Shown: piece by piece, positions 1 to 64,000 of the stretch | Layout: every line of letters begins with the position of its first letter | Numbering within the stretch: the first letter of the stretch is position 1 | Source: Nitrospirales bacterium | GTDB taxonomy: Bacteria > Nitrospirota > Nitrospiria > Nitrospirales > UBA8639 | DNA length: 64,000 nucleotides | Assembly (NCBI GenBank): GCA_029261355.1 | Contig: JAJDBM010000036.1 | Span: 62,001-126,000 of the forward strand | Reading direction: 5' to 3' | Position numbers and translations under genes: made by a program | Notes under the pieces: model-generated | What the model saw: only the letters and a program-made list of their open reading frames with translations | What the model was told of the DNA's origin: nothing | The model's database searches: none

Positions 1-947
1 AGCTCGCGACGGACATTTTAGCGTTTGCACAGATTTCAAGTCGTATCGTCCACGGCGTTCGTCTCAGTGGATATCAACGACAAGCCAATATTGTTCATTG
101 GCTCCAAATTTTTGATAAGGGCTTATGGCGCTCACATGACCCTGAGACTGGAAACCCAGCCATCCCGGGCAATTATTTTACCTGGTGGCGAGGACTTCAG
201 CCGCTCATGAATATTGATGGTGGAGATAAACTCTCCATGACCATGACCATTGCTCCAAACCAGGAAGAAGCCATTCGAGCCGCGATGTACCACACACAGT
301 TAGCCACGCCAAAACTACTGGAGTTTTCCTTATTTAGCCTGCCCCTTGAAGCACAGGCGGTCTACCGAATTTTGCTAATGGTTCCCATGGGAGCACTCTT
401 ATTATTAGTGTTGCGCAACGTGATTGGGGTGAAAACATTTGGAACCTTTATGCCGATTCTGATGGCCTTAGCCTTTCGTGAAACTCAATTAGTTTGGGGA
501 ATCGTTCTCTTTTCATTGGTCGTGACGTTAGGTCTAGGAGTGCGTTTTTATCTAGAACATTTAAAACTGTTGCTCGTACCGCGCTTGGCATCGCTATTGA
601 TTATCGTCATTATTTTAATGGCCATACTCAGCATTCTGAGTCATAAACTTGGGTTAGAACGGGGCCTCTCGGTGGCCTTGTTCCCCATGGTCATTTTAAC
701 GATGACCATCGAGCGCATGTGTATTGTCTGGGAGGAACGTGGAGCCAGCGAATCCATTCAACAAGGACTCGGCAGTCTGGCAGTGGCCTCACTCACCTAT
801 TTAGCCATGTCCATCCCATACATGGAACATATACTTTTCGTCTTCCCTGAATTGCTATTACTTTTCCTGGCGGGCACCTTGCTAATGGGACGCTACTCTG
901 GATTTAGACTACTCGAGCTCCGTCGATTTAAAGCCTTAACACAATAG
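1..947 (+). CDS. 7TM protein with inactive transglutaminase-like domain (5' truncated)
   Basis: The reading frame is open from base 3 to the stop at 947, so this is the C-terminal part of a longer gene; the ATG at 207 is internal. The first 65 or so residues look like the end of a transglutaminase-like periplasmic domain (YFTWWRGLQPLMNIDGGDK). About seven hydrophobic segments follow, from VYRILLMVPMGALLLL to LLLLFLAGTLLMG. This order is that of the family of inactive transglutaminases fused to seven membrane helices (UUP1-like N-terminus, 7TM C-terminus). In many bacteria the gene sits directly before an ATP-grasp ligase, as here (31 bp gap). The family's reaction is unknown; a role in envelope peptide or glutamate-ligation chemistry is inferred from the partner. 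Confidence 0.8.
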   Translation, partial: LATDILAFAQISSRIVHGVRLSGYQRQANIVHWLQIFDKGLWRSHDPETGNPAIPGNYFTWWRGLQPLMNIDGGDKLSMTMTIAPNQEEAIRAAMYHTQLATPKLLEFSLFSLPLEAQAVYRILLMVPMGALLLLVLRNVIGVKTFGTFMPILMALAFRETQLVWGIVLFSLVVTLGLGVRFYLEHLKLLLVPRLASLLIIVIILMAILSILSHKLGLERGLSVALFPMVILTMTIERMCIVWEERGASESIQQGLGSLAVASLTYLAMSIPYMEHILFVFPELLLLFLAGTLLMGRYSGFRLLELRRFKALTQ

Positions 948-978
948 AATCACAGACTAACGTCGCGAGAACATTCTT

Positions 979-1929
979 ATGTTTGCCTTAAATAATGCCT
1001 TAACCAAACGTGGAGTCTTAGGCCTCAATCACCGCAATGCTGGCTATACGTTGTGGCATAATCCTCGCCATCTTTATCCTCTTGTCGATGATAAACTAAC
1101 GACCAAACGATTGGCTGAGAAGGCCGGACTTGCAGTTCCTGAACTCTATGGGGTCATTGAAATCGAACGGCAAGTTCGGGGTCTGGCATCCCTACTGCAA
1201 CCATATGATGATTTTGTCATCAAGCCCGCCGAAGGCAGTGGTGGTGATGGCATAATTGTCGTGACTGGTCGTCGAAATTCACGATTCCGAAAAGCGAGTG
1301 GCCAGTTTATTACGCAAGAAGATATTGACCATCATGCCTCAAATATCCTGAGCGGGCTCTATAGCCTCGGCGGCCATCCCGATAAAGCCTTAATTGAATA
1401 TCGTGTTCAATTTGATCCAATTTTCGAAGCCATCAGTTTTCAAGGCGTTCCCGATGTTCGCATTATCGTCTTTCTCGGGGTTCCAGTCATGGCCATGGTC
1501 CGCCTACCAACTCGGATGTCAGATGGAAAAGCCAATCTCCATCAAGGAGCCATTGGAGCAGGAATCGATCTTTCAACCGGCCGCACGCTAAGCGGTGTCT
1601 GGAAAAATGAAATTGTCACCGAGCATCCTGATACCGAACAACCCATCGTTGGAGTACAAATTCCACATTGGGAAACATTGCTCCATCAATCAGCCCAATG
1701 CTATGAACTCACAGGACTGGGATACCAAGGCGTTGATTTGGTATTGGATAAAACGAAGGGACCGTTAATACTCGAACTAAATGCTCGCCCAGGATTGAAT
1801 ATTCAAATCGCCAATCAAGCGGGGCTCCTACCAAGGCTTCATCTGGTTGAAGAAGAAACGAAAAACCTCATTTCACTAGCTGACCGACTCGCCTTTGCCA
1901 AACACCACTTTGCTGCTGACAACCAATAA
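979..1929 (+). CDS. ATP-grasp protein, alpha-L-glutamate ligase-like
   Basis: A 316-residue ATP-grasp enzyme related to RimK-type glutamate ligases. The lysine/glycine nucleotide loop is visible (FVIKPAEGSGGDGIIVVTGR, about residues 76-95). The metal-binding end of the fold is also visible (LILELNARPGLNIQIANQAG near residues 263-282). Enzymes of this fold use ATP to activate a carboxylate and join it to an amine. The usual partner of this subfamily is the 7TM inactive-transglutaminase protein encoded immediately upstream, so the two probably act together at the inner membrane. The substrate is not known. The start at 979 fits the length of the family. Confidence 0.85.
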   Translation: MFALNNALTKRGVLGLNHRNAGYTLWHNPRHLYPLVDDKLTTKRLAEKAGLAVPELYGVIEIERQVRGLASLLQPYDDFVIKPAEGSGGDGIIVVTGRRNSRFRKASGQFITQEDIDHHASNILSGLYSLGGHPDKALIEYRVQFDPIFEAISFQGVPDVRIIVFLGVPVMAMVRLPTRMSDGKANLHQGAIGAGIDLSTGRTLSGVWKNEIVTEHPDTEQPIVGVQIPHWETLLHQSAQCYELTGLGYQGVDLVLDKTKGPLILELNARPGLNIQIANQAGLLPRLHLVEEETKNLISLADRLAFAKHHFAADNQ

Positions 1930-2678
1930 GACCAATCACGATTTTCATTGTGCCATACCGTGTACCAACCATGTTTATTAAACGTTTGGCACTGGAGCCA
2001 TCAAAGTCTCATATTCTTTGGTGAGATTTTTTGGAGTAGGCAATATACATTTCTGACTGAATAATCCTGGCTTCCGCACAATAATCATCTCCAACATGAA
2101 GTAAGGACCCACAAAATAAACAGCTCCCTTTTATCCCTAGAATTCATCAGGGTCACCATGTGCAGGAATTATGACGGTGAGAGAACAACAAGAGCGGTCA
2201 CTATCCCTTTAGGGTTTCAATTACATGAATTTCTCAATAGTCTTTCGCCTCATTGCTTATGAGAGATATCAAACAGTACAATCCTCCCCCCCCCCCAATG
2301 AAAAATAGAGCTGGGAATATAGTCAGTTAAAACTCATTGTTATTATTACATAATTAGACCGATCTTGAGTAACCCTTGTCCGCTTCCCCTCAAAATGCGA
2401 ACGTCAACTGACAGAACAGTCATAACGGCATTTGACGATACGCTAAATAACCAGGGAATATGTAAACGAATCTGTGAGTTACGCTGGTGGCACGAATGTT
2501 AAAATGGAGATGTAGATAGGAATGACTGAACATGCGTCAACTAAGGAAATCACCTGAAGCAATCAGCATTGAAATCGGTTCAGGCTCTAAACAAGGAGAT
2601 ACAGGCAACACGATCCAGATCAGTTGATCGGACCATTCGAATTAAAAACACGTAGGTAGATGAAGGAGGGAGGAGAGT
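1930..2678. other. Intergenic region with decayed sequence
   Basis: No intact gene is visible in these roughly 750 bases. The region is AT-rich, has an 11-base C run at 2286-2296, and contains a degraded cupin-like fragment on the minus strand (listed separately). It lies beyond the stop of the anti-sigma gene and beyond the stop of the ATP-grasp gene, so it is a convergent junction in which decay would be tolerated. Confidence 0.6.
2070..2200 (-). pseudogene. Remnant of a ChrR-like cupin gene
   Basis: Read on the minus strand, this stretch encodes ...PAHGDPDEF, stop, G, stop, KGAVYFVGP..., which lines up with AAHRHTEPEEFYVLEGSCFCGG of the intact anti-sigma protein at 2679-3305. DNA identity is also visible, for example aaacagctccc in both. 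Two in-frame stops and loss of the metal-binding histidine pattern show that it cannot work. It is most likely a decayed copy, or the 3' end, of a second cupin gene of the same family. The match is by eye and short. Confidence 0.5.
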
Positions 2679-3305
2679 TTAAGAACTGACCGCCTGAAGT
2701 ATTTCATTATTTGGCGAGAAAATAATGAGCATTAAGCAGCCATCTTGAGACGAGGTCTCATAATGAATCGTCCCTGCCTCTGCACGATGATAATCCCCGA
2801 CATGCAGTAACTGCCCACCACAAAAACAGCTCCCCTCTAATACATAAAACTCTTCAGGTTCCGTATGCCGATGAGCCGCATAGTTACTGTGTGGTGCCAT
2901 ACGAGCAAGTGCAGTCATTCTTCCCTGAGCTTTATTGAAGGAAAGTGGTTTCACACGAACACCTGGAGCGACGTCTTGCCAAAGATCGTCTGTTGATCGG
3001 ACAAATGTCAGTCCAGAGTTTTCGGATTGTTCAGCAGAAACGGCTGAGGTAGCGCTTTGTACGTCCTTCTGTTCAGCTGCGATTCGCTTGAGCAACGTGG
3101 CACGAAGAACAGATGGTGGTGCAACTGGCGTCACAGAAGTTCCAAGTAACCCTGCGACCTCTTGAAAATCCTTCACAGCCTGCCGCATGACACTTTCTTC
3201 GGAGAGACTCTTTTCACATTCGTCTTTTTCTTGCCCTTCAAGAGCACCTAAAGCATACAGGGCAGCCTGTTCTAATATTTTATCGCTGGGTTCTTGAGGA
3301 GTCAT
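2679..3305 (-). CDS. Cupin-type anti-sigma factor (ChrR/RskA-like)
   Basis: A 208-residue protein with two parts. The first 75 residues resemble the sigma-binding helical domain of RskA/ChrR proteins (ALYALGALEGQEKDECEKSL). The C-terminal 110 residues form a ChrR-type cupin with metal-ligand-like histidines and a glutamate (YAAHRHTEPEEFYVLEGS; later GDYHRAEAGTIHYE). Such proteins hold an ECF sigma factor inactive until the cupin senses a stress signal; in Rhodobacter ChrR the signal is singlet oxygen. Its start overlaps the stop of the sigma gene by four bases (ATGA type), so the two are translationally coupled. The classical ChrR zinc-finger HxxxCxxC is not evident, making the zinc-less RskA style of N-terminus more likely. 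Confidence 0.85.
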   Translation of the reverse strand: MTPQEPSDKILEQAALYALGALEGQEKDECEKSLSEESVMRQAVKDFQEVAGLLGTSVTPVAPPSVLRATLLKRIAAEQKDVQSATSAVSAEQSENSGLTFVRSTDDLWQDVAPGVRVKPLSFNKAQGRMTALARMAPHSNYAAHRHTEPEEFYVLEGSCFCGGQLLHVGDYHRAEAGTIHYETSSQDGCLMLIIFSPNNEILQAVSS

Positions 3306-3910
3306 AAAACAAGTCCTTCTTCCATCGGACCAAGGAGGTTCCGTAGCTTTATCATACCTAATCGAATCCTGGTCTTCACCGTTCCAAGTGGTTCTCCAAT
3401 CTGAGCCGAGATTTCACTTTGTGTCATCCCGCCAAAATACGCCAACTCGATGACTTGCCGTTGCTCGACAGAAATAGTGGCCAACGCTTGTTGCACCACC
3501 CGACACTGTTGATTGGACACCGTAGATTCTTCAGGGTTTCCATACGTGGCAGCCTGCTCACCAATAACCTCGAGCGACTGACGTCCTTCTCGCTCTTTTT
3601 GTCCCACCCGAAGTCGATCGATTGCCCGGCTTCTCGTTAGTACGGCAAGCCACACAATAGGCTTCCCTCGACTGAGATCAAATTGACTCGCTTGCTTCCA
3701 CACTTGCATATACACATCCAACGTGACTTCCTCTGCCATGCTTGGATCATTGAGCACTCGAAGGGCCAATCCATACACATGAGACGAAGTTTGGTCATAC
3801 AAGAGTCCAAGCGCAGCCTCACTCCCTTGGGCCACCTTTTCTATCAGATCGACTAACTTCTGATCTTGAACGCTGAAATCAGCTTCGACCTGTACGTCTA
3901 GATCGGACAT
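3302..3910 (-). CDS. RNA polymerase ECF sigma factor (SigK-like)
   Basis: A 202-residue sigma-70-family protein. Region 2 is at about residues 30-100 (LLYDQTSSHVYGLALRVLND, then KPIVWLAVLTRSRAIDRLR). Region 4, with its helix-turn-helix, is at about 140-190 (ISVEQRQVIELAYFGGMTQS, EPLGTVKTRIRLGMIKLR). It directs RNA polymerase to a stress regulon and is paired with the cupin anti-sigma factor that overlaps it. The start is preceded by a GGGAAAGAGGG-type ribosome-binding site. ECF factors with a cupin or RskA-like partner usually control their own operon. The target genes cannot be told from the window, though the divergent PEP-CTERM/DUF4331 genes are natural candidates. Confidence 0.92.
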   Translation of the reverse strand: MSDLDVQVEADFSVQDQKLVDLIEKVAQGSEAALGLLYDQTSSHVYGLALRVLNDPSMAEEVTLDVYMQVWKQASQFDLSRGKPIVWLAVLTRSRAIDRLRVGQKEREGRQSLEVIGEQAATYGNPEESTVSNQQCRVVQQALATISVEQRQVIELAYFGGMTQSEISAQIGEPLGTVKTRIRLGMIKLRNLLGPMEEGLVL

Positions 3911-4112
3911 ACCCTCTTTCCCTAGTAGTACGAGATGATCTCCCTCAATAGATTCATTCCTGGGAAATCCAAGCTAAACCTACGCATGAACTTTTAGAGG
4001 GATCAGTTTATCACATCGAAAATAAGACATCCACGATGAAATCAAATTTGACCAGTCTCGTCACTACATCGAAAAACTGTTTAACAAAAGAAATCCAAAT
4101 CAACAGCTGCTC

Positions 4113-4127
4113 TCGTAAAGCTTACGA
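4113..4127. promoter_or_regulatory. Perfect inverted repeat in the sigma/PEP-CTERM divergent region
   Basis: TCGTAA-AGC-TTACGA is a perfect 6+3+6 inverted repeat about 70 bases before the PEP-CTERM start and 200 bases from the sigma-factor start. It could be an operator or part of a promoter. It is short enough to arise by chance, so the call is tentative. Confidence 0.25.
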
Positions 4128-4196
4128 AACGATTCACACAACTCAATGAAAAACTCGAAATTCTTTTCCACGCCTCACCTAAAGGAGAATAGTAGG

Positions 4197-5018
4197 ATGA
4201 ATATTCATACATTGCTGAGACTCACGACGATATTGACTCTCGGTTTGATTGTAAGCGCTCCAGGAACCTCTCGAGCAGATACCATCTACAACGCGATTGC
4301 GATTGTTGATCTGAGGATTACAGGGTTTTCCAATATGCAGACATCAAAACCAGATGATGTAGTCATCACTGGTAGTGGGACAGTGGTTGATAATGATTCG
4401 ATTTTTGATGGTCACGCCTTGGCCGAGCAATTTGCGGAATCAAGAGTCATTGAACACGACACACATGAACGTGGATTCAATGAAGGTCTTTCTCAAGCAG
4501 CTATTGCAACGGGGAACACCACTCTCGGCACGGCAGTGTCTTTTGCTTTCACGCAAGGCATTCTTGCTATCAACAACCTGTCTTTAACTGAGGGGTACAC
4601 AGTCAATTTTTCAGCCGACTACTCATATCTCGTCGACGCGAACGCCATCAATTCAAACTTGGAATTTGCTTCCGCCACAAGCGAAATTTCCCTCGAAAGT
4701 CGCCTCTTGGGATCCCTGCTTGATCTCACCGTGAGTGCAGACTCTGATTTTGCGGGAGGTGTATTTTCAGATAACGCCGTCTTACCATTTTCCATTTTCG
4801 TGGAACCGGGAGAATCTGAAGTTCTTACCCTCTCGGTCCATGCAGCAGGATCCACCATAGCAGTCGCACCAGTCCCCGAACCATCTACTCTAGCCTTATT
4901 TGCAACAGGGATAATTGGCACCTCGATCTTTCAATGGCGAAAAAATACTCGCAAGCAAGATTTGCGACGAAGACGATTTAGTCAAAAAGATAAATCGTCA
5001 TTCACACATCATCACTAA
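4197..5018 (+). CDS. PEP-CTERM sorted exported protein
   Basis: A 273-residue secreted protein. The ATG at 4197 is chosen over an in-frame one at 4146 because AAAGGAG lies ten bases upstream of it and a clean signal peptide follows (LTTILTLGLIVSAPGTSRA). The central part is a beta-rich domain with no recognised family. The C-terminus has the PEP-CTERM tripartite signal: VPEPSTLAL, a hydrophobic helix, then a basic tail (WRKNTRKQD). Such proteins are handled by an exosortase, and no exosortase gene is in this window. The tail after the basic cluster (RRRRFSQKDKSSFTHHH) is longer than usual. It lies 20 bases before the DUF4331 gene and is probably cotranscribed with it. Confidence 0.8.
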   Translation: MNIHTLLRLTTILTLGLIVSAPGTSRADTIYNAIAIVDLRITGFSNMQTSKPDDVVITGSGTVVDNDSIFDGHALAEQFAESRVIEHDTHERGFNEGLSQAAIATGNTTLGTAVSFAFTQGILAINNLSLTEGYTVNFSADYSYLVDANAINSNLEFASATSEISLESRLLGSLLDLTVSADSDFAGGVFSDNAVLPFSIFVEPGESEVLTLSVHAAGSTIAVAPVPEPSTLALFATGIIGTSIFQWRKNTRKQDLRRRRFSQKDKSSFTHHH

Positions 5019-5037
5019 CTTTCTTGGAGGACAGGAC

Positions 5038-6561
5038 ATGAAAAAATCAAATTACCAAAAACTCTTAGCCCTAATGTTGACCACATGCATGACAGCTCCT
5101 GCGTTTGGAGCCAGTCATCGCGAGGCACCACTGATTGCACTTGATCCGGCAGCGGATAACACCGACACGTACGCCTTTCGAAGTTGGGAGCACCCAGACA
5201 AAGTGGTGTTTATTCTGAATACCATTCCTGGGCAAGACCCGGCCGATGGACCTAACTACTTTGCCTTTGACGACAAAGTACTCTATGAAATCCATGTTGA
5301 CAACAATCAAGATGGTAAAGCCGAAGACCTCGTCTATCAGATTCAGTTTAAAACTGAAACTCGTCCTGCATTAGGATCATTAAACTTTCCACTTCCTTTT
5401 GTTGGGAACCCCAATATTGGAGCAGTTCCTCAACTTCAAGGCATCACCGCATTAGATGGTTCAGGATCTGAAGGCCTGACTCGACGCCAGACTTATACAG
5501 TGACTGAAGTTCGAGGAAAGAAACGGAAGAAACTCTTTAAACAACAAAAACTGATTGCAGTCCCCTCCAATGTTGGATCAGCCACAATGCCTGATTACAA
5601 TGCACTCGCCGCACAAGGGATGTACATCGACAGTGGAACTGACATCCGTGTCTTCGCAGGACAACGAGCGGAAACCTTCGCAATTGACCTTGGAGCCGTA
5701 TTCGACACAGTCAATTTGCGACGTCCGGTTCCGGCACTAACGCCAGAAGAGGATACCAATGATGCGGCTAATCCCTTCGGAGTCAACCGCTTTAGTGGGT
5801 CGAACATCAATAGTATCGTTCTTGAGATTCCAATCACTCGTGTAACTGTTGACGGACAATCTGCCGAATCAACCACCAAGGCTCACATTGGCATGTATGC
5901 CTCCACAAGTCGCAAGCAGATTAAAATTTTACGTAGTAAAGGTCGTTCAATCGATGTCGGGAAATTTGTTCAGGTCTCCCGTCTGGCAAATCCGCTCATC
6001 AATGAGCTGATCATCAACACATCTTCCAAGGATAAATGGAATGCGGCCGAACCGGAAGACGAAGCACAATTCCAAGAATTCTTCAAAACACCATCTTTGG
6101 CCACAGCACTTAACCTCATCTTTGGGCTTCCCGTTCCAGCCACACCACGAACCGACCTCATGCAATTGTTCTTGAAGTATCCTGGACAGCCTCTGAATGG
6201 TACCAATTGTGGACACCCCTGTTCCGAGTTGCTTCGTGTCAACCTCAGTGTTGCACCAACATTACCGGACAATCAGAAACGATTAGGTGGACTAGCAGAC
6301 GATCCCGCAGGCTTCCCAAATGGTCGTCGTCCGAATGACGATGTCACTGACATTGCCACACGTGTGTTAGGTGGCCAGGCCTTCATCGAAAATCGTGTCG
6401 GAGACGGTGTGAATTTCTTGGAGAATGCTCCTGGAGCGGGTACAACATTAGTCACCGACAACGGGATTGCCAAAAGCTTTCCGTATCTGCCACCACCATT
6501 CGATGGTCGCAATCGTCAACATATTGATTGCGGTGAACTTGGAGCCAATCCCTGCAACTAA
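5038..6561 (+). CDS. DUF4331 family exported protein
   Basis: A 507-residue protein with a signal peptide (LLALMLTTCMTAPAFG) directly followed by the DUF4331 hallmark ASHREAPLIALDPAADNTD. The ATG at 5038 is preceded by GGAGG at the right distance, so the longer reading from 4915 is not used. DUF4331 proteins are exported, beta-rich and of unknown reaction. They are repeatedly found beside TPR proteins and HupE/UreJ-type membrane proteins, exactly as here. Cysteines near the end (NGTNCGHPCSELL and HIDCGELGANPCN) could form disulfides. A perfect hairpin of REP type lies 16 bases after the stop. Confidence 0.85.
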   Translation: MKKSNYQKLLALMLTTCMTAPAFGASHREAPLIALDPAADNTDTYAFRSWEHPDKVVFILNTIPGQDPADGPNYFAFDDKVLYEIHVDNNQDGKAEDLVYQIQFKTETRPALGSLNFPLPFVGNPNIGAVPQLQGITALDGSGSEGLTRRQTYTVTEVRGKKRKKLFKQQKLIAVPSNVGSATMPDYNALAAQGMYIDSGTDIRVFAGQRAETFAIDLGAVFDTVNLRRPVPALTPEEDTNDAANPFGVNRFSGSNINSIVLEIPITRVTVDGQSAESTTKAHIGMYASTSRKQIKILRSKGRSIDVGKFVQVSRLANPLINELIINTSSKDKWNAAEPEDEAQFQEFFKTPSLATALNLIFGLPVPATPRTDLMQLFLKYPGQPLNGTNCGHPCSELLRVNLSVAPTLPDNQKRLGGLADDPAGFPNGRRPNDDVTDIATRVLGGQAFIENRVGDGVNFLENAPGAGTTLVTDNGIAKSFPYLPPPFDGRNRQHIDCGELGANPCN

Positions 6562-6576
6562 CCTTACAAACAACAC

Positions 6577-6612
6577 GCCCTCTCCCTTTTAGGGAGAGGG
6601 CTAAGGTGAGGG
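6577..6612. repeat. REP-like palindrome / possible terminator
   Basis: GCCCTCTCCCT-TTT-AGGGAGAGGGC is a perfect 11-base-pair inverted repeat, followed by TAAGGTGAGGG, a direct echo of the stem. This arrangement (CCCTCTCCC, GGGAGAGGG, then GGTGAGGG) resembles repetitive extragenic palindromes seen in many bacterial genomes. With no T-run it is a weak terminator at best; it could protect or attenuate the mRNA between the DUF4331 and TPR genes. Only one copy was seen in the window. Confidence 0.6.
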
Positions 6613-6643
6613 TAACGGACATATAGAGGAAATAGCCTACACA

Positions 6644-7819
6644 ATGAAAACACTAAGAGTTATTCTCATGATCCTGCTTCTAGCTTCGTTCCTCCCTTAT
6701 CACCTCCTGCATGCAGAACCATATATTCCTCAGGACGACGCGATTATCCTAGAAAAACTTCCTGTATCTCGTGATCCTCAAATTAAGAAGCTTCGCGAAC
6801 TTCGAATACAATTAACTGAAACACCCAATATACTCTCACTCGCCGTTCGTCTTGCCCGAGCCTACCTTCAATTAGGACATACCAGAGCCGATCCTCGTTA
6901 TGACGGTTATGCCCAAGCCGCACTTCAACCCTGGTGGAATATAGAGAACCCACCCATTGAAGTACTCCTCATACGTGCAACGCTTGAGCAACGCGGACAT
7001 AACTTTAACCAGGCACTCAAAGATCTTGCTTCTGTCCTTAAGATACAACCTCATCATGCTCAAGCATGGCTCACTCAAGCCGTCATTCATCAAGTTCAGG
7101 GGAACTATCAAGATTCACGACGTAGCTGCCTCCCACTACTACCTCTTACCAATACGTTAGTGTCAACAACATGTATCGCCAATGTTGCCAGTTTGAACGG
7201 ACAAGCAGAAGAAAGCTATCAGAGCTTACAAGACGCAGTCTCAAAGGACATTTCCTCTCCACCGCAGGAAAAGCTCTGGGCTGTAACTCTACTCGCTGAA
7301 ATGGCGGCACGACTCGGTAACGATGCAGAAGCGGAACATTATTTTCAAAATGCGCTCGGCATCAATGAAAAAGATACGTACCTGTTAGGGGCATATAGCG
7401 ACTTCTTATTAGATCAAGGTCGTCCTTCAGTAGTTCAATCCTTACTGAATGGAACTCTCAAACCTGATGGATTACTTTTGCGTCTCACCCTTGCTGAGAA
7501 ACAACTCAAAACGGCAACGTTCGAAAAACATGTCACCACATTAAAGGATCGCTTTGCTGAAAATCGGTTACGAGGGGAGGCTCGACATCTTCGAGAGGAA
7601 GCTCGCTTTGCACTGTATCTTTTACATCAGCCCAAGCATGCCTTAGAGATCGCCCAGGAAAACTGGAAAATTCAGAGAGAGCATTGGGATGCTCGCATAC
7701 TGTTGGAAGCAGCCATTCAGAATGGAGATCAGGCTGCCGCGCAACCGGTTATCAATTCACTGATCTACAATGATACTGAAGATAGCTTATTGAAGAAACT
7801 TGCTGGGCAGCTATCATGA
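6644..7819 (+). CDS. TPR-repeat exported protein
   Basis: A 391-residue protein with an N-terminal signal peptide (VILMILLLASFLPYHLLHAE) and tetratricopeptide-like helix pairs along its length (for example ALKDLASVLKIQPHHAQAWL and AEHYFQNALGINEKDTYLLG). It should be periplasmic and act as a protein-binding scaffold. Its stop overlaps the start of the HupE/UreJ-type gene by four bases, and it follows a DUF4331 gene, a neighbourhood that recurs in other genomes. The exact role is unknown. Confidence 0.8.
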   Translation: MKTLRVILMILLLASFLPYHLLHAEPYIPQDDAIILEKLPVSRDPQIKKLRELRIQLTETPNILSLAVRLARAYLQLGHTRADPRYDGYAQAALQPWWNIENPPIEVLLIRATLEQRGHNFNQALKDLASVLKIQPHHAQAWLTQAVIHQVQGNYQDSRRSCLPLLPLTNTLVSTTCIANVASLNGQAEESYQSLQDAVSKDISSPPQEKLWAVTLLAEMAARLGNDAEAEHYFQNALGINEKDTYLLGAYSDFLLDQGRPSVVQSLLNGTLKPDGLLLRLTLAEKQLKTATFEKHVTTLKDRFAENRLRGEARHLREEARFALYLLHQPKHALEIAQENWKIQREHWDARILLEAAIQNGDQAAAQPVINSLIYNDTEDSLLKKLAGQLS

Positions 7820-8958
7820 AACGATTGAGTGCTTCTTTCCTCATCTGCTTTCTTTTTTTTCAATTTACTGAAATCACGTTTGCACACAAAGCCAGTGACA
7901 GTTATCTCCGCTTCAACATTGAAGATAAAACCATTCAAGGACAATGGGATATTGCACTACGAGATCTTGACTTTGCCATTGGGCTAGATGGCAACGATGA
8001 CGGACATGTCACGTGGGGGGAACTTCGCACAAAACATGAAGCTATCGAGCAATATGCCCTCACTCGTCTCAAGTTCCATCAAAACACCGAAGCTTGCTGG
8101 AGTAAACCTCAACAACACCTCGTTGATTCTCACACTGACGGGGCCTACGCTGTTCTTAATTTTGCAGTGGTCTGCCCGGACCCCATCAGTATATTAAAGA
8201 TTGAATACAACTTACTATTCGATCTCGATCCGCTTCATCGTGGTCTACTCCAAATTAATGACAACGGACAGGTGCAAACGGGGGTATTCAGTCCAAAAGA
8301 ACCAACGCGTCTATTGGATCTGAAGAAAAGCTCGCCTTGGTCTGAATTATTCCAATTTGGACGAGAGGGTATCTGGCATATTTTGATTGGCTATGACCAT
8401 ATTCTTTTTCTCATCAGTCTGATGCTGCCCGCTGTTTTATATCGGAAAAATGGACGATGGCACCCGCATGACACATTTAGCCCAGCATGGTGGGATGTAC
8501 TAAAAATTGTCACAGCCTTTACCTTGGCCCATTCAATGACTTTGAGCCTCGCCGTATTGGGATTTGTCAGCCTTCCATCACGTTGGGTAGAGTCAGCCAT
8601 TGCGGCATCGGTCCTGGTCGCGGCACTCCATAATCTCTATCCAGTTTTTCGCACACGTCTCTGGATCATGACGTTTATTTTCGGTTTGATCCACGGACTT
8701 GGATTCGCATCGGTCCTCATCGATTTAGGCCTTCCAGGACAATCCTTAGCCTTAGCATTGGCTGGATTTAATATCGGCGTGGAAATCGGACAAGTCGTGA
8801 TTGTTAGCATACTTATTCCGTTAGCTTTCTTAATTCGCCGCTCTTGGTCTTACCAACAGATCATCTTGAACTTTGGTTCAATCATCATCGGACTTGTGGC
8901 ATTCATGTGGTTACTGGAACGAAGCATGGATATGAACGTCAATATGGGAACGTGGTAA
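7816..8958 (+). CDS. HupE/UreJ-type membrane protein with EF-hand-like loop
   Basis: A 380-residue protein: signal peptide (ICFLFFQFTEITFAHK), a periplasmic domain of about 160 residues, then a membrane domain with six or seven helices (WHILIGYDHILFLISLMLPA, FTLAHSMTLSLAVLGF, FIFGLIHGLGFASVLIDLGL). The His/Asp-rich helices (GYDHILF, LAHSMT, GLIHGLGFA) match the HupE/UreJ_2 family, related to nickel/cobalt permeases, although no metal has been proven for this long form. Residues 58-69 (DGNDDGHVTWGE) fit the 12-residue EF-hand loop pattern. The start overlaps the TPR gene (ATGA). The next gene begins directly after its stop, so all three are coupled. Confidence 0.85.
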   Translation: MKRLSASFLICFLFFQFTEITFAHKASDSYLRFNIEDKTIQGQWDIALRDLDFAIGLDGNDDGHVTWGELRTKHEAIEQYALTRLKFHQNTEACWSKPQQHLVDSHTDGAYAVLNFAVVCPDPISILKIEYNLLFDLDPLHRGLLQINDNGQVQTGVFSPKEPTRLLDLKKSSPWSELFQFGREGIWHILIGYDHILFLISLMLPAVLYRKNGRWHPHDTFSPAWWDVLKIVTAFTLAHSMTLSLAVLGFVSLPSRWVESAIAASVLVAALHNLYPVFRTRLWIMTFIFGLIHGLGFASVLIDLGLPGQSLALALAGFNIGVEIGQVVIVSILIPLAFLIRRSWSYQQIILNFGSIIIGLVAFMWLLERSMDMNVNMGTW

Positions 8959-9612
8959 ATGCCGACACAATTCATACAAAGTATCGTTCTGTCCATACTC
9001 ATCATCCTCATGAGTCAGACTACAGCCTGGCCGATAACAAATAAAACAAATTCGGACGTCATAATCTTTTCTAAAGAAAGTCAAACATTGACCGTCAAGC
9101 TTGATAACACGCCACTGCACCTCGTGTTACAACAGCTCGCCAATCAACTACCGGTCACCATTACTTTACGAGGATTAGATGGTCGAGAGCCACTCTCGAG
9201 GTCGTTCACACATCTTCCTTTTACGCTGGGCATTGAGCGTCTTCTTCAGGGCCATGACTATGCCATCGTCTATCCACGGACTCGTTTCATTCAACGAACT
9301 CTCCCTAAAGAAATCATCGTCCTACGACGAACCACGATATCTGAAAATCTGACTTCCTCAGAATCACGTATTGTCATGTCGCCAATAATTGTTCAGCAAG
9401 ACAGGGTACAGAGTGACTCACAGTCTAACAAGAAGGATCAGAAACAATCTCTCACTCTCCTTGCGAATAGGATTGAAGCCTTAGTCCAAGAATTGGATCA
9501 ATCGCACCCCCCAAACTTCTTGCAACGAGCAGATGCCAGTCAAAAGCACGACTCAAAAATTCGAGCCATGGCACGTATCCTCATCGAACAGTCGGAACCC
9601 TGGACACCATAA
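8959..9612 (+). CDS. Exported protein with secretin/TonB N-terminal (STN)-like domain
   Basis: A 217-residue protein with a signal peptide (FIQSIVLSILIILMSQTTAW) and a small domain at about residues 38-105. In that domain LTVKLDNTPLHLVLQQLANQ is followed by TITLRGLDGREPLSRSF and a short repeat of beta-alpha-beta pattern, which is typical of STN domains. STN domains sit in the periplasm at the N-terminus of secretins and some TonB receptors, or alone. The C-terminal half is helical and polar with no known match. The ATG abuts the HupE/UreJ stop with no gap. With the plug-less barrel gene that follows, it may supply the signalling or gating part of an outer-membrane device. Confidence 0.6.
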   Translation: MPTQFIQSIVLSILIILMSQTTAWPITNKTNSDVIIFSKESQTLTVKLDNTPLHLVLQQLANQLPVTITLRGLDGREPLSRSFTHLPFTLGIERLLQGHDYAIVYPRTRFIQRTLPKEIIVLRRTTISENLTSSESRIVMSPIIVQQDRVQSDSQSNKKDQKQSLTLLANRIEALVQELDQSHPPNFLQRADASQKHDSKIRAMARILIEQSEPWTP

Positions 9613-9792
9613 CGATCTTTTCAACCAACCCTCGTCATAGTCAGTCCAACCATATGACCTACCTACGACTCGGTGATTGACGCCAAGTCCACTTCAAAAA
9701 ACTTTGCTCTGAAAGAAATCTAATGCCAGCTTCAAACTCGTATAGAAAATAACACATCATTGAGTCTGTGTATTTTTCACTCAAGTCTGAAT

Positions 9793-11208
9793 ATGTTGAA
9801 TTCTTCGTCTTACAAATCTCTCATGTTTTGTGCCTTGCTAATTACCGTCCTGAATGTCTCTTGGGCATACGGAAACGAGGCACACATAGAAAACAGCCCA
9901 CTCCTTCTTGGATTGAATAATAGCTATTTCCGAGAAATCACCGATCTCCCTCATCTACACGCTCAGAAAAAAGAATTTGTCTATTACGCTCCCGGACATA
10001 TTCGATACCAATATCTCTTAAGCAACGACCGAAAAGCCTTTGCAGAGTTTTCAGGATTACTCGACCAGGACGATCCATTAGAAGATTTCACCGACTACCT
10101 ACAAGACCCTCTCAATTGGGATCCAACTCAATTTATCGACCGTCGATTTTTGTATAACTCAAACATTGGAATTCAACAGCAGGTCAGCTTCTTTGGAGGA
10201 ACGTCTACGGTGCGCATAGGTCTTGCTGCACATGCTGAAAATGCACACGTACATTATCTCACTTCCACCAATACCCGATCACTGGGAACAGCAGATCATC
10301 TGAACCTTATTGATATTAGTTATGCCCCCTATCTCACACTTCGCTCTACCCTTTTAGACTGGATCACATTTCATGGTGATGCTCGAATAAATGCCCTTCA
10401 ATTTGACACCCAAAATGTTTGTCCCCAAACTTGTTCGATTCAGCCAAACAGTCTTGAAGATCGGATCGTCCCAAGTGTCCACGGATCTCTCAGAATTTAC
10501 CCATCGCCAGACACAACCTTCTTCATGCATGTTGGAACGGGATATCACAGCTTTCAAGAAAGAGAGCCCATCGGGAGCACTGCCGTTGAACAACTAAATC
10601 ACGTCACTTCCTATCAAATAGGAATCCAGACTAAGGTATCACAAGAAATCGAAATACGCGCATTACTATGGCTAGCTGACCTAGGCTCGGATCGAGTATT
10701 TTTAGAACAAGGAGAAAAAGTGCAGGTTACGGGACCTTCAAGACGACGTGGGCTTCAACTGAAAGCAGAGCTTCAAATACCGGGGAATATATTCGTTTCT
10801 GGAAACCTCACATATCAAAAGACTAGACTTCGAACAACTGGAAGGACAATTCCCCTCGATCCTGAAATAGAGATAGAGACATCACTAAAGAAATACTGGA
10901 GTAAGAGATGGTCAAGTACCTTCTCCATGCACCATATCCGACAAAGAGACGACAAAGAAAATCAAGGCGCATCACTTCGACTCATGACAACATTTGACGT
11001 ATCGGCCAACTATAAAATGAAGGAGTCAGTTAAGGGATATCATGGAGAACTCTATTTGGGAATGACGAATCTTTCGAATACTGTCTCCCCCTACACTCGT
11101 TTTTCCTTTGATTCCCAATTCGACTCTACAGAGGCACAAGTTTTTAACATTCAGTATTTCCCAGGACAGACACGAACCATTATTGGAGGCATGACATGGA
11201 CATATTAA
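9793..11208 (+). CDS. Outer-membrane beta-barrel, TonB-receptor-like without plug
   Basis: About 471 residues from the ATG at 9793. A TTG at 9760 would add eleven residues but spoils the signal peptide SLMFCALLITVLNVSWAYG. After the signal, the protein is a run of amphipathic beta-strands ending in an aromatic residue (IIGGMTWTY), as in outer-membrane barrels. Its middle has the RRRGLQLKAELQIPGNIFVS pattern and SLKKYWSKRWSSTF, as in the C-terminal strands of TonB-dependent receptors. No TonB box or plug domain is present. It follows the STN-domain gene by 180 bases and is probably the outer-membrane member of the DUF4331/TPR/HupE group. Confidence 0.65.
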   Translation: MLNSSSYKSLMFCALLITVLNVSWAYGNEAHIENSPLLLGLNNSYFREITDLPHLHAQKKEFVYYAPGHIRYQYLLSNDRKAFAEFSGLLDQDDPLEDFTDYLQDPLNWDPTQFIDRRFLYNSNIGIQQQVSFFGGTSTVRIGLAAHAENAHVHYLTSTNTRSLGTADHLNLIDISYAPYLTLRSTLLDWITFHGDARINALQFDTQNVCPQTCSIQPNSLEDRIVPSVHGSLRIYPSPDTTFFMHVGTGYHSFQEREPIGSTAVEQLNHVTSYQIGIQTKVSQEIEIRALLWLADLGSDRVFLEQGEKVQVTGPSRRRGLQLKAELQIPGNIFVSGNLTYQKTRLRTTGRTIPLDPEIEIETSLKKYWSKRWSSTFSMHHIRQRDDKENQGASLRLMTTFDVSANYKMKESVKGYHGELYLGMTNLSNTVSPYTRFSFDSQFDSTEAQVFNIQYFPGQTRTIIGGMTWTY

Positions 11209-11270
11209 GTCATTCTTGTAAGAAGCATGTCTTCGTCTGACTCACTCGACGTTTTCCCGTCACGCTATCA

Positions 11271-12353
11271 CTAAGAATCATCGCTCGTCCAAAGAACATG
11301 GCTATCTGAATTAAGACCAATATGCCATACGTGAATCGTCGAATCTTGAAGTCCTGCAGCAAGCAATTTACCATCTGCTGAAAATGCGATTGAGTGGATC
11401 GCTTGGCCACCTACCTGAGCATGCCAAACTTTTTCTTGTAAATCAAAACTCCAAATAAGCAGTTCGCCTAATTCATTCCCCATTGCAAGATATTTCCCCC
11501 CTGGGGAAAATGCCAAAGCCCGGACCCAATACGAATCGAATCCTCTGACTTCAAACACACGCTCACCTTTTGGAACATTCCAGACGGTGACACCAGACTT
11601 GCCGTCCACTTGAGTATCCGTCGCAATCAAAGAAGCATCGGGAGAAAATGAAAGGCTCCACACCCCATGCACTTCGCCCTCATCTTCTCCATTAAACAAT
11701 AATTGGGACTCTTTTTCTTTCAAACTCCAAAGCTGTATGGCGGTATGATGAAAGTTGGCCACCGAATCGTAAGTTCCTTCAGCTGCCGCAAGATATTGCC
11801 CGTCGTAGGAAATCGCAAGTCCATTTCTTACAGGTAAATGCGTGTCCCACCGTTTAAATAATCTCTTCTTGTCAAGTTTCCATATCTCAAGAGATGAACC
11901 GCCAATCGACAAGACCAGCAATTTGCCACTTTGATCCACGGCACTATGAATATAGAAATCTCTTGTCAGAGGCGTAAGCTTCTGTGTTTCCAAATCAAAA
12001 ATCTCCACATTACCAAGCTCACTTTTGATAATGATGCTGTTCACAGATTCGATATAGGAAAAGACCGTATTGGTTTGCCAAACCTGGGATTGAGCATGAT
12101 CATGCAAATACCATTTTTCAATTATTCCATTTGCCCGTGACGCAAATAGGTTTGCCGCCTCTCGATCAAAGACAAGATGTAACGGCCTATCCGGGGGATC
12201 AATATATCGCGAATAACTTTTGGGGACCCCGAGTTGATAGGTCGACGTGTGAATAGGTAATGATTTTGAGGGAAACGCAGGAAGATAATCGTAGTACACG
12301 AGAAGAATAACTAGACTCACGACAAGCCCAGTAACGGCGAAAAACATTCGCAT
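11271..12353 (-). CDS. Membrane-anchored WD40-repeat protein
   Basis: A 360-residue protein. Residues 1-24 form one membrane helix or uncleaved signal (MRMFFAVTGLVVSLVILLVY). The rest is a beta-propeller of degenerate WD40 repeats, clearest near the C-terminus (VRALAFSPGGKYLAMGNELG then LLIWSF; IHSIAFSADGKLLAAGLQDS then IHVWHI). WD40 propellers are binding platforms without catalytic activity. It is convergent with the barrel gene and lies downstream of, and on the same strand as, the CxxC TPR protein gene, 68 bases away, so the two may be cotranscribed. No specific partner can be named. Confidence 0.8.
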   Translation of the reverse strand: MRMFFAVTGLVVSLVILLVYYDYLPAFPSKSLPIHTSTYQLGVPKSYSRYIDPPDRPLHLVFDREAANLFASRANGIIEKWYLHDHAQSQVWQTNTVFSYIESVNSIIIKSELGNVEIFDLETQKLTPLTRDFYIHSAVDQSGKLLVLSIGGSSLEIWKLDKKRLFKRWDTHLPVRNGLAISYDGQYLAAAEGTYDSVANFHHTAIQLWSLKEKESQLLFNGEDEGEVHGVWSLSFSPDASLIATDTQVDGKSGVTVWNVPKGERVFEVRGFDSYWVRALAFSPGGKYLAMGNELGELLIWSFDLQEKVWHAQVGGQAIHSIAFSADGKLLAAGLQDSTIHVWHIGLNSDSHVLWTSDDS

Positions 12354-12421
12354 CTAAGAAAATCCAAGCTGTGTTTATGTAAAAATTGATCCCTTCTTTT
12401 CGGTCGTTTAAGGCAAAAAAC

Positions 12422-14080
12422 TTAAAATCGTGAGCCCGCTAACGTCACGTCCGCATCGGCCCAGGCTCTATCAAATTCTTGCTGCACACCGCTCGCTTCC
12501 TCTTGTTTTTCTTGAACTTTTAGACTCTGAACCAGACCATACAATGACCATCCATTCTGTGGATGATGTTTCAAATCATCGCGATAGGCTGATTCAGCCT
12601 CTGCAGCCTTCCCAGCTTCTAATAATATTGCCCCAAGCACCTGTCGAGGAGGTAGGTACCAATCCTTAGGCTCTGTGTAGTTTAAGCCATCTTCCAATTC
12701 CACAGCCCGTGTAAGGTGAGTGATGGCTAATCCAAATTGACCACGAGATGCTTCAATCTCACCCAACAATAATTTCTCGGCAATGGCCAAAATATTTGCG
12801 ACATCATTCAAATCAAAAATCGTCAACGACGTGATTACAGGATCTTGAGAAACCGTTTGCAGTAACAGAAATTCCTTCTGCGCCTGATCAACTTGCCCTT
12901 GACGGAGAAATGCCAGCCCACGCGCATAATGCCAAATAGCGGTTGGGTAGACTAAATCCGCGGGGGGAGCTGGGAGTTGAAGGATCTCCGACCATTGACC
13001 AAAGAGGGCCTTGGTATAGAGCGGCATCAACCAAAAATGTTGTAGCGTCCCAGCGAAGCCAGGATCCCTCATCGCTTCAAGGTTCACTTTGGCTGCCGTA
13101 TCCTGAGCGGCCTGTATAGCCAAAGACTGCTGCCCCGTCTTCGTTGCAGCGGCCCAAAGAAAATGGAAATTATGGGGAACGTATGCCGCCGTGTACAAAC
13201 TTTCTGCATGTGAATGATTAAGATAATGCTGATCGACCTTAACAGCTTGTTGATTCGCCAACGCCGCATCCTGATAGTGCCCAATCCGTATATAGATATG
13301 GGCAGGCATATGAACTAAATGCCCTGAGCCAGGAACAAGGGTCGCTAAACGCTTAGCACTCGGTAAACCTTTTGCTGGATGTGGTGAAGCCTCGATCGCA
13401 TGAATGTAAAGATGATTGGCTAATGGATTGTCGGGGGTTTGCTCAAGAGCTTTCTCTAAGGTATTGAGAATTTCTCCTGTCCAGGGCCTCGCCTTTCCTT
13501 GTTTATCCCAAAAATCCCATGGATGTACATCCATCAATGATTCAGCGAATAAAGCCGCTATCACGGTATCATCAGGAAACTGCGTGGATACGCTTCGCAT
13601 GGCATCCGCGTAGGCATGATCCAAAAGGCTTCGATCTTCGATAACATCTTTGCTGTATCGAGCAGCCACCGCTTGAATCAGCGCTTGCTCTTTCTTCGTT
13701 GCTTTCTCTGACAGCTCTAACGCTTGCTGAAGCGCCGCATAGGCCGTTGGAACAGCAAATGGATCCATCGGCGCATTGATATTTGGGCCTACTACCAATG
13801 CCTGCCCCCAGTAACACATAGCACATGTCGGATCAAGCAATGCCGCCTCTAGAAATGATTGAGCCGCCTCGGCATGATTAAAGCCATACGCAAGTATCAG
13901 TCCCTGATCAAAATACCGTTGCGCCAAGGGAACAGATGTTGAGATGGGATAGGTGTGATTGCCTAAATTCTCTTGCAGTCGAACTTCTTGAACCTTATGG
14001 GCGAAGGTATAAGATACATGTCCATTCAAAATAGAAGTCATGACTAGGAATATCAAAGTTATTGACGAGCGCAATGTCAT
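12422..14080 (-). CDS. Large TPR-repeat exported protein
   Basis: A 552-residue protein from the ATG at 14080, which has GGGAG eight bases before it and starts a signal peptide (LIFLVMTSILNGHVSYTFAH); an in-frame ATG at 14197 lacks both. It belongs to a widespread uncharacterised TPR family marked by LDPTCAMCYWGQALVVGPNI (CxxC followed by GPN) early in the protein. Helical repeats continue to the C-terminus (AESAYRDDLKHHPQNGWSLY). HMPAHIYIRIGHYQDAALAN is another conserved block of this family. It is likely periplasmic. The CxxC might bind metal or be redox-active, but no function is established. Confidence 0.8.
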   Translation of the reverse strand: MTLRSSITLIFLVMTSILNGHVSYTFAHKVQEVRLQENLGNHTYPISTSVPLAQRYFDQGLILAYGFNHAEAAQSFLEAALLDPTCAMCYWGQALVVGPNINAPMDPFAVPTAYAALQQALELSEKATKKEQALIQAVAARYSKDVIEDRSLLDHAYADAMRSVSTQFPDDTVIAALFAESLMDVHPWDFWDKQGKARPWTGEILNTLEKALEQTPDNPLANHLYIHAIEASPHPAKGLPSAKRLATLVPGSGHLVHMPAHIYIRIGHYQDAALANQQAVKVDQHYLNHSHAESLYTAAYVPHNFHFLWAAATKTGQQSLAIQAAQDTAAKVNLEAMRDPGFAGTLQHFWLMPLYTKALFGQWSEILQLPAPPADLVYPTAIWHYARGLAFLRQGQVDQAQKEFLLLQTVSQDPVITSLTIFDLNDVANILAIAEKLLLGEIEASRGQFGLAITHLTRAVELEDGLNYTEPKDWYLPPRQVLGAILLEAGKAAEAESAYRDDLKHHPQNGWSLYGLVQSLKVQEKQEEASGVQQEFDRAWADADVTLAGSRF

Positions 14081-14274
14081 AATACTCTCCCTATCCGTAA
14101 ATATTTCCCTTAAGATAGTTACCCAAAGTTGAATGCCTCTTGTTTGGCATAGGCACTCGTTCAATCTGCTACAATCCATTATCGATAGGCAAGGCATTTC
14201 TCAGCAGAATGACTCTGCTACATTATAATCTTTTTGCAGATACACAGGAAGCACTCGACGCACATACCTAAACA

Positions 14275-15261
14275 ATGCGACATATTTTAATCTATATACT
14301 AACTTTCCTCCTGCTTCCGTCATTCGTGATCGCTGAGAATTCCACGAATTCAGTATTTTATAGAAACGACGGCGCTGACATTGAAATTAGAATCGTCATT
14401 GAAGGAAACGACGACTCTCCATGGATTATCTTGCAAGACCGAGACGGTTCCTCAAAAAAAGTTTCAGAGAAAGCGGTGATTGGGTCAAAAGATATTGCGG
14501 GATTCAGCGTAGACGATGAAGGGCTCGAGATTCATTTCAAACTCGATTCATGGGGTAAAATACTAGAAACAACAAGAAGGTTAAAAGGGAAACGTCTTGC
14601 ATTTATCAAGGACAAGATAATTCTCACATGGCCTCGCATCTTTACTACCCTTATCCGATCCGGCATTCTGGATTTAGGTAAAGACAAGGCAGATCAGAAA
14701 AGGCTCCTTAAAGATTTATCCACTCAACCACGTCCGGCTTACCTGAACTCAAAAGAGGTCTACATGCAATTTCAATCCAAATGGATTGATCTACATCCCA
14801 ACGACCTAGAAACAAAGGGAGCTTTGGCACATCAATATATTGATGACAAACAGTCTCCAGACTTTAAGAAAGCTCTACCACTTTTTGAAGCCTTGGCTGC
14901 CGCAAAGCCTAAAGACAGAATGATTCAAGCCCGATTATTACGGTGTCATTTTGAACTTGGCCAATATGATCATGCGTTAGATGCTGGGGGAAATGCACTG
15001 TCTACTTTAGAGCATGAAGATCAATTATTCATTTTCGCACTTTTAGGAGAGACCCATTTTGCTATGGGTCATCGGGATGAAGCGACTCAGAACCTTGAAA
15101 TTTATTTAGAAAGACTCAAAGAACAATCGTTCCCAAAGATAGAAGACCTATTATCTAAAGACCAAAACTCTAAATTTGAAAACACCTTTGGGCCATCACC
15201 AAACAAAACCAAAATGCTCGAGGATGTAAAAAATCGCATTGAATATATCAAAACACATTGA
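14275..15261 (+). CDS. Exported protein with C-terminal TPR-like repeats
   Basis: A 328-residue protein with a signal peptide (ILIYILTFLLLPSFVIAE). Residues 20-110 form a beta-rich domain of unknown family. The second half has TPR-like helices (FKKALPLFEALAAAKPKDRM, LLGETHFAMGHRDEATQNLE). It is divergent from the large TPR gene. Its stop overlaps the TTG start of the DUF1287 gene (TTGA), so the pair is translationally coupled and may work on the same envelope target. No specific function can be given. Confidence 0.65.
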   Translation: MRHILIYILTFLLLPSFVIAENSTNSVFYRNDGADIEIRIVIEGNDDSPWIILQDRDGSSKKVSEKAVIGSKDIAGFSVDDEGLEIHFKLDSWGKILETTRRLKGKRLAFIKDKIILTWPRIFTTLIRSGILDLGKDKADQKRLLKDLSTQPRPAYLNSKEVYMQFQSKWIDLHPNDLETKGALAHQYIDDKQSPDFKKALPLFEALAAAKPKDRMIQARLLRCHFELGQYDHALDAGGNALSTLEHEDQLFIFALLGETHFAMGHRDEATQNLEIYLERLKEQSFPKIEDLLSKDQNSKFENTFGPSPNKTKMLEDVKNRIEYIKTH

Positions 15262-15875
15262 GATACAGTAATAATATCTCCCATATTAGATGTCTCATCT
15301 TCCTCATTGGAATAGGGGGGATATCCGCTAGCAACACTTCGGGAGCTGACACGTTCGCCAATTCGCTTACTATCGCTGCACTCGAACGCACCAAACACAC
15401 AGTTCAGTACGACGGTAGTTATAGGTCTATTCCTTATCCTATGGGAGATGTGCCCAAGAATATTGGAGTGTGTACAGATGTCGTAATTCGCAGCTATCGC
15501 GCCGTTGGTATCGACCTTCAAAAACTTGTCCATGAGGATATGCGTCGTGACTTTTCTGCCTACCCTCCAAATTGGGGATTACGAAAACCGGACTCCAATA
15601 TCGACCATCGACGAGTTCCCAATCTACAGACATTTTTCACACGCCACGGAAACACACTCCCTATTTCTGAAGAAGCTTTGGATTACAAACTCGGGGACCT
15701 CGTGACGTGGATGCTTCCTGGCAATCTTCCACATATTGGCATCGTCACAGACAAATTAGTCCAAGGAACAAATCGCTCTTTAATTGTGCATAACATCGGA
15801 CAAGGTCCTCGCCTTGAAGATGCTCTGTTTCAGTATGAGTTGACCGGCCATTATCGTTATCTTCCATCCAGATAG
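15258..15875 (+). CDS. DUF1287 family exported protein
   Basis: A 205-residue protein starting with TTG, coupled to the gene before it through a TTGA overlap. A signal peptide (CLIFLIGIGGISASNTSGA) leads into the DUF1287 domain, recognisable by YRSIPYPMGDVP, then GVCTDVVIRSYRAVGIDLQK and GDLVTWMLPGNLPHIGIVTD. The Cys (in GVCTD) and the His (in PHIGIV) recall the Cys-His pair of NlpC/P60-like folds, so a cell-wall amidase-like role is plausible but unproven. The length is normal for the family. It is followed by about 300 bases without a gene, then the bufferin operon. Confidence 0.85.
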   Translation: MRYSNNISHIRCLIFLIGIGGISASNTSGADTFANSLTIAALERTKHTVQYDGSYRSIPYPMGDVPKNIGVCTDVVIRSYRAVGIDLQKLVHEDMRRDFSAYPPNWGLRKPDSNIDHRRVPNLQTFFTRHGNTLPISEEALDYKLGDLVTWMLPGNLPHIGIVTDKLVQGTNRSLIVHNIGQGPRLEDALFQYELTGHYRYLPSR

Positions 15876-16192
15876 ACTCTACTCATCTACCACAGCTCAT
15901 CATTGAATTCCGTTAATCTGATTGAAATCTCTACCACCTTCATCTGCCGATAAAGACTTCATCTAGAAACATTGTATTTCAGGTTCAATAGTCTCTCGTT
16001 CAATTATGTGATCTAGATTACAGTTTTTGCCAATTAAACCTGTAACGCTGTATCATCTGCATGGACTATGAGCTAAACATGGTTATTGCATTTGCCTCGG
16101 GCATGATTATAATCATTAGGGGCATCGATTTAAGCAATGACCCTAGTTACTCACTGGCATTTCATTCACTATCACTAAGGAGGAAATCTCAT
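15876..16192. other. Intergenic region upstream of the bufferin operon
   Basis: No gene is visible. The second half holds a good sigma-70-type promoter (listed separately) and, before it, an AT-rich stretch with TGTAACGC near 16040. An in-frame ATG at 16061 exists but has no ribosome-binding site, and its translation does not look like a signal peptide. Confidence 0.6.
16086..16113 (+). promoter_or_regulatory. Predicted sigma-70 promoter of bufA2
   Basis: TTGCAT and TATAAT are separated by 16 bases (16086-16091 and 16108-16113). The start site would fall near 16120, leaving a leader of about 70 bases before the bufA2 ATG with its AAGGAGG ribosome-binding site at 16178-16184. This is a near-consensus housekeeping promoter. 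Bufferin operons elsewhere are often metal-induced through ECF sigma factors, and no such site was recognised here. Confidence 0.5.
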
Positions 16193-16459
16193 ATGACAAC
16201 CAAAGCATTATTCATGGGTGCCGCTCTGTCCGGTTTGTTAATTGCCTCAGGATGTGCGCATTCTGCAGACAGTATGTCAGGCTCACAAATGGCCAAAGGC
16301 CAATGTCATGGCGTGAATGACTGTAAAGGTAATGGCGAGTGTAAGGGATCCGGGCATGCTTGCGAAGGTAAAAACGAATGCAAAGGTAAAGGATGGGTTA
16401 GTATGTCAAAAGCTGATTGCGACACCAAAGGCGGGGAATACATGGCCAAAGGCCACTAA
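16193..16459 (+). CDS. bufA2: Bufferin precursor, BufA2 type (Cys-rich metallophore)
   Basis: An 88-residue precursor. The ATG at 16193 follows a perfect AAGGAGG; the longer frame from 16061 is not used. The N-terminus is a signal peptide (LFMGAALSGLLIASGCAHSA). The mature part is Lys/Gly-rich with six cysteines (residues 38, 44, 50, 57, 63, 76) in the repeating pattern CHGVNDCKGNGECKGSGHAC, then CEGKNECKGKGW, as in type 2 bufferins. In this family a DUF692 (MNIO) enzyme with its DUF2063 partner converts cysteines to thiooxazole-type groups, and the exported product binds copper or related metals. Both modifying genes follow directly. Cys21 sits near the cleavage site, but the lipobox is poor. 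Confidence 0.88.
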   Translation: MTTKALFMGAALSGLLIASGCAHSADSMSGSQMAKGQCHGVNDCKGNGECKGSGHACEGKNECKGKGWVSMSKADCDTKGGEYMAKGH

Positions 16460-16485
16460 TCCAATACCTGGCATTCATTCCTTAA

Positions 16486-16521
16486 TCCCTCCGTCCCTCT
16501 TCATGAGAAGAAGCGGAGGGA
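16486..16521 (+). terminator. Hairpin between bufA2 and bufB
   Basis: TCCCTCCG (16486-16493) pairs exactly with CGGAGGGA (16514-16521) around a 20-base loop that can itself fold (CTTC/GAAG). No T-run follows, so it is more likely an mRNA-stabilising or attenuating hairpin than a full terminator. It would let the precursor peptide be made in excess over its modifying enzymes. Confidence 0.45.
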
Positions 16522-16554
16522 ATCAGGAAACACCTAATTCTTCCATTCACGATC

Positions 16555-17457
16555 ATGCCTATTCGCAATTCTCCAAAACAAACAGATTTCATCTCGCGAC
16601 CTCAGATTGGGGTTGGCCTTCGTAAGACTCACTACCCCTATCTTGAAACAAAGCCCCAAACGTCGGTTGGCTGGTTTGAGGCCGTGAGTGAGAACTATAT
16701 GGACTCCGAAGGACGCCCTCTACACATGCTGCAATTGATTCGTGAAGATTACCCAATTGCGCTTCATGGAGTCTCCCTTTCCATTGCATCTGCCGAAGGT
16801 GTCCGCCCTGAGTACTTAAAACAACTCAAACAGCTCAAAGATCGTATTGATCCATTTATCATCTCTGATCATCTCTGTTGGACAGGCCTACAAAATGCGA
16901 ATTTGCATGACCTCTTACCAATTCCGTTTACCGACGAATCCCTACGTTGCATCATCAAGCACGTGGATCAGGTCCAAAACGCTCTCGGCTGTCACATTCT
17001 TTTAGAAAATGTTTCGACCTATCTTCAACCCCCTGATTCCACGTATACCGAATGGGAATTTTTGAAAGCCCTTGCCGAACAATCGGGATGCCGACTATTG
17101 TTCGATGTGAATAATCTCTACGTCAACGCCAAAAATCATCATTTTGATCCGATCCTGTTTCTCGATGCGATTCCCACTGAGCTCATTGGACAAATTCACC
17201 TCGCTGGCTATACCGACATGGGCACGTATTTGTTTGATACGCATTCAAAACCAGTGTATCCAGAAGTTTGGGAATTATTTTCAAGGTTAATCGCCCGAGC
17301 CCCCGATGTACCCGTATTAGTTGAGTGGGATGACGACATTCCTGAATTCCCCATACTGGAGGCCGAAGCACAAAAAGCGAGACAAATATGGAACGACCAT
17401 CATGGGCGTACTGACACTGAGTCAATATCAACAGCTCTTCTCTCAAGCGGCGCATAG
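16555..17457 (+). CDS. bufB: MNIO-family bufferin-modifying enzyme (DUF692)
   Basis: A 300-residue DUF692 protein of the multinuclear non-heme iron oxidase (MNIO) family, TIM-barrel fold. Typical signatures are IGVGLRKTHYPYLETKP, WFEAVSENYMD, ALHGVSLSIASAEG, ISDHLCW, HILLENVSTYL, LLFDVNNLYVNA, QIHLAGY and VLVEWDDDIP, carrying the His, Glu and Asp iron ligands. The enzyme oxidises cysteine side chains of the precursor peptide BufA, working with BufC. It follows bufA2 after a 95-base gap with a hairpin, and its 3' end overlaps bufC by 56 bases. All ligand-bearing motifs look intact. Confidence 0.93.
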   Translation: MPIRNSPKQTDFISRPQIGVGLRKTHYPYLETKPQTSVGWFEAVSENYMDSEGRPLHMLQLIREDYPIALHGVSLSIASAEGVRPEYLKQLKQLKDRIDPFIISDHLCWTGLQNANLHDLLPIPFTDESLRCIIKHVDQVQNALGCHILLENVSTYLQPPDSTYTEWEFLKALAEQSGCRLLFDVNNLYVNAKNHHFDPILFLDAIPTELIGQIHLAGYTDMGTYLFDTHSKPVYPEVWELFSRLIARAPDVPVLVEWDDDIPEFPILEAEAQKARQIWNDHHGRTDTESISTALLSSGA

Positions 17458-18217
17458 GGGAGACCACGAGTCACCTCCTGTCCGCCTGACCTCAGGGATC
17501 ACGCCAGGGGGAACCTTGTCGATTCCTGACTCGCTAGAAGTGTATCGTCGAGGGTTCATTGTTCGACTGACCGAGTCGTTAGGGGAAATATATGAATCAG
17601 TTTGGTGGGTCGCTGGCGATGAAGAGTTTTTCCGACTAGCCAAGACGTTTATCCTCAGTCAACCTTCTGAGGCATATAACCTATCTTCGTATGGCCAAGA
17701 ATTCCCTGATTTCCTGCAAGCCATGCCTCCGTTTCCCGACCTCCCCTTTCTACCCAGCCTGGCTCGCTTCGAATGGCTATTCAAGAATATTTTTCATTTA
17801 TCACAACATGAATCAGTCTCTCCTGAAGAAATCCAGCGCATCACGCAAGAAGGCAATCTACAATTTATCTTTGGACCATCGGTCTCACTCTTTTCTGCAC
17901 CCTTTGCGGTCTATGATCTTTGGAAAGTTCGAGGGACCTGCCATGATGGCCAACCTCCGGTGGAATGGGATCACGAGCAACGTCTTTTACTCTATAAAAA
18001 GCGAGATCAAATTTTCGTCAATGAGTTAGATGACGTCGAATATATGATTCTAGAAAATCTGTTAGGTGGGTCCACGTTAGAGGAAAGCCTTACTGACACA
18101 GCCAGGCAATATCCAAATCTCGAACAGGAACAGATCTCAAAGCTCTTTCAGATTATCTTTCACACTGGGATCATCCATCGTCTCTCGACCATTTCGGAGA
18201 AACCTGGTGCCCCGTGA
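17402..18217 (+). CDS. bufC: Bufferin partner protein (DUF2063)
   Basis: About 271 residues from the ATG at 17402 (GVLTLSQYQQLFSQAA), inside the 3' end of bufB; an ATG at 17321 adds 27 residues unlike the family. The N-terminal DUF2063 domain is recognisable (DSLEVYRRGFIVRLTESLGE, YGQEFPDFLQAMPPFPDLPF, LARFEWLFKNIFH). The C-terminal half is a winged-helix-like region (NELDDVEYMILENLLGGSTL). BufC-type proteins bring the precursor peptide to the MNIO enzyme. Its stop overlaps the start of the following methyltransferase by four bases (GTGA), so that gene belongs to the operon. Confidence 0.88.
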   Translation: MGVLTLSQYQQLFSQAAHRGDHESPPVRLTSGITPGGTLSIPDSLEVYRRGFIVRLTESLGEIYESVWWVAGDEEFFRLAKTFILSQPSEAYNLSSYGQEFPDFLQAMPPFPDLPFLPSLARFEWLFKNIFHLSQHESVSPEEIQRITQEGNLQFIFGPSVSLFSAPFAVYDLWKVRGTCHDGQPPVEWDHEQRLLLYKKRDQIFVNELDDVEYMILENLLGGSTLEESLTDTARQYPNLEQEQISKLFQIIFHTGIIHRLSTISEKPGAP

Positions 18218-19230
18218 ACGATGCAGGACTTCGTTCCGATAACCCATTCAAACACGGACCCATCTCTTCTCACAGTACGCTACAATTTGGGCAGATTAAT
18301 GCACCAATCTGCCCATTGCTCCCAGGCTCCCCTTGCGAAATTCTTGAAGAAATTCCTACGTCCCTCTTAATCGACTGCTATCAACGCGATCTTGGATTAG
18401 ATGTCTCCACCGAATTTGACGATACTGAGATTATCCAACTCTGTCGAGGCTTAGAATCCAACCTGACCTTCTTCCACCCAGCGATCATTGGATCTCAAAC
18501 CTTCTATCAACAACTTGAGTCATTTGACTGGTATTCCCCCCAGAATAAATTTGAATATGATCGTGCTGCAGAATGTATTCGACCAGGTGACCAGGTACTG
18601 GATGTCGGCTGTGGAGTCGGTCACTTTGCTATCCAGATACCTCATGCGCATTATGTAGGACTACGGCCTCAAGGATCGCCTCACCCAAGGATCAAAGAGC
18701 AAGAGGTCAAATTTCACACTGAGCACCTTAGCGATCATGCTGCGGCCCATACCGAATATTATGATGCGGTGTGCGCCTTTCAAGTACTCGAACACATAAC
18801 GGATCCAGTCCTCTTTGCTGAAGAACTACTTCGCTGTCTCAAACCTGGAGGAATTCTGGTATTAGGCGTCCCATCTGCAGAATCATATCTTACTCAACTC
18901 ACGAACTTAGTCTTAAATGCCCCGCCACATCATGTGACATGGTGGACCGATCAAGCCTTAAGATGCTTGGCATCTCAATGTGATCTTGAAGTGCTCAGCT
19001 TAGACCATGCTCCAGTTGAACCTTGGGAACTTCGCCTGTATTGGATGCAACGTCTTTCCTCAGCAATGACAAAATCTTCAAAAACACATTTTACGACTTC
19101 AGTGAGTCAACGACTGCTCAACATTGGGGCCTACCTCTCCGCCGGAGTCCTAGAAACCGTAATGACTGCCCCCCCTAGCATATACGGAGCATCAGTCGTC
19201 CTTATTGCAAGAAAGCAAAAAAAAACGTGA
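18214..19230 (+). CDS. Class I SAM-dependent methyltransferase
   Basis: A 338-residue protein beginning with GTG inside the bufC stop. A methyltransferase domain lies at about residues 95-220: motif I GDQVLDVGCGVGHFAIQIP, and post-motif YYDAVCAFQVLEHITDPVLF with CLKPGGILVLGVPS. The first 95 residues (CPLLPGSPCEILEEIPTSLL onward) are typical of the lead domain of methyltransferases linked to sugar or lipid modification. SAM is the donor; the acceptor is unknown. Translational coupling to bufC suggests it acts on the bufferin or on a product of the same stress response, but it could simply be a passenger. Confidence 0.85.
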   Translation: MNDAGLRSDNPFKHGPISSHSTLQFGQINAPICPLLPGSPCEILEEIPTSLLIDCYQRDLGLDVSTEFDDTEIIQLCRGLESNLTFFHPAIIGSQTFYQQLESFDWYSPQNKFEYDRAAECIRPGDQVLDVGCGVGHFAIQIPHAHYVGLRPQGSPHPRIKEQEVKFHTEHLSDHAAAHTEYYDAVCAFQVLEHITDPVLFAEELLRCLKPGGILVLGVPSAESYLTQLTNLVLNAPPHHVTWWTDQALRCLASQCDLEVLSLDHAPVEPWELRLYWMQRLSSAMTKSSKTHFTTSVSQRLLNIGAYLSAGVLETVMTAPPSIYGASVVLIARKQKKT

Positions 19231-20192
19231 GCATTGTATCGAAACTACTACTGAGCCTGATCCTCTTGGTTCCTGTCAGTATTGAGGCAGGCAAGCATCC
19301 AGCCACAAGCATGAACCCAGAAGGTCAAGTTGAGCCTTCATTGATTTATGTTTCCGATTATTTTGCATTTATGGGAAGGGATGAAACTGGACGAGTGATG
19401 TTCGCTCTCGATAATAATCGAGGACGTGATGAAGACCAATGGCAAGCCGAACATTTACTCGTTCTCTTGCACAACGAATCACAAGGATGGGCAAATTTGG
19501 AAGGTCAGGGTATATTTGGCAACGTACAGAAACAACTGCGGACACTTCCTAGTTCCCCCTCTTTTCAATTCCAAGGTACACCAGACGCGGGACTCACTAT
19601 ACACAGTCCATCCAATCAACTGACCTTAACAATTTCCCCCATTCCAGAACGACTCTCCCGAACACACCATCTCTCAAAATATTGGATGGGCTCTGCATCT
19701 GGAACGTTAGAATGGCAAGGACGAACAATCAAGGGAGTTATTATCTATGAACATCTGAGGATGCCAGACTTTAACCGGCTCAAACACAACTATCCCGACC
19801 TTTGGACTGAGTCATATGGCATGTATCTGTGGATAGGCAACGGGAGCAATCACCTGTATCTTCATAGTCAAAAAAATCCAACTCGACTCTCCCCTCTCAT
19901 TGGCGACCAAGTAGGTTTTAGTGTTGTTGAACATAATGGCGAACAACTGACAAATCTCAAACTCAAGGTTCTCGAAAAACAGCAAGCGTTAGGATTCTAT
20001 CAATGGCCTTCACGCTTGGAAGGAAGCTGGGAGGATACAAGAGGTGGAGGATCGTTCAACATCCAGGTATCTGATATTACAGTAATATCCAATTTCTTTA
20101 TCGGTGGCCTGGCAATGGGGATGGTGACTGGAGAGGTTACGCTCAATGGTCAACGACAACCCATTTATGGCCTAGTAGAGGTGCTAAAGTGA
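19227..20192 (+). CDS. Exported AttH/CrtC-like (lipocalin-like) protein
   Basis: A 321-residue protein starting with GTG inside the stop of the methyltransferase gene. It has a signal peptide (LLLSLILLVPVSIEAG) and a beta-rich body with features of the AttH/carotenoid-hydratase-like fold (LEWQGRTIKGVIIYEHLRM; GSWEDTRGGGSFNIQVSDIT; LNGQRQPIYGLVEVL). The fold assignment is by general pattern only. Such proteins bind or act on hydrophobic ligands. It ends the block of overlapping genes that starts with bufB; a 174-base gap with a weak hairpin and T-run near 20220-20241 follows. Confidence 0.45.
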   Translation: MSIVSKLLLSLILLVPVSIEAGKHPATSMNPEGQVEPSLIYVSDYFAFMGRDETGRVMFALDNNRGRDEDQWQAEHLLVLLHNESQGWANLEGQGIFGNVQKQLRTLPSSPSFQFQGTPDAGLTIHSPSNQLTLTISPIPERLSRTHHLSKYWMGSASGTLEWQGRTIKGVIIYEHLRMPDFNRLKHNYPDLWTESYGMYLWIGNGSNHLYLHSQKNPTRLSPLIGDQVGFSVVEHNGEQLTNLKLKVLEKQQALGFYQWPSRLEGSWEDTRGGGSFNIQVSDITVISNFFIGGLAMGMVTGEVTLNGQRQPIYGLVEVLK

Positions 20193-20366
20193 TCATTCAC
20201 TTTAAGAATCAACCTCTTACAGAAGAATCATTCTGATTTTTATCCATAAGTACAGAATCGAATGAAACGATTGGTCTATTTCTTAGACATTCAATTATAT
20301 AGAAAAGTCCCCATATCACTCGATTTTTATTTTTCGTAAATAGGGTTACTCGAAGAAGGAGTCAAC

Positions 20367-21416
20367 ATGCTCACTTGGATACAAAAAACGAATCAAGACC
20401 AAATCATCAATGGCGATCAAACGTATGACAGAAATGATGTAAGGGGTCTTGATCCTAGCTATATGAGAAGCAAACAAGCCCCAAAGAATCAATCAATTTC
20501 TTTTTTCCTAATAAGCACCATCATGCCTCTTTTCTTGCTATTGACCGGATGTGGAACGTTTAGTACATTACCCGATTCCTATCATCCAACCAACCCAATT
20601 GCACCCGGCACATTCTCCCATCAACTTTTCGATGAGCTCATGCACCGTCACGTGAAAGATGGGGTAGTCAATTACCCAGACATTCAGTCAGATCTCCGAT
20701 TAGAAACGTATCTTCGCGAAATCAATCAGCTCGACCCAACAACGCTTCCTACGAGAAACGATCGACTAGCATTTTGGATTAACACCTATAATGCTTTTGC
20801 AATCAAGGGAATTGTAAACGGATATTCACCCAAAACAAAATTCGGTCAATATTCGTATTTCGTCGGAGAAGAATATATGGTGGGAGAACAAGAGATAAAC
20901 CTCTGGTCAATCGAACGAGACATTTTGATCCCACGGTTTCGAGAGCCACGTATTCACTTTGCGATCGTCTGTGCCTCTCGTTCATGCCCAAAACTTCGAT
21001 CATTTGCCTTTTTGCCTGATCAACTGGATCAACAATTAAATAATAACGCAAGACAGTTTATCAACGATCCCACGAAAAACCGATTTGATCCCGAAAAAAA
21101 AGTGGCACATCTCTCAATGATTTTCGATTGGTTTGCGGAAGACTTTGAAGAACATTCTGGGTCAGTTCTCAAATACATCTCACAATTTGTGAATAATCCA
21201 ACCATCGCTCATGAATTACAGAAATCAAACTACACCATTCAATATCTCGAATATAACTGGAATTTAAATGGAATAAACCCGACCAAACCAATAGCATTCA
21301 AAAAAAAACCAAAGATGCATGGAGTAACACAGTCAGCAATGAATACCCAATTCTTTCCCAAATTCAGTCAGGTTAAGGTTCTATCATCAGTTCCACAAAG
21401 TATTGTATTGCCTTGA
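20367..21416 (+). CDS. DUF547 lipoprotein
   Basis: A 349-residue protein starting at an ATG preceded by AAGGAG. A hydrophobic stretch with a lipobox (MPLFLLLTGCGTF, around residues 52-64) indicates a lipoprotein with a long N-terminal extension; a start at 20460 would give a more normal signal. The DUF547 domain is clear: DGVVNYPDIQ, LAFWINTYNAFAIKGIVNGY, IHFAIVCASRSCPKLRSFAF and NRFDPEKKVAHLSMIFDWFA. DUF547 has a conserved Cys (CASRSCP) and is of unknown activity, often found near arsenosugar-type glycosyltransferases. Its stop overlaps the start of the radical SAM gene. Confidence 0.85.
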   Translation: MLTWIQKTNQDQIINGDQTYDRNDVRGLDPSYMRSKQAPKNQSISFFLISTIMPLFLLLTGCGTFSTLPDSYHPTNPIAPGTFSHQLFDELMHRHVKDGVVNYPDIQSDLRLETYLREINQLDPTTLPTRNDRLAFWINTYNAFAIKGIVNGYSPKTKFGQYSYFVGEEYMVGEQEINLWSIERDILIPRFREPRIHFAIVCASRSCPKLRSFAFLPDQLDQQLNNNARQFINDPTKNRFDPEKKVAHLSMIFDWFAEDFEEHSGSVLKYISQFVNNPTIAHELQKSNYTIQYLEYNWNLNGINPTKPIAFKKKPKMHGVTQSAMNTQFFPKFSQVKVLSSVPQSIVLP

Positions 21417-22408
21417 ATAACATGATTTCACAGATATTCCGGCCACTCATGAACGTCATACAAGCTCGTCCAGTTGTTGCGGTATTTGAAGTGTGTTTGC
21501 GCTGCAACTCGTCTTGCGGCTATTGCGATCTTCCCTTAAATATCGGGCGATACGAAATGACTCGTAAGGAAATCCAAAAGGTCTTTTCCAATCTCTATCA
21601 AGACGGACTGCGGCATATCTTTATTCAAGGTGGAGAACCACTGCTGAGAAGAGACCTTCCGGAGATACTAGAAGACCTAAATGCCATCGGGTACGGCTTA
21701 ACCCTCATTACAAACGGTACGTTATTAAAGCCAACACTTGTATCACGCCTGGCCAAACTTCCCCTGAACATCTCAGTGAGCCTCGATACGTTAAACCAAG
21801 AGCGCTATCACCAAATCCGAGGAGCCGATCAACTGCGATTGGTATTAGAGGGCATCACACACCTCAAAGACTATCCGCACCCCAAGTATCTCACCTGCAT
21901 TGTTAGCGAAGCCAATCGTCATGACGTCATTGAAGTCGTTCGCTTTGCACGCGCTCATGGCTTCATGCCTATCGTTGGCGCCTATCATTGGGACATTGAA
22001 CAATATGGAAAAGTCGATATGACCTTACAATACCAACGGGCCACTGCCTCTAAAGTCTTTCATTCCTTATTAGAATCCAATGTCATACCACGCGGGTACT
22101 TTCGAGAATATGTCCGCGACAATATTAACTGGTTAGAGGGGAAATCATTAGAACCATGCGATGCAGGTCGATACAGTCTCTCCATCGATGCCTCTGGAAA
22201 TGTTGCGCCATGCCTGGCGCTCAAATCAGCAGGAAATCTACTCGAATCTTCGTTAAGTGATATTCTCACACGGTTCAATCGTACCCACATTCAAGAATGT
22301 TCAGACAAGTCAACGTGCAACCTACTCTGTAGCCGTGTCGTCGGATCAACACTTCGCCACCCGACTCGGTTACTCACACCACGTAAGATCAAACCAATGT
22401 CTATGTAA
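21413..22408 (+). CDS. Radical SAM/SPASM-like protein
   Basis: A 331-residue radical SAM enzyme. The iron-sulphur triad CNSSCGYC (CxxxCxxC) is near residue 28, and the glycine-rich SAM site GGEPLLRRD follows. The start may be TTG at 21413 (coupled) or ATG at 21422. The C-terminus has several cysteines in a SPASM-like layout (EPCDAGRYSLSIDASGNVAP with C after it; ECSDKSTCNLLC), suggesting one or two extra clusters. Radical SAM/SPASM proteins often modify peptides or small molecules. The position, coupled to DUF547 and one base before a ferritin-like gene, suggests one multi-enzyme pathway. The substrate is unknown. Confidence 0.88.
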   Translation: MNNMISQIFRPLMNVIQARPVVAVFEVCLRCNSSCGYCDLPLNIGRYEMTRKEIQKVFSNLYQDGLRHIFIQGGEPLLRRDLPEILEDLNAIGYGLTLITNGTLLKPTLVSRLAKLPLNISVSLDTLNQERYHQIRGADQLRLVLEGITHLKDYPHPKYLTCIVSEANRHDVIEVVRFARAHGFMPIVGAYHWDIEQYGKVDMTLQYQRATASKVFHSLLESNVIPRGYFREYVRDNINWLEGKSLEPCDAGRYSLSIDASGNVAPCLALKSAGNLLESSLSDILTRFNRTHIQECSDKSTCNLLCSRVVGSTLRHPTRLLTPRKIKPMSM

Positions 22409-22409
22409 C

Positions 22410-23072
22410 ATGCCTATACTACTCAACACGAACGAACAACGCCCTCTCGCCAGACTGTTACAGTTCATTGAACTAGGTGAACACATTGCGCATGAGTGCG
22501 CTCACTCACAAGCTGAATTGGCTCCAGATCGTGGCACTCATGATTTCTTGAAGAAACAAGCTAGGCAGGAAGCCATACATGCCCACACGTTTCATACTGC
22601 CATCAAATGGATTTCACCTCGACACGTTGGCCCTTCGCCTTTCACTCAACCGTTTCGCCACTATCAACACCTCATTGAGTCAGCTCTGAATCGTGGCGAC
22701 TTTTATGAAACCATTTTAGCTGAACAAGTCATTCTGGAAGGTCTTGGGGAGGTCACACTCAATAAACTAGAGCGCGGACTGTTGAAACGACAAGCTCCAT
22801 TCCAACGAATGCGGCGAGTTTTTTTACAACAGGAAGAAGCCCATCATGGTTTTGGAATGAGAATTCTCGAACGAGCTCTTGCGAAACAGGACATCTCGGA
22901 AAGCTATCTACAAGAACGGGCTCATGACTACCTAACGTTAGCAGAATCCATGGTGACAACGGGCCAAGAACTACTCATTGCCATCACCGAAGACCCCGAT
23001 TGGTACCTGACAGAGTTTCATGCAACCTTACCTGATTGGCTCACCCCTTCATCTTCATATGCGGTCACCTAA
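22410..23072 (+). CDS. Ferritin-like di-iron protein
   Basis: A 220-residue all-helical protein. The ATG at 22410, one base after the previous stop, is preferred over the long frame from 22257, which lies inside the radical SAM gene. Metal-ligand motifs of the ferritin-like fold are visible: ARQEAIHAHTFH (ExxH), ILAEQVILEGLGEV and QQEEAHHGFGM (ExxH). Such proteins bind two irons and act as oxidases, oxygenases or iron stores. It lies between the radical SAM and glycosyltransferase genes in one direction, so a biosynthetic oxidase role is more likely than storage. No closer family could be named. Confidence 0.75.
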   Translation: MPILLNTNEQRPLARLLQFIELGEHIAHECAHSQAELAPDRGTHDFLKKQARQEAIHAHTFHTAIKWISPRHVGPSPFTQPFRHYQHLIESALNRGDFYETILAEQVILEGLGEVTLNKLERGLLKRQAPFQRMRRVFLQQEEAHHGFGMRILERALAKQDISESYLQERAHDYLTLAESMVTTGQELLIAITEDPDWYLTEFHATLPDWLTPSSSYAVT

Positions 23073-23099
23073 GCAGCGCTTAAAGACAAAAGACACCTT

Positions 23100-23795
23100 A
23101 TGATTTGGATCGTCATCCCAACATTGAATGAAGAACTGGCTTTGCCAGCCACGCTTCATGCCGTATTCAACCAATCAGGTGAATATACCGTTGTGGTCGT
23201 TGATGGAGGCAGTACAGATCGTACGCGTGACATTGCCAACGACGACCCACGTATTACATTATTGACATCACCAAAAGGTCGAGCGGCTCAAATGAATCGA
23301 GGTGCGGAACATACGAGAACCCTCGGTCGCTCTCCCGATGATTGGCTCCTATTTCTTCATGCCGATACAATTTTACCTGTTCATGCAATCCATGACTTAC
23401 ATCGCTTACACGCACAGCCTACCTGCCAGGCTGGAGGCTTCACCCATCAATTTTCTGGAGATGACTGGAGACTTCGATTGATTTCTTGGCTGGATAACTT
23501 TCGCTGTTCTAGGTCACATATCATCTATGGTGACCAGGCAATGTTTGTGCGACAAGGACTATTCGAACGCATTGGGGGTTTTCCGCTACAACCCATATTG
23601 GAAGATGTAAAATTTGGAGATACACTCTTGAAGCATACGGTTCCTCACCTACTTCCCTCTCATGTGGTGACAGATGCCCGCAAGTTCCTCAAAATGGGAG
23701 TTTGGAAAAGTTTGACTCGAATTTTTTTGATCATCTTACATGTTGAATACGGACTCCCGACTCTCACTCCTTCTTTTTTTCAGGATATTCGTTAG
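23100..23795 (+). CDS. Family 2 glycosyltransferase (TIGR04283 type)
   Basis: A 231-residue GT-A-fold glycosyltransferase. WIVIPTLNEELALPATLHAV and VVVDGGSTDRTRDIA are the nucleotide-sugar-binding start, KGRAAQMNRGA and LLFLHADTILP contain the DxD-like element, and FVRQGLFERIGGFPLQPILE is the acceptor region. These signatures match the TIGR04283 family, named for its association with arsenosugar biosynthesis. Known partners (ArsM, ArsS, TIGR04282) are not evident here, but a methyltransferase, a radical SAM protein and a DUF547 protein are upstream. The gene closes the rightward block that began with bufA2. Confidence 0.85.
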   Translation: MIWIVIPTLNEELALPATLHAVFNQSGEYTVVVVDGGSTDRTRDIANDDPRITLLTSPKGRAAQMNRGAEHTRTLGRSPDDWLLFLHADTILPVHAIHDLHRLHAQPTCQAGGFTHQFSGDDWRLRLISWLDNFRCSRSHIIYGDQAMFVRQGLFERIGGFPLQPILEDVKFGDTLLKHTVPHLLPSHVVTDARKFLKMGVWKSLTRIFLIILHVEYGLPTLTPSFFQDIR

Positions 23796-24090
23796 TGACG
23801 ACAAGAGCACTCTCAATACTCCCCGACATAATGCTCCGCCCTCCGGTTCTCACCGTTTCACTACACTATAATAAACAATAAACGAGCAAGTCATTGCTTA
23901 ACTTTAATCAACGGACAATACATTTAAAGACAAAGTCGACTCTGCACTTTTCTGTGGATCAGGGACAACAGAGATAATACAACCTGACTTGAACTTCTGA
24001 ATCCAGGAAATTTCTTTTTTATCACCAAACAATTCCTCAAAAAACTTAAGAAATTAGAAGTGGGTAGCCGAATAGAACGCTAACAAGACA

Positions 24091-24360
24091 ATGGCTATAA
24101 ACTCAGACATGAACTCGGCAAATGACTTTCTGACCTTTCTCCGTGACTTTGATGACATGGACTTGAATCGGTATACCTGTTTTTCTGGAGAGTTCCGAGA
24201 TCAGCGTCTCGAAGCTGGAGCGATGGCGGAAGCTGGATTCTGGAATACGATTGTCAATCTCTGTATTGACGAACGGTTACGTCGTGAAGGGGAAGTTCGT
24301 CGATTAGAATATATGTACCGCACTGGATGCGATCCAGATGAAGAGGACTATCACTCCTAA
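24091..24360 (+). CDS. Small acidic protein, paralogue A
   Basis: An 89-residue acidic protein without signal peptide or known domain. Its middle and C-terminus (FRDQRLEAGAMAEAGFWNTI and EVRRLEYMYRTGCDP) match the protein at 24758-25048 almost position by position (WRDQRLTEGSSEEVAFWNAI and EVRRLEAMYQTGKDP). The two are therefore a duplicated pair with a reversed lipoprotein gene between them. The predicted structure is helical. No function can be assigned; conservation between the copies is strong evidence that it is a real gene. Confidence 0.7.
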   Translation: MAINSDMNSANDFLTFLRDFDDMDLNRYTCFSGEFRDQRLEAGAMAEAGFWNTIVNLCIDERLRREGEVRRLEYMYRTGCDPDEEDYHS

Positions 24361-24385
24361 GACCCACCCCGAACATCTCCTCTCG

Positions 24386-24616
24386 TTACTTCTTCAATAC
24401 CGCTAATCGCTCACTGGCCCTTTTCGCCCAATCACTATCAGGACTCACCTGAACAATGTGTTCATAGAGTTCCATGGCATGGACTTGATTGCCTTGTTTT
24501 TCTTCAAACTGTGCCGTGTCAAATATCTGCTGAGGATCTTCACCACAGCCCCAAAGCCCGAGCCAACAGACGCACAAAACCATACTCAACCGTTGAGCCC
24601 AGATTATTCTTCTCAT
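24386..24616 (-). CDS. Small TPR-like lipoprotein
   Basis: A 76-residue lipoprotein. The ATG at 24616 has GGGGAGG eight bases upstream and is preferred to 24631. The signal ends in LCVCWLGLWGCGED, a lipobox-like LWGC. The mature part is about one and a half TPR helices (TAQFEEKQGNQVHAMELYEH, VSPDSDWAKRASERLAVL). It is probably anchored in the outer or inner membrane facing the periplasm. It lies, in reverse orientation, between the two copies of the small acidic protein. Confidence 0.7.
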   Translation of the reverse strand: MRRIIWAQRLSMVLCVCWLGLWGCGEDPQQIFDTAQFEEKQGNQVHAMELYEHIVQVSPDSDWAKRASERLAVLKK

Positions 24617-24757
24617 ATGAGACCTCCCCAAGTCAGAGTCCTTGCTCTGTTCAGCAAAGACGGAAAAAGTAAAGATTTTAGAGGTAGTCTACCGATAATA
24701 CTGTCATGACGTCTTCATTATAACATGTTGATACCTCCATCATAATATAGGATTACT

Positions 24758-25048
24758 ATGAATGCTGTACAAGACTTAGCCCAATCCTTAAAAAGCTTCG
24801 ATGACTGTGAGATTCGAGTCTATACCCGATTCGCGACCGAATGGCGTGACCAACGACTGACCGAAGGTTCATCCGAAGAAGTTGCCTTTTGGAATGCCAT
24901 CGTGTCGATGTTACTCGAAGAACGTCAACGACGATCCTCTGAAGTCAGACGATTAGAAGCCATGTATCAGACTGGCAAAGATCCATCACTCATGCACAGT
25001 GACGATGATGAGCTCGATGACTTTATAAGAGATTTCCCAAGCTTCTAA
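24758..25048 (+). CDS. Small acidic protein, paralogue B
   Basis: A 96-residue protein paralogous to that at 24091-24360 (see that entry for the matching blocks), with a more acidic C-terminal tail (MHSDDDELDDFIRDF). An AGGA ribosome-binding site lies before the ATG. The conserved positions (RDQRL, FWN.IV, ER.RR..EVRRLE.MY.TG.DP) suggest a compact helical binding protein. No known family was recognised. Confidence 0.7.
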   Translation: MNAVQDLAQSLKSFDDCEIRVYTRFATEWRDQRLTEGSSEEVAFWNAIVSMLLEERQRRSSEVRRLEAMYQTGKDPSLMHSDDDELDDFIRDFPSF

Positions 25049-25170
25049 CCCCTTCCCCTTTCTTTTCATCGAACCTTCTCTTTAAATAGTCCTGACTTCC
25101 CTCGAATCAGTAGGACCGCCTGGCCCTCCTCTGTATCCTTCGATCACATGAATCCAATTAGGATCATTTC

Positions 25171-25192
25171 CATGCGTGGATATCCACGCATG
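25171..25192. promoter_or_regulatory. Perfect 22-bp palindrome
   Basis: CATGCGTGGAT followed by ATCCACGCATG forms a fully symmetrical 22-base site with no spacer. It lies about 280 bases before the OmpA gene and 120 bases after the small-protein gene. A dimeric DNA-binding protein would recognise such a site. As an RNA it has no loop, so a terminator is unlikely. Confidence 0.4.
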
Positions 25193-25362
25193 CCCATCAA
25201 CCCTCCACTCACCACGAAACGATCCACTCACGAACAAACTCCGTAAGCTATTGTAATTTATATGTTTTTTATTTTTTTATCCGTGGCACTGCCATTGCTC
25301 TAATCAACTCGCATAACGGTCAAGCTGGTCATTCCTCGGAAAGGAGGTGCATTGAGAGGAAA

Positions 25363-25416
25363 ATGAAACAAGAGGAAGATCAGCTCTTGAGGGATGTGAA
25401 TGATCACAATCTCTGA
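25363..25416 (+). CDS. Possible 17-codon leader peptide
   Basis: ATG at 25363 with GAGAGGA directly upstream, encoding MKQEEDQLLRDVNDHNL and then TGA. It lies 54 bases before the start of the OmpA-like gene. It may be a translated leader or a chance frame; codon-level conservation would decide. Confidence 0.2.
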   Translation: MKQEEDQLLRDVNDHNL

Positions 25417-25469
25417 CCTTATCACACGGGTAATCAGCAGACATTTTACAACACCTACTGGAGGATCTC

Positions 25470-26330
25470 ATGAAACATCAAACAGACAAGCACAACGACC
25501 ACACACACACAAACTCTGCCCAACAATCAGATGCTGCCCCTTCTTATAAAGAAGCAATCTGGCTCGGGACTGGCCTCTTATGCTTAACCCTTAGTATTGG
25601 AGGAATGCTTATGATATCAGAAGATGAGCCCTTGCATGCCAAGACAGCAAAACCTGTTGATATGCAACAGGTCACACAAGCGTTCACACCTCCGTTGATT
25701 GAGGACCCAGCTAATAGTGATGAAGCTTCTATTCTGGCATCTGCGACATTAGTTTCATTTGAACAAGAAGTCTTAGCTTCCCAGGACATCACTTCAGCCA
25801 ATGAAGTCAATGTCTATTTTGGATTTGATCAATCCTCACTTTCCGAAGGTGCAAAGATCAGCATCCAAGAAAGATTCGATGATTTCAAAGAGAATCAGGA
25901 ATGGAATATTACCGTACAAGGACATGCCGACCAAACAGGCTCAGATACATACAATCAAACCTTAGGCCTTCGACGGGCCAATGCCGTAAAAGCCTACCTG
26001 ACAGCCCAAGGCATTGAAGAATCTTTGATACAAACTGAGAGTCTAGGATCACATGTCAACGTCTGTGCGGAAGACTCAGAAGAATGTTCCCAAAAGAATC
26101 GACGCGCACATATCGTCGTGACACCTCAGCAATTATCCGCTTCGGTAGAGGAACCACTGGGTACGGAATCTGTAAAGACCGAGTCAGAAGACCTCATGCC
26201 AGTCGAATCAGCCATGACAGACCATCCGCTCTTAGAGGAACATGCTGTCAACACGACCACTCTACTCTCCGAAACAGTTGAAGTGCTTCATCCCATCGAA
26301 TCAACTGTTGTCACAGAATCCCTCTATTAA
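25470..26330 (+). CDS. OmpA-family protein of the sortase locus
   Basis: A 286-residue protein with an N-terminal cytoplasmic stretch, a membrane helix (IWLGTGLLCLTLSIGGMLMI, residues 30-50) and an OmpA-like peptidoglycan-binding domain at about residues 108-212. That domain shows VNVYFGFDQSSLSEGAKISI, VQGHADQTGSDTYNQTLGLR and then RRANAVKAYL. It should sit in the inner membrane with the domain in the periplasm, holding peptidoglycan. After the domain comes a polar Glu/Thr-rich tail of about 70 residues. OmpA-like, VIT/VWA and class GN sortase genes form a recurrent trio in marine Gram-negative bacteria. The start follows TGGAGGATCTC. Confidence 0.85.
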   Translation: MKHQTDKHNDHTHTNSAQQSDAAPSYKEAIWLGTGLLCLTLSIGGMLMISEDEPLHAKTAKPVDMQQVTQAFTPPLIEDPANSDEASILASATLVSFEQEVLASQDITSANEVNVYFGFDQSSLSEGAKISIQERFDDFKENQEWNITVQGHADQTGSDTYNQTLGLRRANAVKAYLTAQGIEESLIQTESLGSHVNVCAEDSEECSQKNRRAHIVVTPQQLSASVEEPLGTESVKTESEDLMPVESAMTDHPLLEEHAVNTTTLLSETVEVLHPIESTVVTESLY

Positions 26331-26412
26331 GAGCTACGCAGAGGAGCTGTGAACTGACATCATGGTCAGCTTCACAGCTCCGTCGTACACCGGCGACAAA
26401 AGGATAAGAATC

Positions 26413-28533
26413 ATGGTTCGAACACAATTCGGAAAGGTATTAGTTATGGAAAGAGACAGAGATGTCATCTCATATTTTTTACGCATATACATCATCACCG
26501 TCTTCGTCATATTTGTGCCTTCCCTTTCTTATGCAAATACAGGCCTATCAGAGGACATTCCTTCCACCAACGATGTCTCTCAAGGAACGTTACTATTGCG
26601 GTCCACTTCCCAGAATACCGTGTCTCCCGCCCCATCTCTCCACACCAATGTCCACATCACAATAACTGGCCTTATCGCAAGAACCACTGTTCAACAAGAG
26701 TTTGAAAACCCCGGATCCGATTGGGCAGAAGGTATCTATGTATTTCCGCTACCGGAGACAGCTGCCGTCGACCACCTGCGCATGCACATCGGCGAACGAA
26801 TGATAGAAGGCATGATTCAAGAACGGACTGAGGCAAAAAAGACATACAACAAAGCGAAACAAGAAGGCCGGCGAGTCAGTCTTATCGAACAAGAACGACC
26901 CAATATGTTTACAACCTCTGTAGCGAATATTGGGCCCAAGGAACGCATCACGATCGAAATTGAATATCAAGAAACAGTCACCTATGACCAAAGGGAATTT
27001 TCTCTACGCTTTCCTATGACTGTTGGACCTCGATATGCCCCTGGTTCTCAGGACACCATTCACGAACATATCAAAGGTGTTGACGGACGTGGGTGGGCAA
27101 GAAATACCAATCAAGTCCCCGACGCTTCTCGCATCACCCCACCCGTTCAGCATCCTGATCAAACCCAACAAAATTTCATCACACTCACAGTTGATCTCGC
27201 GCCAGGATTTCCGCTCGCGGACTTTTCTTCAACCTATCATGAGGTCCATCATTCCATAACAGACCAGGGCATACTCAACATTACACTCAAAAACAAGCAA
27301 GTCCCTGTCGACAGGGACTTTGAATTAACATGGAAACCAAAAAGTGAAAATGCCCCTCAAACCGCGGTTTTTACTGAGCAGCACAAAGGAAGCACATACA
27401 CGATGGCGATGCTGATCCCCCCAATACATGCTGCGACGGATCTCAATACATTGCCACGTGACGTGACATTTATCATCGATACATCAGGCTCGATGCATGG
27501 ACTATCCATTGAACAATCAAAATTGGCTTTACAGCGAGCATTGACTCGTCTCACCTCGCAGGATCGATTCAACATCATTCAATTTAATAATGTGACACAA
27601 ACCTTGTTTTCTTCTTCTCAGGCAGTTACTTCACGAAATATTCACAAAGCCACACAATATATACACAGTCTAGTGGCCGAAGGAGGAACCGAAATATTAC
27701 CCGCACTCCAACGAGCATTGAAAAACTATGATACAGAGAGCTATCTACACCAAATCATTTTCATAACCGATGGGCAAGTTGGAAACGAAGAACAACTGTT
27801 TCAAGCCATCCAACAAGACCTCAGACACACACGCCTCTTTACTGTGGGCATTGGCTCAGCACCAAATAGCTACTTTATGAGAAACGCGGCAAAATTCGGC
27901 AGAGGGACGTTCACCTATATCGGAAATGCCTCTGAAGTGCAGAAGACCATGGATTCTCTCTTCGAAAAGCTCGAACATCCCGTCATCACCGATATCGCAG
28001 TAGAACTTCCAGAAGAATCTCAGGTCGAAGTAGTTCCTACACGAATACCAGACCTATATATCGGAGAACCAATACTTGTCGTAATGCGATCAACAAAACT
28101 TCTCAAGCAAGTCAAAATAACAGGTAGAAGTGGGACAAGAAACTGGGATACCACCCTTTCCCTGGATGATATTCCTCAACGCCAAGGCCTTGCTGTCTAT
28201 TGGGCTCGAAAAAAGATTACGGCGCTCGTGGATTCTGACATGAAACGTGGAGAAAACCCTGCGATACGAAAACACATCACGGACATTGCATTGACCCATC
28301 ACCTGGTGAGTCGCTATACGAGTCTCGTCGCGGTTGATGTCACTCCAAGCCGATCATCAAATCAACCATTCTCTACTCACACAATGAAAACACATCTTCC
28401 CCATGGTCAAGATTACACCGCAATCTTTGGTCTCGCTGCCGGTGCCACGCCGGGCCCCTGGCATCTTTCTTTAGGCTTACTCCTACTTCTCGTAGCGGGT
28501 GCCAGCTATCAATGGACAAGAATTTGCACATGA
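26413..28533 (+). CDS. VIT/VWA sortase target protein (TIGR03788 type)
   Basis: About 706 residues from the ATG at 26413, which has AAAAGGA upstream; ATGs at 26362 and 26446 are alternatives. After the signal (FLRIYIITVFVIFVPSLSYA) comes a VIT domain (VQQEFENPGSDWAEGIYVFP), then a von Willebrand A domain with an intact MIDAS (VTFIIDTSGSMHGLSIEQSK). The C-terminus ends in a sorting-type tail: GLAAGATPGPWHLSLGLLLL, then a short TRICT end. The usual LPxTATP-like signal is degraded to LAAGATP. The protein should be exported and cut by the sortase encoded next, which overlaps it by four bases. The ligand of the VWA domain is unknown. Confidence 0.9.
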   Translation: MVRTQFGKVLVMERDRDVISYFLRIYIITVFVIFVPSLSYANTGLSEDIPSTNDVSQGTLLLRSTSQNTVSPAPSLHTNVHITITGLIARTTVQQEFENPGSDWAEGIYVFPLPETAAVDHLRMHIGERMIEGMIQERTEAKKTYNKAKQEGRRVSLIEQERPNMFTTSVANIGPKERITIEIEYQETVTYDQREFSLRFPMTVGPRYAPGSQDTIHEHIKGVDGRGWARNTNQVPDASRITPPVQHPDQTQQNFITLTVDLAPGFPLADFSSTYHEVHHSITDQGILNITLKNKQVPVDRDFELTWKPKSENAPQTAVFTEQHKGSTYTMAMLIPPIHAATDLNTLPRDVTFIIDTSGSMHGLSIEQSKLALQRALTRLTSQDRFNIIQFNNVTQTLFSSSQAVTSRNIHKATQYIHSLVAEGGTEILPALQRALKNYDTESYLHQIIFITDGQVGNEEQLFQAIQQDLRHTRLFTVGIGSAPNSYFMRNAAKFGRGTFTYIGNASEVQKTMDSLFEKLEHPVITDIAVELPEESQVEVVPTRIPDLYIGEPILVVMRSTKLLKQVKITGRSGTRNWDTTLSLDDIPQRQGLAVYWARKKITALVDSDMKRGENPAIRKHITDIALTHHLVSRYTSLVAVDVTPSRSSNQPFSTHTMKTHLPHGQDYTAIFGLAAGATPGPWHLSLGLLLLLVAGASYQWTRICT

Positions 28534-29105
28534 ACAGACCATTCCAAATAGCGATGCTCTCTTGTATTTTCCTCATTGGAATATGGCACACAGGACATGG
28601 CAGTTGGATATACCTAAAGGCAGAACTCGCCCAGTATCTACTTGAGAAAGCCTGGGGCAGAACTCTAGAGGGAAACCAACAAGTCACACCATGGCCATGG
28701 GCAGATACATGGCCAATCGCAAAACTGATCATTCCACGACAAAATATTGAGATGTACGTACTCTCCGGAGCAAGCGGACGGACGCTGGCGTTTGGACCAG
28801 GGCATGTATCCAGCAGTGCCCTACCCGGAATAAATGGAACGACTATCTTTAACGGTCATCGAGATACTCATTTCAAGTTTCTCCAAAATATTCAAATAGG
28901 AGACATCATGAATATTGAACGATCCAACGGACAAACCATCCGATTCAAGGTACATAACATGAATGTTGTCGATGCGCGTCATACGATCATTCGTCATGAT
29001 AACTCCCACTCACAACTTGTCCTCATAACTTGTTACCCATTTAATGCTATCACCGGAGGAGGGCATTTGCGATATATCATAAGTGGAAGTCGGCAATACT
29101 CATAA
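28530..29105 (+). CDS. Class GN sortase
   Basis: A 191-residue sortase. The ATG at 28530 overlaps the target gene's stop (ATGA); another in-frame ATG is at 28512. One N-terminal helix (AMLSCIFLIGIWHTGHGSW) anchors it. The catalytic triad is intact: His in IFNGHRDTHFKF, Cys in LVLITCYPF and Arg in GGGHLRYIISG. Class GN sortases of Gram-negative bacteria cut the C-terminal signal of the VIT/VWA protein encoded just upstream; whether the product is attached to peptidoglycan or another acceptor is not settled. Confidence 0.92.
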   Translation: MNRPFQIAMLSCIFLIGIWHTGHGSWIYLKAELAQYLLEKAWGRTLEGNQQVTPWPWADTWPIAKLIIPRQNIEMYVLSGASGRTLAFGPGHVSSSALPGINGTTIFNGHRDTHFKFLQNIQIGDIMNIERSNGQTIRFKVHNMNVVDARHTIIRHDNSHSQLVLITCYPFNAITGGGHLRYIISGSRQYS

Positions 29106-29261
29106 ATTAGCGCCGACAAGGGGCGGACTTCAGAAATAAGGGTAGAATCATCTCGTGATGAGAAATGTTGGTACCGATATCAATCACAAATAATTAAGAT
29201 CACAACTTTGGGGTCGATCGGAATGCTGAGATGAGAGTAATAAGGATGATATCGTGACACA

Positions 29262-29606
29262 TTACGGCAGGGCAGGCAAATTCAGGGCATCTTCAACTGA
29301 AGCCACAGTAGGAATAATGCTGTGGATACATAAGTCTCTCAGCAGTCTATCGACAAGACTAGATTGATTAGTCAAGGTAAATCGAATGGAAGATTTCCCT
29401 AGTCGACGGAAAGTCGCAACCAATCGGCCGACTCCACCACTATCAATGAACCCGGTGTGACTCAAATCTAAAATGATGTGAGCTGGGTGGGTCTCTTCGG
29501 CTTTCGTGAGGGCATCGTCAAATTTCCTCAGAGCCGAAAACTCTAACCGACCATGAACAACTAAGACTATCGCCGTTCCTTCAACACTTTGAACAACATG
29601 CATCAT
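29262..29606 (-). CDS. STAS-domain anti-sigma factor antagonist-like protein
   Basis: A 114-residue protein that is entirely one STAS domain, with the signature IILDLSHTGFIDSGGVGRLV. The serine in DSGG matches the position phosphorylated in SpoIIAA/RsbV. Such proteins bind serine kinases of the RsbW type or act inside sulfate transporters. No kinase or phosphatase partner is adjacent, so partner and signal are unknown. Confidence 0.85.
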   Translation of the reverse strand: MMHVVQSVEGTAIVLVVHGRLEFSALRKFDDALTKAEETHPAHIILDLSHTGFIDSGGVGRLVATFRRLGKSSIRFTLTNQSSLVDRLLRDLCIHSIIPTVASVEDALNLPALP

Positions 29607-30464
29607 GCACCGCCTTCCTATTCGAAAACAGGTCTATTCATCCTGTTCATCAATGGGAATGGTTATGTTTGAACACTGACAAGACCCTTAGGGCTTTATC
29701 CTACAACATCATTTCCAATAAAGGAAGATATCCAACAAAATCATACTATTCACTAGACTAAAGTCTAAGGCTCACCAGCATTGTCATATAAGGATCCACC
29801 TCACCAATCTCCACCAATCCGACAATTAACGCAAAATGATTTTAATGAACTCGAATAATAGAACTTTCCTAACATACTAAAATCCAAAACACTGAGTCAG
29901 GATCAATCTCAGTCCTCATGATCTTGCATATCAAATACAACAAAGAAGAATTCCTATCGCTCATGATACTTCAGGCGAAATATTGCAAAGAATAAGGGCC
30001 ATAGAGAAAAACTTCACATAGATACTTCCGCGGACACATCTACCTTCTTTTTTTTAACTCTTTTTCCATTAGGCGATCTCTCACCCTCCTCCTCCTTCCA
30101 TCAATAATTCAGCTTCCATTGTGTTAGCAAAATGGAAAATTATTTTTCATTCACAATAAATAAAGAACTTACGAGTGTAGGCTTGCCCCTTCAAACAAAG
30201 ATCGGCATGTTGCCATGGGCCTTCATCGCGTTCATATAAATTCTTCATTGCCCTCACATAAGTTCTCTTCGCTGTCACACATTAATGTGTAATCTCAACA
30301 ACTTTCGAGAGTTTCCGATTTACTCAGAACTAATAAATGGAACACGGAACGCAGATTGCTTAGTGCTATTCGAACAGCGAATGCGAGGAGTGCTTCCACT
30401 CTCACCAGCAGAATCAATTCGGAACGTTCACCAAGGTTGTCGTTTTAACTTGAGAGGAATTTCC
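29607..30464. other. Long AT-rich intergenic region
   Basis: About 860 bases without a supported gene. The frame upstream of the protease (from 30285) is open but has no ribosome-binding site and no signal-peptide character before 30465. The region is AT-rich with T/A runs. It probably carries the promoters of the STAS gene (left) and the protease (right), but none was pinned down. Confidence 0.5.
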
Positions 30465-33452
30465 ATGAACAGAAGACAGAATCGTCTTATCACATTGATT
30501 GGGGTATGCGTGTTTCTTCTCGTACCCTTTGCCTATGGTGCAGACAACAAGGAATCTCTAACCAAAGATCAACCTTTTGAAATTCTGCATTATGAAACTC
30601 TTCCACCGATGACATTGAATGCACAATCCCAAGATACATCTGAAGAACAGAAAAAAGGACCTTCATGGAAATGGTCTTTTGAAGCATTCGGCAAGATGTT
30701 TCATGCCACCTTAGAGGCAAACAATCGACTCGTGGCTCGCCTTCCACAAAACCAACGAGAGAGAATTACATCCCGCTACTCTCTCTACCGAGGTCAGTTA
30801 GATGGGATACCTGATTCCTGGGTTCGTCTCACGAAGATCAGTGGAAAATGGTCGGGCATGATTTGGGATGGAAAAGAAATCTATGTTATCGATTCAATGC
30901 AAGTCATGGCATCGTCATTAAGCATCACTCCCTCTTTAGAACATTCGGCTCATGGTATCTACCGCCTCTCTGACACGAGAGACCTTGGAACAACCTCCTG
31001 CGGGGTTGGTGAGCCCGGCTCTCCATCCGCCCCCATCACAGATTACCAAGAATTATTAGATGAACTCCGTGACAGAGTCCCTGCAAACGCTGAAGGCGCT
31101 TCCTCTAACCTGGATATGGCCATCGTCGCTGACACTCAGTTTGTGCAAGGACAACAAAGCCTTGGCACAGCCGCTGACGCGGCAGTCATCGCACGAATGA
31201 ATGTGGTAGATGGAATTTTCTCGGAACAAGTTGGTGTACAGCTTAGCCTGGTAGAAATTCACGAGCTTACTCAAAACGGATCGCTCACCTCCAACAATGC
31301 CAGTACATTACTCAATCAATTCAGCAATTTCACAACGGACGCCACCTTCAATCATCCGGGGCTGGCTCATCTCTTCACTGGACGAGACCTTCTTGGCAAC
31401 ACAATTGGCATCGCCTTCCTACGATCGCTGTGTAGCGCAAGCACAGGTATTGGAGTAGATCAGATCCGTGGAGGAGGCACCTCTGGTGCCTTGGTGATTG
31501 CCCATGAAATTGGTCACAACTTCGGGGCTCCTCATGACAATCAAGGAGGCTCTGCCTGTTCAGGCACACCAGGAACATTCCTGATGAATCCCTCTATCAA
31601 TGGGAGCGATCAATTCTCACAATGCAGTGTCACCCAGATGCAACCCACCATTAACGCGGCATCCTGCGTCACGGTCATCGACCTCACGCTCACAGATGTT
31701 CGAATATCCATCCCAAGCAGTCCACTCTCAAGACCAGTCGGACTGCCCTTTGACTACACAGTCGAGGTACAGAATTCGGGATCGCTCATCGCCAACAATG
31801 TCAATGCGACCGTGAACGTCCCGACAGCACTCACAATCAACAGTGCTACGGTTGAAAACCAAACCTGCCCAGTAAATGCTGGCGGGCAAGTCACATGCAA
31901 CCTCGGGAATTTACCCAACGGGCAAGATCGTACGATTACCTTGAACCTTCAAGGCGTCACGGCTGGGAGAGTCACGGTCAATGCGCAGCTCACGGCTGCC
32001 AACGACCAAAATCCACAAAATAATAGTACCCAAGGCATCATTAATCTGGCAGTCAGTGGTCCATCAGTTGAAATTACATCTCCGCAGGATGGGGCTACCT
32101 TGTCAACGGAATCTGCCATTGCTTTTGAGGGTCAGGCCTCGGATGGCGAAGATGGAGATCTGACGAGTGCCATTACCTGGACTTCCAACCTAGATGGAGC
32201 AATTGGCACTGGCGGCAATATATCGGTGTCTTTATCGGCCGGGACTCATCGCATCACGGCCTCTACAACCGATCAAGATAACAATAACTCAACAGCCGTA
32301 ATTACGATTACGGTCATAAATGGTGATATTGGGGCAGTTCTGTTTGAATCAAATTTTAATGGGGGAGCAGACGAATTTTCCTATGCAGATGATGCCTTCC
32401 GAAGCACGAATCAACCCAACTTTGCCGATGGCACCCATGAGGCCAATCAAGGCTTTACCGGAGGAGGGCTTCGAGTGCAATTGGGCGGGCTCAATAACGC
32501 CGACATCCTTAACATGTCGGGTGGATGGACTCGCTCATTCACTGTACCTACAGCTAGTGAGGTCACACTCACACTTCGCTACCGACTGACTCAAACGTCT
32601 GAGTATGAAAGTGATGAAATCAGTCAAGCTCTGCTGGCCGTAGATGGAACATTGGTTGGCGTTGATGCGAACGACTTCTTAGCGCAGATTATTGGAAACG
32701 GAAATGGAGGACCAGCCCAATCCACCGGCTGGGTCCCCTTGGCGATTCCATTAGGATCCTTATCAGCAGGACAACATACCATTACCATTGGTGGATTCAA
32801 TAACAAGAAAACATTCAATAATGAATCAACTGAAATCTTGATTGACGATGTCGTTGGAAGAAGAGCCAGCGCTCCACCACCGCCGCCGCCTCCCCCACCA
32901 CCACCGCCACCGCCACCAACTGATGTCATCATTGACGCATCATTTGATACCAATGCTGATGGCTTCACGTTTGTCGATGATGCCTTCCGAAATACATCCC
33001 AACCAAACTTTGCGCGAGGAGCTCATCAACCCAATGGAGGGTTTGTGGGAGGAGGACTTCAAGTTCTTGTGGGCGGCCTCAACAATGCGGACATACTGAA
33101 TATGTCAGGTGGTTGGCGTCGAACATTTACATTGCCTACTACCCGACAGCTCACAGCAACCTTCCGATATCGACTGACACAGGCCAGGAATTACGAACCT
33201 GATGAATTCAGTGAGGCCCTGCTCACCATTGACAATCAATTAGTCGGTCCTGCAGGCAGTCAAACGATTGCACGAATCACCGGAGACGGGAACGGCGGGC
33301 CGAATCGTGGAACCGGATGGGTCATAGCCACAGTGAATCTCGGAACGCTAGCACCAGGAGCTCACACGATGACGATAGGTGGGTTTAATAACAAGAAAAC
33401 ATTTAATGATGAAATTTCTCAAATCATGATCGACGACGTTGTTGTTCGTTAA
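30465..33452 (+). CDS. Secreted reprolysin-like zinc metalloprotease with duplicated C-terminal domain
   Basis: A 995-residue protein. The ATG at 30465 follows GAGAGGA and starts a signal peptide (LITLIGVCVFLLVPFAYG). After a propeptide-like region, the catalytic domain carries HEIGHNFGAPHD (residues about 347-358), the HExxHxxGxxH zinc motif of metzincins. A CARDB/DUF11-like domain follows (about 440-560, FDYTVEVQNSGSLIANNVNA), then an Ig-like domain (VEITSPQDGATLSTESAIAF). Two copies of a 160-residue domain come last, joined by a run of 15 prolines. It should be exported and digest extracellular protein. The C-terminal pair may bind carbohydrate or cell surface. No known sorting signal is visible. 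Confidence 0.85.
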   Translation: MNRRQNRLITLIGVCVFLLVPFAYGADNKESLTKDQPFEILHYETLPPMTLNAQSQDTSEEQKKGPSWKWSFEAFGKMFHATLEANNRLVARLPQNQRERITSRYSLYRGQLDGIPDSWVRLTKISGKWSGMIWDGKEIYVIDSMQVMASSLSITPSLEHSAHGIYRLSDTRDLGTTSCGVGEPGSPSAPITDYQELLDELRDRVPANAEGASSNLDMAIVADTQFVQGQQSLGTAADAAVIARMNVVDGIFSEQVGVQLSLVEIHELTQNGSLTSNNASTLLNQFSNFTTDATFNHPGLAHLFTGRDLLGNTIGIAFLRSLCSASTGIGVDQIRGGGTSGALVIAHEIGHNFGAPHDNQGGSACSGTPGTFLMNPSINGSDQFSQCSVTQMQPTINAASCVTVIDLTLTDVRISIPSSPLSRPVGLPFDYTVEVQNSGSLIANNVNATVNVPTALTINSATVENQTCPVNAGGQVTCNLGNLPNGQDRTITLNLQGVTAGRVTVNAQLTAANDQNPQNNSTQGIINLAVSGPSVEITSPQDGATLSTESAIAFEGQASDGEDGDLTSAITWTSNLDGAIGTGGNISVSLSAGTHRITASTTDQDNNNSTAVITITVINGDIGAVLFESNFNGGADEFSYADDAFRSTNQPNFADGTHEANQGFTGGGLRVQLGGLNNADILNMSGGWTRSFTVPTASEVTLTLRYRLTQTSEYESDEISQALLAVDGTLVGVDANDFLAQIIGNGNGGPAQSTGWVPLAIPLGSLSAGQHTITIGGFNNKKTFNNESTEILIDDVVGRRASAPPPPPPPPPPPPPPPTDVIIDASFDTNADGFTFVDDAFRNTSQPNFARGAHQPNGGFVGGGLQVLVGGLNNADILNMSGGWRRTFTLPTTRQLTATFRYRLTQARNYEPDEFSEALLTIDNQLVGPAGSQTIARITGDGNGGPNRGTGWVIATVNLGTLAPGAHTMTIGGFNNKKTFNDEISQIMIDDVVVR
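32334..33450 (+). repeat. In-gene tandem duplication of a 160-residue domain
   Basis: Two copies (about 32334-32868 and 32925-33450) share blocks such as GGLNNADILNMSGGW, then R-F, FRYRLTQ or LRYRLTQ, NGNGGP or DGNGGP, and ITIGGFNNKKTFN. They are separated by a poly-proline linker at about 32872-32919. The domain is beta-rich; its family was not recognised. Confidence 0.85.
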
Positions 33453-33477
33453 TGAAAAAAGTTAGGAAACATATCAG

Positions 33478-34650
33478 ATGACAATTCTCAGAAACATTAT
33501 TTCCCTGATATTGATTGCAGTCACCATAGGAATCCTAGGATTCCCTGAGCCAGGGTTACCCCACGGCACGATGATCGTACCTCCAAGCCGGGTTCACGAA
33601 TGTCGTTTTAATGGAAGTCCGGAAAACCACCAAGATCCTGCTTGTCGAGCGGCGGTGGAGCTAGGTGGCACACAACCCATGTATGACTGGAATGGAGTCC
33701 GACAAGGTGATGCAAATAGTCAACATGAGTCGATCATTCCAAATGGCCAACAGTGCAGCGGTGGGAACTCCACCTTTCGAGGCTTGGATGTATTACGGGC
33801 TGATTGGCGTACCACGCCCATTGCGCCAGATGCGAGTGGGCAATTTGAATTTGTCTATACCGCTACGGCCCCACATGCAACGAAGGATATGATCTTCTAT
33901 GTCACACCCGAAGGGTTTGATCCAACGCAACCCCTACAATGGGGGGAGCTAGAAGAGTTTTGCCGCCATGGACAGGTCCCTCTCGAAACTATCCAAGGGG
34001 GCGGACGAGGATACCGCATGCGCTGCAATTTACCGCAGCGCACCGGGAAACATGTCATCTTTCATATCTGGCAACGCTTGGATAGCCCGGAAGCGTTCTA
34101 CTCATGTAACGATGTCGAGTTTATGGGAGGGCCTGTCGATAACGACTTGCGAGAGATCGGCAGAATCACTGCGATGGAAGATCTTCAAGTCAGAACGACC
34201 GTAACCTTCCGACTCTTTAATGAGTCCTCCGCAGATGTAGGAAATATTCAATTAATCTTAGAAGACGGCCAAAGCAGTCGTACGCAATGGCCATTCCTCC
34301 TTGCCCAAAGAGTTAATGCCACCTCAAGCCTCGTTCAAGTTGGAGCTCTGACAGCAGACGGTCGCGTGGAACCCACACAACTCCTCAATGGCAATAGAGT
34401 CTTCACGGATGCACAACAGCAGCTGAGCTTCGTCATTGATAAGGAGGCCCCAGATGTTGGGCCAGATAATCCAGACGGTGGACCCGACGGAGGACCGGAT
34501 GACAATCCCGATGGTGGACCAGATGGGGGACCAGATGGGGGACCTGATGCCCCCCTTCCTCCCGTAAACTTTACCTATCCAACTGGCATTGGAAACTATC
34601 ATCCTGGAACAGGCTTAGCTTGGGAAGAGGCATGGGCTCTCACTCAATGA
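33478..34650 (+). CDS. Lytic polysaccharide monooxygenase, AA10-like
   Basis: A 390-residue exported protein. The signal peptide (IISLILIAVTIGILGF) ends so that His29 of PHGTMIVPPSRV can be the mature N-terminus, as a copper histidine brace requires. The second copper histidine is probably His133 (YTATAPHATKDMIFYV). Other AA10 hallmarks are DWNGVRQGDAN, FRGLDVLRADWRTTPI, FCRHGQVPLE, and GKHVIFHIWQRLDSPEAFY with CNDVEF. These enzymes oxidatively cleave chitin or cellulose. After about residue 215 comes a second beta domain, a Gly/Asp/Pro-rich repeat linker (PDGGPDGGP) and a short end (YPTGIGNYHPGTGLAWEEAW). It lies 25 bases after the protease gene. Confidence 0.88.
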   Translation: MTILRNIISLILIAVTIGILGFPEPGLPHGTMIVPPSRVHECRFNGSPENHQDPACRAAVELGGTQPMYDWNGVRQGDANSQHESIIPNGQQCSGGNSTFRGLDVLRADWRTTPIAPDASGQFEFVYTATAPHATKDMIFYVTPEGFDPTQPLQWGELEEFCRHGQVPLETIQGGGRGYRMRCNLPQRTGKHVIFHIWQRLDSPEAFYSCNDVEFMGGPVDNDLREIGRITAMEDLQVRTTVTFRLFNESSADVGNIQLILEDGQSSRTQWPFLLAQRVNATSSLVQVGALTADGRVEPTQLLNGNRVFTDAQQQLSFVIDKEAPDVGPDNPDGGPDGGPDDNPDGGPDGGPDGGPDAPLPPVNFTYPTGIGNYHPGTGLAWEEAWALTQ

Positions 34651-35113
34651 TCTGATCGACTCTAAGACTAATCTTTGAAAAATATGTTCCATTCTCTTCA
34701 ACAACATTTCCTACCCGTGCAATAGACACGTGACTGAGAGGTTGCTCTCCAGCAACCTCTCAGGTTTTTCTATATTTCTTCTCTTAACATCAGAAAAAGG
34801 TAGTGAACATCCTTAGTACATTCCGTATGACGGATCCTTCAATGAACGGGGACTCGCATTCAAAAGCATTCAGTAGAAACCATTAAATAATCTTATCTCT
34901 ACTTTTAACATGCAAATATTTCATTTGATGACATATCTGAGGAAACTCAACCATTTTCCGCTGGAGAGCCACCATGATTCAGTCTCTATGCTCAGATGGA
35001 ATAGAGCTTGCTTCTGTGGCATTCGACGTTCATCGTGCGGCTTTATAAATCACCATTCATATTTTATTTGCGCTCCACATACACATCATGCATGTGGAGC
35101 ACTGGAGGTATTT
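34651..35113. other. Intergenic region between LPMO and di-heme oxidoreductase
   Basis: Besides the terminator at 34734-34770 no gene is supported. The frame of the oxidoreductase is open back to 34910, but that part contains no signal peptide and no ribosome-binding site. A hairpin-capable ATGTG...CACAT element near 35080-35100 (CCACATACACATCATGCATGTG) lies just before the chosen start. Confidence 0.5.
34734..34770 (+). terminator. Rho-independent terminator after the LPMO gene
   Basis: CTGAGAGGTTGCT and AGCAACCTCTCAG form a perfect 13-base-pair stem around the loop CTCC, followed by GTTTTTCT. It ends the protease-LPMO transcript about 84 bases after the stop codon. Confidence 0.9.
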
Positions 35114-36703
35114 ATGAACACACAGTGTCGATTGAGTACTCATGTTTTTGGACTCATGATTCTCTATACTCTGACTCTCCCTTTTCATACGGCTGCCCAG
35201 GAAACCGACATCACACAAGCGCCAAACTCACTCAACGCTGGCATTCAGAAATCACTGGAAGAGCAAATCGGCAATGGGCGAGGCGACGTAGATACTCAAG
35301 GGTCATCTCTGTACATCATGAATCGTGATCCATTTCGTTCGATTCGTCGAGGACGGAATATCTTCCAACGAAAATTCACCGTCGCTCAAGGATTTGGACC
35401 ACGAACTGGAGATGGACGTGGGGATATAGAAACTGAAGGATCTATCGGAGCAGGGCTCGCTGACAGTTGCGCCGCATGCCATGGACGGCCACGTGGCTCA
35501 GCTGGATTTGGCGGAGATGTGTTTACACGTCCCGATAGTCGAGATGCTCCTCATCTATTCGGACTCGGTATTGTCGAAATGCTTGCAGACGAAATTACGA
35601 CTGACCTGCGGTCCATCAAAAATGCCGCAGTCAGTCGTGCACAACAAACAAACCGACAAGTGGTAGCACGACTAGAAAGTAAAGGCATTCGCTATGGACG
35701 AATCAAGACTTTGCCAAATGGCACCGTCGATACGTCCAACGTCAAAGGCGTGAATACGGATCTTCGAATTCGTCCATTTTTCCATGAAGGCAGCACGATT
35801 TCAATTCGTGAGTTTGTCGTTGGAGCACTAAATGCAGAAATGGGTCTTGAAGCCTTTGATCCTGACTTAACAAAGGCCGTGGCTGGAGAGAAAGTGAGAA
35901 CTCCCGCTGGAATGGTACTCGATGGGTCCATCGATGCAATCGAATCACCCCCTGCCACCAGCGAAAATGATGATCCCGATCTTGACGGAGTCGCCAATGA
36001 AATCCCAGTCAGCTTAGTCGATCATCTAGAGTTTTATCTGCTCAACTATTTTAAACCTGCCACGTATCGCCAAACAGCTCGTGTCAAGCAAGGTCGCAAA
36101 ATCTTCAAGCAAATTCAATGTACAGGTTGCCATATTCCTTCTCTGACAATCGAGCAGGATCGGAGAGTGGCTGATGTCGAAACAGTCTATAATCGACAAC
36201 GAGGCATATTTAATCGACTCTTTGCCACCGCGAAAACACTAACTCAAGAACAGCCAGATTCGGGAAATCCTCCAATTCAAGAAGCAGTCAAAAGTTCATT
36301 TCTTGTGAAAAACATCTTCGCTGATTTCAAGCGACATGACCTTGGAGCAAATTTCTGGGAACGAAATTTTGATGGAACAATCACAAAAAAATTTATGACC
36401 GAACCTCTTTGGGGAGTAGGATCGACGGCCCCATACGGTCATGATGGTCGAAGCATGAATCTCTGGTCAGTCATCATGCGTCATGGCGGTGAAGCCCAAT
36501 CATCACGAAACCAGTTCGCACGATTATCAGACAATCAACAGTCGAAGATGATTGAGTTTTTACAATCTTTAGTCTTGTTCCCGCCTGATGACACCGCATC
36601 AAACTTAAATCCAGGGAATTCCAATGCCGTTGACTATCCCCAAAACGGACATGGGAATATAGCGTTACCGAAGCTGTTTAATAATCCGAACGATCTTGAA
36701 TAA
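35114..36703 (+). CDS. Di-heme c-type oxidoreductase (DHOR, former DUF1111)
   Basis: A 529-residue exported cytochrome. The ATG at 35114 follows TGGAGG and begins a signal peptide (LMILYTLTLPFHTAAQE). Two heme c sites are visible: CAACH (codons 35468-35482) and CTGCH (36119-36133). The blocks GSAGFGGDVFTRPDSRDAPH, LFGLGIVEMLADE and TEPLWGVGSTAPYGHDGRSM are typical of the DHOR family, related to di-heme peroxidases. They act in the periplasm as electron carriers or oxidases; the substrate is unknown. It is preceded by the LPMO/protease block but separated by a terminator, so it has its own promoter. Confidence 0.85.
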   Translation: MNTQCRLSTHVFGLMILYTLTLPFHTAAQETDITQAPNSLNAGIQKSLEEQIGNGRGDVDTQGSSLYIMNRDPFRSIRRGRNIFQRKFTVAQGFGPRTGDGRGDIETEGSIGAGLADSCAACHGRPRGSAGFGGDVFTRPDSRDAPHLFGLGIVEMLADEITTDLRSIKNAAVSRAQQTNRQVVARLESKGIRYGRIKTLPNGTVDTSNVKGVNTDLRIRPFFHEGSTISIREFVVGALNAEMGLEAFDPDLTKAVAGEKVRTPAGMVLDGSIDAIESPPATSENDDPDLDGVANEIPVSLVDHLEFYLLNYFKPATYRQTARVKQGRKIFKQIQCTGCHIPSLTIEQDRRVADVETVYNRQRGIFNRLFATAKTLTQEQPDSGNPPIQEAVKSSFLVKNIFADFKRHDLGANFWERNFDGTITKKFMTEPLWGVGSTAPYGHDGRSMNLWSVIMRHGGEAQSSRNQFARLSDNQQSKMIEFLQSLVLFPPDDTASNLNPGNSNAVDYPQNGHGNIALPKLFNNPNDLE

Positions 36704-37075
36704 CAAGGAAGCTACTACATTGATCAGACACGAGACTGGCGGTTGGCTAACATTGCCAGCCGCCTGACTTCGACAATACGAATGTCAGAAGCAACCTTGA
36801 GAGTTCCTAGTATAGCCCCCCAACATTTCATAATAGCTCCTGAAATAACAGTCTCTTTGCTCCTCGCCAGGTTCTAGAAACGCTTGTCCTTGATTTCCCT
36901 CTACTCTCACGAGTAGATTTCCATCCCATCATACGATACAGTTTGCTTACCAGATCATATTTTTCATTTAGGTGATACGCTACATATGACCGAGATAGAA
37001 TAAAACTATCACGTATTTTCGTATTATCAATTGGAAACCCTACGATTCATAGATCTATTGTAAAAAGGAGACAGC
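36704..37075. other. Intergenic region after the di-heme oxidoreductase
   Basis: No gene is seen. GGCGGTTGGC (36738-36747) can pair with GCCAGCCGCC (36755-36764), one G-U pair, giving a stable hairpin without a T-run, a possible terminator for the oxidoreductase. AAAAAGGAG before 37076 serves the next gene. Confidence 0.5.
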
Positions 37076-37390
37076 ATGTTTGTCACCAATATTGAAGATG
37101 TACCTGGGAAGACTATTACAGTCTGTCATGGGATTGTTTCAGGCAGCACAGTTCGAGCAAAACATATGGGACGGGACATCATGGCAAGTCTCAAGAATAT
37201 TTTTGGAGGGGAACTTAAAGGCTACACGGAACTCTTGGGTGAATCACGAGAACAAGCCATTGAACGCATGAAGGCACAGGCTCTACAAATGGGAGCAAAC
37301 GCCATCGTCAATGTCCGTTTTTCCACATCATCAGTCGCTGCAGGGGCAGCGGAAATTTATGTCTACGGAACAGCCGTAAACGTCGAGTAA
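37076..37390 (+). CDS. YbjQ-family (heavy-metal-binding domain) protein
   Basis: A 104-residue protein that matches the YbjQ/UPF0145 family along its whole length: ITVCHGIVSGSTVRAKHMGR, LKNIFGGELKGYTELLGESR, ANAIVNVRFSTSSVAAGAAE and IYVYGTAV. The family forms pentameric or decameric rings and is called heavy-metal-binding, though this is not proven in most members. AAAAGGAG lies before the ATG. A second, membrane-tethered copy and an M48 protease follow in the same direction. Confidence 0.92.
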   Translation: MFVTNIEDVPGKTITVCHGIVSGSTVRAKHMGRDIMASLKNIFGGELKGYTELLGESREQAIERMKAQALQMGANAIVNVRFSTSSVAAGAAEIYVYGTAVNVE

Positions 37391-37489
37391 GCGATGGCCA
37401 TTTCCATAAAGATCCGGTTTATACTGTGTGATGCCGCGAAATATACGTTAAGAACAGATTGGTTCATGATTTGAAGGATATACAATAGT

Positions 37490-37960
37490 ATGGAAAATAT
37501 TGCCGTTATCGTCATCCTGGTTTCATTGGGATATTTCTTTGGCAGAATGGCTGAAAATAAACATTATCAATCCATACGAGAACGAGAACAGGCCTTTCTC
37601 TCATTACCCACCACGTCGACCAAAAAACCTATGGGAAACATTGACCATATCAGTCATGTTCAACTGGTACATGGAAATGTTGTCATTTCAGTTGACTATT
37701 TCAAACGATTTCTGGCAACACTCAGAAACATCTTTGGCGGCCCGATTCAAGCCTATGAAACACTCCTGGACCGTGCAAGACGAGAAGCCGTGTTACGTCT
37801 CAAAGAAAGTTGCCCGGATGCCAATCAAATTATTAACCTCCGCCTCGAAACATCTTCAATTTCAAAAGGGGACAGCGAACGTATAGGATCGGTTGAAGTC
37901 CTAGCTTACGGAACAGCCATCTACCATCAGGACAGCAATGCTCAGGCTCCCATCCTGTGA
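37490..37960 (+). CDS. Membrane-anchored YbjQ-family protein
   Basis: A 156-residue protein: an N-terminal membrane helix (IAVIVILVSLGYFFG), a short linker, then a YbjQ domain diverged from its neighbour's (HVQLVHGNVVISVDYFKRFL, LRNIFGGPIQAYETLLDRAR, then VEVLAYGTAIYH). It faces the cytoplasm or periplasm next to the M48 protease, whose GTG start overlaps its stop (GTGA). The pairing of a free and an anchored YbjQ protein with an M48 protease suggests a membrane quality-control unit. Confidence 0.85.
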   Translation: MENIAVIVILVSLGYFFGRMAENKHYQSIREREQAFLSLPTTSTKKPMGNIDHISHVQLVHGNVVISVDYFKRFLATLRNIFGGPIQAYETLLDRARREAVLRLKESCPDANQIINLRLETSSISKGDSERIGSVEVLAYGTAIYHQDSNAQAPIL

Positions 37961-38793
37961 AGTACCAACCTTCCTTACCTGAACACAACGATAACGTTTC
38001 CCATCACCACCCCGTTCGTGAATTCGTCATTCTGATCTTTGGTGTCGTTGGCCTAGTCGTGATTAGTTTTTTGATACTCGGGTTATTCGTAGACCAGGCG
38101 GTTAACTATATTTCGCCAGAAGATGAAGCACAGTTATTCGCCAAGGTTGATCTAAGCGGTGCATTTGGCGATGAGGAGTCGTCTACAACACAGGAGCTTC
38201 TGCAACAACTCATTGATTCACTTGGACGATGTCACAATATTTTATTTCCTCTTACCGTTCATCTCATCAAGTCAGAAGACATCAATGCCCTGGCCTTGCC
38301 AGGTGGTGACATTGTCATTTTCTCAGCATTACTCAAGCAACTACCCTCCATCAATGGCCTCACCTTCGTCTTAGCTCATGAATTGGGACATTTCAAGAAC
38401 CGAGATCACCTTCGCTCCATGGGACGTGGGCTCGTCTTAGCTGCGCTTATTACCTATTTCGCAGGTGCTAACTCTGACGTCTCACAAATGCTGGCATCGT
38501 CCATGACGCTTGGACAAACCAAATATTCTCAAAGCCGAGAGAGCAAAGCCGATGAGACAGCTCTCGATATCCTGAATTGCTACTATGGGCATGTAGGGGG
38601 TGCAACTGACCTCTTTGAAACGCTTCAACAAGAAGAGGAAGGATCAGGCTCAGAGCTATTTCATTATTTTGACAGTCATCCGGAAATTCAAAAAAGAATT
38701 GAGATGATCCATGCACTAAGCAAGAAACAAGGTTATCAAGTAGGTGAAACTCAACCCTTAAATGATCACTTTGCTATCCAAGACACTCTTTAA
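37957..38793 (+). CDS. M48-family zinc metalloprotease
   Basis: A 278-residue protein starting with GTG coupled to the gene before. It has one N-terminal membrane helix (LIFGVVGLVVISFLILGLFV) and an M48 catalytic domain: LALPGGDIVIFSALLKQ, then LAHELGHFKNRDHL (HExxH) and SRESKADETALDIL (third ligand Glu). A Glu/Ser-rich loop and SHPEIQKRIEMI close the domain. It probably cuts misfolded membrane or periplasmic proteins. Its 3' end overlaps the convergent SDR gene by 36 bases. Confidence 0.88.
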   Translation: MKYQPSLPEHNDNVSHHHPVREFVILIFGVVGLVVISFLILGLFVDQAVNYISPEDEAQLFAKVDLSGAFGDEESSTTQELLQQLIDSLGRCHNILFPLTVHLIKSEDINALALPGGDIVIFSALLKQLPSINGLTFVLAHELGHFKNRDHLRSMGRGLVLAALITYFAGANSDVSQMLASSMTLGQTKYSQSRESKADETALDILNCYYGHVGGATDLFETLQQEEEGSGSELFHYFDSHPEIQKRIEMIHALSKKQGYQVGETQPLNDHFAIQDTL

Positions 38794-39603
38794 TGGAAGA
38801 AATAACTCCCCCTTATACAGACTCTGTAATTCCACACGTCCGATGTGAGGGGCTTGTTGTTCATGACGACTCTCAATTTTAAACTTTGCCGGCAATCCCA
38901 TTTTTTTCATTAAGTATTGGGCTAACTCCACTCGAGAGATCGCACGTGTTGCTGAAATGTGACGTATGCCGACTTCAGGACTATGAGCCAGAGCCATCAC
39001 TCGCACCACTAATTCACGCATCCACACCACGGAACGATACTCATCCTCAATGATCGTGACCGGTAAACTTTTCTGAGTACGATACCGAAGCCAATCCCAA
39101 TGGCCCGTTCGGCCATCGGGCGAATCACCTATTCCGAGGCCAGTCCGAATCACTAACGAACCGGCTCTCTGTAGCACTCGTTGCTCAGCTTCCACCCGTG
39201 TTCGACCATACATACTAATAGGACAGGGTGGCGACTCCTCATGGTAGATCCCATCACCACCAAACACATGATCCGATGATACATAAACTAACCGAGTCTT
39301 ATCTGGTAACACAGCCATTACACGCTCAACATGCTGGACATTGACTTCGTTTGCCCAATCTGGAGACGACTCACATTTCGTCACATCACACACCGCATGA
39401 CAGTACAACAGAAGATCTGGGTTGGTTCGTTCAAAAATCTCTTGAATCCAATTGGAATCCTCCAGCTTCAAAGCAGGCCAAGATCGTACAGGTTTTGAGC
39501 GATTACCCGGTGAAATATACGGTTGAACAATATCCGGAAAAAGCCTGGCAAGATGAAAGCCCAACAGTGATGTGGCACCAAAGAGAAGTATCGAACAAGT
39601 CAT
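38758..39603 (-). CDS. RmlD-like SDR / sugar-nucleotide reductase
   Basis: A 281-residue extended SDR. The N-terminal Rossmann start is modified (ILLFGATSLLGFHLARLFPD). It has LLYCHAVCDVTKCE, LVYVSSDHVFGGDGIYHEES and the catalytic MYGRTRVEAEQRVL (YxxxK-like, here with Arg). These features resemble dTDP-4-dehydrorhamnose reductases. The lysine of YxxxK is replaced by arginine (YGRTR), so activity or substrate may differ. It is alone on its strand and overlaps the protease gene tail to tail. Confidence 0.75.
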   Translation of the reverse strand: MTCSILLFGATSLLGFHLARLFPDIVQPYISPGNRSKPVRSWPALKLEDSNWIQEIFERTNPDLLLYCHAVCDVTKCESSPDWANEVNVQHVERVMAVLPDKTRLVYVSSDHVFGGDGIYHEESPPCPISMYGRTRVEAEQRVLQRAGSLVIRTGLGIGDSPDGRTGHWDWLRYRTQKSLPVTIIEDEYRSVVWMRELVVRVMALAHSPEVGIRHISATRAISRVELAQYLMKKMGLPAKFKIESRHEQQAPHIGRVELQSLYKGELFLPLKSVLDSKVII

Positions 39604-39805
39604 AGATTGATTAGTCCAAATCTGATCAAAGAGACAATGTCAGGTCCAAGCATGCACTATTAAAAAGCAGATGTTCAACCATCTCAATCTATCACTCTTA
39701 ATAGGTAACATTTTGGGGAAATTTAATCACTGACCGTTTGGGTGCGCCTTCTTACATGCATGTATAATTTCTCATCACCATGAGCGAGATTTGAACATTT
39801 CAATA

Positions 39806-40108
39806 CTACGATTTTTCTCGTGAATACAAATAAGCCGGGAAGGCGCAGCACAACCCAATAGTGAGATTGAGGACGATGAATACATATGGTTTCGGACCAT
39901 CTGATTCGTTAACTTCTCGAAACATAAATAACCAGAAGAAAAAGGATGCCAGAAGAAGATCTGCGCTGAAACCAGCAGCAGCACCATTGACAAAAAGCGC
40001 AGAGATAAACGCAGAGACGTTCAACCCTTCGGCCTGGATGAACCCGAAAAAGAAAAAATACGGGACAATAGCACCCAAGATAGCGAGGAATAGATAGAGT
40101 TTCTTCAT
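39806..40108 (-). CDS. DUF2834 membrane protein
   Basis: A 100-residue protein with three membrane helices (LYLFLAILGAIVPYFFFFGF, ADLLLASFFFWLFMF, VFIVLNLTIGLCCAFPAYLY). The ATG at 40108 has AAAGGAG before it, so the frame from 40153 is not used. This is the compact DUF2834 arrangement, with the acidic-aromatic second helix (SFFFWLFMFRE). The function is unknown. Confidence 0.85.
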   Translation of the reverse strand: MKKLYLFLAILGAIVPYFFFFGFIQAEGLNVSAFISALFVNGAAAGFSADLLLASFFFWLFMFREVNESDGPKPYVFIVLNLTIGLCCAFPAYLYSREKS

Positions 40109-41458
40109 AACCTCTCCTTTATTGTGAACGCAACCTAGAGCGAGCCTGCCCAATCAGGCAATAGTTTACCGGCATTGGGTCACACTATGCATACGAATTG
40201 AGTCTTCGCTTTCATTTGCCTCTCACGTTTGAGCTTAGGCGTTTCTCTTTGAGGTTCCCTGCATCGAGGTTATACGTCCTTGATAAACCCAAATCCTGTC
40301 CAGCTTAGGCCAGGAGTGGCCATGCTCCCCTGTCCCAAGAGTTGTCAAAAAAAAGTGAGCCGACAAATGGCTCTTGCATGGAAATTTCCAATGTCGGGAA
40401 AGGAAGTCATCAATCTGTATCCAGATCAAGCATATTATAGGCAAAGCTCTCCAAGAAACAGTACTGTCATCACTAATTTAGCGCAGCATTTGGCCACCCA
40501 TTTTGTTGATCCAGAAGCCATATCCGAGAACGCACTTCAGGAGTTGTCGATCATTCAGGTACCCAGGCTCTCAGACGATGCTCATATGAGCATCCAGAGG
40601 GGCTTTGGGGTCATCTAAAAGGGTAATTTTGACATTAGACGAGGGCATTCACTTGCAAGAACAATGGAAGGCCAACTCTGGCCAGACAATCTACACACAG
40701 TTATTTTATAATTTGACGCCAGAAAATGATGATAGAACCAACTCTCACGGTTACTTGATCTATAGAGAGGTAAATCAAGACACGAATCATTAAGGAATAC
40801 GAAACAGATCTTTGCAAAATAAATAATTCTGAGGATGACATGAAGCAAATGGTGGTTGAGGCAGAATGTGCAGAAATGGGTGTGACTAGGAACTTGGGCA
40901 CATCAAGGGTGACTCGCAATAGCCATGCTACATTGACAAGAGTATCCTCCCATTCGTCCTGCCCGATCTAGGAGTGGACTAGCTTTTTGCAAAATAAGGT
41001 CGAATTAAGTATGGTTTTTCCATATCGATAACCAACGACTGGCTTTACTCAGTTAAACCGAGGCAGAGAAGGTGCGAATAGGTTCCTTTCTGTCTACATG
41101 CCCCATACATCCTTAATCAAGGATCACTATGGTTTCAGGATTCCCTTCTCAAAAACATCTCAAATTGATACGAATTACGATGAATGCGCCAAAAACCATC
41201 CTCTTGTATTGCTTTCATTGAAAAGTATGTTCTATTTACTACGCATGCTTTGCAAAACATAATTCTGACCACTTCGTTGAATCTGGAACCAAACAGGTCA
41301 AGATAATACAGCCGCTAGACGATCAGCAAGATCTAAATCACTGACTTTGGTCTACAGAGAGATGATTTGAGATAAAATATTTCCGTTAATGTGTGCTCCC
41401 AAACTGCACCAATCAGCGAAGTTGATGGTGCTTTTTACATTTCTGGAAGGATGAACAA
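40109..41458. other. Gene-poor region with possible remnants
   Basis: No supported gene in about 1350 bases. A 112-codon frame at 40280-40618 has no good ribosome-binding site and matches no family I know. Three copies of TTTGCAAAA occur; two of them (40811-40832 and 41249-41268) extend into ATAATTCTGA. The rest looks like decayed sequence or an old insertion. The promoter of the sensor operon must lie near its right end. Confidence 0.55.
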
Positions 41459-42079
41459 ATGGATCTCCAAACCATAGCCTCAAGTCAATTCATGCCCCAT
41501 GGAATGTGCTTCCTTTGGGAGCCGCTAGTATTATGGCTGCATGTGATCGCCGACACGTTGCTTGCCCTATCATATTTTTCGATCCCCATTGCGCTGGCAT
41601 ATTTTGCAATTACAGGGAGCAAAATTCCATTTTTTGCAGATCGTGGTCGAACTTTACAGTTCAAAATTCTTCTGGCGTTATTTGTGGTGATGTTTACGGG
41701 CTGTGCTCTTACCCACGCGATGGGAGTGTGGACCATTTGGCATCCAGATTATTTCGTCTCAGGACTCCTGAAGTTTATTGCTGGTGTCATCTCAATAGGC
41801 ACAGCCATCTTATTGTGGCCGATGGTTCGAAAATTCGTGAGTCTTCCCAATTTATATAGCCTACAAGAAGCCAACTTGACTCTTGAGCAAGAAATCCAAA
41901 GACGGCAAAAAATAGAACAGGATTTACGCTTGCGTACCGAAGAACTGAGCCAATCCAACAAGCAATTGACGAAAGCCAATCAGTATATGACCGGACGGGA
42001 ACTCAAAATGATCGAATTGAAAGGCGAGGTCAACGATCTCTCTCGAGCGTTGAATCAACCACTTCCTTACGAAGCATGA
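41459..42079 (+). CDS. Ethylene-receptor-like sensor domain protein without kinase
   Basis: A 206-residue protein. Three membrane helices (residues 20-115) match the ethylene-binding domain of plant ETR1 and cyanobacterial homologues. PHGMCFLWEPLVLWLHVIAD and ALSYFSIPIALAYF match helix 1, and FTGCALTHAMGVWTIWHPDY carries the copper-binding Cys82 and His86. A coiled coil follows (EANLTLEQEIQRRQKIEQDL, then LSQSNKQLTKAN) and the protein stops there, without GAF, kinase or receiver domain. Its stop overlaps the start of the next kinase gene (ATGA), so it most likely feeds that kinase through the coiled coil. Copper and ethylene binding are inferred from the residues. Confidence 0.88.
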   Translation: MDLQTIASSQFMPHGMCFLWEPLVLWLHVIADTLLALSYFSIPIALAYFAITGSKIPFFADRGRTLQFKILLALFVVMFTGCALTHAMGVWTIWHPDYFVSGLLKFIAGVISIGTAILLWPMVRKFVSLPNLYSLQEANLTLEQEIQRRQKIEQDLRLRTEELSQSNKQLTKANQYMTGRELKMIELKGEVNDLSRALNQPLPYEA

Positions 42080-44088
42080 TAGACGTTAAAAAAGTGGACT
42101 CCCAATTTTGTGAGGCTACTCGAGCTCCTAACGCGGAAATACCTCCCTCATGGTTGACGTTCTCAGCTCTGGGCCACAAGCTATTCTCCCTCGCCTTGAT
42201 ATTGCTGGCTGGGATCACTGATGCCTTGACTCCATTGGGAGTCGCAGTCGGCGTTCTCTATGTGTTGCCCATTATTTCCACGTTGCCACTCTACAATCCC
42301 ACGACAACGCGACTGATGGCTCTTACAACTATTAGCATGATTTTAACAGGATATTGGATATCTCCAGCAGGAGGTCTCTATTGGATGGTAATCACAAATC
42401 GCGTCCTGTCTATTCTAGCCGTGGGGGGGACTTACTTCATCGTTATACAAGCGATTCAAGCTTCTGAGACCTCAAAAATCATGAGTAAGATCTTGGAACG
42501 GGAACAAACAAAACAAACTGTGATTTTAGAGGAAAAGCATCGAGCCATGCTCAACTTACTCGAGGATTTTGCACAGGCTCGGAAGTGGATCGAGGAAAGT
42601 AAGGAACGATTTGATCTGGCTATTAGCGGGACGAATGACGGGATATGGGATTGGACTGATGTCACCAAAGATCATGAATGGTGGTCACCGCAATTATACG
42701 GTTTATTGGGGTATCAACCAGATGAATTCTCGCCATGTCGTTCCAAGTTCAAAGACATGCTTCACCCCGATGATCATGAGAGAACCTTTCAGCTTCTTCA
42801 GGACCACTTTGATAAGAATGAGCCATACGATATTGAATACCGACTACTGACGAAATCAGGCGACTACCGCTGGTTTCATGGACGGGGTAACACCCTGAGA
42901 GATAAGACTCGGCGTCCACTGAGGATGACTGGGTCAATTCAAGATATCACCACGCGGAAGGAAGCTGAAGATGCCTTCTTACAGTTGAATCGATATCATT
43001 CACTTATTCTCGCATCTGCGGGTGAAGGGATCTATGGCTTAGATCTCCAGGGAAAGAGCACGTTCGTAAATCCTGCTGCAGCGACAATGTTAGGGTATGA
43101 ACCAGAAGAGTTGATTGGTTGTCCGATGCATGTGACCATCCATCATACCAAACAGGATGGTTCACCCTACCCCCCCAAAGACTGTCCGATGTATATGGCC
43201 TATCGCGATGGATCAGTCTATCACGTCGAAGAGGAGGTCCTCTGGCGAAAAAATGGAACAAGTCTGCAGGTCGACTATACGAGCACACCAATTCGTGGTA
43301 AGCACAATGAACTTCTTGGTGCAGTGGTCGTTTTTAAAGATACAACCCTGCGCCACCAGGTAGAGGTTGAACGAGAGCAATTCATTTCCAAACTCGAACA
43401 AACCAATACAGAATTGGAACAGTTTACCTACACGGTCTCACACGATCTCAAGAGTCCCTTGGTGACGATTCGAGGGTTTATTGGATATGTGCAGAAAGGG
43501 CTCATCGAAAATAACAGAGAGCAGATAGAATCAGATTTGAAGCGCATCGACACCGCTGCCGAGAAAATGCAAATACTCTTAGAGAATTTACATGCACTCT
43601 CCCGTGTAGGAAAAGGCGTGGGTTCATTTGAAGACCTTGACCTACATGACGTGGCCCAAGAAGCACTTGAACTCACAACCGGATTTCTTGAACGAGGCTC
43701 GCACGTTCGAATCCATATATCTTCAGCCCTCCCAACAGTACAAGGCGATCGAATCCGTCTTGTAGAGCTGTTCCAAAATTTGCTCGAGAATGCATTCAAG
43801 TTTTTGGGACAACAGGTTAATCCGTGTATTGAAGTTGACGCCCGACAGGATGACGAAGCCCAAGTGATCCTTGTGCGTGACAATGGCATCGGAATTAAAC
43901 CAGCCTATCACACAAAAGTATTTGAGATATTCGAACGACTTCAGACAACAATACCAGGCACTGGAGTAGGCTTAGCCCTTGCCAAACGTATTGTCATGTT
44001 GCATCATGGCCGCATCTGGATCGAATCTGATGGGTACGGAAAGGGCACGACCGTGTGCATGATCATTCCGGTCAGCACGAAAGGTTAA
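42076..44088 (+). CDS. Membrane PAS-PAS sensor histidine kinase
   Basis: A 670-residue kinase. Residues 30-130 form about three or four membrane helices (LFSLALILLAGITDALTPLG, VGVLYVLPIIS, TNRVLSILAVGGTYFIVIQA). Then come a coiled coil, a PAS_3-type domain (AISGTNDGIWDWTD to IQDITTRKEAE), a second PAS domain (LILASAGEGIYGLDLQ) and HisKA with the phospho-acceptor histidine (FTYTVSHDLKSPLVTIRG). An HATPase domain ends it (LLENAFKFLG, DNGIGIKP, GTGVGLALAKRIV). It overlaps the ethylene-sensor gene and sits five bases before the hybrid regulator. It probably passes phosphate to the receiver domains encoded next. Confidence 0.92.
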   Translation: MIDVKKVDSQFCEATRAPNAEIPPSWLTFSALGHKLFSLALILLAGITDALTPLGVAVGVLYVLPIISTLPLYNPTTTRLMALTTISMILTGYWISPAGGLYWMVITNRVLSILAVGGTYFIVIQAIQASETSKIMSKILEREQTKQTVILEEKHRAMLNLLEDFAQARKWIEESKERFDLAISGTNDGIWDWTDVTKDHEWWSPQLYGLLGYQPDEFSPCRSKFKDMLHPDDHERTFQLLQDHFDKNEPYDIEYRLLTKSGDYRWFHGRGNTLRDKTRRPLRMTGSIQDITTRKEAEDAFLQLNRYHSLILASAGEGIYGLDLQGKSTFVNPAAATMLGYEPEELIGCPMHVTIHHTKQDGSPYPPKDCPMYMAYRDGSVYHVEEEVLWRKNGTSLQVDYTSTPIRGKHNELLGAVVVFKDTTLRHQVEVEREQFISKLEQTNTELEQFTYTVSHDLKSPLVTIRGFIGYVQKGLIENNREQIESDLKRIDTAAEKMQILLENLHALSRVGKGVGSFEDLDLHDVAQEALELTTGFLERGSHVRIHISSALPTVQGDRIRLVELFQNLLENAFKFLGQQVNPCIEVDARQDDEAQVILVRDNGIGIKPAYHTKVFEIFERLQTTIPGTGVGLALAKRIVMLHHGRIWIESDGYGKGTTVCMIIPVSTKG

Positions 44089-44093
44089 ACAAT

Positions 44094-46193
44094 ATGTTTC
44101 AAACATTTCAAGAAGTTGGCGCATTTCGCGTGTTAGTCATCGAGGATGATCTGGATCATGCTGAATTGATTCGACGAACGTTAACCGAACATCCAAGTCG
44201 TCATGAAATCCTCCATCTCACCGATGGAGAAGAAGCTCAAAACTTTCTGCGTCACATGAATTCAAATGATGAGTTTGCAATCAACTCCAGGCCTCATATC
44301 ATTCTTCTAGACCTACGACTGCCTAAAATTAGTGGCCATGACCTGTTATCAATGATAAAGGGATCCTCGTCCTTACAAACCATCCCCGTGATTATCTTAA
44401 CAACATCAAAAGCACCAGAAGACATGACTCAGGCCTATCTCGGGCATGCTAATAGTTTCTTGACTAAACCTCAGGACTTTGAAAGCTTTTCAACATTAGT
44501 GGAACTGATAGGGACCTACTGGCTTGACAAGAACGCTCACCTTTTGAGCCATTCTGAAGAGTCCAATACGATTCTGAATTCCCCAATCTCTCATAGAAAA
44601 ATACAGAAACGATGCTATTCCATTCTACTTGTTGAAGATGATGACAATCATGCTGAGTTAATCTGTCGAACCTTCAAAGAAAAATCAGACTCCTTTAACA
44701 TTAGACATGTCGCAAGCCTCGCACAAGCACGCGAATCAATTTCTGAATTTCTTCCAGAACTCATCATCATCGATTTTCGGTTACCTGATGGCGACGGACT
44801 GGAACTCATACCCCTGACAAAAGAAGAGGCTCCGTACCCCACTATCATTATCACCGGCCAAGGGGACGAAGATATCGCAGTTGAAGCCATGAAGGCTGGG
44901 GCACTGGATTATATCGTCAAATCACCAAACACCTTTGCCGATATACCAGAACTAGCGGAACGAACTATTCGGGAATGGGACGTCATGATGGAACGCAAAC
45001 GAGTCCACGAAGCCCTCCGACGTCGTGAACAACAAATCCGTCAGGCCCACAAAATGGAAGCCATTGGGACGCTCGCAGGTGGGATCGCACATGACTTTAA
45101 TAATATCCTCGCGGCAATCTTGGGGTTTAACGAAGTGTCCTTGCTCAAACTTGCCGAGGATCATCCAATCTATCGCAATTTGCTTGAAGTATCACGAGCT
45201 GGCCTACGAGCCAAGCAGCTTATTGAACAAATTCTCGTGTTTAGTCGTCAAACCAATGGACCGCGGCAACCAACCCTCTTGCATCGCCTCGTCGAAGAAG
45301 TGCTCCAATTGATCCGAGCGACGCTACCAGCAACCATAGAAGTTCGCACGAACCTACTGACAACATCGGGAACCATGCTCGCTGACTCCTCTCAAATCCA
45401 TCAAGTCTTGATCAATCTCTGTACGAATGCTGAGCAGGCGATGCGCATAAAAGGTGATACGTTGGAAATTACGTTGGAAGAAACCATGATTGACCTGGTC
45501 ATGACCAAGCAGTATCCGAGCCTACAACCAGGCCCACATCTGCGACTGACCATTTGCGATAATGGAGAGGGTATGTCATCTGATGTACTGGCTCACATCT
45601 TTGATCCTTTCTTTACAACAAAAGAAGTCGGGCAAGGGACGGGCTTGGGTCTTTCGGTTGCCCATGGCATTGTCAGCAGTCATCAAGGAGCGATTACAGC
45701 CCAAAGCGAAGTCGGCCAAGGCAGTACATTCACCATCTATTTTCCACAAGTTGAATCTGCTCTCGAGACACCCCCTGACCGAATGTTACCCTACACCACA
45801 TTGGAAAAGAGACACATTCTATTTGTGGATGATGAAGAACCTCTTGCTCAACTAGGCAAAACCACATTGGAACACTTTGGATATGAGGTGACGATTCGAA
45901 CGAGTAGCCTTGAGACATTAGCAGAATTTCTCACAACCCCTAACAAATACGATTTGGTCATCATGGACCAAACGATGCCAAAAATGACAGGGGAAACTCT
46001 CGCAATAAAACTCCTCAACATTCGACCGAATCTACCCATTATTCTGTGTACAGGTTTTAGCCATGTCATGACGCCAGAACGTGCGACTGCATTAGGAATC
46101 CAAGGGTATCTCGTCAAACCGATTCTGCCTCAAGACTTAATCTGGAAGGTTAATCAACTGCTGGGTAACGCAAACGATTTCTTCACTTCTTGA
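44094..46193 (+). CDS. Hybrid kinase REC-REC-HisKA-HATPase-REC
   Basis: A 699-residue protein from the ATG at 44094. First receiver: VLVIEDDLDHAELIRRTL with IILLDLRLPKISGHDL (Rcp1-like); second: ILLVEDDDNHAELICRTF with LIIIDFRLPDGDGLELI. Then a NtrB-like kinase (GTLAGGIAHDFNNILAAILG, NLCTNAEQAMR, FDPFFTTKEVGQGTGLGLSV). A third receiver ends it (ILFVDDEEPLAQLGKTTLEH, DLVIMDQTMPKMTGETLA). No DNA-binding or cyclase output is present, so its effect must pass to another protein. It is the last gene of the ethylene-sensor operon. Confidence 0.92.
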   Translation: MFQTFQEVGAFRVLVIEDDLDHAELIRRTLTEHPSRHEILHLTDGEEAQNFLRHMNSNDEFAINSRPHIILLDLRLPKISGHDLLSMIKGSSSLQTIPVIILTTSKAPEDMTQAYLGHANSFLTKPQDFESFSTLVELIGTYWLDKNAHLLSHSEESNTILNSPISHRKIQKRCYSILLVEDDDNHAELICRTFKEKSDSFNIRHVASLAQARESISEFLPELIIIDFRLPDGDGLELIPLTKEEAPYPTIIITGQGDEDIAVEAMKAGALDYIVKSPNTFADIPELAERTIREWDVMMERKRVHEALRRREQQIRQAHKMEAIGTLAGGIAHDFNNILAAILGFNEVSLLKLAEDHPIYRNLLEVSRAGLRAKQLIEQILVFSRQTNGPRQPTLLHRLVEEVLQLIRATLPATIEVRTNLLTTSGTMLADSSQIHQVLINLCTNAEQAMRIKGDTLEITLEETMIDLVMTKQYPSLQPGPHLRLTICDNGEGMSSDVLAHIFDPFFTTKEVGQGTGLGLSVAHGIVSSHQGAITAQSEVGQGSTFTIYFPQVESALETPPDRMLPYTTLEKRHILFVDDEEPLAQLGKTTLEHFGYEVTIRTSSLETLAEFLTTPNKYDLVIMDQTMPKMTGETLAIKLLNIRPNLPIILCTGFSHVMTPERATALGIQGYLVKPILPQDLIWKVNQLLGNANDFFTS

Positions 46194-46290
46194 AATGACC
46201 CGTGCGACCACTTGCGTCCAGCACCTATCTCACTTGCAGCTGAACTGTGGCACGACTGTAATGTTTTTTAAATGATATCAGTAAGGTGCC

Positions 46291-46947
46291 TTAAGCCATC
46301 TTCAGGAGTTCGGTAATCGCTCCACTTACTCCCTCAAAGATTTGATGGGGTTTGGCCGTTCCATACATATAGGCTGGAGTGGAAATGATTTTCTGGTCTG
46401 GATCGACAACAAACTTTTCTACCATACAATTTTGATGTTTGGCTCCAGTCTTTTCGATTTCGGTTGCCGTCCCGACATCATCTCCGATCGTTAAGTTTAC
46501 ACCTTTATTCCCTAACGCTAAGGCCATAATCGCTGGAGCAATGCAGATAGCAGCAATGGGCTTTTGACTTTCATGAAATTCTTTGATAATTCGTGCGACT
46601 TGAGGGTCTATATCACCTGCGCTACCTTTCTCTCCAAAATTACACAAATGCAAGGCTGCCCCAAACCCACCAGGAAATGCAAGCGCATCAAAGTCCAGAG
46701 CTTTCAAAATTTCTAATGCTTGAATATCACCACGAGCAATACGAGCCGCCTCTTGCATCACATTCCTCTGTTTCCCCGTGGAATTTTGCGTCAAGTGATT
46801 GGTTTCAGACACGTCTTTATCCGGCGCAAAGACTTTATACTCCGCACCATTTTGGCCAATGGCCACAAGCGTACTAATGGCTTCCGTAATCTCCGCTCCA
46901 TCTAAAAATCCACACCCCGATAGAATCACTGCAACCTGTTTCATCGC
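46291..46947 (-). CDS. elbB: ElbB/ES1-family glyoxalase-like protein
   Basis: A 218-residue DJ-1/PfpI-superfamily protein. The ATG at 46947 has AAAGGAGG before it and begins the family start VAVILSGCGFLDGAEITEAI. The block DFDALAFPGGFGAALHLCNF and the nucleophile region PIAAICIAPAIMALALGNKG (Cys) match ElbB/ES1 (isoprenoid biosynthesis glyoxalase). ElbB can act on glyoxal-type aldehydes in vitro. It is the last gene of the leftward operon that starts with a MarR regulator, which fits a role in dealing with reactive carbonyl compounds. Confidence 0.9.
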   Translation of the reverse strand, partial: AMKQVAVILSGCGFLDGAEITEAISTLVAIGQNGAEYKVFAPDKDVSETNHLTQNSTGKQRNVMQEAARIARGDIQALEILKALDFDALAFPGGFGAALHLCNFGEKGSAGDIDPQVARIIKEFHESQKPIAAICIAPAIMALALGNKGVNLTIGDDVGTATEIEKTGAKHQNCMVEKFVVDPDQKIISTPAYMYGTAKPHQIFEGVSGAITELLKMA

Positions 46948-47076
46948 ATCCTCCTTTGTCTTCTGTAAAAAATGACTGCAGGCATTATACAAAATTGGAG
47001 GATCTGCATTCGAGACTACTTAGACCCTTTTCTTTATCAATTTGGCACCCCCCAAATACTCATCATTAATTTTCTC

Positions 47077-47508
47077 TTACTCAAGTTTTGCAGTTGGCAA
47101 ATCTGAGAAGGAAATACCAAGATCCTGTATTTCACGATAGGGTAGCAACCAAACGAGGGATTCATCGTGAAGATCCACAACTTGGATACGATTCCCCCAA
47201 GGGTCTCTAAAATCACAACCAAGTTCGGGTTCTAGGGTGAGTCCATATTTTTTCGTGATTTTTTGACGAACTTCTTCAACCTGCGCTTCATCACGAACCA
47301 TAATCCCAAAGTGCTTCATACGGTCAGGCTTCACGTCTTCCACCTCAAAGATGGCCAAAAATTGATGCTCACCTAGTTGGCACCATGCCGCTCCTTCTCC
47401 CCCTCTCAGCATTTTTAAATTAAACACATCGGAATAAAACTCAACAGCTTTTTGAGCATCATCCACTTCTATGACGACATGATTCACCCCGTATACTTGA
47501 ACAGCCAT
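47077..47508 (-). CDS. VOC-family glyoxalase/dioxygenase-like protein
   Basis: A 143-residue vicinal-oxygen-chelate protein with the two beta-alpha-beta-beta-beta modules. VYGVNHVVIEVDDAQKAVEF contributes the first metal ligand (His), and FAILFE-like strands (QFLAIFEVEDVKPDRMKHFG) and CDFRDPWGNRIQVVDLHDES the others. The start is preceded by AAAGGAG. VOC members include glyoxalase I, fosfomycin resistance proteins and catechol dioxygenases; the exact type cannot be told. It lies in the MarR-pirin-hydroquinone reductase block. Confidence 0.85.
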   Translation of the reverse strand: MAVQVYGVNHVVIEVDDAQKAVEFYSDVFNLKMLRGGEGAAWCQLGEHQFLAIFEVEDVKPDRMKHFGIMVRDEAQVEEVRQKITKKYGLTLEPELGCDFRDPWGNRIQVVDLHDESLVWLLPYREIQDLGISFSDLPTAKLE

Positions 47509-47739
47509 AACGTCTCTCCTTTACTATGAATGAATACAACCGAGTGCAATTACCATTTTGCTCATTCAGGGTCAGCGATCACGGTGTTCAACATTAAGAA
47601 AGACATGCCATGGCGACGCTAGAGTACCTGAATGCCTGCCATGTATCCCTCATCGTTGAACAATCAATCTATCGCTCCAATTACAAAAAATGTCTTTATG
47701 GATGAAGCCATGATCATTCCTTCTTATGCGTTTCAAAAT

Positions 47740-48141
47740 TTATACTGGACGGCCAGATGTATGGGAAGACGTCACTCGAATTCGATATCCATCAGGTCCA
47801 TTCAGATAAAAATTCTCATGAATTCTCCCGGTTTCGATGTCCGAAGGATCCATACCGAAATCCACACAATTTCCATGGGCTAATTGAAGATCTTCCACCA
47901 TGAGGTCAAAAGGTGGAGTTTGCCCTGATTGAATAGTCGCTCCACTTTCTGGGTTCTCTAAAACGAGATGCGTACCACCTCGAAGTTCCAATACCGCAAA
48001 CTCATGATCATGATGAATATGTCGCATACCCAATTGCATAAAGTACTCAACCGCATGAGGTACGTCTGTCACAAGTAAATCAACATGCCCGACTGCAACT
48101 GCTGGTGGTAAACGCGTATCGGCTTGTTTTTTTGACGTCAT
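47740..48141 (-). CDS. VOC-family protein (second copy)
   Basis: A 133-residue VOC protein from the ATG at 48141, with AAAGGGG upstream. VAVGHVDLLVTDVPHAVEYF begins the fold, HDHEFAVLELRGGTHLVLEN is the middle, and IHENFYLNGPDGYRIRV carries the last ligand. It differs clearly from the other VOC protein in the same operon, so the two may act on different substrates. It starts 34 bases after the hydroquinone reductase stop. Confidence 0.85.
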   Translation of the reverse strand: MTSKKQADTRLPPAVAVGHVDLLVTDVPHAVEYFMQLGMRHIHHDHEFAVLELRGGTHLVLENPESGATIQSGQTPPFDLMVEDLQLAHGNCVDFGMDPSDIETGRIHENFYLNGPDGYRIRVTSSHTSGRPV

Positions 48142-48175
48142 GTCAAAACCCCTTTCTATTTCTTTATTAACGGGC

Positions 48176-49114
48176 TTACGAGAATCGTTCACGATCATGT
48201 GAAGAGACCAAATCCTGCACGGGGCCTACTGGAACGATCCCCGTAGGATTAATATCATCATGCGTGATGTAGTAGTGTCGTTTGATGTGATCAAAATTCA
48301 CGGTCTCAGCAATTCCCTTATATTGGTAGAGATCTTTGAGATAGGCCCATATATTAGGATAATCGGTGATACGTCGAATATTACATTTGAAATGTCCATG
48401 ATATACCGCATCAAACCGAATCAACGTCACAAATAACTTCCAATCAGTTTCCACAATCTGTGATCCAAACAAATAACGCTGATTCGACAGACGACTTTCA
48501 AGCTCCCCAAGGGTCTCGAACACTATTGCGACTGCATTCTCATAAGCCCCTTGTGTTGAGGCAAAGCCAGCCTTATACACGCCATTATTCACATGCTCGT
48601 AAATAATCGTATTCAGCTGGTCAATCTCTGTTCGGAGAACTTTTGGATAGAACTCGGTTTGATTATTCGTTAACCGATTAAACGCCTGATTAAACATTCT
48701 CATGATATCGTCTTCTGAATTATTCACGATCAGCCTTGATTGCGAGTCCCACAACACCGGGACCGTCACTCGAGACTGGTAAGTGGGGTCAGTGGCCGTA
48801 TAGGCTTCGCTGAGAAACTCAAACCCATTGATTGGATCAACAGAATGACCTGGTCCATTCTTGAACGCCCAACCGCGATGATCGCGAATCGGATCAACGA
48901 CCGTCATCCCTATGATATCTTCCAGCCCTTTGAGTTTACGCGCAATAATAGTTCGATGAGCCCAGGGACAGGCTAACGACACGTATAGATGATACCGATC
49001 TGGTTCGGCCGGGTATTCTGACCTTCCATCATCGGTCACCCAATTCCGAAACAAGTCATCTTGTCGGTCAAACACTCCGTCTTCAGTTTGCTCATTAGGA
49101 AATTGTGCGCTCAT
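48176..49114 (-). CDS. Glutathionyl-hydroquinone reductase (YqjG/ECM4 type)
   Basis: A 312-residue Xi-class glutathione transferase. The ATG at 49114 has GGGAGG before it. The catalytic cysteine motif is LYVSLACPWAHRTII (about residues 43-57), followed by GMTVVDPIRDHRGWAF. The C-terminal helical domain has VFETLGELESRLSNQRYLFG and LFVTLIRFDAVYHGHFKCN. Such enzymes reduce glutathionyl-hydroquinones. The gene starts inside the 3' end of the pirin gene (20-base overlap), so the two are coupled. Confidence 0.93.
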   Translation of the reverse strand: MSAQFPNEQTEDGVFDRQDDLFRNWVTDDGRSEYPAEPDRYHLYVSLACPWAHRTIIARKLKGLEDIIGMTVVDPIRDHRGWAFKNGPGHSVDPINGFEFLSEAYTATDPTYQSRVTVPVLWDSQSRLIVNNSEDDIMRMFNQAFNRLTNNQTEFYPKVLRTEIDQLNTIIYEHVNNGVYKAGFASTQGAYENAVAIVFETLGELESRLSNQRYLFGSQIVETDWKLFVTLIRFDAVYHGHFKCNIRRITDYPNIWAYLKDLYQYKGIAETVNFDHIKRHYYITHDDINPTGIVPVGPVQDLVSSHDRERFS

Positions 49115-49985
49115 GGGGAAGACCTCCCTCTTGCCAAATAAACGTTCCATTCGTAAGATCGTCCAAAGCTTCTGTAATTTCTTCCTGAGTATTCATGACA
49201 AATGGACCATAGCGTGCAATCGGTTCACAAAGGGGTTTCGCAGAGACCAATAAAAATCGAACTGACCCATCTTCTGTGACGATCTTCAAATCATTGCCAT
49301 CATCCAATACAGCAAGTCTTGGGCTTGCCACCCAATCTTGCCCCTCGTCATGAAGAATCGAGCCTTTCCCTTCAAACACATAGGCAAATGCCGTATGTCC
49401 CTGTGGAATTGCATGAGTAAATGATCCATTAGGTGAGACGGATACATCCAGGTACATTGGGTTAGCAGCAATAGTATTGACCGCTCCTTGAATTCCGTTA
49501 ACATGCCCCGCAATCAACCGAACTTTTGCCCCACCCTCCATTGTCATTTCAGGAATCTCCCGAGAAGACACATCTTGATATTGAGGACGAGTCATTTTGA
49601 GTGCGGCTGGAAGATTGACCCATAGTTGAAAACCCGCGTTGCCCTCAGGACGAACTTGAGGCATTTCCTCATGCAAGATTCCCCCTCCTGCTGTCATCCA
49701 TTGCACATCACCCGCCTTGATACTGCCTTCATTTCCCAAAGTATCCCGATGTTGTACTTCTCCAGCCAACATGTAGGTCACAGTTTCAATTCCACGATGT
49801 GGATGCATTGGGAACCCCGCCTGATAATCCTCAGCATGTGGCGATCCAAAATGATCAAATAGCAGAAAAGGATCAAGGTAATTCAATGCGTCCCCTCCAA
49901 GACTCCGTTTCAATCTCACACCTGCTCCTTCCATAATCGACTGTGGCTCTATCATTGTTTTGACTTTTCTATAGTGCATATTCAT
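49095..49985 (-). CDS. Pirin-family protein
   Basis: A 296-residue bicupin with the pirin hallmarks FLLFDHFGSPHAEDYQAGFP, MHPHRGIETVTYMLAGEVQH, and WMTAGGGILHEEMPQ; these carry the metal-binding His, His, His and Glu. Some pirins have quercetin 2,3-dioxygenase activity, while others are regulators. The start at 49985 follows GAGGGGG; an ATG two codons later is possible. It follows the MarR regulator gene by 121 bases and overlaps the hydroquinone reductase gene. Confidence 0.92.
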   Translation of the reverse strand: MNMHYRKVKTMIEPQSIMEGAGVRLKRSLGGDALNYLDPFLLFDHFGSPHAEDYQAGFPMHPHRGIETVTYMLAGEVQHRDTLGNEGSIKAGDVQWMTAGGGILHEEMPQVRPEGNAGFQLWVNLPAALKMTRPQYQDVSSREIPEMTMEGGAKVRLIAGHVNGIQGAVNTIAANPMYLDVSVSPNGSFTHAIPQGHTAFAYVFEGKGSILHDEGQDWVASPRLAVLDDGNDLKIVTEDGSVRFLLVSAKPLCEPIARYGPFVMNTQEEITEALDDLTNGTFIWQEGGLPHERTIS

Positions 49986-50106
49986 CTGTTACCCCCTCAA
50001 AACCCTCTCTCCTCTTCAGTGAGCACATTTACTATCAATAAGAATCGGAATCGAGGCCGAGATACAAAAGGCATACAGTCATTCCCTTACATCTGCGACA
50101 ACTCAT

Positions 50107-50556
50107 CTAGGTATTTCCAAAACTATCTCGCAGTTTGTTTAAGAGGACTTTCATTTGATTCACCTCTTCTTTCGTCAAAGCCTGCTTAAAATATGGTTTC
50201 ATAAATTCCGCATGAACGGGAAATATTTCCTTGAAAATATCTTCACCATTCTTTGTCAATCGAATATTGATGGCTCGTCTATCTCCTTTCACTGCCTCTC
50301 TCACTAACAGGTCTTTGCCTTCTAAACGATCGAGTACTCCAGTCAGAGTACCCTTGGTAATTAATGTAGCCTCGCCGAGCTCAGCACAGGTCAGACCATC
50401 AGTACCACCCAGCTCAGCAATGACATCAAATTGAGCAGAGGTCACGCCCATCGATTCAATGTGCCGCGTTCCCACGCGATAAAACGCCAAATAGGCCTCA
50501 ACCAAGGGTCTCAGCAATGAGAGATACGGATCATTTCTAAAGTCTGTAATAGGCAT
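50107..50556 (-). CDS. MarR-family transcriptional regulator
   Basis: A 149-residue regulator with a winged helix: GVTSAQFDVIAELGGTDGLT, CAELGEATLITKGTLTGVLD (recognition helix), then DRLEGKDLLVREAVKGDRRA (wing with DRR). MarR proteins are dimers that repress their own operon until an aromatic or oxidising ligand binds. A perfect inverted repeat lies 20 bases before its start. Together with pirin, a hydroquinone reductase, VOC proteins and ElbB downstream, it resembles the quinone-sensing MhqR-type regulons. Confidence 0.92.
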   Translation of the reverse strand: MPITDFRNDPYLSLLRPLVEAYLAFYRVGTRHIESMGVTSAQFDVIAELGGTDGLTCAELGEATLITKGTLTGVLDRLEGKDLLVREAVKGDRRAINIRLTKNGEDIFKEIFPVHAEFMKPYFKQALTKEEVNQMKVLLNKLRDSFGNT

Positions 50557-50575
50557 CTATCAACCTCCGCATTAT

Positions 50576-50594
50576 GTTCTATATAGAATAGAAC
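50576..50594. promoter_or_regulatory. Likely MarR operator
   Basis: GTTCTAT-ATAGA-ATAGAAC has perfect 7-base arms around a 5-base spacer and lies 20 bases upstream of the regulator start, a typical place and size for a MarR-dimer site. Confidence 0.6.
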
Positions 50595-50774
50595 TAATTA
50601 GCACTACTGTCAAGAAAGCCACCTGACCCGATTAATGGTGACATTTACGAGTTAGCAGAATGTACGATTCAGTTAATTCTTAAAACTATTTAATAGTTTA
50701 TTACACGGCGATGGAAAGCAATTGGAGTAGAAGTGAAGCACGAAAATATTGAGTTATGCATCTAGATAGAATTG

Positions 50775-51098
50775 CTAGCAACCCTTTTCTCCCTGCTGGC
50801 GATCTAATTCCAATTCAATCCTTTTTGCTTGCACTTTTTGGCTTCGAGGCCCATTCGACCATTCATCCAACTGCTGAAAGATCCAGATGGCAAAGAAAAC
50901 TGAAAGGGCCGTAACACTCAGATACCAGACCGCCACATAACTCACCATCAATCCCAGCAACTGGAGCCAGGGTATTCCCCAAAACCAGACAACGCCTGCC
51001 ACTACCGGAAAAACTAACAAATTGAATGGTGCTAAATAATCTCTCAGGGTACTCGGAATTGCCTCTTCGGCTTGTTGATCTAAGTCTTTTTGAATCAT
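50775..51098 (-). CDS. Small membrane protein
   Basis: About 107 residues from the ATG at 51098; the frame continues upstream to 51272 but there it overlaps the start region of the hydrolase and looks non-coding. Two or three membrane helices are visible (FNLLVFPVVAGVVWFWGIPW, LQLLGLMVSYVAVWYLSVTA, LSVFFAIWIF), then a basic tail. The family was not recognised. It is divergent from the alpha/beta hydrolase gene. Confidence 0.55.
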   Translation of the reverse strand: MIQKDLDQQAEEAIPSTLRDYLAPFNLLVFPVVAGVVWFWGIPWLQLLGLMVSYVAVWYLSVTALSVFFAIWIFQQLDEWSNGPRSQKVQAKRIELELDRQQGEKGC

Positions 51099-51261
51099 TG
51101 GGATCTCTTCTAGAGCCAATTCGGAAGAAACATCAGACCTAAGTGAATACTGAAAAAAGGGACCGAAGTAATATACAATAGATTCGACTCGAATTCTGGT
51201 AGAATTATACGGGTATTTACAAACATACAATTTACAACTGCATCCATTTTTGACACATTTC

Positions 51262-52038
51262 ATGACATTCAATCAAACTTTTTTATGCTTTCAGGATTCT
51301 AGTGGCAGGAATGTCTCGGCCACTCTTACCGAACCAACATCCCCGACTAATTCCATCGTCGTCCTTTGCCATGGTTTTCTGTCAAATAAGCAAAGCAGCA
51401 CGAATCGACGCCTTTCTGAATTACTCCCTGAAAAAGGCATCAGTACCTTTTGCTTTGATTGGTTTGGAATGGGTGAATCCGAAGGTGCCTTTGCGGATCT
51501 GACCGTTGGCGTCTGCTGTGAAGAGTTGGAACATGCCTTATCCCTTGTTCGCTCTAAAGGCTATTCTCGCATCGGACTTATTGGTTCGAGTTATGGGGGG
51601 CTTATTTCCACATTGATCGCCTCACGGGATACAGGATTAGTGGCTCTGGGGCTCAAATGTCCCGTCCCTGACTTTCCTGAGATGCTTCGAGTCAAATTTG
51701 GACAAGAGGCCATGAATCGTTGGCAATCCACTGGAGAAATCCCAGATGTGACGGGCTGTGAAAAGCCTATCGAGTTACGCTATGCCTTCTACGAAAATTG
51801 TCTGACGTATGATGCCTTCCATGCAGCAAAGTTGATTCAGGTCCCAACCATAATCGTGCATGGAGATCAAGACGAGTTAGTCCCGCTTCATCAGATTGAA
51901 AGACTTGAACAGTCGTTGGCAGGAGAAAAACGTCTCCACCTGCTTCCCGGTGCAAATCACCATTTTGGCAAGCCTGATGATTTTCGAACGATGACTGTGA
52001 TGCTTTCAAACTGGATGATTGAGTATTTGGCCACGTAA
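51262..52038 (+). CDS. Alpha/beta-hydrolase
   Basis: About 258 residues from the ATG at 51262 (a TTG at 51250 is possible). IVVLCHGFLSNKQSSTNRRL is the oxyanion HG region, FDWFGMGESEG follows, IGLIGSSYGGLIST holds the nucleophile serine (GSSYGG), VHGDQDELVPLHQIE the acid and GANHHFGKPDDF the histidine. The pattern is that of serine esterases/acylaminoacyl peptidase-like hydrolases. The substrate is unknown. Confidence 0.88.
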   Translation: MTFNQTFLCFQDSSGRNVSATLTEPTSPTNSIVVLCHGFLSNKQSSTNRRLSELLPEKGISTFCFDWFGMGESEGAFADLTVGVCCEELEHALSLVRSKGYSRIGLIGSSYGGLISTLIASRDTGLVALGLKCPVPDFPEMLRVKFGQEAMNRWQSTGEIPDVTGCEKPIELRYAFYENCLTYDAFHAAKLIQVPTIIVHGDQDELVPLHQIERLEQSLAGEKRLHLLPGANHHFGKPDDFRTMTVMLSNWMIEYLAT

Positions 52039-52076
52039 TATTCAACTTTCTCATTACTATTTCTTGATACAGTATC

Positions 52077-52541
52077 ATGCCTGTAGAGACCGATCTTCGT
52101 AATGAACAGTTAGAGATCCTGAAGGTTTTGTATCCATGGTATAAGGAAGAAGTCTTTCGTCGACGTGAGCAGATGATGCGACTCACCGCGTTTGCGAGTG
52201 CATTTTTAGTACTTCTCCTAGTTACGATTATGGCGGTCTCACCTTCTAATAGTGCCAATGTGACAACGCAACTCTTTGCCATCACTGGAATTGCATTATT
52301 TTCAGCTATTTTTGTCTACCTTATTCTTCAACAACGCGATCGCCATCGCATTGCCAAACAAACCTTGATTGAAATGGAAAAAATCTTAGGCCTCTATGAT
52401 GAAGGTCTTTACTCCGTCGGAAAAGCTTTGTACCCTCAAGACTGGCAGACAGCATGGCTAAGTGATAAAAGTGTCACCGTGTACATTGCGGTCATCGCAG
52501 CGCTAACCGTACTCGTCATTGCGGCAGTGTTAGTTCGCTAG
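52077..52541 (+). CDS. Uncharacterised protein with three membrane helices
   Basis: A 154-residue protein: an N-terminal amphipathic part (LEILKVLYPWYKEEVFRRRE), two helices (ASAFLVLLLVTIMAVS, LFAITGIALFSAIFVYLI), a loop (LIEMEKILGLYDEGLYSVGK) and a C-terminal helix (YIAVIAALTVLVIAAVLV). The long loop with KILGLYDEG resembles small membrane-associated proteins of unknown function. It lies between the hydrolase and carbonic anhydrase genes, in the same direction. Confidence 0.65.
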   Translation: MPVETDLRNEQLEILKVLYPWYKEEVFRRREQMMRLTAFASAFLVLLLVTIMAVSPSNSANVTTQLFAITGIALFSAIFVYLILQQRDRHRIAKQTLIEMEKILGLYDEGLYSVGKALYPQDWQTAWLSDKSVTVYIAVIAALTVLVIAAVLVR

Positions 52542-52765
52542 CTTGGACAGCTACCAACACCCATCAGTAGATGGACAATGCGAAAAGATGATGCCCATGA
52601 ATTTGGCAATGATGCCGACAACCAACACCTTCATCTGCTTAGTCGATGCACATGCCTATGCACAAGTATGATTCGCTATTGGTATTTTCAAGCAGAGACT
52701 AAGAAGGACATCCCCTCAAAATCCCAGACTTATTCATTGAACTTGCAGCTTGGAGACATCCACAC

Positions 52766-53287
52766 ATGATTAGAGCTTTTCGAGGCGTGATGCCAACAAT
52801 CGCCAGCAATGCGTTTGTCGACGAAACCGCTGTCATCATCGGTGACGTCGTCATCGGGTCCGAGTCAAGTGTGTGGTTCAACGCAGTCATTCGTGGAGAT
52901 GTGAATCATATACGTATTGGGCATCGAACGAATATTCAAGACCTCTCTCTCCTTCACATCACGCATGACACACATCCTCTAATATTAGGTGATGACATAA
53001 CCATTGGCCACCATGTGGTTCTGCATGGATGTTCGATCCATGACCGAGTGCTCATTGGCATGGGGTCGATTGTCATGGATGGAGTGGACATTGAAGAAAA
53101 TTGTATCGTCGGTGCCGGATCCTTGGTCACGGAACGAACTCACGTCCCAGCCAACAGTCTGATCCTGGGAAGTCCAGCACGAGTCATACGTTCACTTTCG
53201 GACGAAGAATTGGCTTGGATCAAAGAATCTGCACAACACTATATCAATTACGCCAGTCAATATATGGAAGATCAGCAGGAAGGATAG
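52766..53287 (+). CDS. Gamma-class carbonic anhydrase family protein
   Basis: A 173-residue left-handed beta-helix protein with hexapeptide repeats: VIGSESSVWFNAVIRGDVNH, IRIGHRTNIQDLSLLHITHD, IGHHVVLHGCSIHDRVLIGM, then IVGAGSLVTERTHVPANSLI. The three zinc-ligand histidines are present (HITHD, GHHV). Family members range from active Cam-type anhydrases to YrdA-like proteins. The length matches the short YrdA/PaaY type. Confidence 0.9.
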   Translation: MIRAFRGVMPTIASNAFVDETAVIIGDVVIGSESSVWFNAVIRGDVNHIRIGHRTNIQDLSLLHITHDTHPLILGDDITIGHHVVLHGCSIHDRVLIGMGSIVMDGVDIEENCIVGAGSLVTERTHVPANSLILGSPARVIRSLSDEELAWIKESAQHYINYASQYMEDQQEG

Positions 53288-53361
53288 ACAGCCGATGATA
53301 GATCAGACAACAAGGTTGTCCAAACAACTAAAACAGAGTCTCTTTCAGCAAAATTTTACTT

Positions 53362-54168
53362 GTGACGAAAACTGACCTTCAGTCCCGCCCACTTGTCATT
53401 CTTGGAGCGGGTTATACCGGTGCATTTCTGTATCCTCTCGCGAAAGCTCAAGGCTGGCAAACCTATGCGACCAGCAGGAATCCAGCTAGCCATCTCCCCT
53501 ATGTTGCAGAAGCCGACCGTTTGACCTTTGATTTACAGGACTCAGAAACCTGGGCACAGATCCCCCAACAAGCCCATCTACTTTGGTGCTTCCCTGCCAT
53601 TCCTCAAGACACAGTCAGACGTTTCATTCACCAACGCTCAAGCAACCAAGGACGGCTGATTATTCTTGGAAGCACCTCAGCCTATGGACGAGAACAAACA
53701 CTTCCAGTTGACGAACAGACATCTCTGGACCTTGCTCTCCCGCGTGTTCAAAGTGAAGAATACTTCAGGGAAATGCATGGAGCTATTATCTTACGACTTG
53801 CTGGTCTCTATGGACCAGGTCGTCACGTATTAGATTGGATGCGAAAAGGGAAAATTAAAAATACGGATAAATTTGTCAACCTTATTCATATTGATGACGT
53901 CGCTGCTATTTGCTTAGCCGCACTTGAAACCTCCGATGTCGGCGAGGATTATGTGGTCAGTGATGGGATACCTCGACAATGGTCGGAAATCTTTTCAATT
54001 GCTTCGCAACGATGGCAGATGGATTACCCCACACAGCCACCAACAACACAAATAGGAAAACGTCTGAACATTAACAAGATTAAAACCACATTCAACTATA
54101 CGTTTCGACATCCTAATCTATACCAAGCTCTCGATGACATTGAGTTACATCGCCAGCATTCTTCTTAA
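53362..54168 (+). CDS. NAD(P)-binding SDR-like protein
   Basis: A 268-residue protein that starts with GTG. The N-terminal VILGAGYTGAFLYPLAKAQG is a GxGxxG Rossmann site; LIILGSTSAYGREQTLPVDE, IILRLAGLYGPGRHVLDWMR and NLIHIDDVAAICLAALE follow the pattern of YeeZ-like atypical SDR epimerases. The usual YxxxK is not seen (SEEYFRE only), as in many YeeZ-type proteins. Substrate unknown. Confidence 0.8.
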   Translation: MTKTDLQSRPLVILGAGYTGAFLYPLAKAQGWQTYATSRNPASHLPYVAEADRLTFDLQDSETWAQIPQQAHLLWCFPAIPQDTVRRFIHQRSSNQGRLIILGSTSAYGREQTLPVDEQTSLDLALPRVQSEEYFREMHGAIILRLAGLYGPGRHVLDWMRKGKIKNTDKFVNLIHIDDVAAICLAALETSDVGEDYVVSDGIPRQWSEIFSIASQRWQMDYPTQPPTTQIGKRLNINKIKTTFNYTFRHPNLYQALDDIELHRQHSS

Positions 54169-54471
54169 ACTCATCATTCCTACAAAAATCCCTCTTCTTA
54201 TCCACATCATGCATCCTTCGGTGAAGACGCTATGGACTGCCCCCTCCTAAGAGATAACCAAGTCTCTTCAATCATATTCATAGATGACCGAGAGCAACAC
54301 AAAGACCGTCGATGATGGAGGTGTTCGTACTTCTGAAATTGTCAATTACGGACATCGAAGATAACTCGGCAGGAGAGCACAGGAAAGAAAGATCATCACA
54401 AGGACGAATGGCCTAAGGTATCAAAAGAAATTGAAGACAGCTGAATTTTCGTCCACTTGTTTTTGAGATCG
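54169..54471. other. Convergent intergenic region
   Basis: About 300 bases between convergent genes. No gene, repeat or clear terminator was recognised. Confidence 0.5.
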
Positions 54472-55992
54472 TTAACGAAACACCAAAAGAAGGCTCAACA
54501 ATAAGACGAGATTATTGAGCGCATGCGCCAAAATTCCAGGCCACAGGCTACCAGTCTTTTCATAGGCCCATGCCCAAAGAAATCCACTCCACCATACGGC
54601 TACGAAACCAACAAGTCCATATCCATGCACAATAGAAAAAATGGCTGCACTCAACATCGCTGAGACAACCCACCCAAATCGACGCCGCAAGCTGCCAAAC
54701 ACAATGCCTCGAAAAATACATTCTTCAAATATTGGTGCGAGTACGGCCACTTCAAGAAATAAAATAATGATACCGCTGGTCCCACCCCAGACTAAACTAT
54801 CATTGAACCATTCAGTCCAATGGGTTGCTCTGCCAAGCGCCTTCCCTCCAAGGCTGATTACCACATCTCCGAACATACCACAGGCGAATAACGCCAGAAC
54901 CGTTAAGACAAGCATTCCGACTTTACCAGCGCGTACATGAAGGCCTAAGACTTCACTTAACGAAAGCCCCTTAGGTTGCAAAAGATAATAGTACAGCAGA
55001 AAGGGAATAGGCGCGTATAGCAGGATAGAGCTAATTAGCTCCATGATTTTCGAATCCACCGCTCCATCGATCACACTGAAGTAGGCACCTAACAACACAC
55101 CAAGACCCGACAATAATAACAGGGTGAAGGCACCTCCTCTCATTAACACTGCAAACCCATCACGCCCAAACCATGGAGGCGGTAGCGATGCATGGCTCAT
55201 CATGAGAACACCACTCCCCTTCTGATAGCGAAACCACATCATGAGTAATAATGCCAATCCGCCCAGCACAGCGAGACTCATCTCAGTCAATACCAATACA
55301 CGATCTTGCCAAAAGAGAAGATTGACTCGGGTTTCAATGGCATCATGTATACGACTCTCTAAACTCACATCATCAGCTCGCTTAGCGAGCTGCAGTGCCA
55401 ACCGACTGTAAAACCAATTATCAGGCACCTCTTCAGCTAAACGTGCTTGTAACATCGTCATGTCCTCAACACTCGATGTTTGCACACCATACGCAGTCGT
55501 GAGCATCGTCTGAAAAAGTGGAAACGGCTCGGATCGCTCATCCCATGATTCAATTCGAACGTTCAGTCCCTCCAACTCTCCAGCCTCCGCCTCCAATAAC
55601 GCGGCGTAGAGAGATGACAAGGGATCACTCGATGTGTTGGTGAGTTCATCATACCAACCAATCAATGGCGTTGAAGGATCCTCATCACCATTCAGTATCT
55701 GATACAGAGATTGCTGCCAAGGAGGGGCCTGTTCATGCAAGGACTCAAGGTCCATCGACCGAGTCACGATATGCGCCAGCGCGCGTTCGGGATTTTCAAC
55801 ATGCTCAATGGAGGTCAGGGAATCATACGACCAAACCAGTAATCCCATTCCTGCAGCAACCAACGCGGTACATATGATGGTCCAAGCGAGTGAAAAACCG
55901 ACTGGATGATCTTCATTAATATTCGAACATCCCCCTTCTTCGATCGGCGTCGTTAACTCTATCGTTGTATTCGATTCATGCTCCACTGTCAT
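54472..55992 (-). CDS. CPBP-family intramembrane protease with long N-terminal domain
   Basis: A 506-residue membrane protein. One helix near the N-terminus (WTIICTALVAAGMGLLVWSY), a periplasmic helical domain of about 180 residues, then about eight helices. The CPBP (Abi/CAAX-like) motifs are at the C-terminus: APIFEECIFRGIVFGSLRRR (EExxxR), AIFSIVHGYG (FxxxH) and GILAHALNNLVLL (HxxxN). The periplasmic part is an unusual addition to the common CPBP protein of about 250 residues. Glutamic endopeptidases of this family cut within membranes; the substrate is unknown. Confidence 0.88.
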   Translation of the reverse strand: MTVEHESNTTIELTTPIEEGGCSNINEDHPVGFSLAWTIICTALVAAGMGLLVWSYDSLTSIEHVENPERALAHIVTRSMDLESLHEQAPPWQQSLYQILNGDEDPSTPLIGWYDELTNTSSDPLSSLYAALLEAEAGELEGLNVRIESWDERSEPFPLFQTMLTTAYGVQTSSVEDMTMLQARLAEEVPDNWFYSRLALQLAKRADDVSLESRIHDAIETRVNLLFWQDRVLVLTEMSLAVLGGLALLLMMWFRYQKGSGVLMMSHASLPPPWFGRDGFAVLMRGGAFTLLLLSGLGVLLGAYFSVIDGAVDSKIMELISSILLYAPIPFLLYYYLLQPKGLSLSEVLGLHVRAGKVGMLVLTVLALFACGMFGDVVISLGGKALGRATHWTEWFNDSLVWGGTSGIIILFLEVAVLAPIFEECIFRGIVFGSLRRRFGWVVSAMLSAAIFSIVHGYGLVGFVAVWWSGFLWAWAYEKTGSLWPGILAHALNNLVLLLSLLLVFR

Positions 55993-56200
55993 GCCCTTTT
56001 TATTTCACAAAACGACTGAGTACCCAAGAATATATATTCGCGAACACTCCGATTACCTTTCACATTCCATGCAGTATAACATGCAGCTATGGCGCTCTCG
56101 TTTATCACAAAATAGCTTTCGTTTCACACCTACCTGACTTTCAACAAAGCACCCACATTTCCATTAGCCTCTGCCCCTCTGCATTCGATACAATGAGGCC

Positions 56201-57418
56201 ATGTCTTCCACGGCTCAATCCCTGAATCCGTTACCAGAACTCAACCCCTCTCGTCGCTTGCTGCTTGGGCCAGGTCCGAGCATGGTCCATCCTCGTGTAT
56301 TGAAAGCCATGTCGACTCCCCTGATTGGTCATCTCGACCCAGAGTTTCTTGTCATCATGGATGAAATTCAAGAATCCTTGCGATGGCTCTTTCGTACAAC
56401 TAATACGTTAACTCTCCCAATCTCAGGGACTGGCTCGGCCGCTATGGAAGCGGCCATTGTCAATTTGGTCGAACCAGGTGACCAAGTTATTGTGGGTGTG
56501 AATGGAGTCTTTGGATCTCGAATGGCCTCAATGGTTGAACGTTGCGGAGGACGTGCCATTCGAGTGGAAATTCCTTGGGGAAAACCGATCGAGCCAGAAC
56601 GTATTGAACAACAATTACAGACCTGTCAACCAGTCAAGGCTGTCGCCATTGTCCATGCCGAAACATCGACAGGAACATTACAACCTCTTGATTCAATCGG
56701 CCAATTATGTCAACAACATAAGGCATTGTTTATCGTTGATGCGGTCACCTCTCTCGCCGGCATGGAGGTTAACGTTGATGATTGGCATATCGACGCCTGT
56801 TATAGCGCTACCCAAAAATGTATGAGCTGTCCTCCGGGAGTCGCACCCCTCACCTTCAGCGAGAATGCTGTGGCCCACATTCGCAATCGAAAATCTTCAT
56901 GCACGAGCTGGTACCTTGATTGTTCGTTGATCTCGGATTACTGGAATGGGACGACACGAACCTATCATCACACCGCACCCATCTCAATGGCATACGCCCT
57001 TCGTGAGTCTCTCCGCCTAATTCAAGAGGAAGGTCTCGAAGCACGAATTGTTCGTCACCAGCGAAACATTCAGGCTTTAATAGCTGGACTCCGAACATTT
57101 GGATTTGAATTCTTACCTACGATTCCCTATCAACTCACGACATTGCTCTGCGTCACTCTGCCGTCGTTCATTGATGATCTCAAGGTACGAAAAGCCCTAC
57201 TCAATGATTTCCACATTGAGATAGGCGGAGGTCTCGGATCTTTGGCAGGAAAGGTCTGGCGCATCGGACTGATGGGAGAATCCTCTCGTGAGGAACACGT
57301 CCTGACATTGCTCTCTGCGTTAGAACGCCTTCTTTCACGAGAGACTGACGTCCCAACGTTGGGAACATCAATTCAAAGCGCTCTTGAATCGTTCCAACAA
57401 TCAAACAACTTCAAATAA
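56201..57418 (+). CDS. AGXT-like alanine-glyoxylate/serine-pyruvate aminotransferase
   Basis: A 405-residue class V aminotransferase. LLLGPGPSMVHPRVLKAMST and PISGTGSAAMEAAIVNLVEP are the substrate and cofactor loops. FIVDAVTSLAGMEVNVDDWH has the PLP-contacting Asp, and CYSATQKCMSCPPGVAP the PLP lysine. The enzyme uses PLP to convert glyoxylate to glycine, or serine to hydroxypyruvate; in autotrophs it serves photorespiratory-type or C1 metabolism. The ATG at 56201 lies 208 bases from the divergent protease gene. Confidence 0.9.
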   Translation: MSSTAQSLNPLPELNPSRRLLLGPGPSMVHPRVLKAMSTPLIGHLDPEFLVIMDEIQESLRWLFRTTNTLTLPISGTGSAAMEAAIVNLVEPGDQVIVGVNGVFGSRMASMVERCGGRAIRVEIPWGKPIEPERIEQQLQTCQPVKAVAIVHAETSTGTLQPLDSIGQLCQQHKALFIVDAVTSLAGMEVNVDDWHIDACYSATQKCMSCPPGVAPLTFSENAVAHIRNRKSSCTSWYLDCSLISDYWNGTTRTYHHTAPISMAYALRESLRLIQEEGLEARIVRHQRNIQALIAGLRTFGFEFLPTIPYQLTTLLCVTLPSFIDDLKVRKALLNDFHIEIGGGLGSLAGKVWRIGLMGESSREEHVLTLLSALERLLSRETDVPTLGTSIQSALESFQQSNNFK

Positions 57419-57887
57419 ACCATCAAGACTCATTCAACACGTCACCCCCATAAAGACCCTGCATCTATCTGCATTTTCTACCTATTACTCCCCTTGGGTA
57501 ACAACGACAAGAATTGAGTGACGTTCGTTCTATAAAGTCTTGACTTTTGGTATAGATCAGCATCTAATCAAAGAGTAAAGTAGCCGACGTCGATCCAGGA
57601 GGAATCGGAAATCGATGCCTTCAATAACAACAGCACGTCACGTAAAGCCCTTCGTTACACCTATGTACGATGGGCTTTTGTGTTTCTAGAACGAATTCTA
57701 ATCGTGGTGCCGTCTCAATATTCTCATGATGATTATGGATATAGATTGTACAATTGAAGATTAGGCACATGAAGCTGAACGGATAAACCGTAAGAGTTGC
57801 AGATGATGTGCAGAAGATGGGATCAGTATTCGGTCGATGAAAACAGTCACTTCTTATCACTCAATTCTTTAACAGAGGAGGGACAAG
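57419..57887. other. Intergenic region upstream of the response regulator
   Basis: About 470 bases. A 24-codon frame (57615-57689) follows an AGGAGG at 57598-57603 but with wide spacing; otherwise no gene is seen. The stretch before the regulator carries a GAGGAGGG ribosome-binding site close to its start. No certain promoter. Confidence 0.5.
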
Positions 57888-58322
57888 ATGTCTGAATCTA
57901 ACTCAGCGGGTATGTTCAGTGGTCGAAAGTCAGAAGGTCTCGTGCTTGTTGTCGATGACGAACCTGATGTCAGAAAAGTCGTACGTATGACCTTAGAAAA
58001 ATCCGGGTATACCGTACTCGAAGCAGAAGATGGAGAAAAAGCCATTGCCGAGATGAAAAAAGATGAAAACTCGCTCCTATTGAGTCTCATTATCACAGAC
58101 ATTCGCATGCCAAATATGAATGGCATTGACGTGATTAATTATTACAGAAAAGAATGGCCTAGCGTCCCGCTCATTGTCCTCACCGGCTTTCCAGATATGG
58201 ATATGGCGACATCCATGTTACAGCACGGCATTGCCGATTATCTTGTCAAACCTGTGGAAGCAGAGAAGTTACGATCCTCCGTATCCAAGACCTTGGAAAA
58301 ACGTGAAGTCCATGGGTTTTAA
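57888..58322 (+). CDS. Single-domain response regulator
   Basis: A 144-residue CheY-like protein: LVLVVDDEPDVRKVVRMTLE (acidic pocket), LSLIITDIRMPNMNGIDVIN (phospho-acceptor Asp) and DYLVKPVEAEKLRSSV (Lys). No output domain. It likely receives phosphate from the kinases encoded downstream, the first 259 bases away. GAGGAGGG lies before the ATG. Confidence 0.93.
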   Translation: MSESNSAGMFSGRKSEGLVLVVDDEPDVRKVVRMTLEKSGYTVLEAEDGEKAIAEMKKDENSLLLSLIITDIRMPNMNGIDVINYYRKEWPSVPLIVLTGFPDMDMATSMLQHGIADYLVKPVEAEKLRSSVSKTLEKREVHGF

Positions 58323-58422
58323 TAATAGGAAACTATAGCTTTTTCACGAGAAGAGGAATGAACCTTCATGATCTAATACTGTGTGTTTGCCTAGATTAGA
58401 CCATCTATCGTTCTCAATTATT

Positions 58423-58454
58423 TGCAGCCCTCCAGATGACATGGGAGGGCTGCA
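58423..58454 (+). terminator. Hairpin after the response regulator gene
   Basis: TGCAGCCCTCC and GGAGGGCTGCA form a perfect 11-base-pair stem with a 10-base loop, about 100 bases after the stop. There is no T-run on either side; it could be a Rho-dependent or mRNA-stabilising element. Confidence 0.45.
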
Positions 58455-58581
58455 GTCAGAAACACGCATAGGGTTCTCCTCTTCAACTCAGCCTAATATC
58501 TGACATTTCGAGAATGCGTCTTCATTCCTTCTCGTTTCCATGTCCCGTTGACCTCTTTCATTATCATGAAAAATATGGGAA

Positions 58582-59613
58582 ATGAACAACACAGATCAAA
58601 CGAATATTGTCATATTGGGTGCCGGTAAAGGCGGAACTGCTCTCCTTGATCTATTCACTCGTCTTCCTGGAGTGACGGTTGTTGGGATTTCAGACCAGAA
58701 CCCTGCAGCGCCTGCACTTGAGTATGCAAAGCGATTGAATATCCCCATTACTCAGGACCCAGTCCAACTCATCCGTCATCCCGGCACTCATCTCATTGTG
58801 AATGTGACAGGAGACCCCGACATAAATGAGCAGGTCAATACACACAAACATCCAGAAACAGAGATGCTAGGTGGAGCGGCATCTAAAGTCCTCTGGGATC
58901 TGGTCCAAGATGAATCTCAGATGCAAGCTCAATTATTTCAAGCTGAAAAGCTTGCGGGGATGGGGACATTCGCCTCTGGCATTGCACATGATATCAATAA
59001 CCCCCTCTACATTTTGTTGGCATTTTCAGAAAATATTTTAGAAGAGACAGATCTTCCCACTATCCATAAACAAGCCAGAAGCATTATTGCCGCCGGCAAA
59101 CGGATCCAAAGTATTAGTCAAAAAATCACGCAATATACACGGGCGGCCAAAGTACAAGATGCCGTTTCTATCAACGTCAATTCCACACTCGATGAGGCAT
59201 TGAACATTGCTCAATTTGCTACCATGCTTCAAGATATTTCCATTATCAGAAATTATGAAGACAACCTTGAGGTGCTCGCCAACTCCGAAGAGCTGTTTCA
59301 GGTCTTTGTCAATCTCATGACAAATGCCATTCATGCTATGGAAGGCAAAGGTACTCTGACAGTCACATCTTACCATGAAGACAGTTTCGGGAAAATTTCC
59401 ATTGCCGACACGGGTAGTGGAATACCAGATGAAAATCTCTCAAAAATATTTGAGCCATTCTTTACAACCAAACCAAAAGGTGAAGGCACTGGATTGGGCT
59501 TACATAACGCAAGGGCCATTATAAAAAAATATCGAGGCGACCTCTCGGTAGAAAGTACAATTCGACAAGGCACCACATTTGTGATTGAACTCCCGTACGC
59601 AACCAGCAAATAA
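58582..59613 (+). CDS. Histidine kinase with N-terminal NAD-binding Rossmann domain
   Basis: A 343-residue cytoplasmic protein. Residues 1-105 form a Rossmann-like domain: TNIVILGAGKGGTALLDLFT (GxGxxG), VVGISDQNPAAPALEYAK, LIRHPGTHLIVNVTGDP. This resembles the nucleotide half of GFO/IDH-type or aspartate-dehydrogenase-like proteins. Residues 120-340 are a NtrB-type kinase: GMGTFASGIAHDINNPLYIL (phospho-His136), LMTNAIHAM, FEPFFTTKPKGEGTGLGLHN. No membrane helix. NAD(H), or a similar nucleotide, is therefore a likely signal, but that is inferred. It follows the single-domain regulator, its probable target, and precedes a second kinase. Confidence 0.88.
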   Translation: MNNTDQTNIVILGAGKGGTALLDLFTRLPGVTVVGISDQNPAAPALEYAKRLNIPITQDPVQLIRHPGTHLIVNVTGDPDINEQVNTHKHPETEMLGGAASKVLWDLVQDESQMQAQLFQAEKLAGMGTFASGIAHDINNPLYILLAFSENILEETDLPTIHKQARSIIAAGKRIQSISQKITQYTRAAKVQDAVSINVNSTLDEALNIAQFATMLQDISIIRNYEDNLEVLANSEELFQVFVNLMTNAIHAMEGKGTLTVTSYHEDSFGKISIADTGSGIPDENLSKIFEPFFTTKPKGEGTGLGLHNARAIIKKYRGDLSVESTIRQGTTFVIELPYATSK

Positions 59614-59632
59614 GAAGCCCCCATTCACATTC

Positions 59633-62098
59633 ATGAATACAACTCATCATCAAAAGTCTACCCCTCAAGTCAAACGAGGACTCAAACGTAAACTGATTGT
59701 CTCCATGATCCTTGTTGGATCCCTCCCTCTGATCATTGGGTTGGTAATGGCATTTTTGCAAGGCACCAAAGAAATTCGAGAGGTCAGCGGTACGAGCTTT
59801 AAAGCCTTGGCTTCAGAAACTGCAAGCAAAATTGACCTGATTCTGAGTGAAGAACTAGCCTACACATCTCAAATTACCACAGACGTGGCTATCATCAGGG
59901 CCTTAAAGACTCACCGTGATCAGCTTTTGGATTATCGCGATGATGCACTTGAAGTACTGACAACTCGAGAAGAAAAGTCCTGGACTGATCACGATCCAGA
60001 TTTCATCAAACAACTCACCAAAAACACCCTAGCCCTCCTCCTCCAACAATACTCGGACGGATCATACGTTGACCCTAGGCACCCCATTCCTATCGTCACT
60101 CGTTCAGCCACACGAGGACTCTTTATTACTGACATTGCAGGACGCATTATCGCGACTATTAACACCAATGTCTCATATACCCATGCCCAGGAATTATGGT
60201 GGAAAGGGGCATTTAAGAATGGAGTCGGCCAACCGTATATTGAAAACGTCAAATTTAATGAGAAAATTGAAGCCTATACCTTTACCCTCTCCCTCCCAAT
60301 CATGGATAGCATTCGCGATCAGGTGGTTGGGGTACTCCATCGTATCTACGATGCAAAAGAGTTTTTCGCCCCCTCCATTGAAAGCATTCGATTTGGCACA
60401 ACTGGGCATGTCATGCTGATCGATGGGTCAGGGAAAGTCCTCAGTTGCCCAGTACTTCCCACAGGCACGAGCCTCAGTGACCCAAATCTCATTCCCTTAG
60501 TTACCCCCCTGCATAAGGGCTGGACAGCGGCTCCTAGTGACGGCCATGGCGGATTGGACTCTTCAATTATAGGGTTTGCCCCTCTTCCCACGATAAGCCG
60601 GATAACGCAATCCTCAACCGGCATGGGTTGGCACATGTTCGTCTGGCAATCCTCTGAAGAGCTCTTTGCTCCGATCGAACATCTCTTTACATGGATTTCC
60701 GTCTTCGGTCTGCTATCGGTTGCCTTACTTGCCACACTAGGAGCCATTGCCGCGGGAAGAATTGTCACCCCCGTTCGTCAACTTCAAGAAGCCGCAAAAC
60801 TTATTGGACGTGGACAATGGCAAGAACCAATCAACATTCAAACACATGACGAACTTGAAGAATTGGCTGACGAAATGAATCGGATGAATCAGCAATTAGC
60901 TTCAACCTTTGCAGGACTGGAAAGCGAAGTAGAGCAAAAAGCGCAGGAAGTCCAATATCTTCAGGAGTCAACCTCGCAGATTCTTGATAGTATCCCAGAT
61001 CCTGTGATTATGTTAAATCACAATCAAGAAATTCGGTACATGAATCGGGCCTCGAAAGACGCACTACTCCTGAAGACCAACGGGCATATTGAAGGAACGT
61101 CACTGTTTCATGTCCTTAAAACTGATCCCTCGACAACCAAACGACTTACTGAAGAATTTCAATTGATTGGGGGAGACTTTGGCAAGAATGAAACATCAAA
61201 TTCTGCATCACACACGACATCACCCCAACAATTTAAAGACCCCCTCGAACAACAATCTGATTGGAGCACGGGTTCCGATGGTCAAGAGTTTCACCTCAAC
61301 AATCAAACTTTCCGCTACGAATGGTTTACCGTCAAAGCTCGACCTGGACATGACACAGGAATTGGATTGGTGTTTAGAGATATGACTAAAGAAAGTCGCT
61401 TACAGGATCGCCTCATTAAAGAAGAAAAGCTGGCAAGCTTGGGCGTGCTGAGTGCAGGAATTGGCCATGAACTGAATAACCCTCTCGTCGGCGTCATTGG
61501 TCTTGGGGAAGCCATTCAACAAGAAGACAATCCAAGTCAGATGAAAGAATATGCCGGTAATATCGTTCAGCATGGACGCCGTATGGCATCCATCATTAAA
61601 GACTTCAGCGGTTTGGCCGCGTCACAATGGAATGACCAATTGACGCAAGTGAATATACAGGAACAATTGGACTATGTCCTTCAGGCTATCCAACAGACTC
61701 ATGACACCTCCTCCTTGAACATCATCACTCACTATGATTTCCCCTCAAGTCTCCACGTCAACCCACAAGAACTCAATCAAGCGTTCACCCATGTGGTAAC
61801 CAATGCAGTTCAGGCCATGGACGAAAATGGCACGCTTACTCTCAACACTACACTCACAAATGATGGCATACACATTACCATCAGCGATACAGGACCCGGC
61901 ATTCCTCGAACACAATTATCTAAAATTTTTGATCCATTTTTTACGACCAAACAACAGGGCATCGGTGCAGGTCTTGGACTAACGATTGCACGACGCATTA
62001 TCCAAAAGTATGGGGGACGAATCCAGATTCTTAGCCATGAGCATGAGGGCACGACCTGTCAGATCACATTCCCCTGCAATGAAACCGACTCGTCTTAG
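59633..62098 (+). CDS. Cache-HAMP-PAS sensor histidine kinase
   Basis: An 821-residue membrane kinase; the ATG at 59633 is preferred to a TTG at 59585. One helix (LIVSMILVGSLPLIIGLVMA), a periplasmic dCache-type domain (about 55-345, with LFITDIAGRIIATINTNVSY and FGTTGHVMLIDGSGKVLSCP), and a second helix (LFTWISVFGLLSVALLATLG). Then HAMP (AAKLIGRGQWQEPINIQTHD), PAS (ILDSIPDPVIMLNHNQEIRY) and a NtrB-like kinase (GVLSAGIGHELNNPLVGVIG; FDPFFTTKQQGIGAGLGLTI). Cache domains bind small metabolites. It lies 20 bases after the Rossmann-kinase gene. Confidence 0.93.
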   Translation: MNTTHHQKSTPQVKRGLKRKLIVSMILVGSLPLIIGLVMAFLQGTKEIREVSGTSFKALASETASKIDLILSEELAYTSQITTDVAIIRALKTHRDQLLDYRDDALEVLTTREEKSWTDHDPDFIKQLTKNTLALLLQQYSDGSYVDPRHPIPIVTRSATRGLFITDIAGRIIATINTNVSYTHAQELWWKGAFKNGVGQPYIENVKFNEKIEAYTFTLSLPIMDSIRDQVVGVLHRIYDAKEFFAPSIESIRFGTTGHVMLIDGSGKVLSCPVLPTGTSLSDPNLIPLVTPLHKGWTAAPSDGHGGLDSSIIGFAPLPTISRITQSSTGMGWHMFVWQSSEELFAPIEHLFTWISVFGLLSVALLATLGAIAAGRIVTPVRQLQEAAKLIGRGQWQEPINIQTHDELEELADEMNRMNQQLASTFAGLESEVEQKAQEVQYLQESTSQILDSIPDPVIMLNHNQEIRYMNRASKDALLLKTNGHIEGTSLFHVLKTDPSTTKRLTEEFQLIGGDFGKNETSNSASHTTSPQQFKDPLEQQSDWSTGSDGQEFHLNNQTFRYEWFTVKARPGHDTGIGLVFRDMTKESRLQDRLIKEEKLASLGVLSAGIGHELNNPLVGVIGLGEAIQQEDNPSQMKEYAGNIVQHGRRMASIIKDFSGLAASQWNDQLTQVNIQEQLDYVLQAIQQTHDTSSLNIITHYDFPSSLHVNPQELNQAFTHVVTNAVQAMDENGTLTLNTTLTNDGIHITISDTGPGIPRTQLSKIFDPFFTTKQQGIGAGLGLTIARRIIQKYGGRIQILSHEHEGTTCQITFPCNETDSS

Positions 62099-62454
62099 AT
62101 GAAGGATGATTGGAGGTGAATTACTTGGAATAGGGGACATTCAATGGGTGCTATGTGTGGAGGGTTCATGGTCCTCTACGTGAAAAATGATCATTTCCAC
62201 ACTTATCTAAACCGATAAGCCTGTCACAAAATCCTGTATTTACTGTTATAATTCTCATCCACTCAGTCCAAAACGTAAGTTCATCCTCAATGATAATTGA
62301 GAGGGATCGTGATTATGTTTCCACTGAATTCCAAATCATTATCTCTTTCATTCTCTGATCAACCTCACCTTCTCATCTGACATCTCGGAGGATTCTACTC
62401 TCAAATCTAAAAAAATCTTTTACTTTCAGGCATATTCGACCGAAAAGTAATAGT
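62099..62454. other. Intergenic region upstream of the malic enzyme gene
   Basis: About 355 AT-rich bases. No gene or recognisable hairpin. It likely carries the promoter of the malic enzyme gene. Confidence 0.5.
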
Positions 62455-64000
62455 ATGAAGTATAAGGACTGTCTTCCCCTCTTGGAATCTACAAGCCTGC
62501 GATCATTACCTCAATACTTCCGGACCGTGAACCCCACAACCCTCGAACGACAAAGAATGCGAAAAACCTCGCCAGAAGACAATGGCCCATATTCTAATTA
62601 CCGTATGGCTGTGAGGCTGGAACTCACTCAACGCCCTGGAGTCTTTGCTCAACTAGTCACAGCACTAGCCGACGAAGGCGCCAACGTGGGAGCCGTCGAT
62701 CTCATTTCTGCAACGAAAAAAACTGTCGTTCGCGATGTCACCTTTGATGCTCTTAGTGAAGAACATGGAGAACAAATTCTTGACCGATTAAGCAAGCTGC
62801 CAGATGTCCATATCGTCGCCGCGTCTGACAATATCTTTATGATGCATCTGGGTGGAAAAATCCACGTTGAGAGTAAATTTCCCATCAAAACTCGCAATAC
62901 ACTCTCAATGGTCTATACGCCTGGAGTCGGCCGGGTGGTCAAAGCCATTGCCGAGGACCACGAGAAAGCCTATACCTTCACCAGTAAACACAATAGTATT
63001 GCCGTTGTCACCGATGGCTCAGCTATTCTTGGATTAGGCAATCTCGGACCTGAAGCAGCCCTTCCAGTCATGGAAGGCAAAGTCATGCTCTTCCAACAAT
63101 TTGCCAACATTGATGCATGGCCTATTTGTTTGAATACTCAGGACCCTGATGAAATTATCCGAACTGTCGCAGCAATTGCCCCTGGATTCGGCGGGATTAA
63201 TCTCGAGGATATTAGCGCACCTCGATGCTTTCATATTGAAGCGAGTCTTCGTGAACAACTAGACATCCCAGTTATGCACGACGATCAACATGGAACCGCC
63301 GTTGTCGTGCTTGCCGCCTTATACAATGCCTTAAAGTTGACCAAAAGAAGGATTGCTGATGTTCGAATCGTCGTCGTCGGTCTCGGCGCAGCAGGCACAG
63401 CCTGTTGCAATCTCCTCATTCAAGCCGGGGCAACACATATTAAAGGCTGCGATAAAAATGGACTCGTACTCAATGCACCAATCAATAAGCTTCGAAACCA
63501 TGATCAGCATATCCAGTCATTGATTGACTACAACAATCCTGTAGGAACCCTCCAAGATGCGATGAACGATGCCCATGTGGTCATTGGTCTTTCAAGGAAA
63601 AACGTGCTAAAAGCACACGATTTATCACTCATGGCTAAAGATTCCATCGTCTTCTCACTGGCGAATCCTGACCCAGAAATTTCTCCACAGGATGCGGTCT
63701 CCCATTGTCGAATCTATGCAAGTGGCCGCTCCGATTATCCAAACCAATGTAATAATCTACTCGCATTCCCTGGAATTTTTCGAGGTGCCCTTGACGTTCA
63801 AGCCAAGAAAATTACAGAACCAATGTTACTGGCCGCAGCTCAAGCATTGGCAGGCCTCGTACCGCCCTCAGCCTTGAACGAAGAATATATCATCCCGAGC
63901 GTCTTTGATAAGAAGGTGGTATCCCACATTGCAAAGGCTGTGGCCAAAGTTGCGGTCCAGACCGGAGTAGCACGCCGTCAAATCAAAAGCATAAAAGGCT
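62455..64000 (+). CDS. NAD-type malic enzyme with ACT domain (3' truncated)
   Basis: The frame is open from the ATG at 62455 to the window end (515 codons). A second possible start is at 62557. Residues about 50-120 form an ACT regulatory domain (LELTQRPGVFAQLVTALADE, then GAVDLISATKKTV). The malic enzyme domain follows: VYTPGVGRVVKAIAEDHEKA, VTDGSAILGLGNLGPEAALP, LEDISAPRCFHIEASL, DIPVMHDDQHGTAVVVLAAL and the NAD-binding VRIVVVGLGAAGTACCNLLI. It oxidatively decarboxylates malate to pyruvate. The N-terminal ACT form is common in bacteria and implies control by an amino acid or similar ligand. Confidence 0.92.
   Translation, partial: MKYKDCLPLLESTSLRSLPQYFRTVNPTTLERQRMRKTSPEDNGPYSNYRMAVRLELTQRPGVFAQLVTALADEGANVGAVDLISATKKTVVRDVTFDALSEEHGEQILDRLSKLPDVHIVAASDNIFMMHLGGKIHVESKFPIKTRNTLSMVYTPGVGRVVKAIAEDHEKAYTFTSKHNSIAVVTDGSAILGLGNLGPEAALPVMEGKVMLFQQFANIDAWPICLNTQDPDEIIRTVAAIAPGFGGINLEDISAPRCFHIEASLREQLDIPVMHDDQHGTAVVVLAALYNALKLTKRRIADVRIVVVGLGAAGTACCNLLIQAGATHIKGCDKNGLVLNAPINKLRNHDQHIQSLIDYNNPVGTLQDAMNDAHVVIGLSRKNVLKAHDLSLMAKDSIVFSLANPDPEISPQDAVSHCRIYASGRSDYPNQCNNLLAFPGIFRGALDVQAKKITEPMLLAAAQALAGLVPPSALNEEYIIPSVFDKKVVSHIAKAVAKVAVQTGVARRQIKSIKG

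Follow-up and report, generated by a model that had tools for sequence, protein, structure and literature searches.

A detached ethylene-receptor-type sensor beside a membrane histidine kinase in Nitrospirales, and a conserved pair of sequence elements that may couple separate sensors to kinases

Ethylene receptors are textbook single-chain receptors. The bacterial proteins SynEtr1 (Synechocystis) and AzoEtr1 (Azospirillum) have a three-helix ethylene/copper domain, as does the sensor described here (ORF1). In extracts of PMC11819568, AzoEtr1 is a single-chain EBD-PAS-kinase protein with an adjoining response regulator gene, a neighbor that our locus also has, and its residues 1 to 130 fused to GST confer ethylene binding in yeast. 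AzoEtr1 differs in carrying its PAS and kinase domains on the sensor chain, whereas our locus encodes a separate sensor with a conserved tail (the T element) and a kinase with its own membrane region (ORF2); with sensor and kinase on separate chains, ORF1 falls outside the SynEtr1/AzoEtr1 type. A separate gas-sensor gene beside a kinase gene is instead the arrangement of the NosP-NosK/NahK systems, where NosP, which binds NosK, acts as an inhibitor of NosK autophosphorylation (extract of PMC12570481). The gene layout of such NosP/H-NOX systems, a sensor gene adjoining a kinase gene, is found here in 8 genomes, but NosP is a FIST-domain heme protein, whereas ORF1 is a membrane protein of the copper type that ends in T, and NosK has no recognized sensory domain, whereas ORF2 has membrane and PAS domains.

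A third comparison is with the S-helix described by Anantharaman, Balaji, and Aravind, a conserved short coiled coil that relays signals between sensor and kinase, with a central ERT signature and a position between two domains of one chain (extract of PMC1592074). The T element and its counterpart on the kinase (the P element) resemble it in size, predicted coil, and proposed role but lie mostly on separate chains; the ERT signature is absent from the T and P alignments, and their identification as S-helices was rejected on that ground. Among the titles and abstract openings listed, no description of a detached EBD or of a Nitrospira ethylene receptor was found, and the extracts of PMC11819568, PMC7700396, and PMC5285503 describe neither.

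The three genes and the ligand of the sensor

The window analyzed is a stretch of 64,000 nucleotides from a Nitrospirales bacterium whose genome (G000) measures 4.63 Mb. ORF1 (positions 41459..42079, + strand) encodes 206 amino acids, and its ETR1_N domain (residues 24-128; 41528..41842, +) matches the Pfam profile with an E value of 1.4e-25 and 89.9 bits against a curated cut-off of 27. This is the sole Pfam family above cut-off in the protein, with no HisKA, HATPase_c, FIST, or H-NOX match, and it is also the single ETR1_N match in the genome. Hydropathy shows three hydrophobic spans. The AlphaFold2 model (mean pLDDT, 72.2; pTM, 0.42; 7 sequences) places membrane helices at residues 22-52, 66-94, and 98-126, followed by one helix at 132-198 (67 residues) that runs almost to the C terminus and makes a C-terminal coil plausible. 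ORF2 (42076..44088, +), whose start overlaps the ORF1 stop as ATGA, has three to four hydrophobic spans between residues ∼27 and 128, upstream of PAS, PAS, HisKA, and HATPase_c. ORF3 (44094..46193, +) matches Response_reg three times, as well as HisKA and HATPase_c, in the order REC-REC-HisKA-HATPase-REC and is a probable phosphorelay partner; its start is most likely the ATG at 44094 rather than the listed GTG at 44055. The preliminary description of an ethylene/copper domain alone on a protein ending in a coiled coil, an ATGA-coupled kinase with its own membrane and PAS domains, and a REC-REC-kinase-REC protein agrees with these assignments, the coil with the reserve just given.

The ethylene-binding residues of ETR1 include Tyr32, Ile35, Pro36, and Ile62; ORF1 has Tyr39, Ile42, and Pro43 and, at the position of Ile62, Phe79, a substitution common to G000 and the related genomes G225 and G226. 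The ORF1 motif CALTH places Cys82 and His86 at the positions of the ETR1 copper ligands Cys65 and His69, and the counterparts of ETR1 Asp25 and Lys91, for which roles are also described (extract of PMC11819568), are likewise kept as Asp32 and Lys105. These residues bear on whether copper or some other small ligand, and not ethylene, is what the domain senses, a reading compatible with a sensor-kinase pair and to which we give somewhat less than even weight. The intact Cys/His copper site and the shared Phe fit such a ligand, as does the absence of any ethylene source or use identified here. However, all the other ethylene-binding positions named above are kept, and ethylene binding by a detached domain is possible in principle, since the AzoEtr1 fusion binds it (extract of PMC11819568).

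The closest named relatives of ORF1 are found in metagenome-assembled genomes labeled Nitrospirales, at 69-71% identity. The pN/pS ratio of ORF1 is 0.25 against the G225 gene and 0.22 against that of G226, and dN/dS between the G226 and G225 genes is 0.033/0.218; these values indicate purifying selection on the detached genes where it was measured. Searching 235 Nitrospirales genomes with the ETR1_N profile gave 14 matches in 13 genomes, and eight of the matches, in eight genomes from five genera and two families, are short detached proteins that share this tail (G000, G206, G214, G215, G221, G225, G226, and one of two copies in G022). In all eight cases the next gene lies on the same strand, carries the P element, and encodes a kinase or its readable start. 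Pfam HisKA and HATPase_c were found in the six whole kinases, those of the window and of five relatives, and the other two were judged by the protein start (the G206 kinase ends at a contig end and the G226 frame is cut short). By eye, the partner kinases of seven relatives have their own membrane region. The other six ETR1_N matches are one-chain kinases (G114, G063, and the second G022 copy) and, by reading, an EBD-HisKA_3-REC protein (G014), an EBD-HATPase chain that lacks both copper ligands (G006), and a fused EBD-kinase gene broken by a frame shift (G061). The profile found no ETR1_N in four other genomes of the window's genus. Among 349 Pseudomonadota genomes, 27 ETR1_N matches in 24 genomes included no short detached EBD with the tail: 26 lie in open frames of at least 401 amino acids and the remaining one is a 48-amino-acid fragment, and a search of ∼3.3 kb per locus on the + strand gave a single T match (E value, 0.011).

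The suggestion that ORF1 and ORF2 are one gene split by a sequencing error was rejected because the ORF1 tail is conserved rather than cut mid-domain, ORF2 opens with its own membrane domain, and relatives carry the same two genes; the G061 gene shows what a real frame break looks like. The earlier claim of a detached sensor thus stands on this point. The proposal of a three-gene order as a unit does not hold: the gene after the kinase encodes a single REC protein, a REC-kinase, or several RECs in the surveyed relatives, and the REC-REC-kinase-REC form is local to the window.

The T and P elements across sensors and kinases

Over their last 50 residues the detached sensors can be aligned well (alignment A1), and this stretch defines the T element, with the consensus NRxxxGRExxMIELKxEINxL. 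In ORF1 it spans residues 158-206, comprising the C-terminal coil and tail (41930..42076, +; alignments A1/A2), with the core GRELKMIELKGEVNDL. The earlier reading of the locus had overlooked that this coil ends in an element common to unrelated sensors. In 231 Nitrospirales genomes the A1 profile also matched proteins that are not ethylene receptors, namely CheB-CheR-PAS proteins (G113 and G037) and a 998-amino-acid protein (G033), each with the T tail at its end and a P-bearing second gene downstream. The tails of these proteins were added to A1 to give alignment A2, with which T was found at 68 places in 47 of 349 Pseudomonadota genomes. We read these places as 62 loci, with 37 genes carrying a C-terminal T and 26 carrying an internal T only. 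A Pfam scan of 36 of the 37 C-terminal T genes (the second gene of locus L140 was left out) found PAS_4 in 25, GAF_2 in 10, PocR in 6, HAMP in 4, MHYT and SBP_bac_3 in 2 each, and dCache_1 in 1, and HATPase_c is not among the 25 families listed of the 26 found. On an alphaproteobacterial plasmid, a solute-binding sensor with T overlaps by ATGA a hybrid kinase gene with P.

The P element (alignment A3) is common to the kinases adjoining T genes and has the consensus AxLNL[LM]ED. In ORF2 it covers residues 149-180 (42520..42615, +; profile match, 42523-42615, or G000:C36:104523-104615), with the core RAMLNLLEDF, and separates the membrane region of that kinase from the PAS domains; its place in several Pseudomonadota partners is directly upstream of the phosphoacceptor domain, and in G037 it follows a receiver domain. 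It occurs on HisKA_3 as well as HisKA kinases. Taking as partner the next gene, or the second next if a short gene intervenes, the 37 C-terminal T genes gave 32 partner candidates (the one at L096 in a longer frame), the others lying at a contig end, lacking a reachable next gene, or sharing an operon. By Pfam, HATPase_c is present in 28 of these candidates and HisKA in 28. P was found in 22 at an E value of ≤0.05, weakly in three, and not in seven; four of the 22 (L097, L104, L126, and L154) had supplied rows to the P profile. The intervening genes that were scanned encode NMT1-type or Peripla_BP_4 binding proteins, FIST proteins, and an ODP-family protein, and in the L105 and L120 operons the T gene is separated from the P kinase by a FIST gene.

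Literature searches with the T and P motif strings returned nothing relevant ("NLMEDA" only in papers unrelated by title), PDB profile searches with both elements gave chance matches only, and no Pfam family covers T or P among the matches listed for the scanned proteins.

P was searched independently of T. The window genome has exactly one of each by profile search, 447 bases apart, and all eight EBD systems have a spacing of 440-469 bases. In the Nitrospirales, T occurs in 15 and P in 15 of 231 genomes and both occur in 12; of the 17 P sites there, 13 have a T upstream on the same strand. A3 was built mainly from genes adjoining T, which by itself accounts for part of the co-occurrence in the genomes it drew on; nine Nitrospirales genomes with both elements had supplied profile rows, and without them T is present in three of six P genomes (hypergeometric, 2e-4). 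In the 349 Pseudomonadota genomes, T occurs in 47, P in 21, and both in 20 (1e-18), or T in 16 of 17 P genomes when four source genomes are set aside (3e-15), and at 27 of the 29 P sites a T precedes P by 67-3463 bases. An additional set of 118 Nitrospirota genomes, in which no P genome other than G000 had given profile rows, has T in 22, P in 10, and both in 10 of the 117 genomes left without G000 (7e-9), with 10 of 11 P sites downstream of T. P without a nearby T was seen in G040 and G245. All these probabilities are too small because the tests ignore relatedness among the genomes, and the weight of the argument rests on the adjacency counts. Kinases are common in bacteria. P was nonetheless found in just 21/349, 15/231, and 11/118 genomes, and plain coiled-coil similarity was therefore rejected as the source of the T and P matches.

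Probable coupling of the sensor to its kinase

After nine of the 26 internal T elements, a P-like sequence, LAALSLAEDAExAR, can be read by eye within ∼75 residues on the same chain (L103, L123, L138, L142 to L145, L147, and L148), and the profile supports P in all of these but L103. T and P can thus adjoin in one protein, and in the detached systems the gene boundary falls between them. The other 17 internal T elements have no P nearby, and most run into another domain, PocR-like by eye; together with the seven partner candidates without P, they indicate that T can also feed other domains.

Co-divergence was examined in 30 of 35 listed pairs, five having been dropped where the pattern missed one side. 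Distances among T elements correlate with those among P elements (r = 0.68, n = 30), also within the Pseudomonadota (r = 0.75, 20 pairs) and the Nitrospirota (r = 0.85, 10 pairs), with 0 of 5000 permutations reaching the observed value in each case. In the two genomes with two systems, G262 and G309, L096 resembles L097 and L113 resembles L112, in T and P alike. Such separate pairings are expected from docking and equally from operon inheritance, and the Mantel result is no proof of contact because linked genes co-diverge by inheritance.

We consider it probable that ORF1 and ORF2 are the two subunits of a single receptor, with T and P coupling them. The earlier idea of a detached sensor working with the adjoining kinase gains from the presence of the layout in 8 of 235 Nitrospirales genomes and from matched sensor and kinase segments well beyond this locus. 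We infer that T and P are in physical contact, in which direction the signal runs, which ligand is bound, and that phosphate is transferred to ORF3. ORF1 would be a membrane sensor whose three ethylene-receptor-type helices probably hold Cu(I) through Cys82 and His86. Ethylene, or copper itself, may alter the conformation of the helix bundle, and the change would travel down the long C-terminal helix to T, which would act as an output plug by coiled-coil pairing with P of ORF2. Two membrane inputs would then meet at P, between the membrane region and the PAS domains of the kinase; the pairing would set HisKA autophosphorylation, and the phosphate would pass to receiver domains, probably those of ORF3, or to other regulators.

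A broader reading, which we favor by a narrow margin, treats T and P as a plug and socket of general use, a portable element in two parts by which unrelated stand-alone sensors attach in trans to kinases. Its inputs would include the ethylene/copper domain, MHYT, PAS, GAF, PocR, and solute-binding domains in at least the Nitrospirota and Pseudomonadota, with the ethylene-type sensor of the window as one of many interchangeable inputs.

The elements may alternatively descend from one ancestral sensor-kinase linker at which genes were split but stayed linked, with the resulting proteins working separately or coupled indirectly. The nine single chains with T and then a P-like sequence suit this account, simple co-inheritance would also produce the observed linkage and co-divergence, and an indirect route, for example through the kinase membrane region kept in the seven relatives (by eye), is conceivable. 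We regard it as unlikely, however, since a partnerless free end would be expected to drift, whereas T and P stay recognizable across differing sensors and kinases, with T on unrelated sensors and P on both HisKA_3 and HisKA kinases. It is highly improbable that ORF1 is a functionless relic left when a fused ethylene-receptor kinase lost its kinase part: fused EBD kinases (L023, L024, and L025) and degenerate EBD genes (L032, without both copper ligands, and L026, frame-broken) do occur in the same order, but the pN/pS of 0.22-0.25 against relatives at 69-71% identity, the retained Cys, His, Asp, Tyr, and Pro residues, and the recurrence of this tail, with a kinase as the next gene, across five genera speak against it.

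With the sensor as a free subunit, its ligand binding can be investigated separately from control of the kinase. Should T and P prove to be a docking pair, numerous output-less proteins now annotated only as "PAS domain protein" or "substrate-binding protein" would become sensor subunits of the adjoining kinase, and sensor-kinase partnership would be readable from sequence and testable in vitro. As a docking code, the pair would go beyond the variation on ethylene receptors that the window system represents.

Variant ETR1_N chains

Among the fused copies, in which the ethylene-receptor sensory domain ETR1_N and a kinase share one chain, those of loci L025 (genome G063), L026 (G061), and L027 (G014) carry Ser instead of the conserved Pro after Ile, so that the motif reads IIS or LIS rather than SIP. 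The L026 copy has a frame break within the kinase, and most of the HATPase is missing from that of L027. An ETR1_N protein whose chain ends in HATPase_c (L032 9081-10037; G006) lacks both the copper Cys and His and has Asn at the key Asp position; it is probably a degenerate receptor.

Small proteins in the window

Two similar small proteins, YbjQ-like by eye, are encoded side by side at 37076-37390 and 37490-37960, adjoining a metalloprotease-like gene. This pair has no relation to the detached ethylene-type sensor.

Other settings of the T and P elements

In L058 (2513-3475; G175), the gene following the T gene opens with two tandem copies of P, the short element on kinases downstream of T genes, spaced by ∼22 residues. 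In L105 (4201-5370) and L120 (3841-5010), a FIST-domain (NosP-type) gene stands between the T gene and the P kinase; P may therefore also serve in the known NosP-kinase systems. A binding-protein gene, of the NMT1 or Peripla_BP_4 type in the scanned loci (L102, L115, L117, and L132), separates the T gene from the kinase in these four and in L110 and L121, which suggests three-subunit sensors. Because internal copies of T, the C-terminal element of kinase-less sensors, are followed directly, by eye, by a PocR-like sensory domain and not by P (L099, L100, L101, L111, L124, and others), T may also feed modules other than P.

Follow-up and report, generated by a model that had tools for sequence, protein, structure and literature searches.

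A candidate NAD(H)-sensing Rossmann domain at the input of a Nitrospirales histidine kinase and of other signalling proteins

Can a dinucleotide-binding domain, detached from any enzyme, serve as the sensory input of a histidine kinase? The question is raised by the open reading frame at 58582–59613 of the window (the whole 64,000-nucleotide stretch of DNA analysed), the product of which is a soluble protein consisting of a Rossmann domain, one helix and then a HisKA/HATPase_c kinase. Little is known of how bacteria link two-component signalling to their NAD(H) pool. Our main reading, to which we assign a probability of roughly 0.7, is that the first 112 residues would form a stand-alone, non-catalytic Rossmann domain of NAD(H) type, used as a cytosolic sensory input in the manner of PAS and GAF domains.

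The kinase and the fold of its N-terminal domain

The kinase gene and its parts, all on the + strand of the window, are as follows.

58582..59613, +, Rossmann-HisKA-HATPase histidine kinase (type A), 343 aa, start ATG 58582
58597..58917, +, Rossmann input domain, residues 6–112; the nearest PDB folds are NAD(P)-binding domains
58618..58635, +, dinucleotide-type loop GAGKGG, residues 13–18, kept across seven architectures
58693..58695, +, acidic residue D38 at the end of strand 2, where NAD-specific folds hold the adenosine ribose; all distinct domains that align at this site have D or E
58894..58986, +, helical linker of fixed length (31 residues) from W105 to the phospho-acceptor H136
58987..58989, +, phospho-acceptor H136 in the H-box HDINNPL; H-box present in 49/50 type-A homologues
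59284..59601, +, HATPase_c catalytic domain (Pfam), residues 235–340

Pfam located HisKA at residues 128–188 (E 1.7e-8) and HATPase_c at residues 235–340 (E 2.5e-26). Together with the H-box histidine, the N-box (N244), the G1 box (at 276) and the G2 box (at 300) were all present, as in an ordinary HisKA histidine kinase. The sequence-only reading had described a nucleotide-binding domain with an intact GAGKGG loop followed by a kinase, and both parts were borne out by Pfam, by the loop residues and by the structure prediction; the domain, then put at about 105 residues, was found to end near residue 112, with its last helix running on toward the kinase. Absence of PAS and GAF domains also held, as Pfam detected no PAS, GAF, HAMP, Cache or other input domain in the kinase.

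Structure prediction, proposed earlier as a check, gave a confidently predicted Rossmann fold for residues 1–123 (AlphaFold monomer model, mean pLDDT 87), with strands at 7–12, 31–37, 71–74 and 94–97 and a last helix (99–122) that points on to the kinase. In a full-length model of a HisKA_3-linked (type-B) relative from Nitrospira moscoviensis, the corresponding helix extends from residue 132 to 208, in a model of pLDDT 75 and pTM 0.40 that makes domain placement weak. By Foldseek and VIA-align, the nearest structures were the NAD(P) domains of acetaldehyde dehydrogenase, of GenD2/KanD2 with NAD, and of inositol dehydrogenases (Z 10–12.7); the fold libraries were read for nearest folds only, and families missing from the VIA-align list may still match. 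When the domain profile was compared with PDB sequences, acetaldehyde dehydrogenase ranked first (E 5.5e-6) and the repressor Rex sixth (E 2.6e-4).

The domain has no Pfam model of its own. Among 35 members, 31 matched GFO_IDH_MocA and 23 matched DapB_N (E <= 0.01). The match of window residues 8–88 to GFO_IDH_MocA (PF01408) was weak (E 0.0018; 19.4 bits, under the gathering cut-off of 24 bits), and some relatives pass this threshold narrowly. The C-terminal substrate-binding domain of Gfo/Idh/MocA enzymes is absent from the window protein, in which the kinase starts at residue 128. As judged by the NCBIfam equivalog cut-off and Pfam, the protein does not belong to the acylating acetaldehyde dehydrogenases, of which the NAD-domain part was matched weakly and a second domain not at all, nor is it a Rex repressor, from which it differs in domain order and output.

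Distribution and outputs of the domain

A search for further proteins of the same architecture had been suggested from the sequence, and many were found. The 113-residue domain alone was detected in 60/60 genomes drawn from the genus, family and order of the window organism, far beyond chance, and a chance resemblance to the Rossmann fold was rejected; a frame or assembly artefact was likewise rejected, given the order-wide conservation. For the phylum sample, the domain was detected in 97/198 genomes with a single-sequence query and in 253/396 Nitrospirota genomes with a 35-row profile at E <= 1e-6. Across 84,980 species genomes, 380 stretches were confirmed. Nearly all of the best 80 carry Nitrospirota names, among them Nitrospira moscoviensis NSP M-1 and Ca. 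Manganitrophus. Exceptions within the best 80 were one 'bacterium', one Nitrosospira and a few MAGs named Deltaproteobacteria bacterium (L109, L117, L124, L143 and L172), a label that does not imply placement outside Nitrospirota. No relatives were found in viral contigs or phages.

Grouped by output, with classes verified by Pfam on examples, 173 distinct domains comprised 83 HisKA_3 kinases (type B), 50 HisKA kinases (type A), 15 sigma-54 AAA+/Fis activators (type D), 12 domains inside receivers (type C), ten large hybrids of GAF-(PAS)-kinase-receiver-GGDEF architecture, two GAF-GGDEF proteins and one GGDEF-EAL protein. These represent seven architectures within Nitrospirota; an eighth was detected in a clostridium.

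L230 5998-6780, soluble Rossmann-MCPsignal protein of Acetoanaerobium noterae (Bacillota), 260 aa; domain at 32% identity, E 1e-10

The 2.63-Mb A. noterae record, filed as plasmid pTPELB2, looks chromosomal. With at least eight kinds of output, the Rossmann domain is a promiscuous input domain: the single instance noted at first stands as a Rossmann input, and its singularity does not. Two forms, type A and the NarX-like type B, are usual per genome, as in the genome of the window.

G000:C7:72149-72457 (L041 5412-6539), minus, type-B paralogue in the window genome: Rossmann-HisKA_3 gene preceded by glyA-nrdR and followed by a NarL-type regulator

In a tree of 80 domains, built from 108 columns only and with many forks unresolved, types B, D, G and E formed one group each and type C lay among type A. 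The output label changed 8 times on this tree, compared with about 42 times for shuffled labels; each output is nearly its own clade. Identity between architectures falls to about 30%.

The distance from the domain to its output was constant. Spacing between W105 and the phospho-acceptor histidine was exactly 31 residues in 48/48 type-A proteins measured, the corresponding spacing in type B was 47 (74 proteins) or 48 (8 proteins), and that from the tryptophan to Walker A in type D was exactly 53 in 15/15. A rigid signalling helix would require such a non-drifting linker, and common descent also contributes to it.

Neighbouring genes

The genes next to the window kinase, and one that occurs at related loci, are the following.

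57888..58322, +, single-domain receiver, probable partner of the kinase (D71, T99 and K121; Pfam and motifs)
59633..62098, +, second histidine kinase, dCache-HAMP-PAS-HisKA-HATPase, membrane-type (Pfam); likely start ATG 59633
62455..63999, +, ACT-domain malic enzyme of the NAD(P)-dependent family; found at five loci, and a neighbour only in the clade of the window
L205 2620-3216, L207 9357-9968, L210 2152-2742 and others, Tll0287-like c-haem protein (PF11845) after the dCache kinase in relatives

For the second kinase, the first-listed TTG start (window 59585–62098) would overlap the end of the Rossmann kinase, and ATG 59633 is likelier. Among 15 type-A loci, the dCache kinase lay directly downstream in 15/15 and the receiver directly upstream in 11/15. 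At nine type-A loci, the dCache kinase was followed by a secreted Tll0287-like c-haem protein (for example at L207: PF11845, E 2e-16). This protein is absent at the window locus, and nine PF11845 matches occur elsewhere in the window genome. Close to the genes of the window, the search for sigma-54 promoters found none.

The regulator upstream of the kinase had been read as lacking an output domain, and Pfam agreed: the product of 57888–58322 is a bare receiver with the acidic pair, the phospho-Asp, the Thr and the Lys, which fits a receiver acting on something elsewhere. Involvement of this receiver as the likely kinase partner is suggested by type C, because there the Rossmann domain is fused to the same receiver. 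In twelve relatives the domain is spliced inside the neighbouring receiver domain and the kinase core is gone.

L022, L027, L028, L030-L032, L034-L036, L038, L039, L219, type-C proteins (Rossmann domain inside receiver)

These proteins (264–290 aa) align with the window receiver in two pieces, about 1–109 and 105/110–142. The insert, which interrupts the receiver between its residues 105 and 110 or so, corresponds to window kinase residues 1–127 at about 44–52% identity. As judged from the flanking receiver motifs LTG and YLVKP, the insertion would lie between receiver strands 4 and 5. Nearly all type-C proteins keep the phospho-Asp, Thr and Lys of the receiver, and every one of them has both the Rossmann loop and the acidic residue. 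A dCache kinase was absent from the type-C loci examined. An N-terminal membrane helix is seemingly also present in the type-C proteins of L022 and L219. The type-C gene fusion is the best evidence that Rossmann domain and receiver may work together.

Type-B genes usually follow nrdR in a block rplI-glyA-nrdR (gene names from sequence, not profile), and a NarL/LuxR-type regulator, checked by Pfam, was observed in the immediate neighbourhood at 17 loci. For type D, a malate dehydrogenase gene lies directly upstream and a nuoF-like gene downstream at ten or so loci. In the downstream gap, ahead of the nuoF unit, a sigma-54 -24/-12 match (TGGCAY-N-TTGC[AT]) was found at 12/13 loci, and it is usually the sole such match in 8–14 kb.

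L084, L094-L099, L102, L103, L105, L106, L108, predicted -24/-12 promoters downstream of the type-D gene

Background of this match was about 1% in Markov controls and 22/2698 in windows elsewhere in the same loci. About 45–50 nt past the match are a ribosome site and a small CPRC-containing, zinc-ribbon-like ORF, followed by nuoF. The rarity of the match and its presence at 12/13 loci suggest that the type-D activator most likely switches on the adjacent gene for an NADH-oxidising flavoprotein, as an NAD(H) sensor might. The pairing of mdh with nuoF is not by itself due to the regulator, because the window genome has this pair too, but no type-D gene beside it: malate dehydrogenase, an orphan nuoF and a [2Fe-2S] ferredoxin gene lie together there (L232; G000:C24, about 9–13 kb). 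No good sigma-54 site was found at this window-genome pair. Among the complex I genes of N. moscoviensis, transcription is highest for a single orphan nuoF (PMC6606698), which shows that this class of gene matters.

Ligand, mode of action and related systems

Conserved over all architectures are the loop glycines, D/E at position 38, T/S at 76, G98 and W105. Conservation of the loop in homologues had been named beforehand as a check, and the glycines were kept in almost all of the 173 distinct domains, while every domain that aligns at the acidic position has an acidic residue, many of these domains being related and the counts therefore not independent. Both GxGxxG and the acidic residue are retained in types A–G, the latter as E instead of D in 47/83 type-B domains.

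In the classical NAD-binding fold, the adenosine ribose is contacted by an acidic residue at the end of strand 2, which normally favours NAD over NADP; because such a residue ends strand 2 here, NAD(H) would be preferred over NADP(H). Context also points to NAD(H), with malate dehydrogenase and NuoF around type D and malic enzyme beside the window version, the last being found beside type A only in one clade. A less likely alternative is that the fold holds another ligand, such as NADP(H), CoA or acyl-CoA, or a small aldehyde- or malate-like metabolite, and reports this instead of the NAD+/NADH state. In sequence, the domain is closest to CoA-acylating acetaldehyde dehydrogenases, for which CoA binding in the same fold is possible, and seven of 35 members gave weak scores with Pfam CoA_binding; against this, the acidic residue is kept throughout and the type-D neighbours make and oxidise NADH. 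We consider it improbable that the domain is an enzyme relic without ligand, serving only dimerisation or as a protein docking surface. The catalytic half of the related dehydrogenases is indeed missing, and the glycine loop is degenerate in a few large hybrids, but a bare scaffold would not require the retention of loop glycines, acidic residue, DVTG motif and Trp at about 30% identity. A bifunctional dehydrogenase-kinase, as the fold common to NAD(P)-dependent dehydrogenases might suggest, was rejected, since the Rossmann core leads straight to the kinase and no catalytic or substrate-binding domain was present in any architecture examined.

For a non-catalytic NAD(H) sensor we propose the following mode of action. 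Most likely NAD+ or NADH would sit with the GxGxxG loop on one side and the acidic residue of strand 2 on the other, and the bound state would shift the last helix and, through the helical linker of fixed length, the dimerisation helix of the kinase. This movement would set autophosphorylation of H136, from which phosphate may pass to the adjacent single-domain receiver. The receiver probably also hears the adjoining membrane-bound dCache kinase, and could thus combine the internal redox state with an external signal. Ligand, sign of the response, phosphotransfer partner and final target are all inferred here, and the activating redox form is not predictable from sequence. For the domain family as a whole, we lean slightly toward a widely shuffled, previously undescribed NAD(H)-sensing module that would feed redox state into two kinase classes, sigma-54 activators, c-di-GMP enzymes and a chemotaxis-type domain; its splicing into a receiver in one lineage may let the ligand act there without a kinase.

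Rex is the standard direct NAD(H) sensor. It is the nearest functional model for the Rossmann input domain: in Rex (5zz5, 7wb3; S. aureus Rex, PMC2883068) a non-catalytic Rossmann domain signals the NADH/NAD+ state to an output, as the domain here would. Rex, however, is a DNA-binding repressor with an N-terminal winged helix and a C-terminal Rossmann domain, whereas the domain described here stands at the N-terminus, with kinases, AAA+ activators, cyclases or a receiver as its outputs. The NAD domain of acylating acetaldehyde dehydrogenase (1nvm, 7z3s) and the Gfo/Idh/MocA enzymes are closest in fold and sequence, sharing GxGxxG and the alternating beta-alpha core, but possess a second, catalytic domain of their own that is missing in the window kinase. 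Types A and B have ordinary kinase cores, of AtoS/ZraS-type HisKA and NarX/NreB-type HisKA_3, respectively. Known members of these groups receive their inputs through Cache, HAMP, PAS, Fe-S or other domains; none of the Cache, HAMP, PAS and Fe-S inputs is found in the window kinase. KidO of Caulobacter is the nearest case of an NADH-binding protein, there an oxidoreductase homologue, feeding a phosphorelay (PMC7083601, citing Radhakrishnan 2010); KidO is a separate protein, whereas the Rossmann domain here is built into the signalling protein.

In the literature on Rossmann or NAD inputs of histidine kinases, activators and chemoreceptors, with subscription papers mostly outside the coverage, a description of the domain was not found. 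Within this coverage, the kinase itself is of a known kind, whereas no precedent was met for the input domain, for the variety of outputs it serves or for its placement inside a receiver. The domain, for which there is no dedicated Pfam family, occurs in nearly every Nitrospirales genome searched. Direct reading of NAD(H) by a kinase would be physiologically sensible in nitrite oxidisers such as Nitrospira, because these must make NADH via reverse electron flow (PMC6606698). For the window genome, the alpha subunit of the type-II DMSO-reductase family (TIGR03479) gave no match over the cut-off, and nitrite oxidation by this host is not implied. The receiver-embedded version would be an unusual way of controlling a receiver, and type D, with its predicted target promoter adjoining it before nuoF, offers a clean test system. 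The window genome, of 4.6 Mb, is rich in signalling genes: HATPase_c was matched 84 times and sigma-54 activators 29 times.
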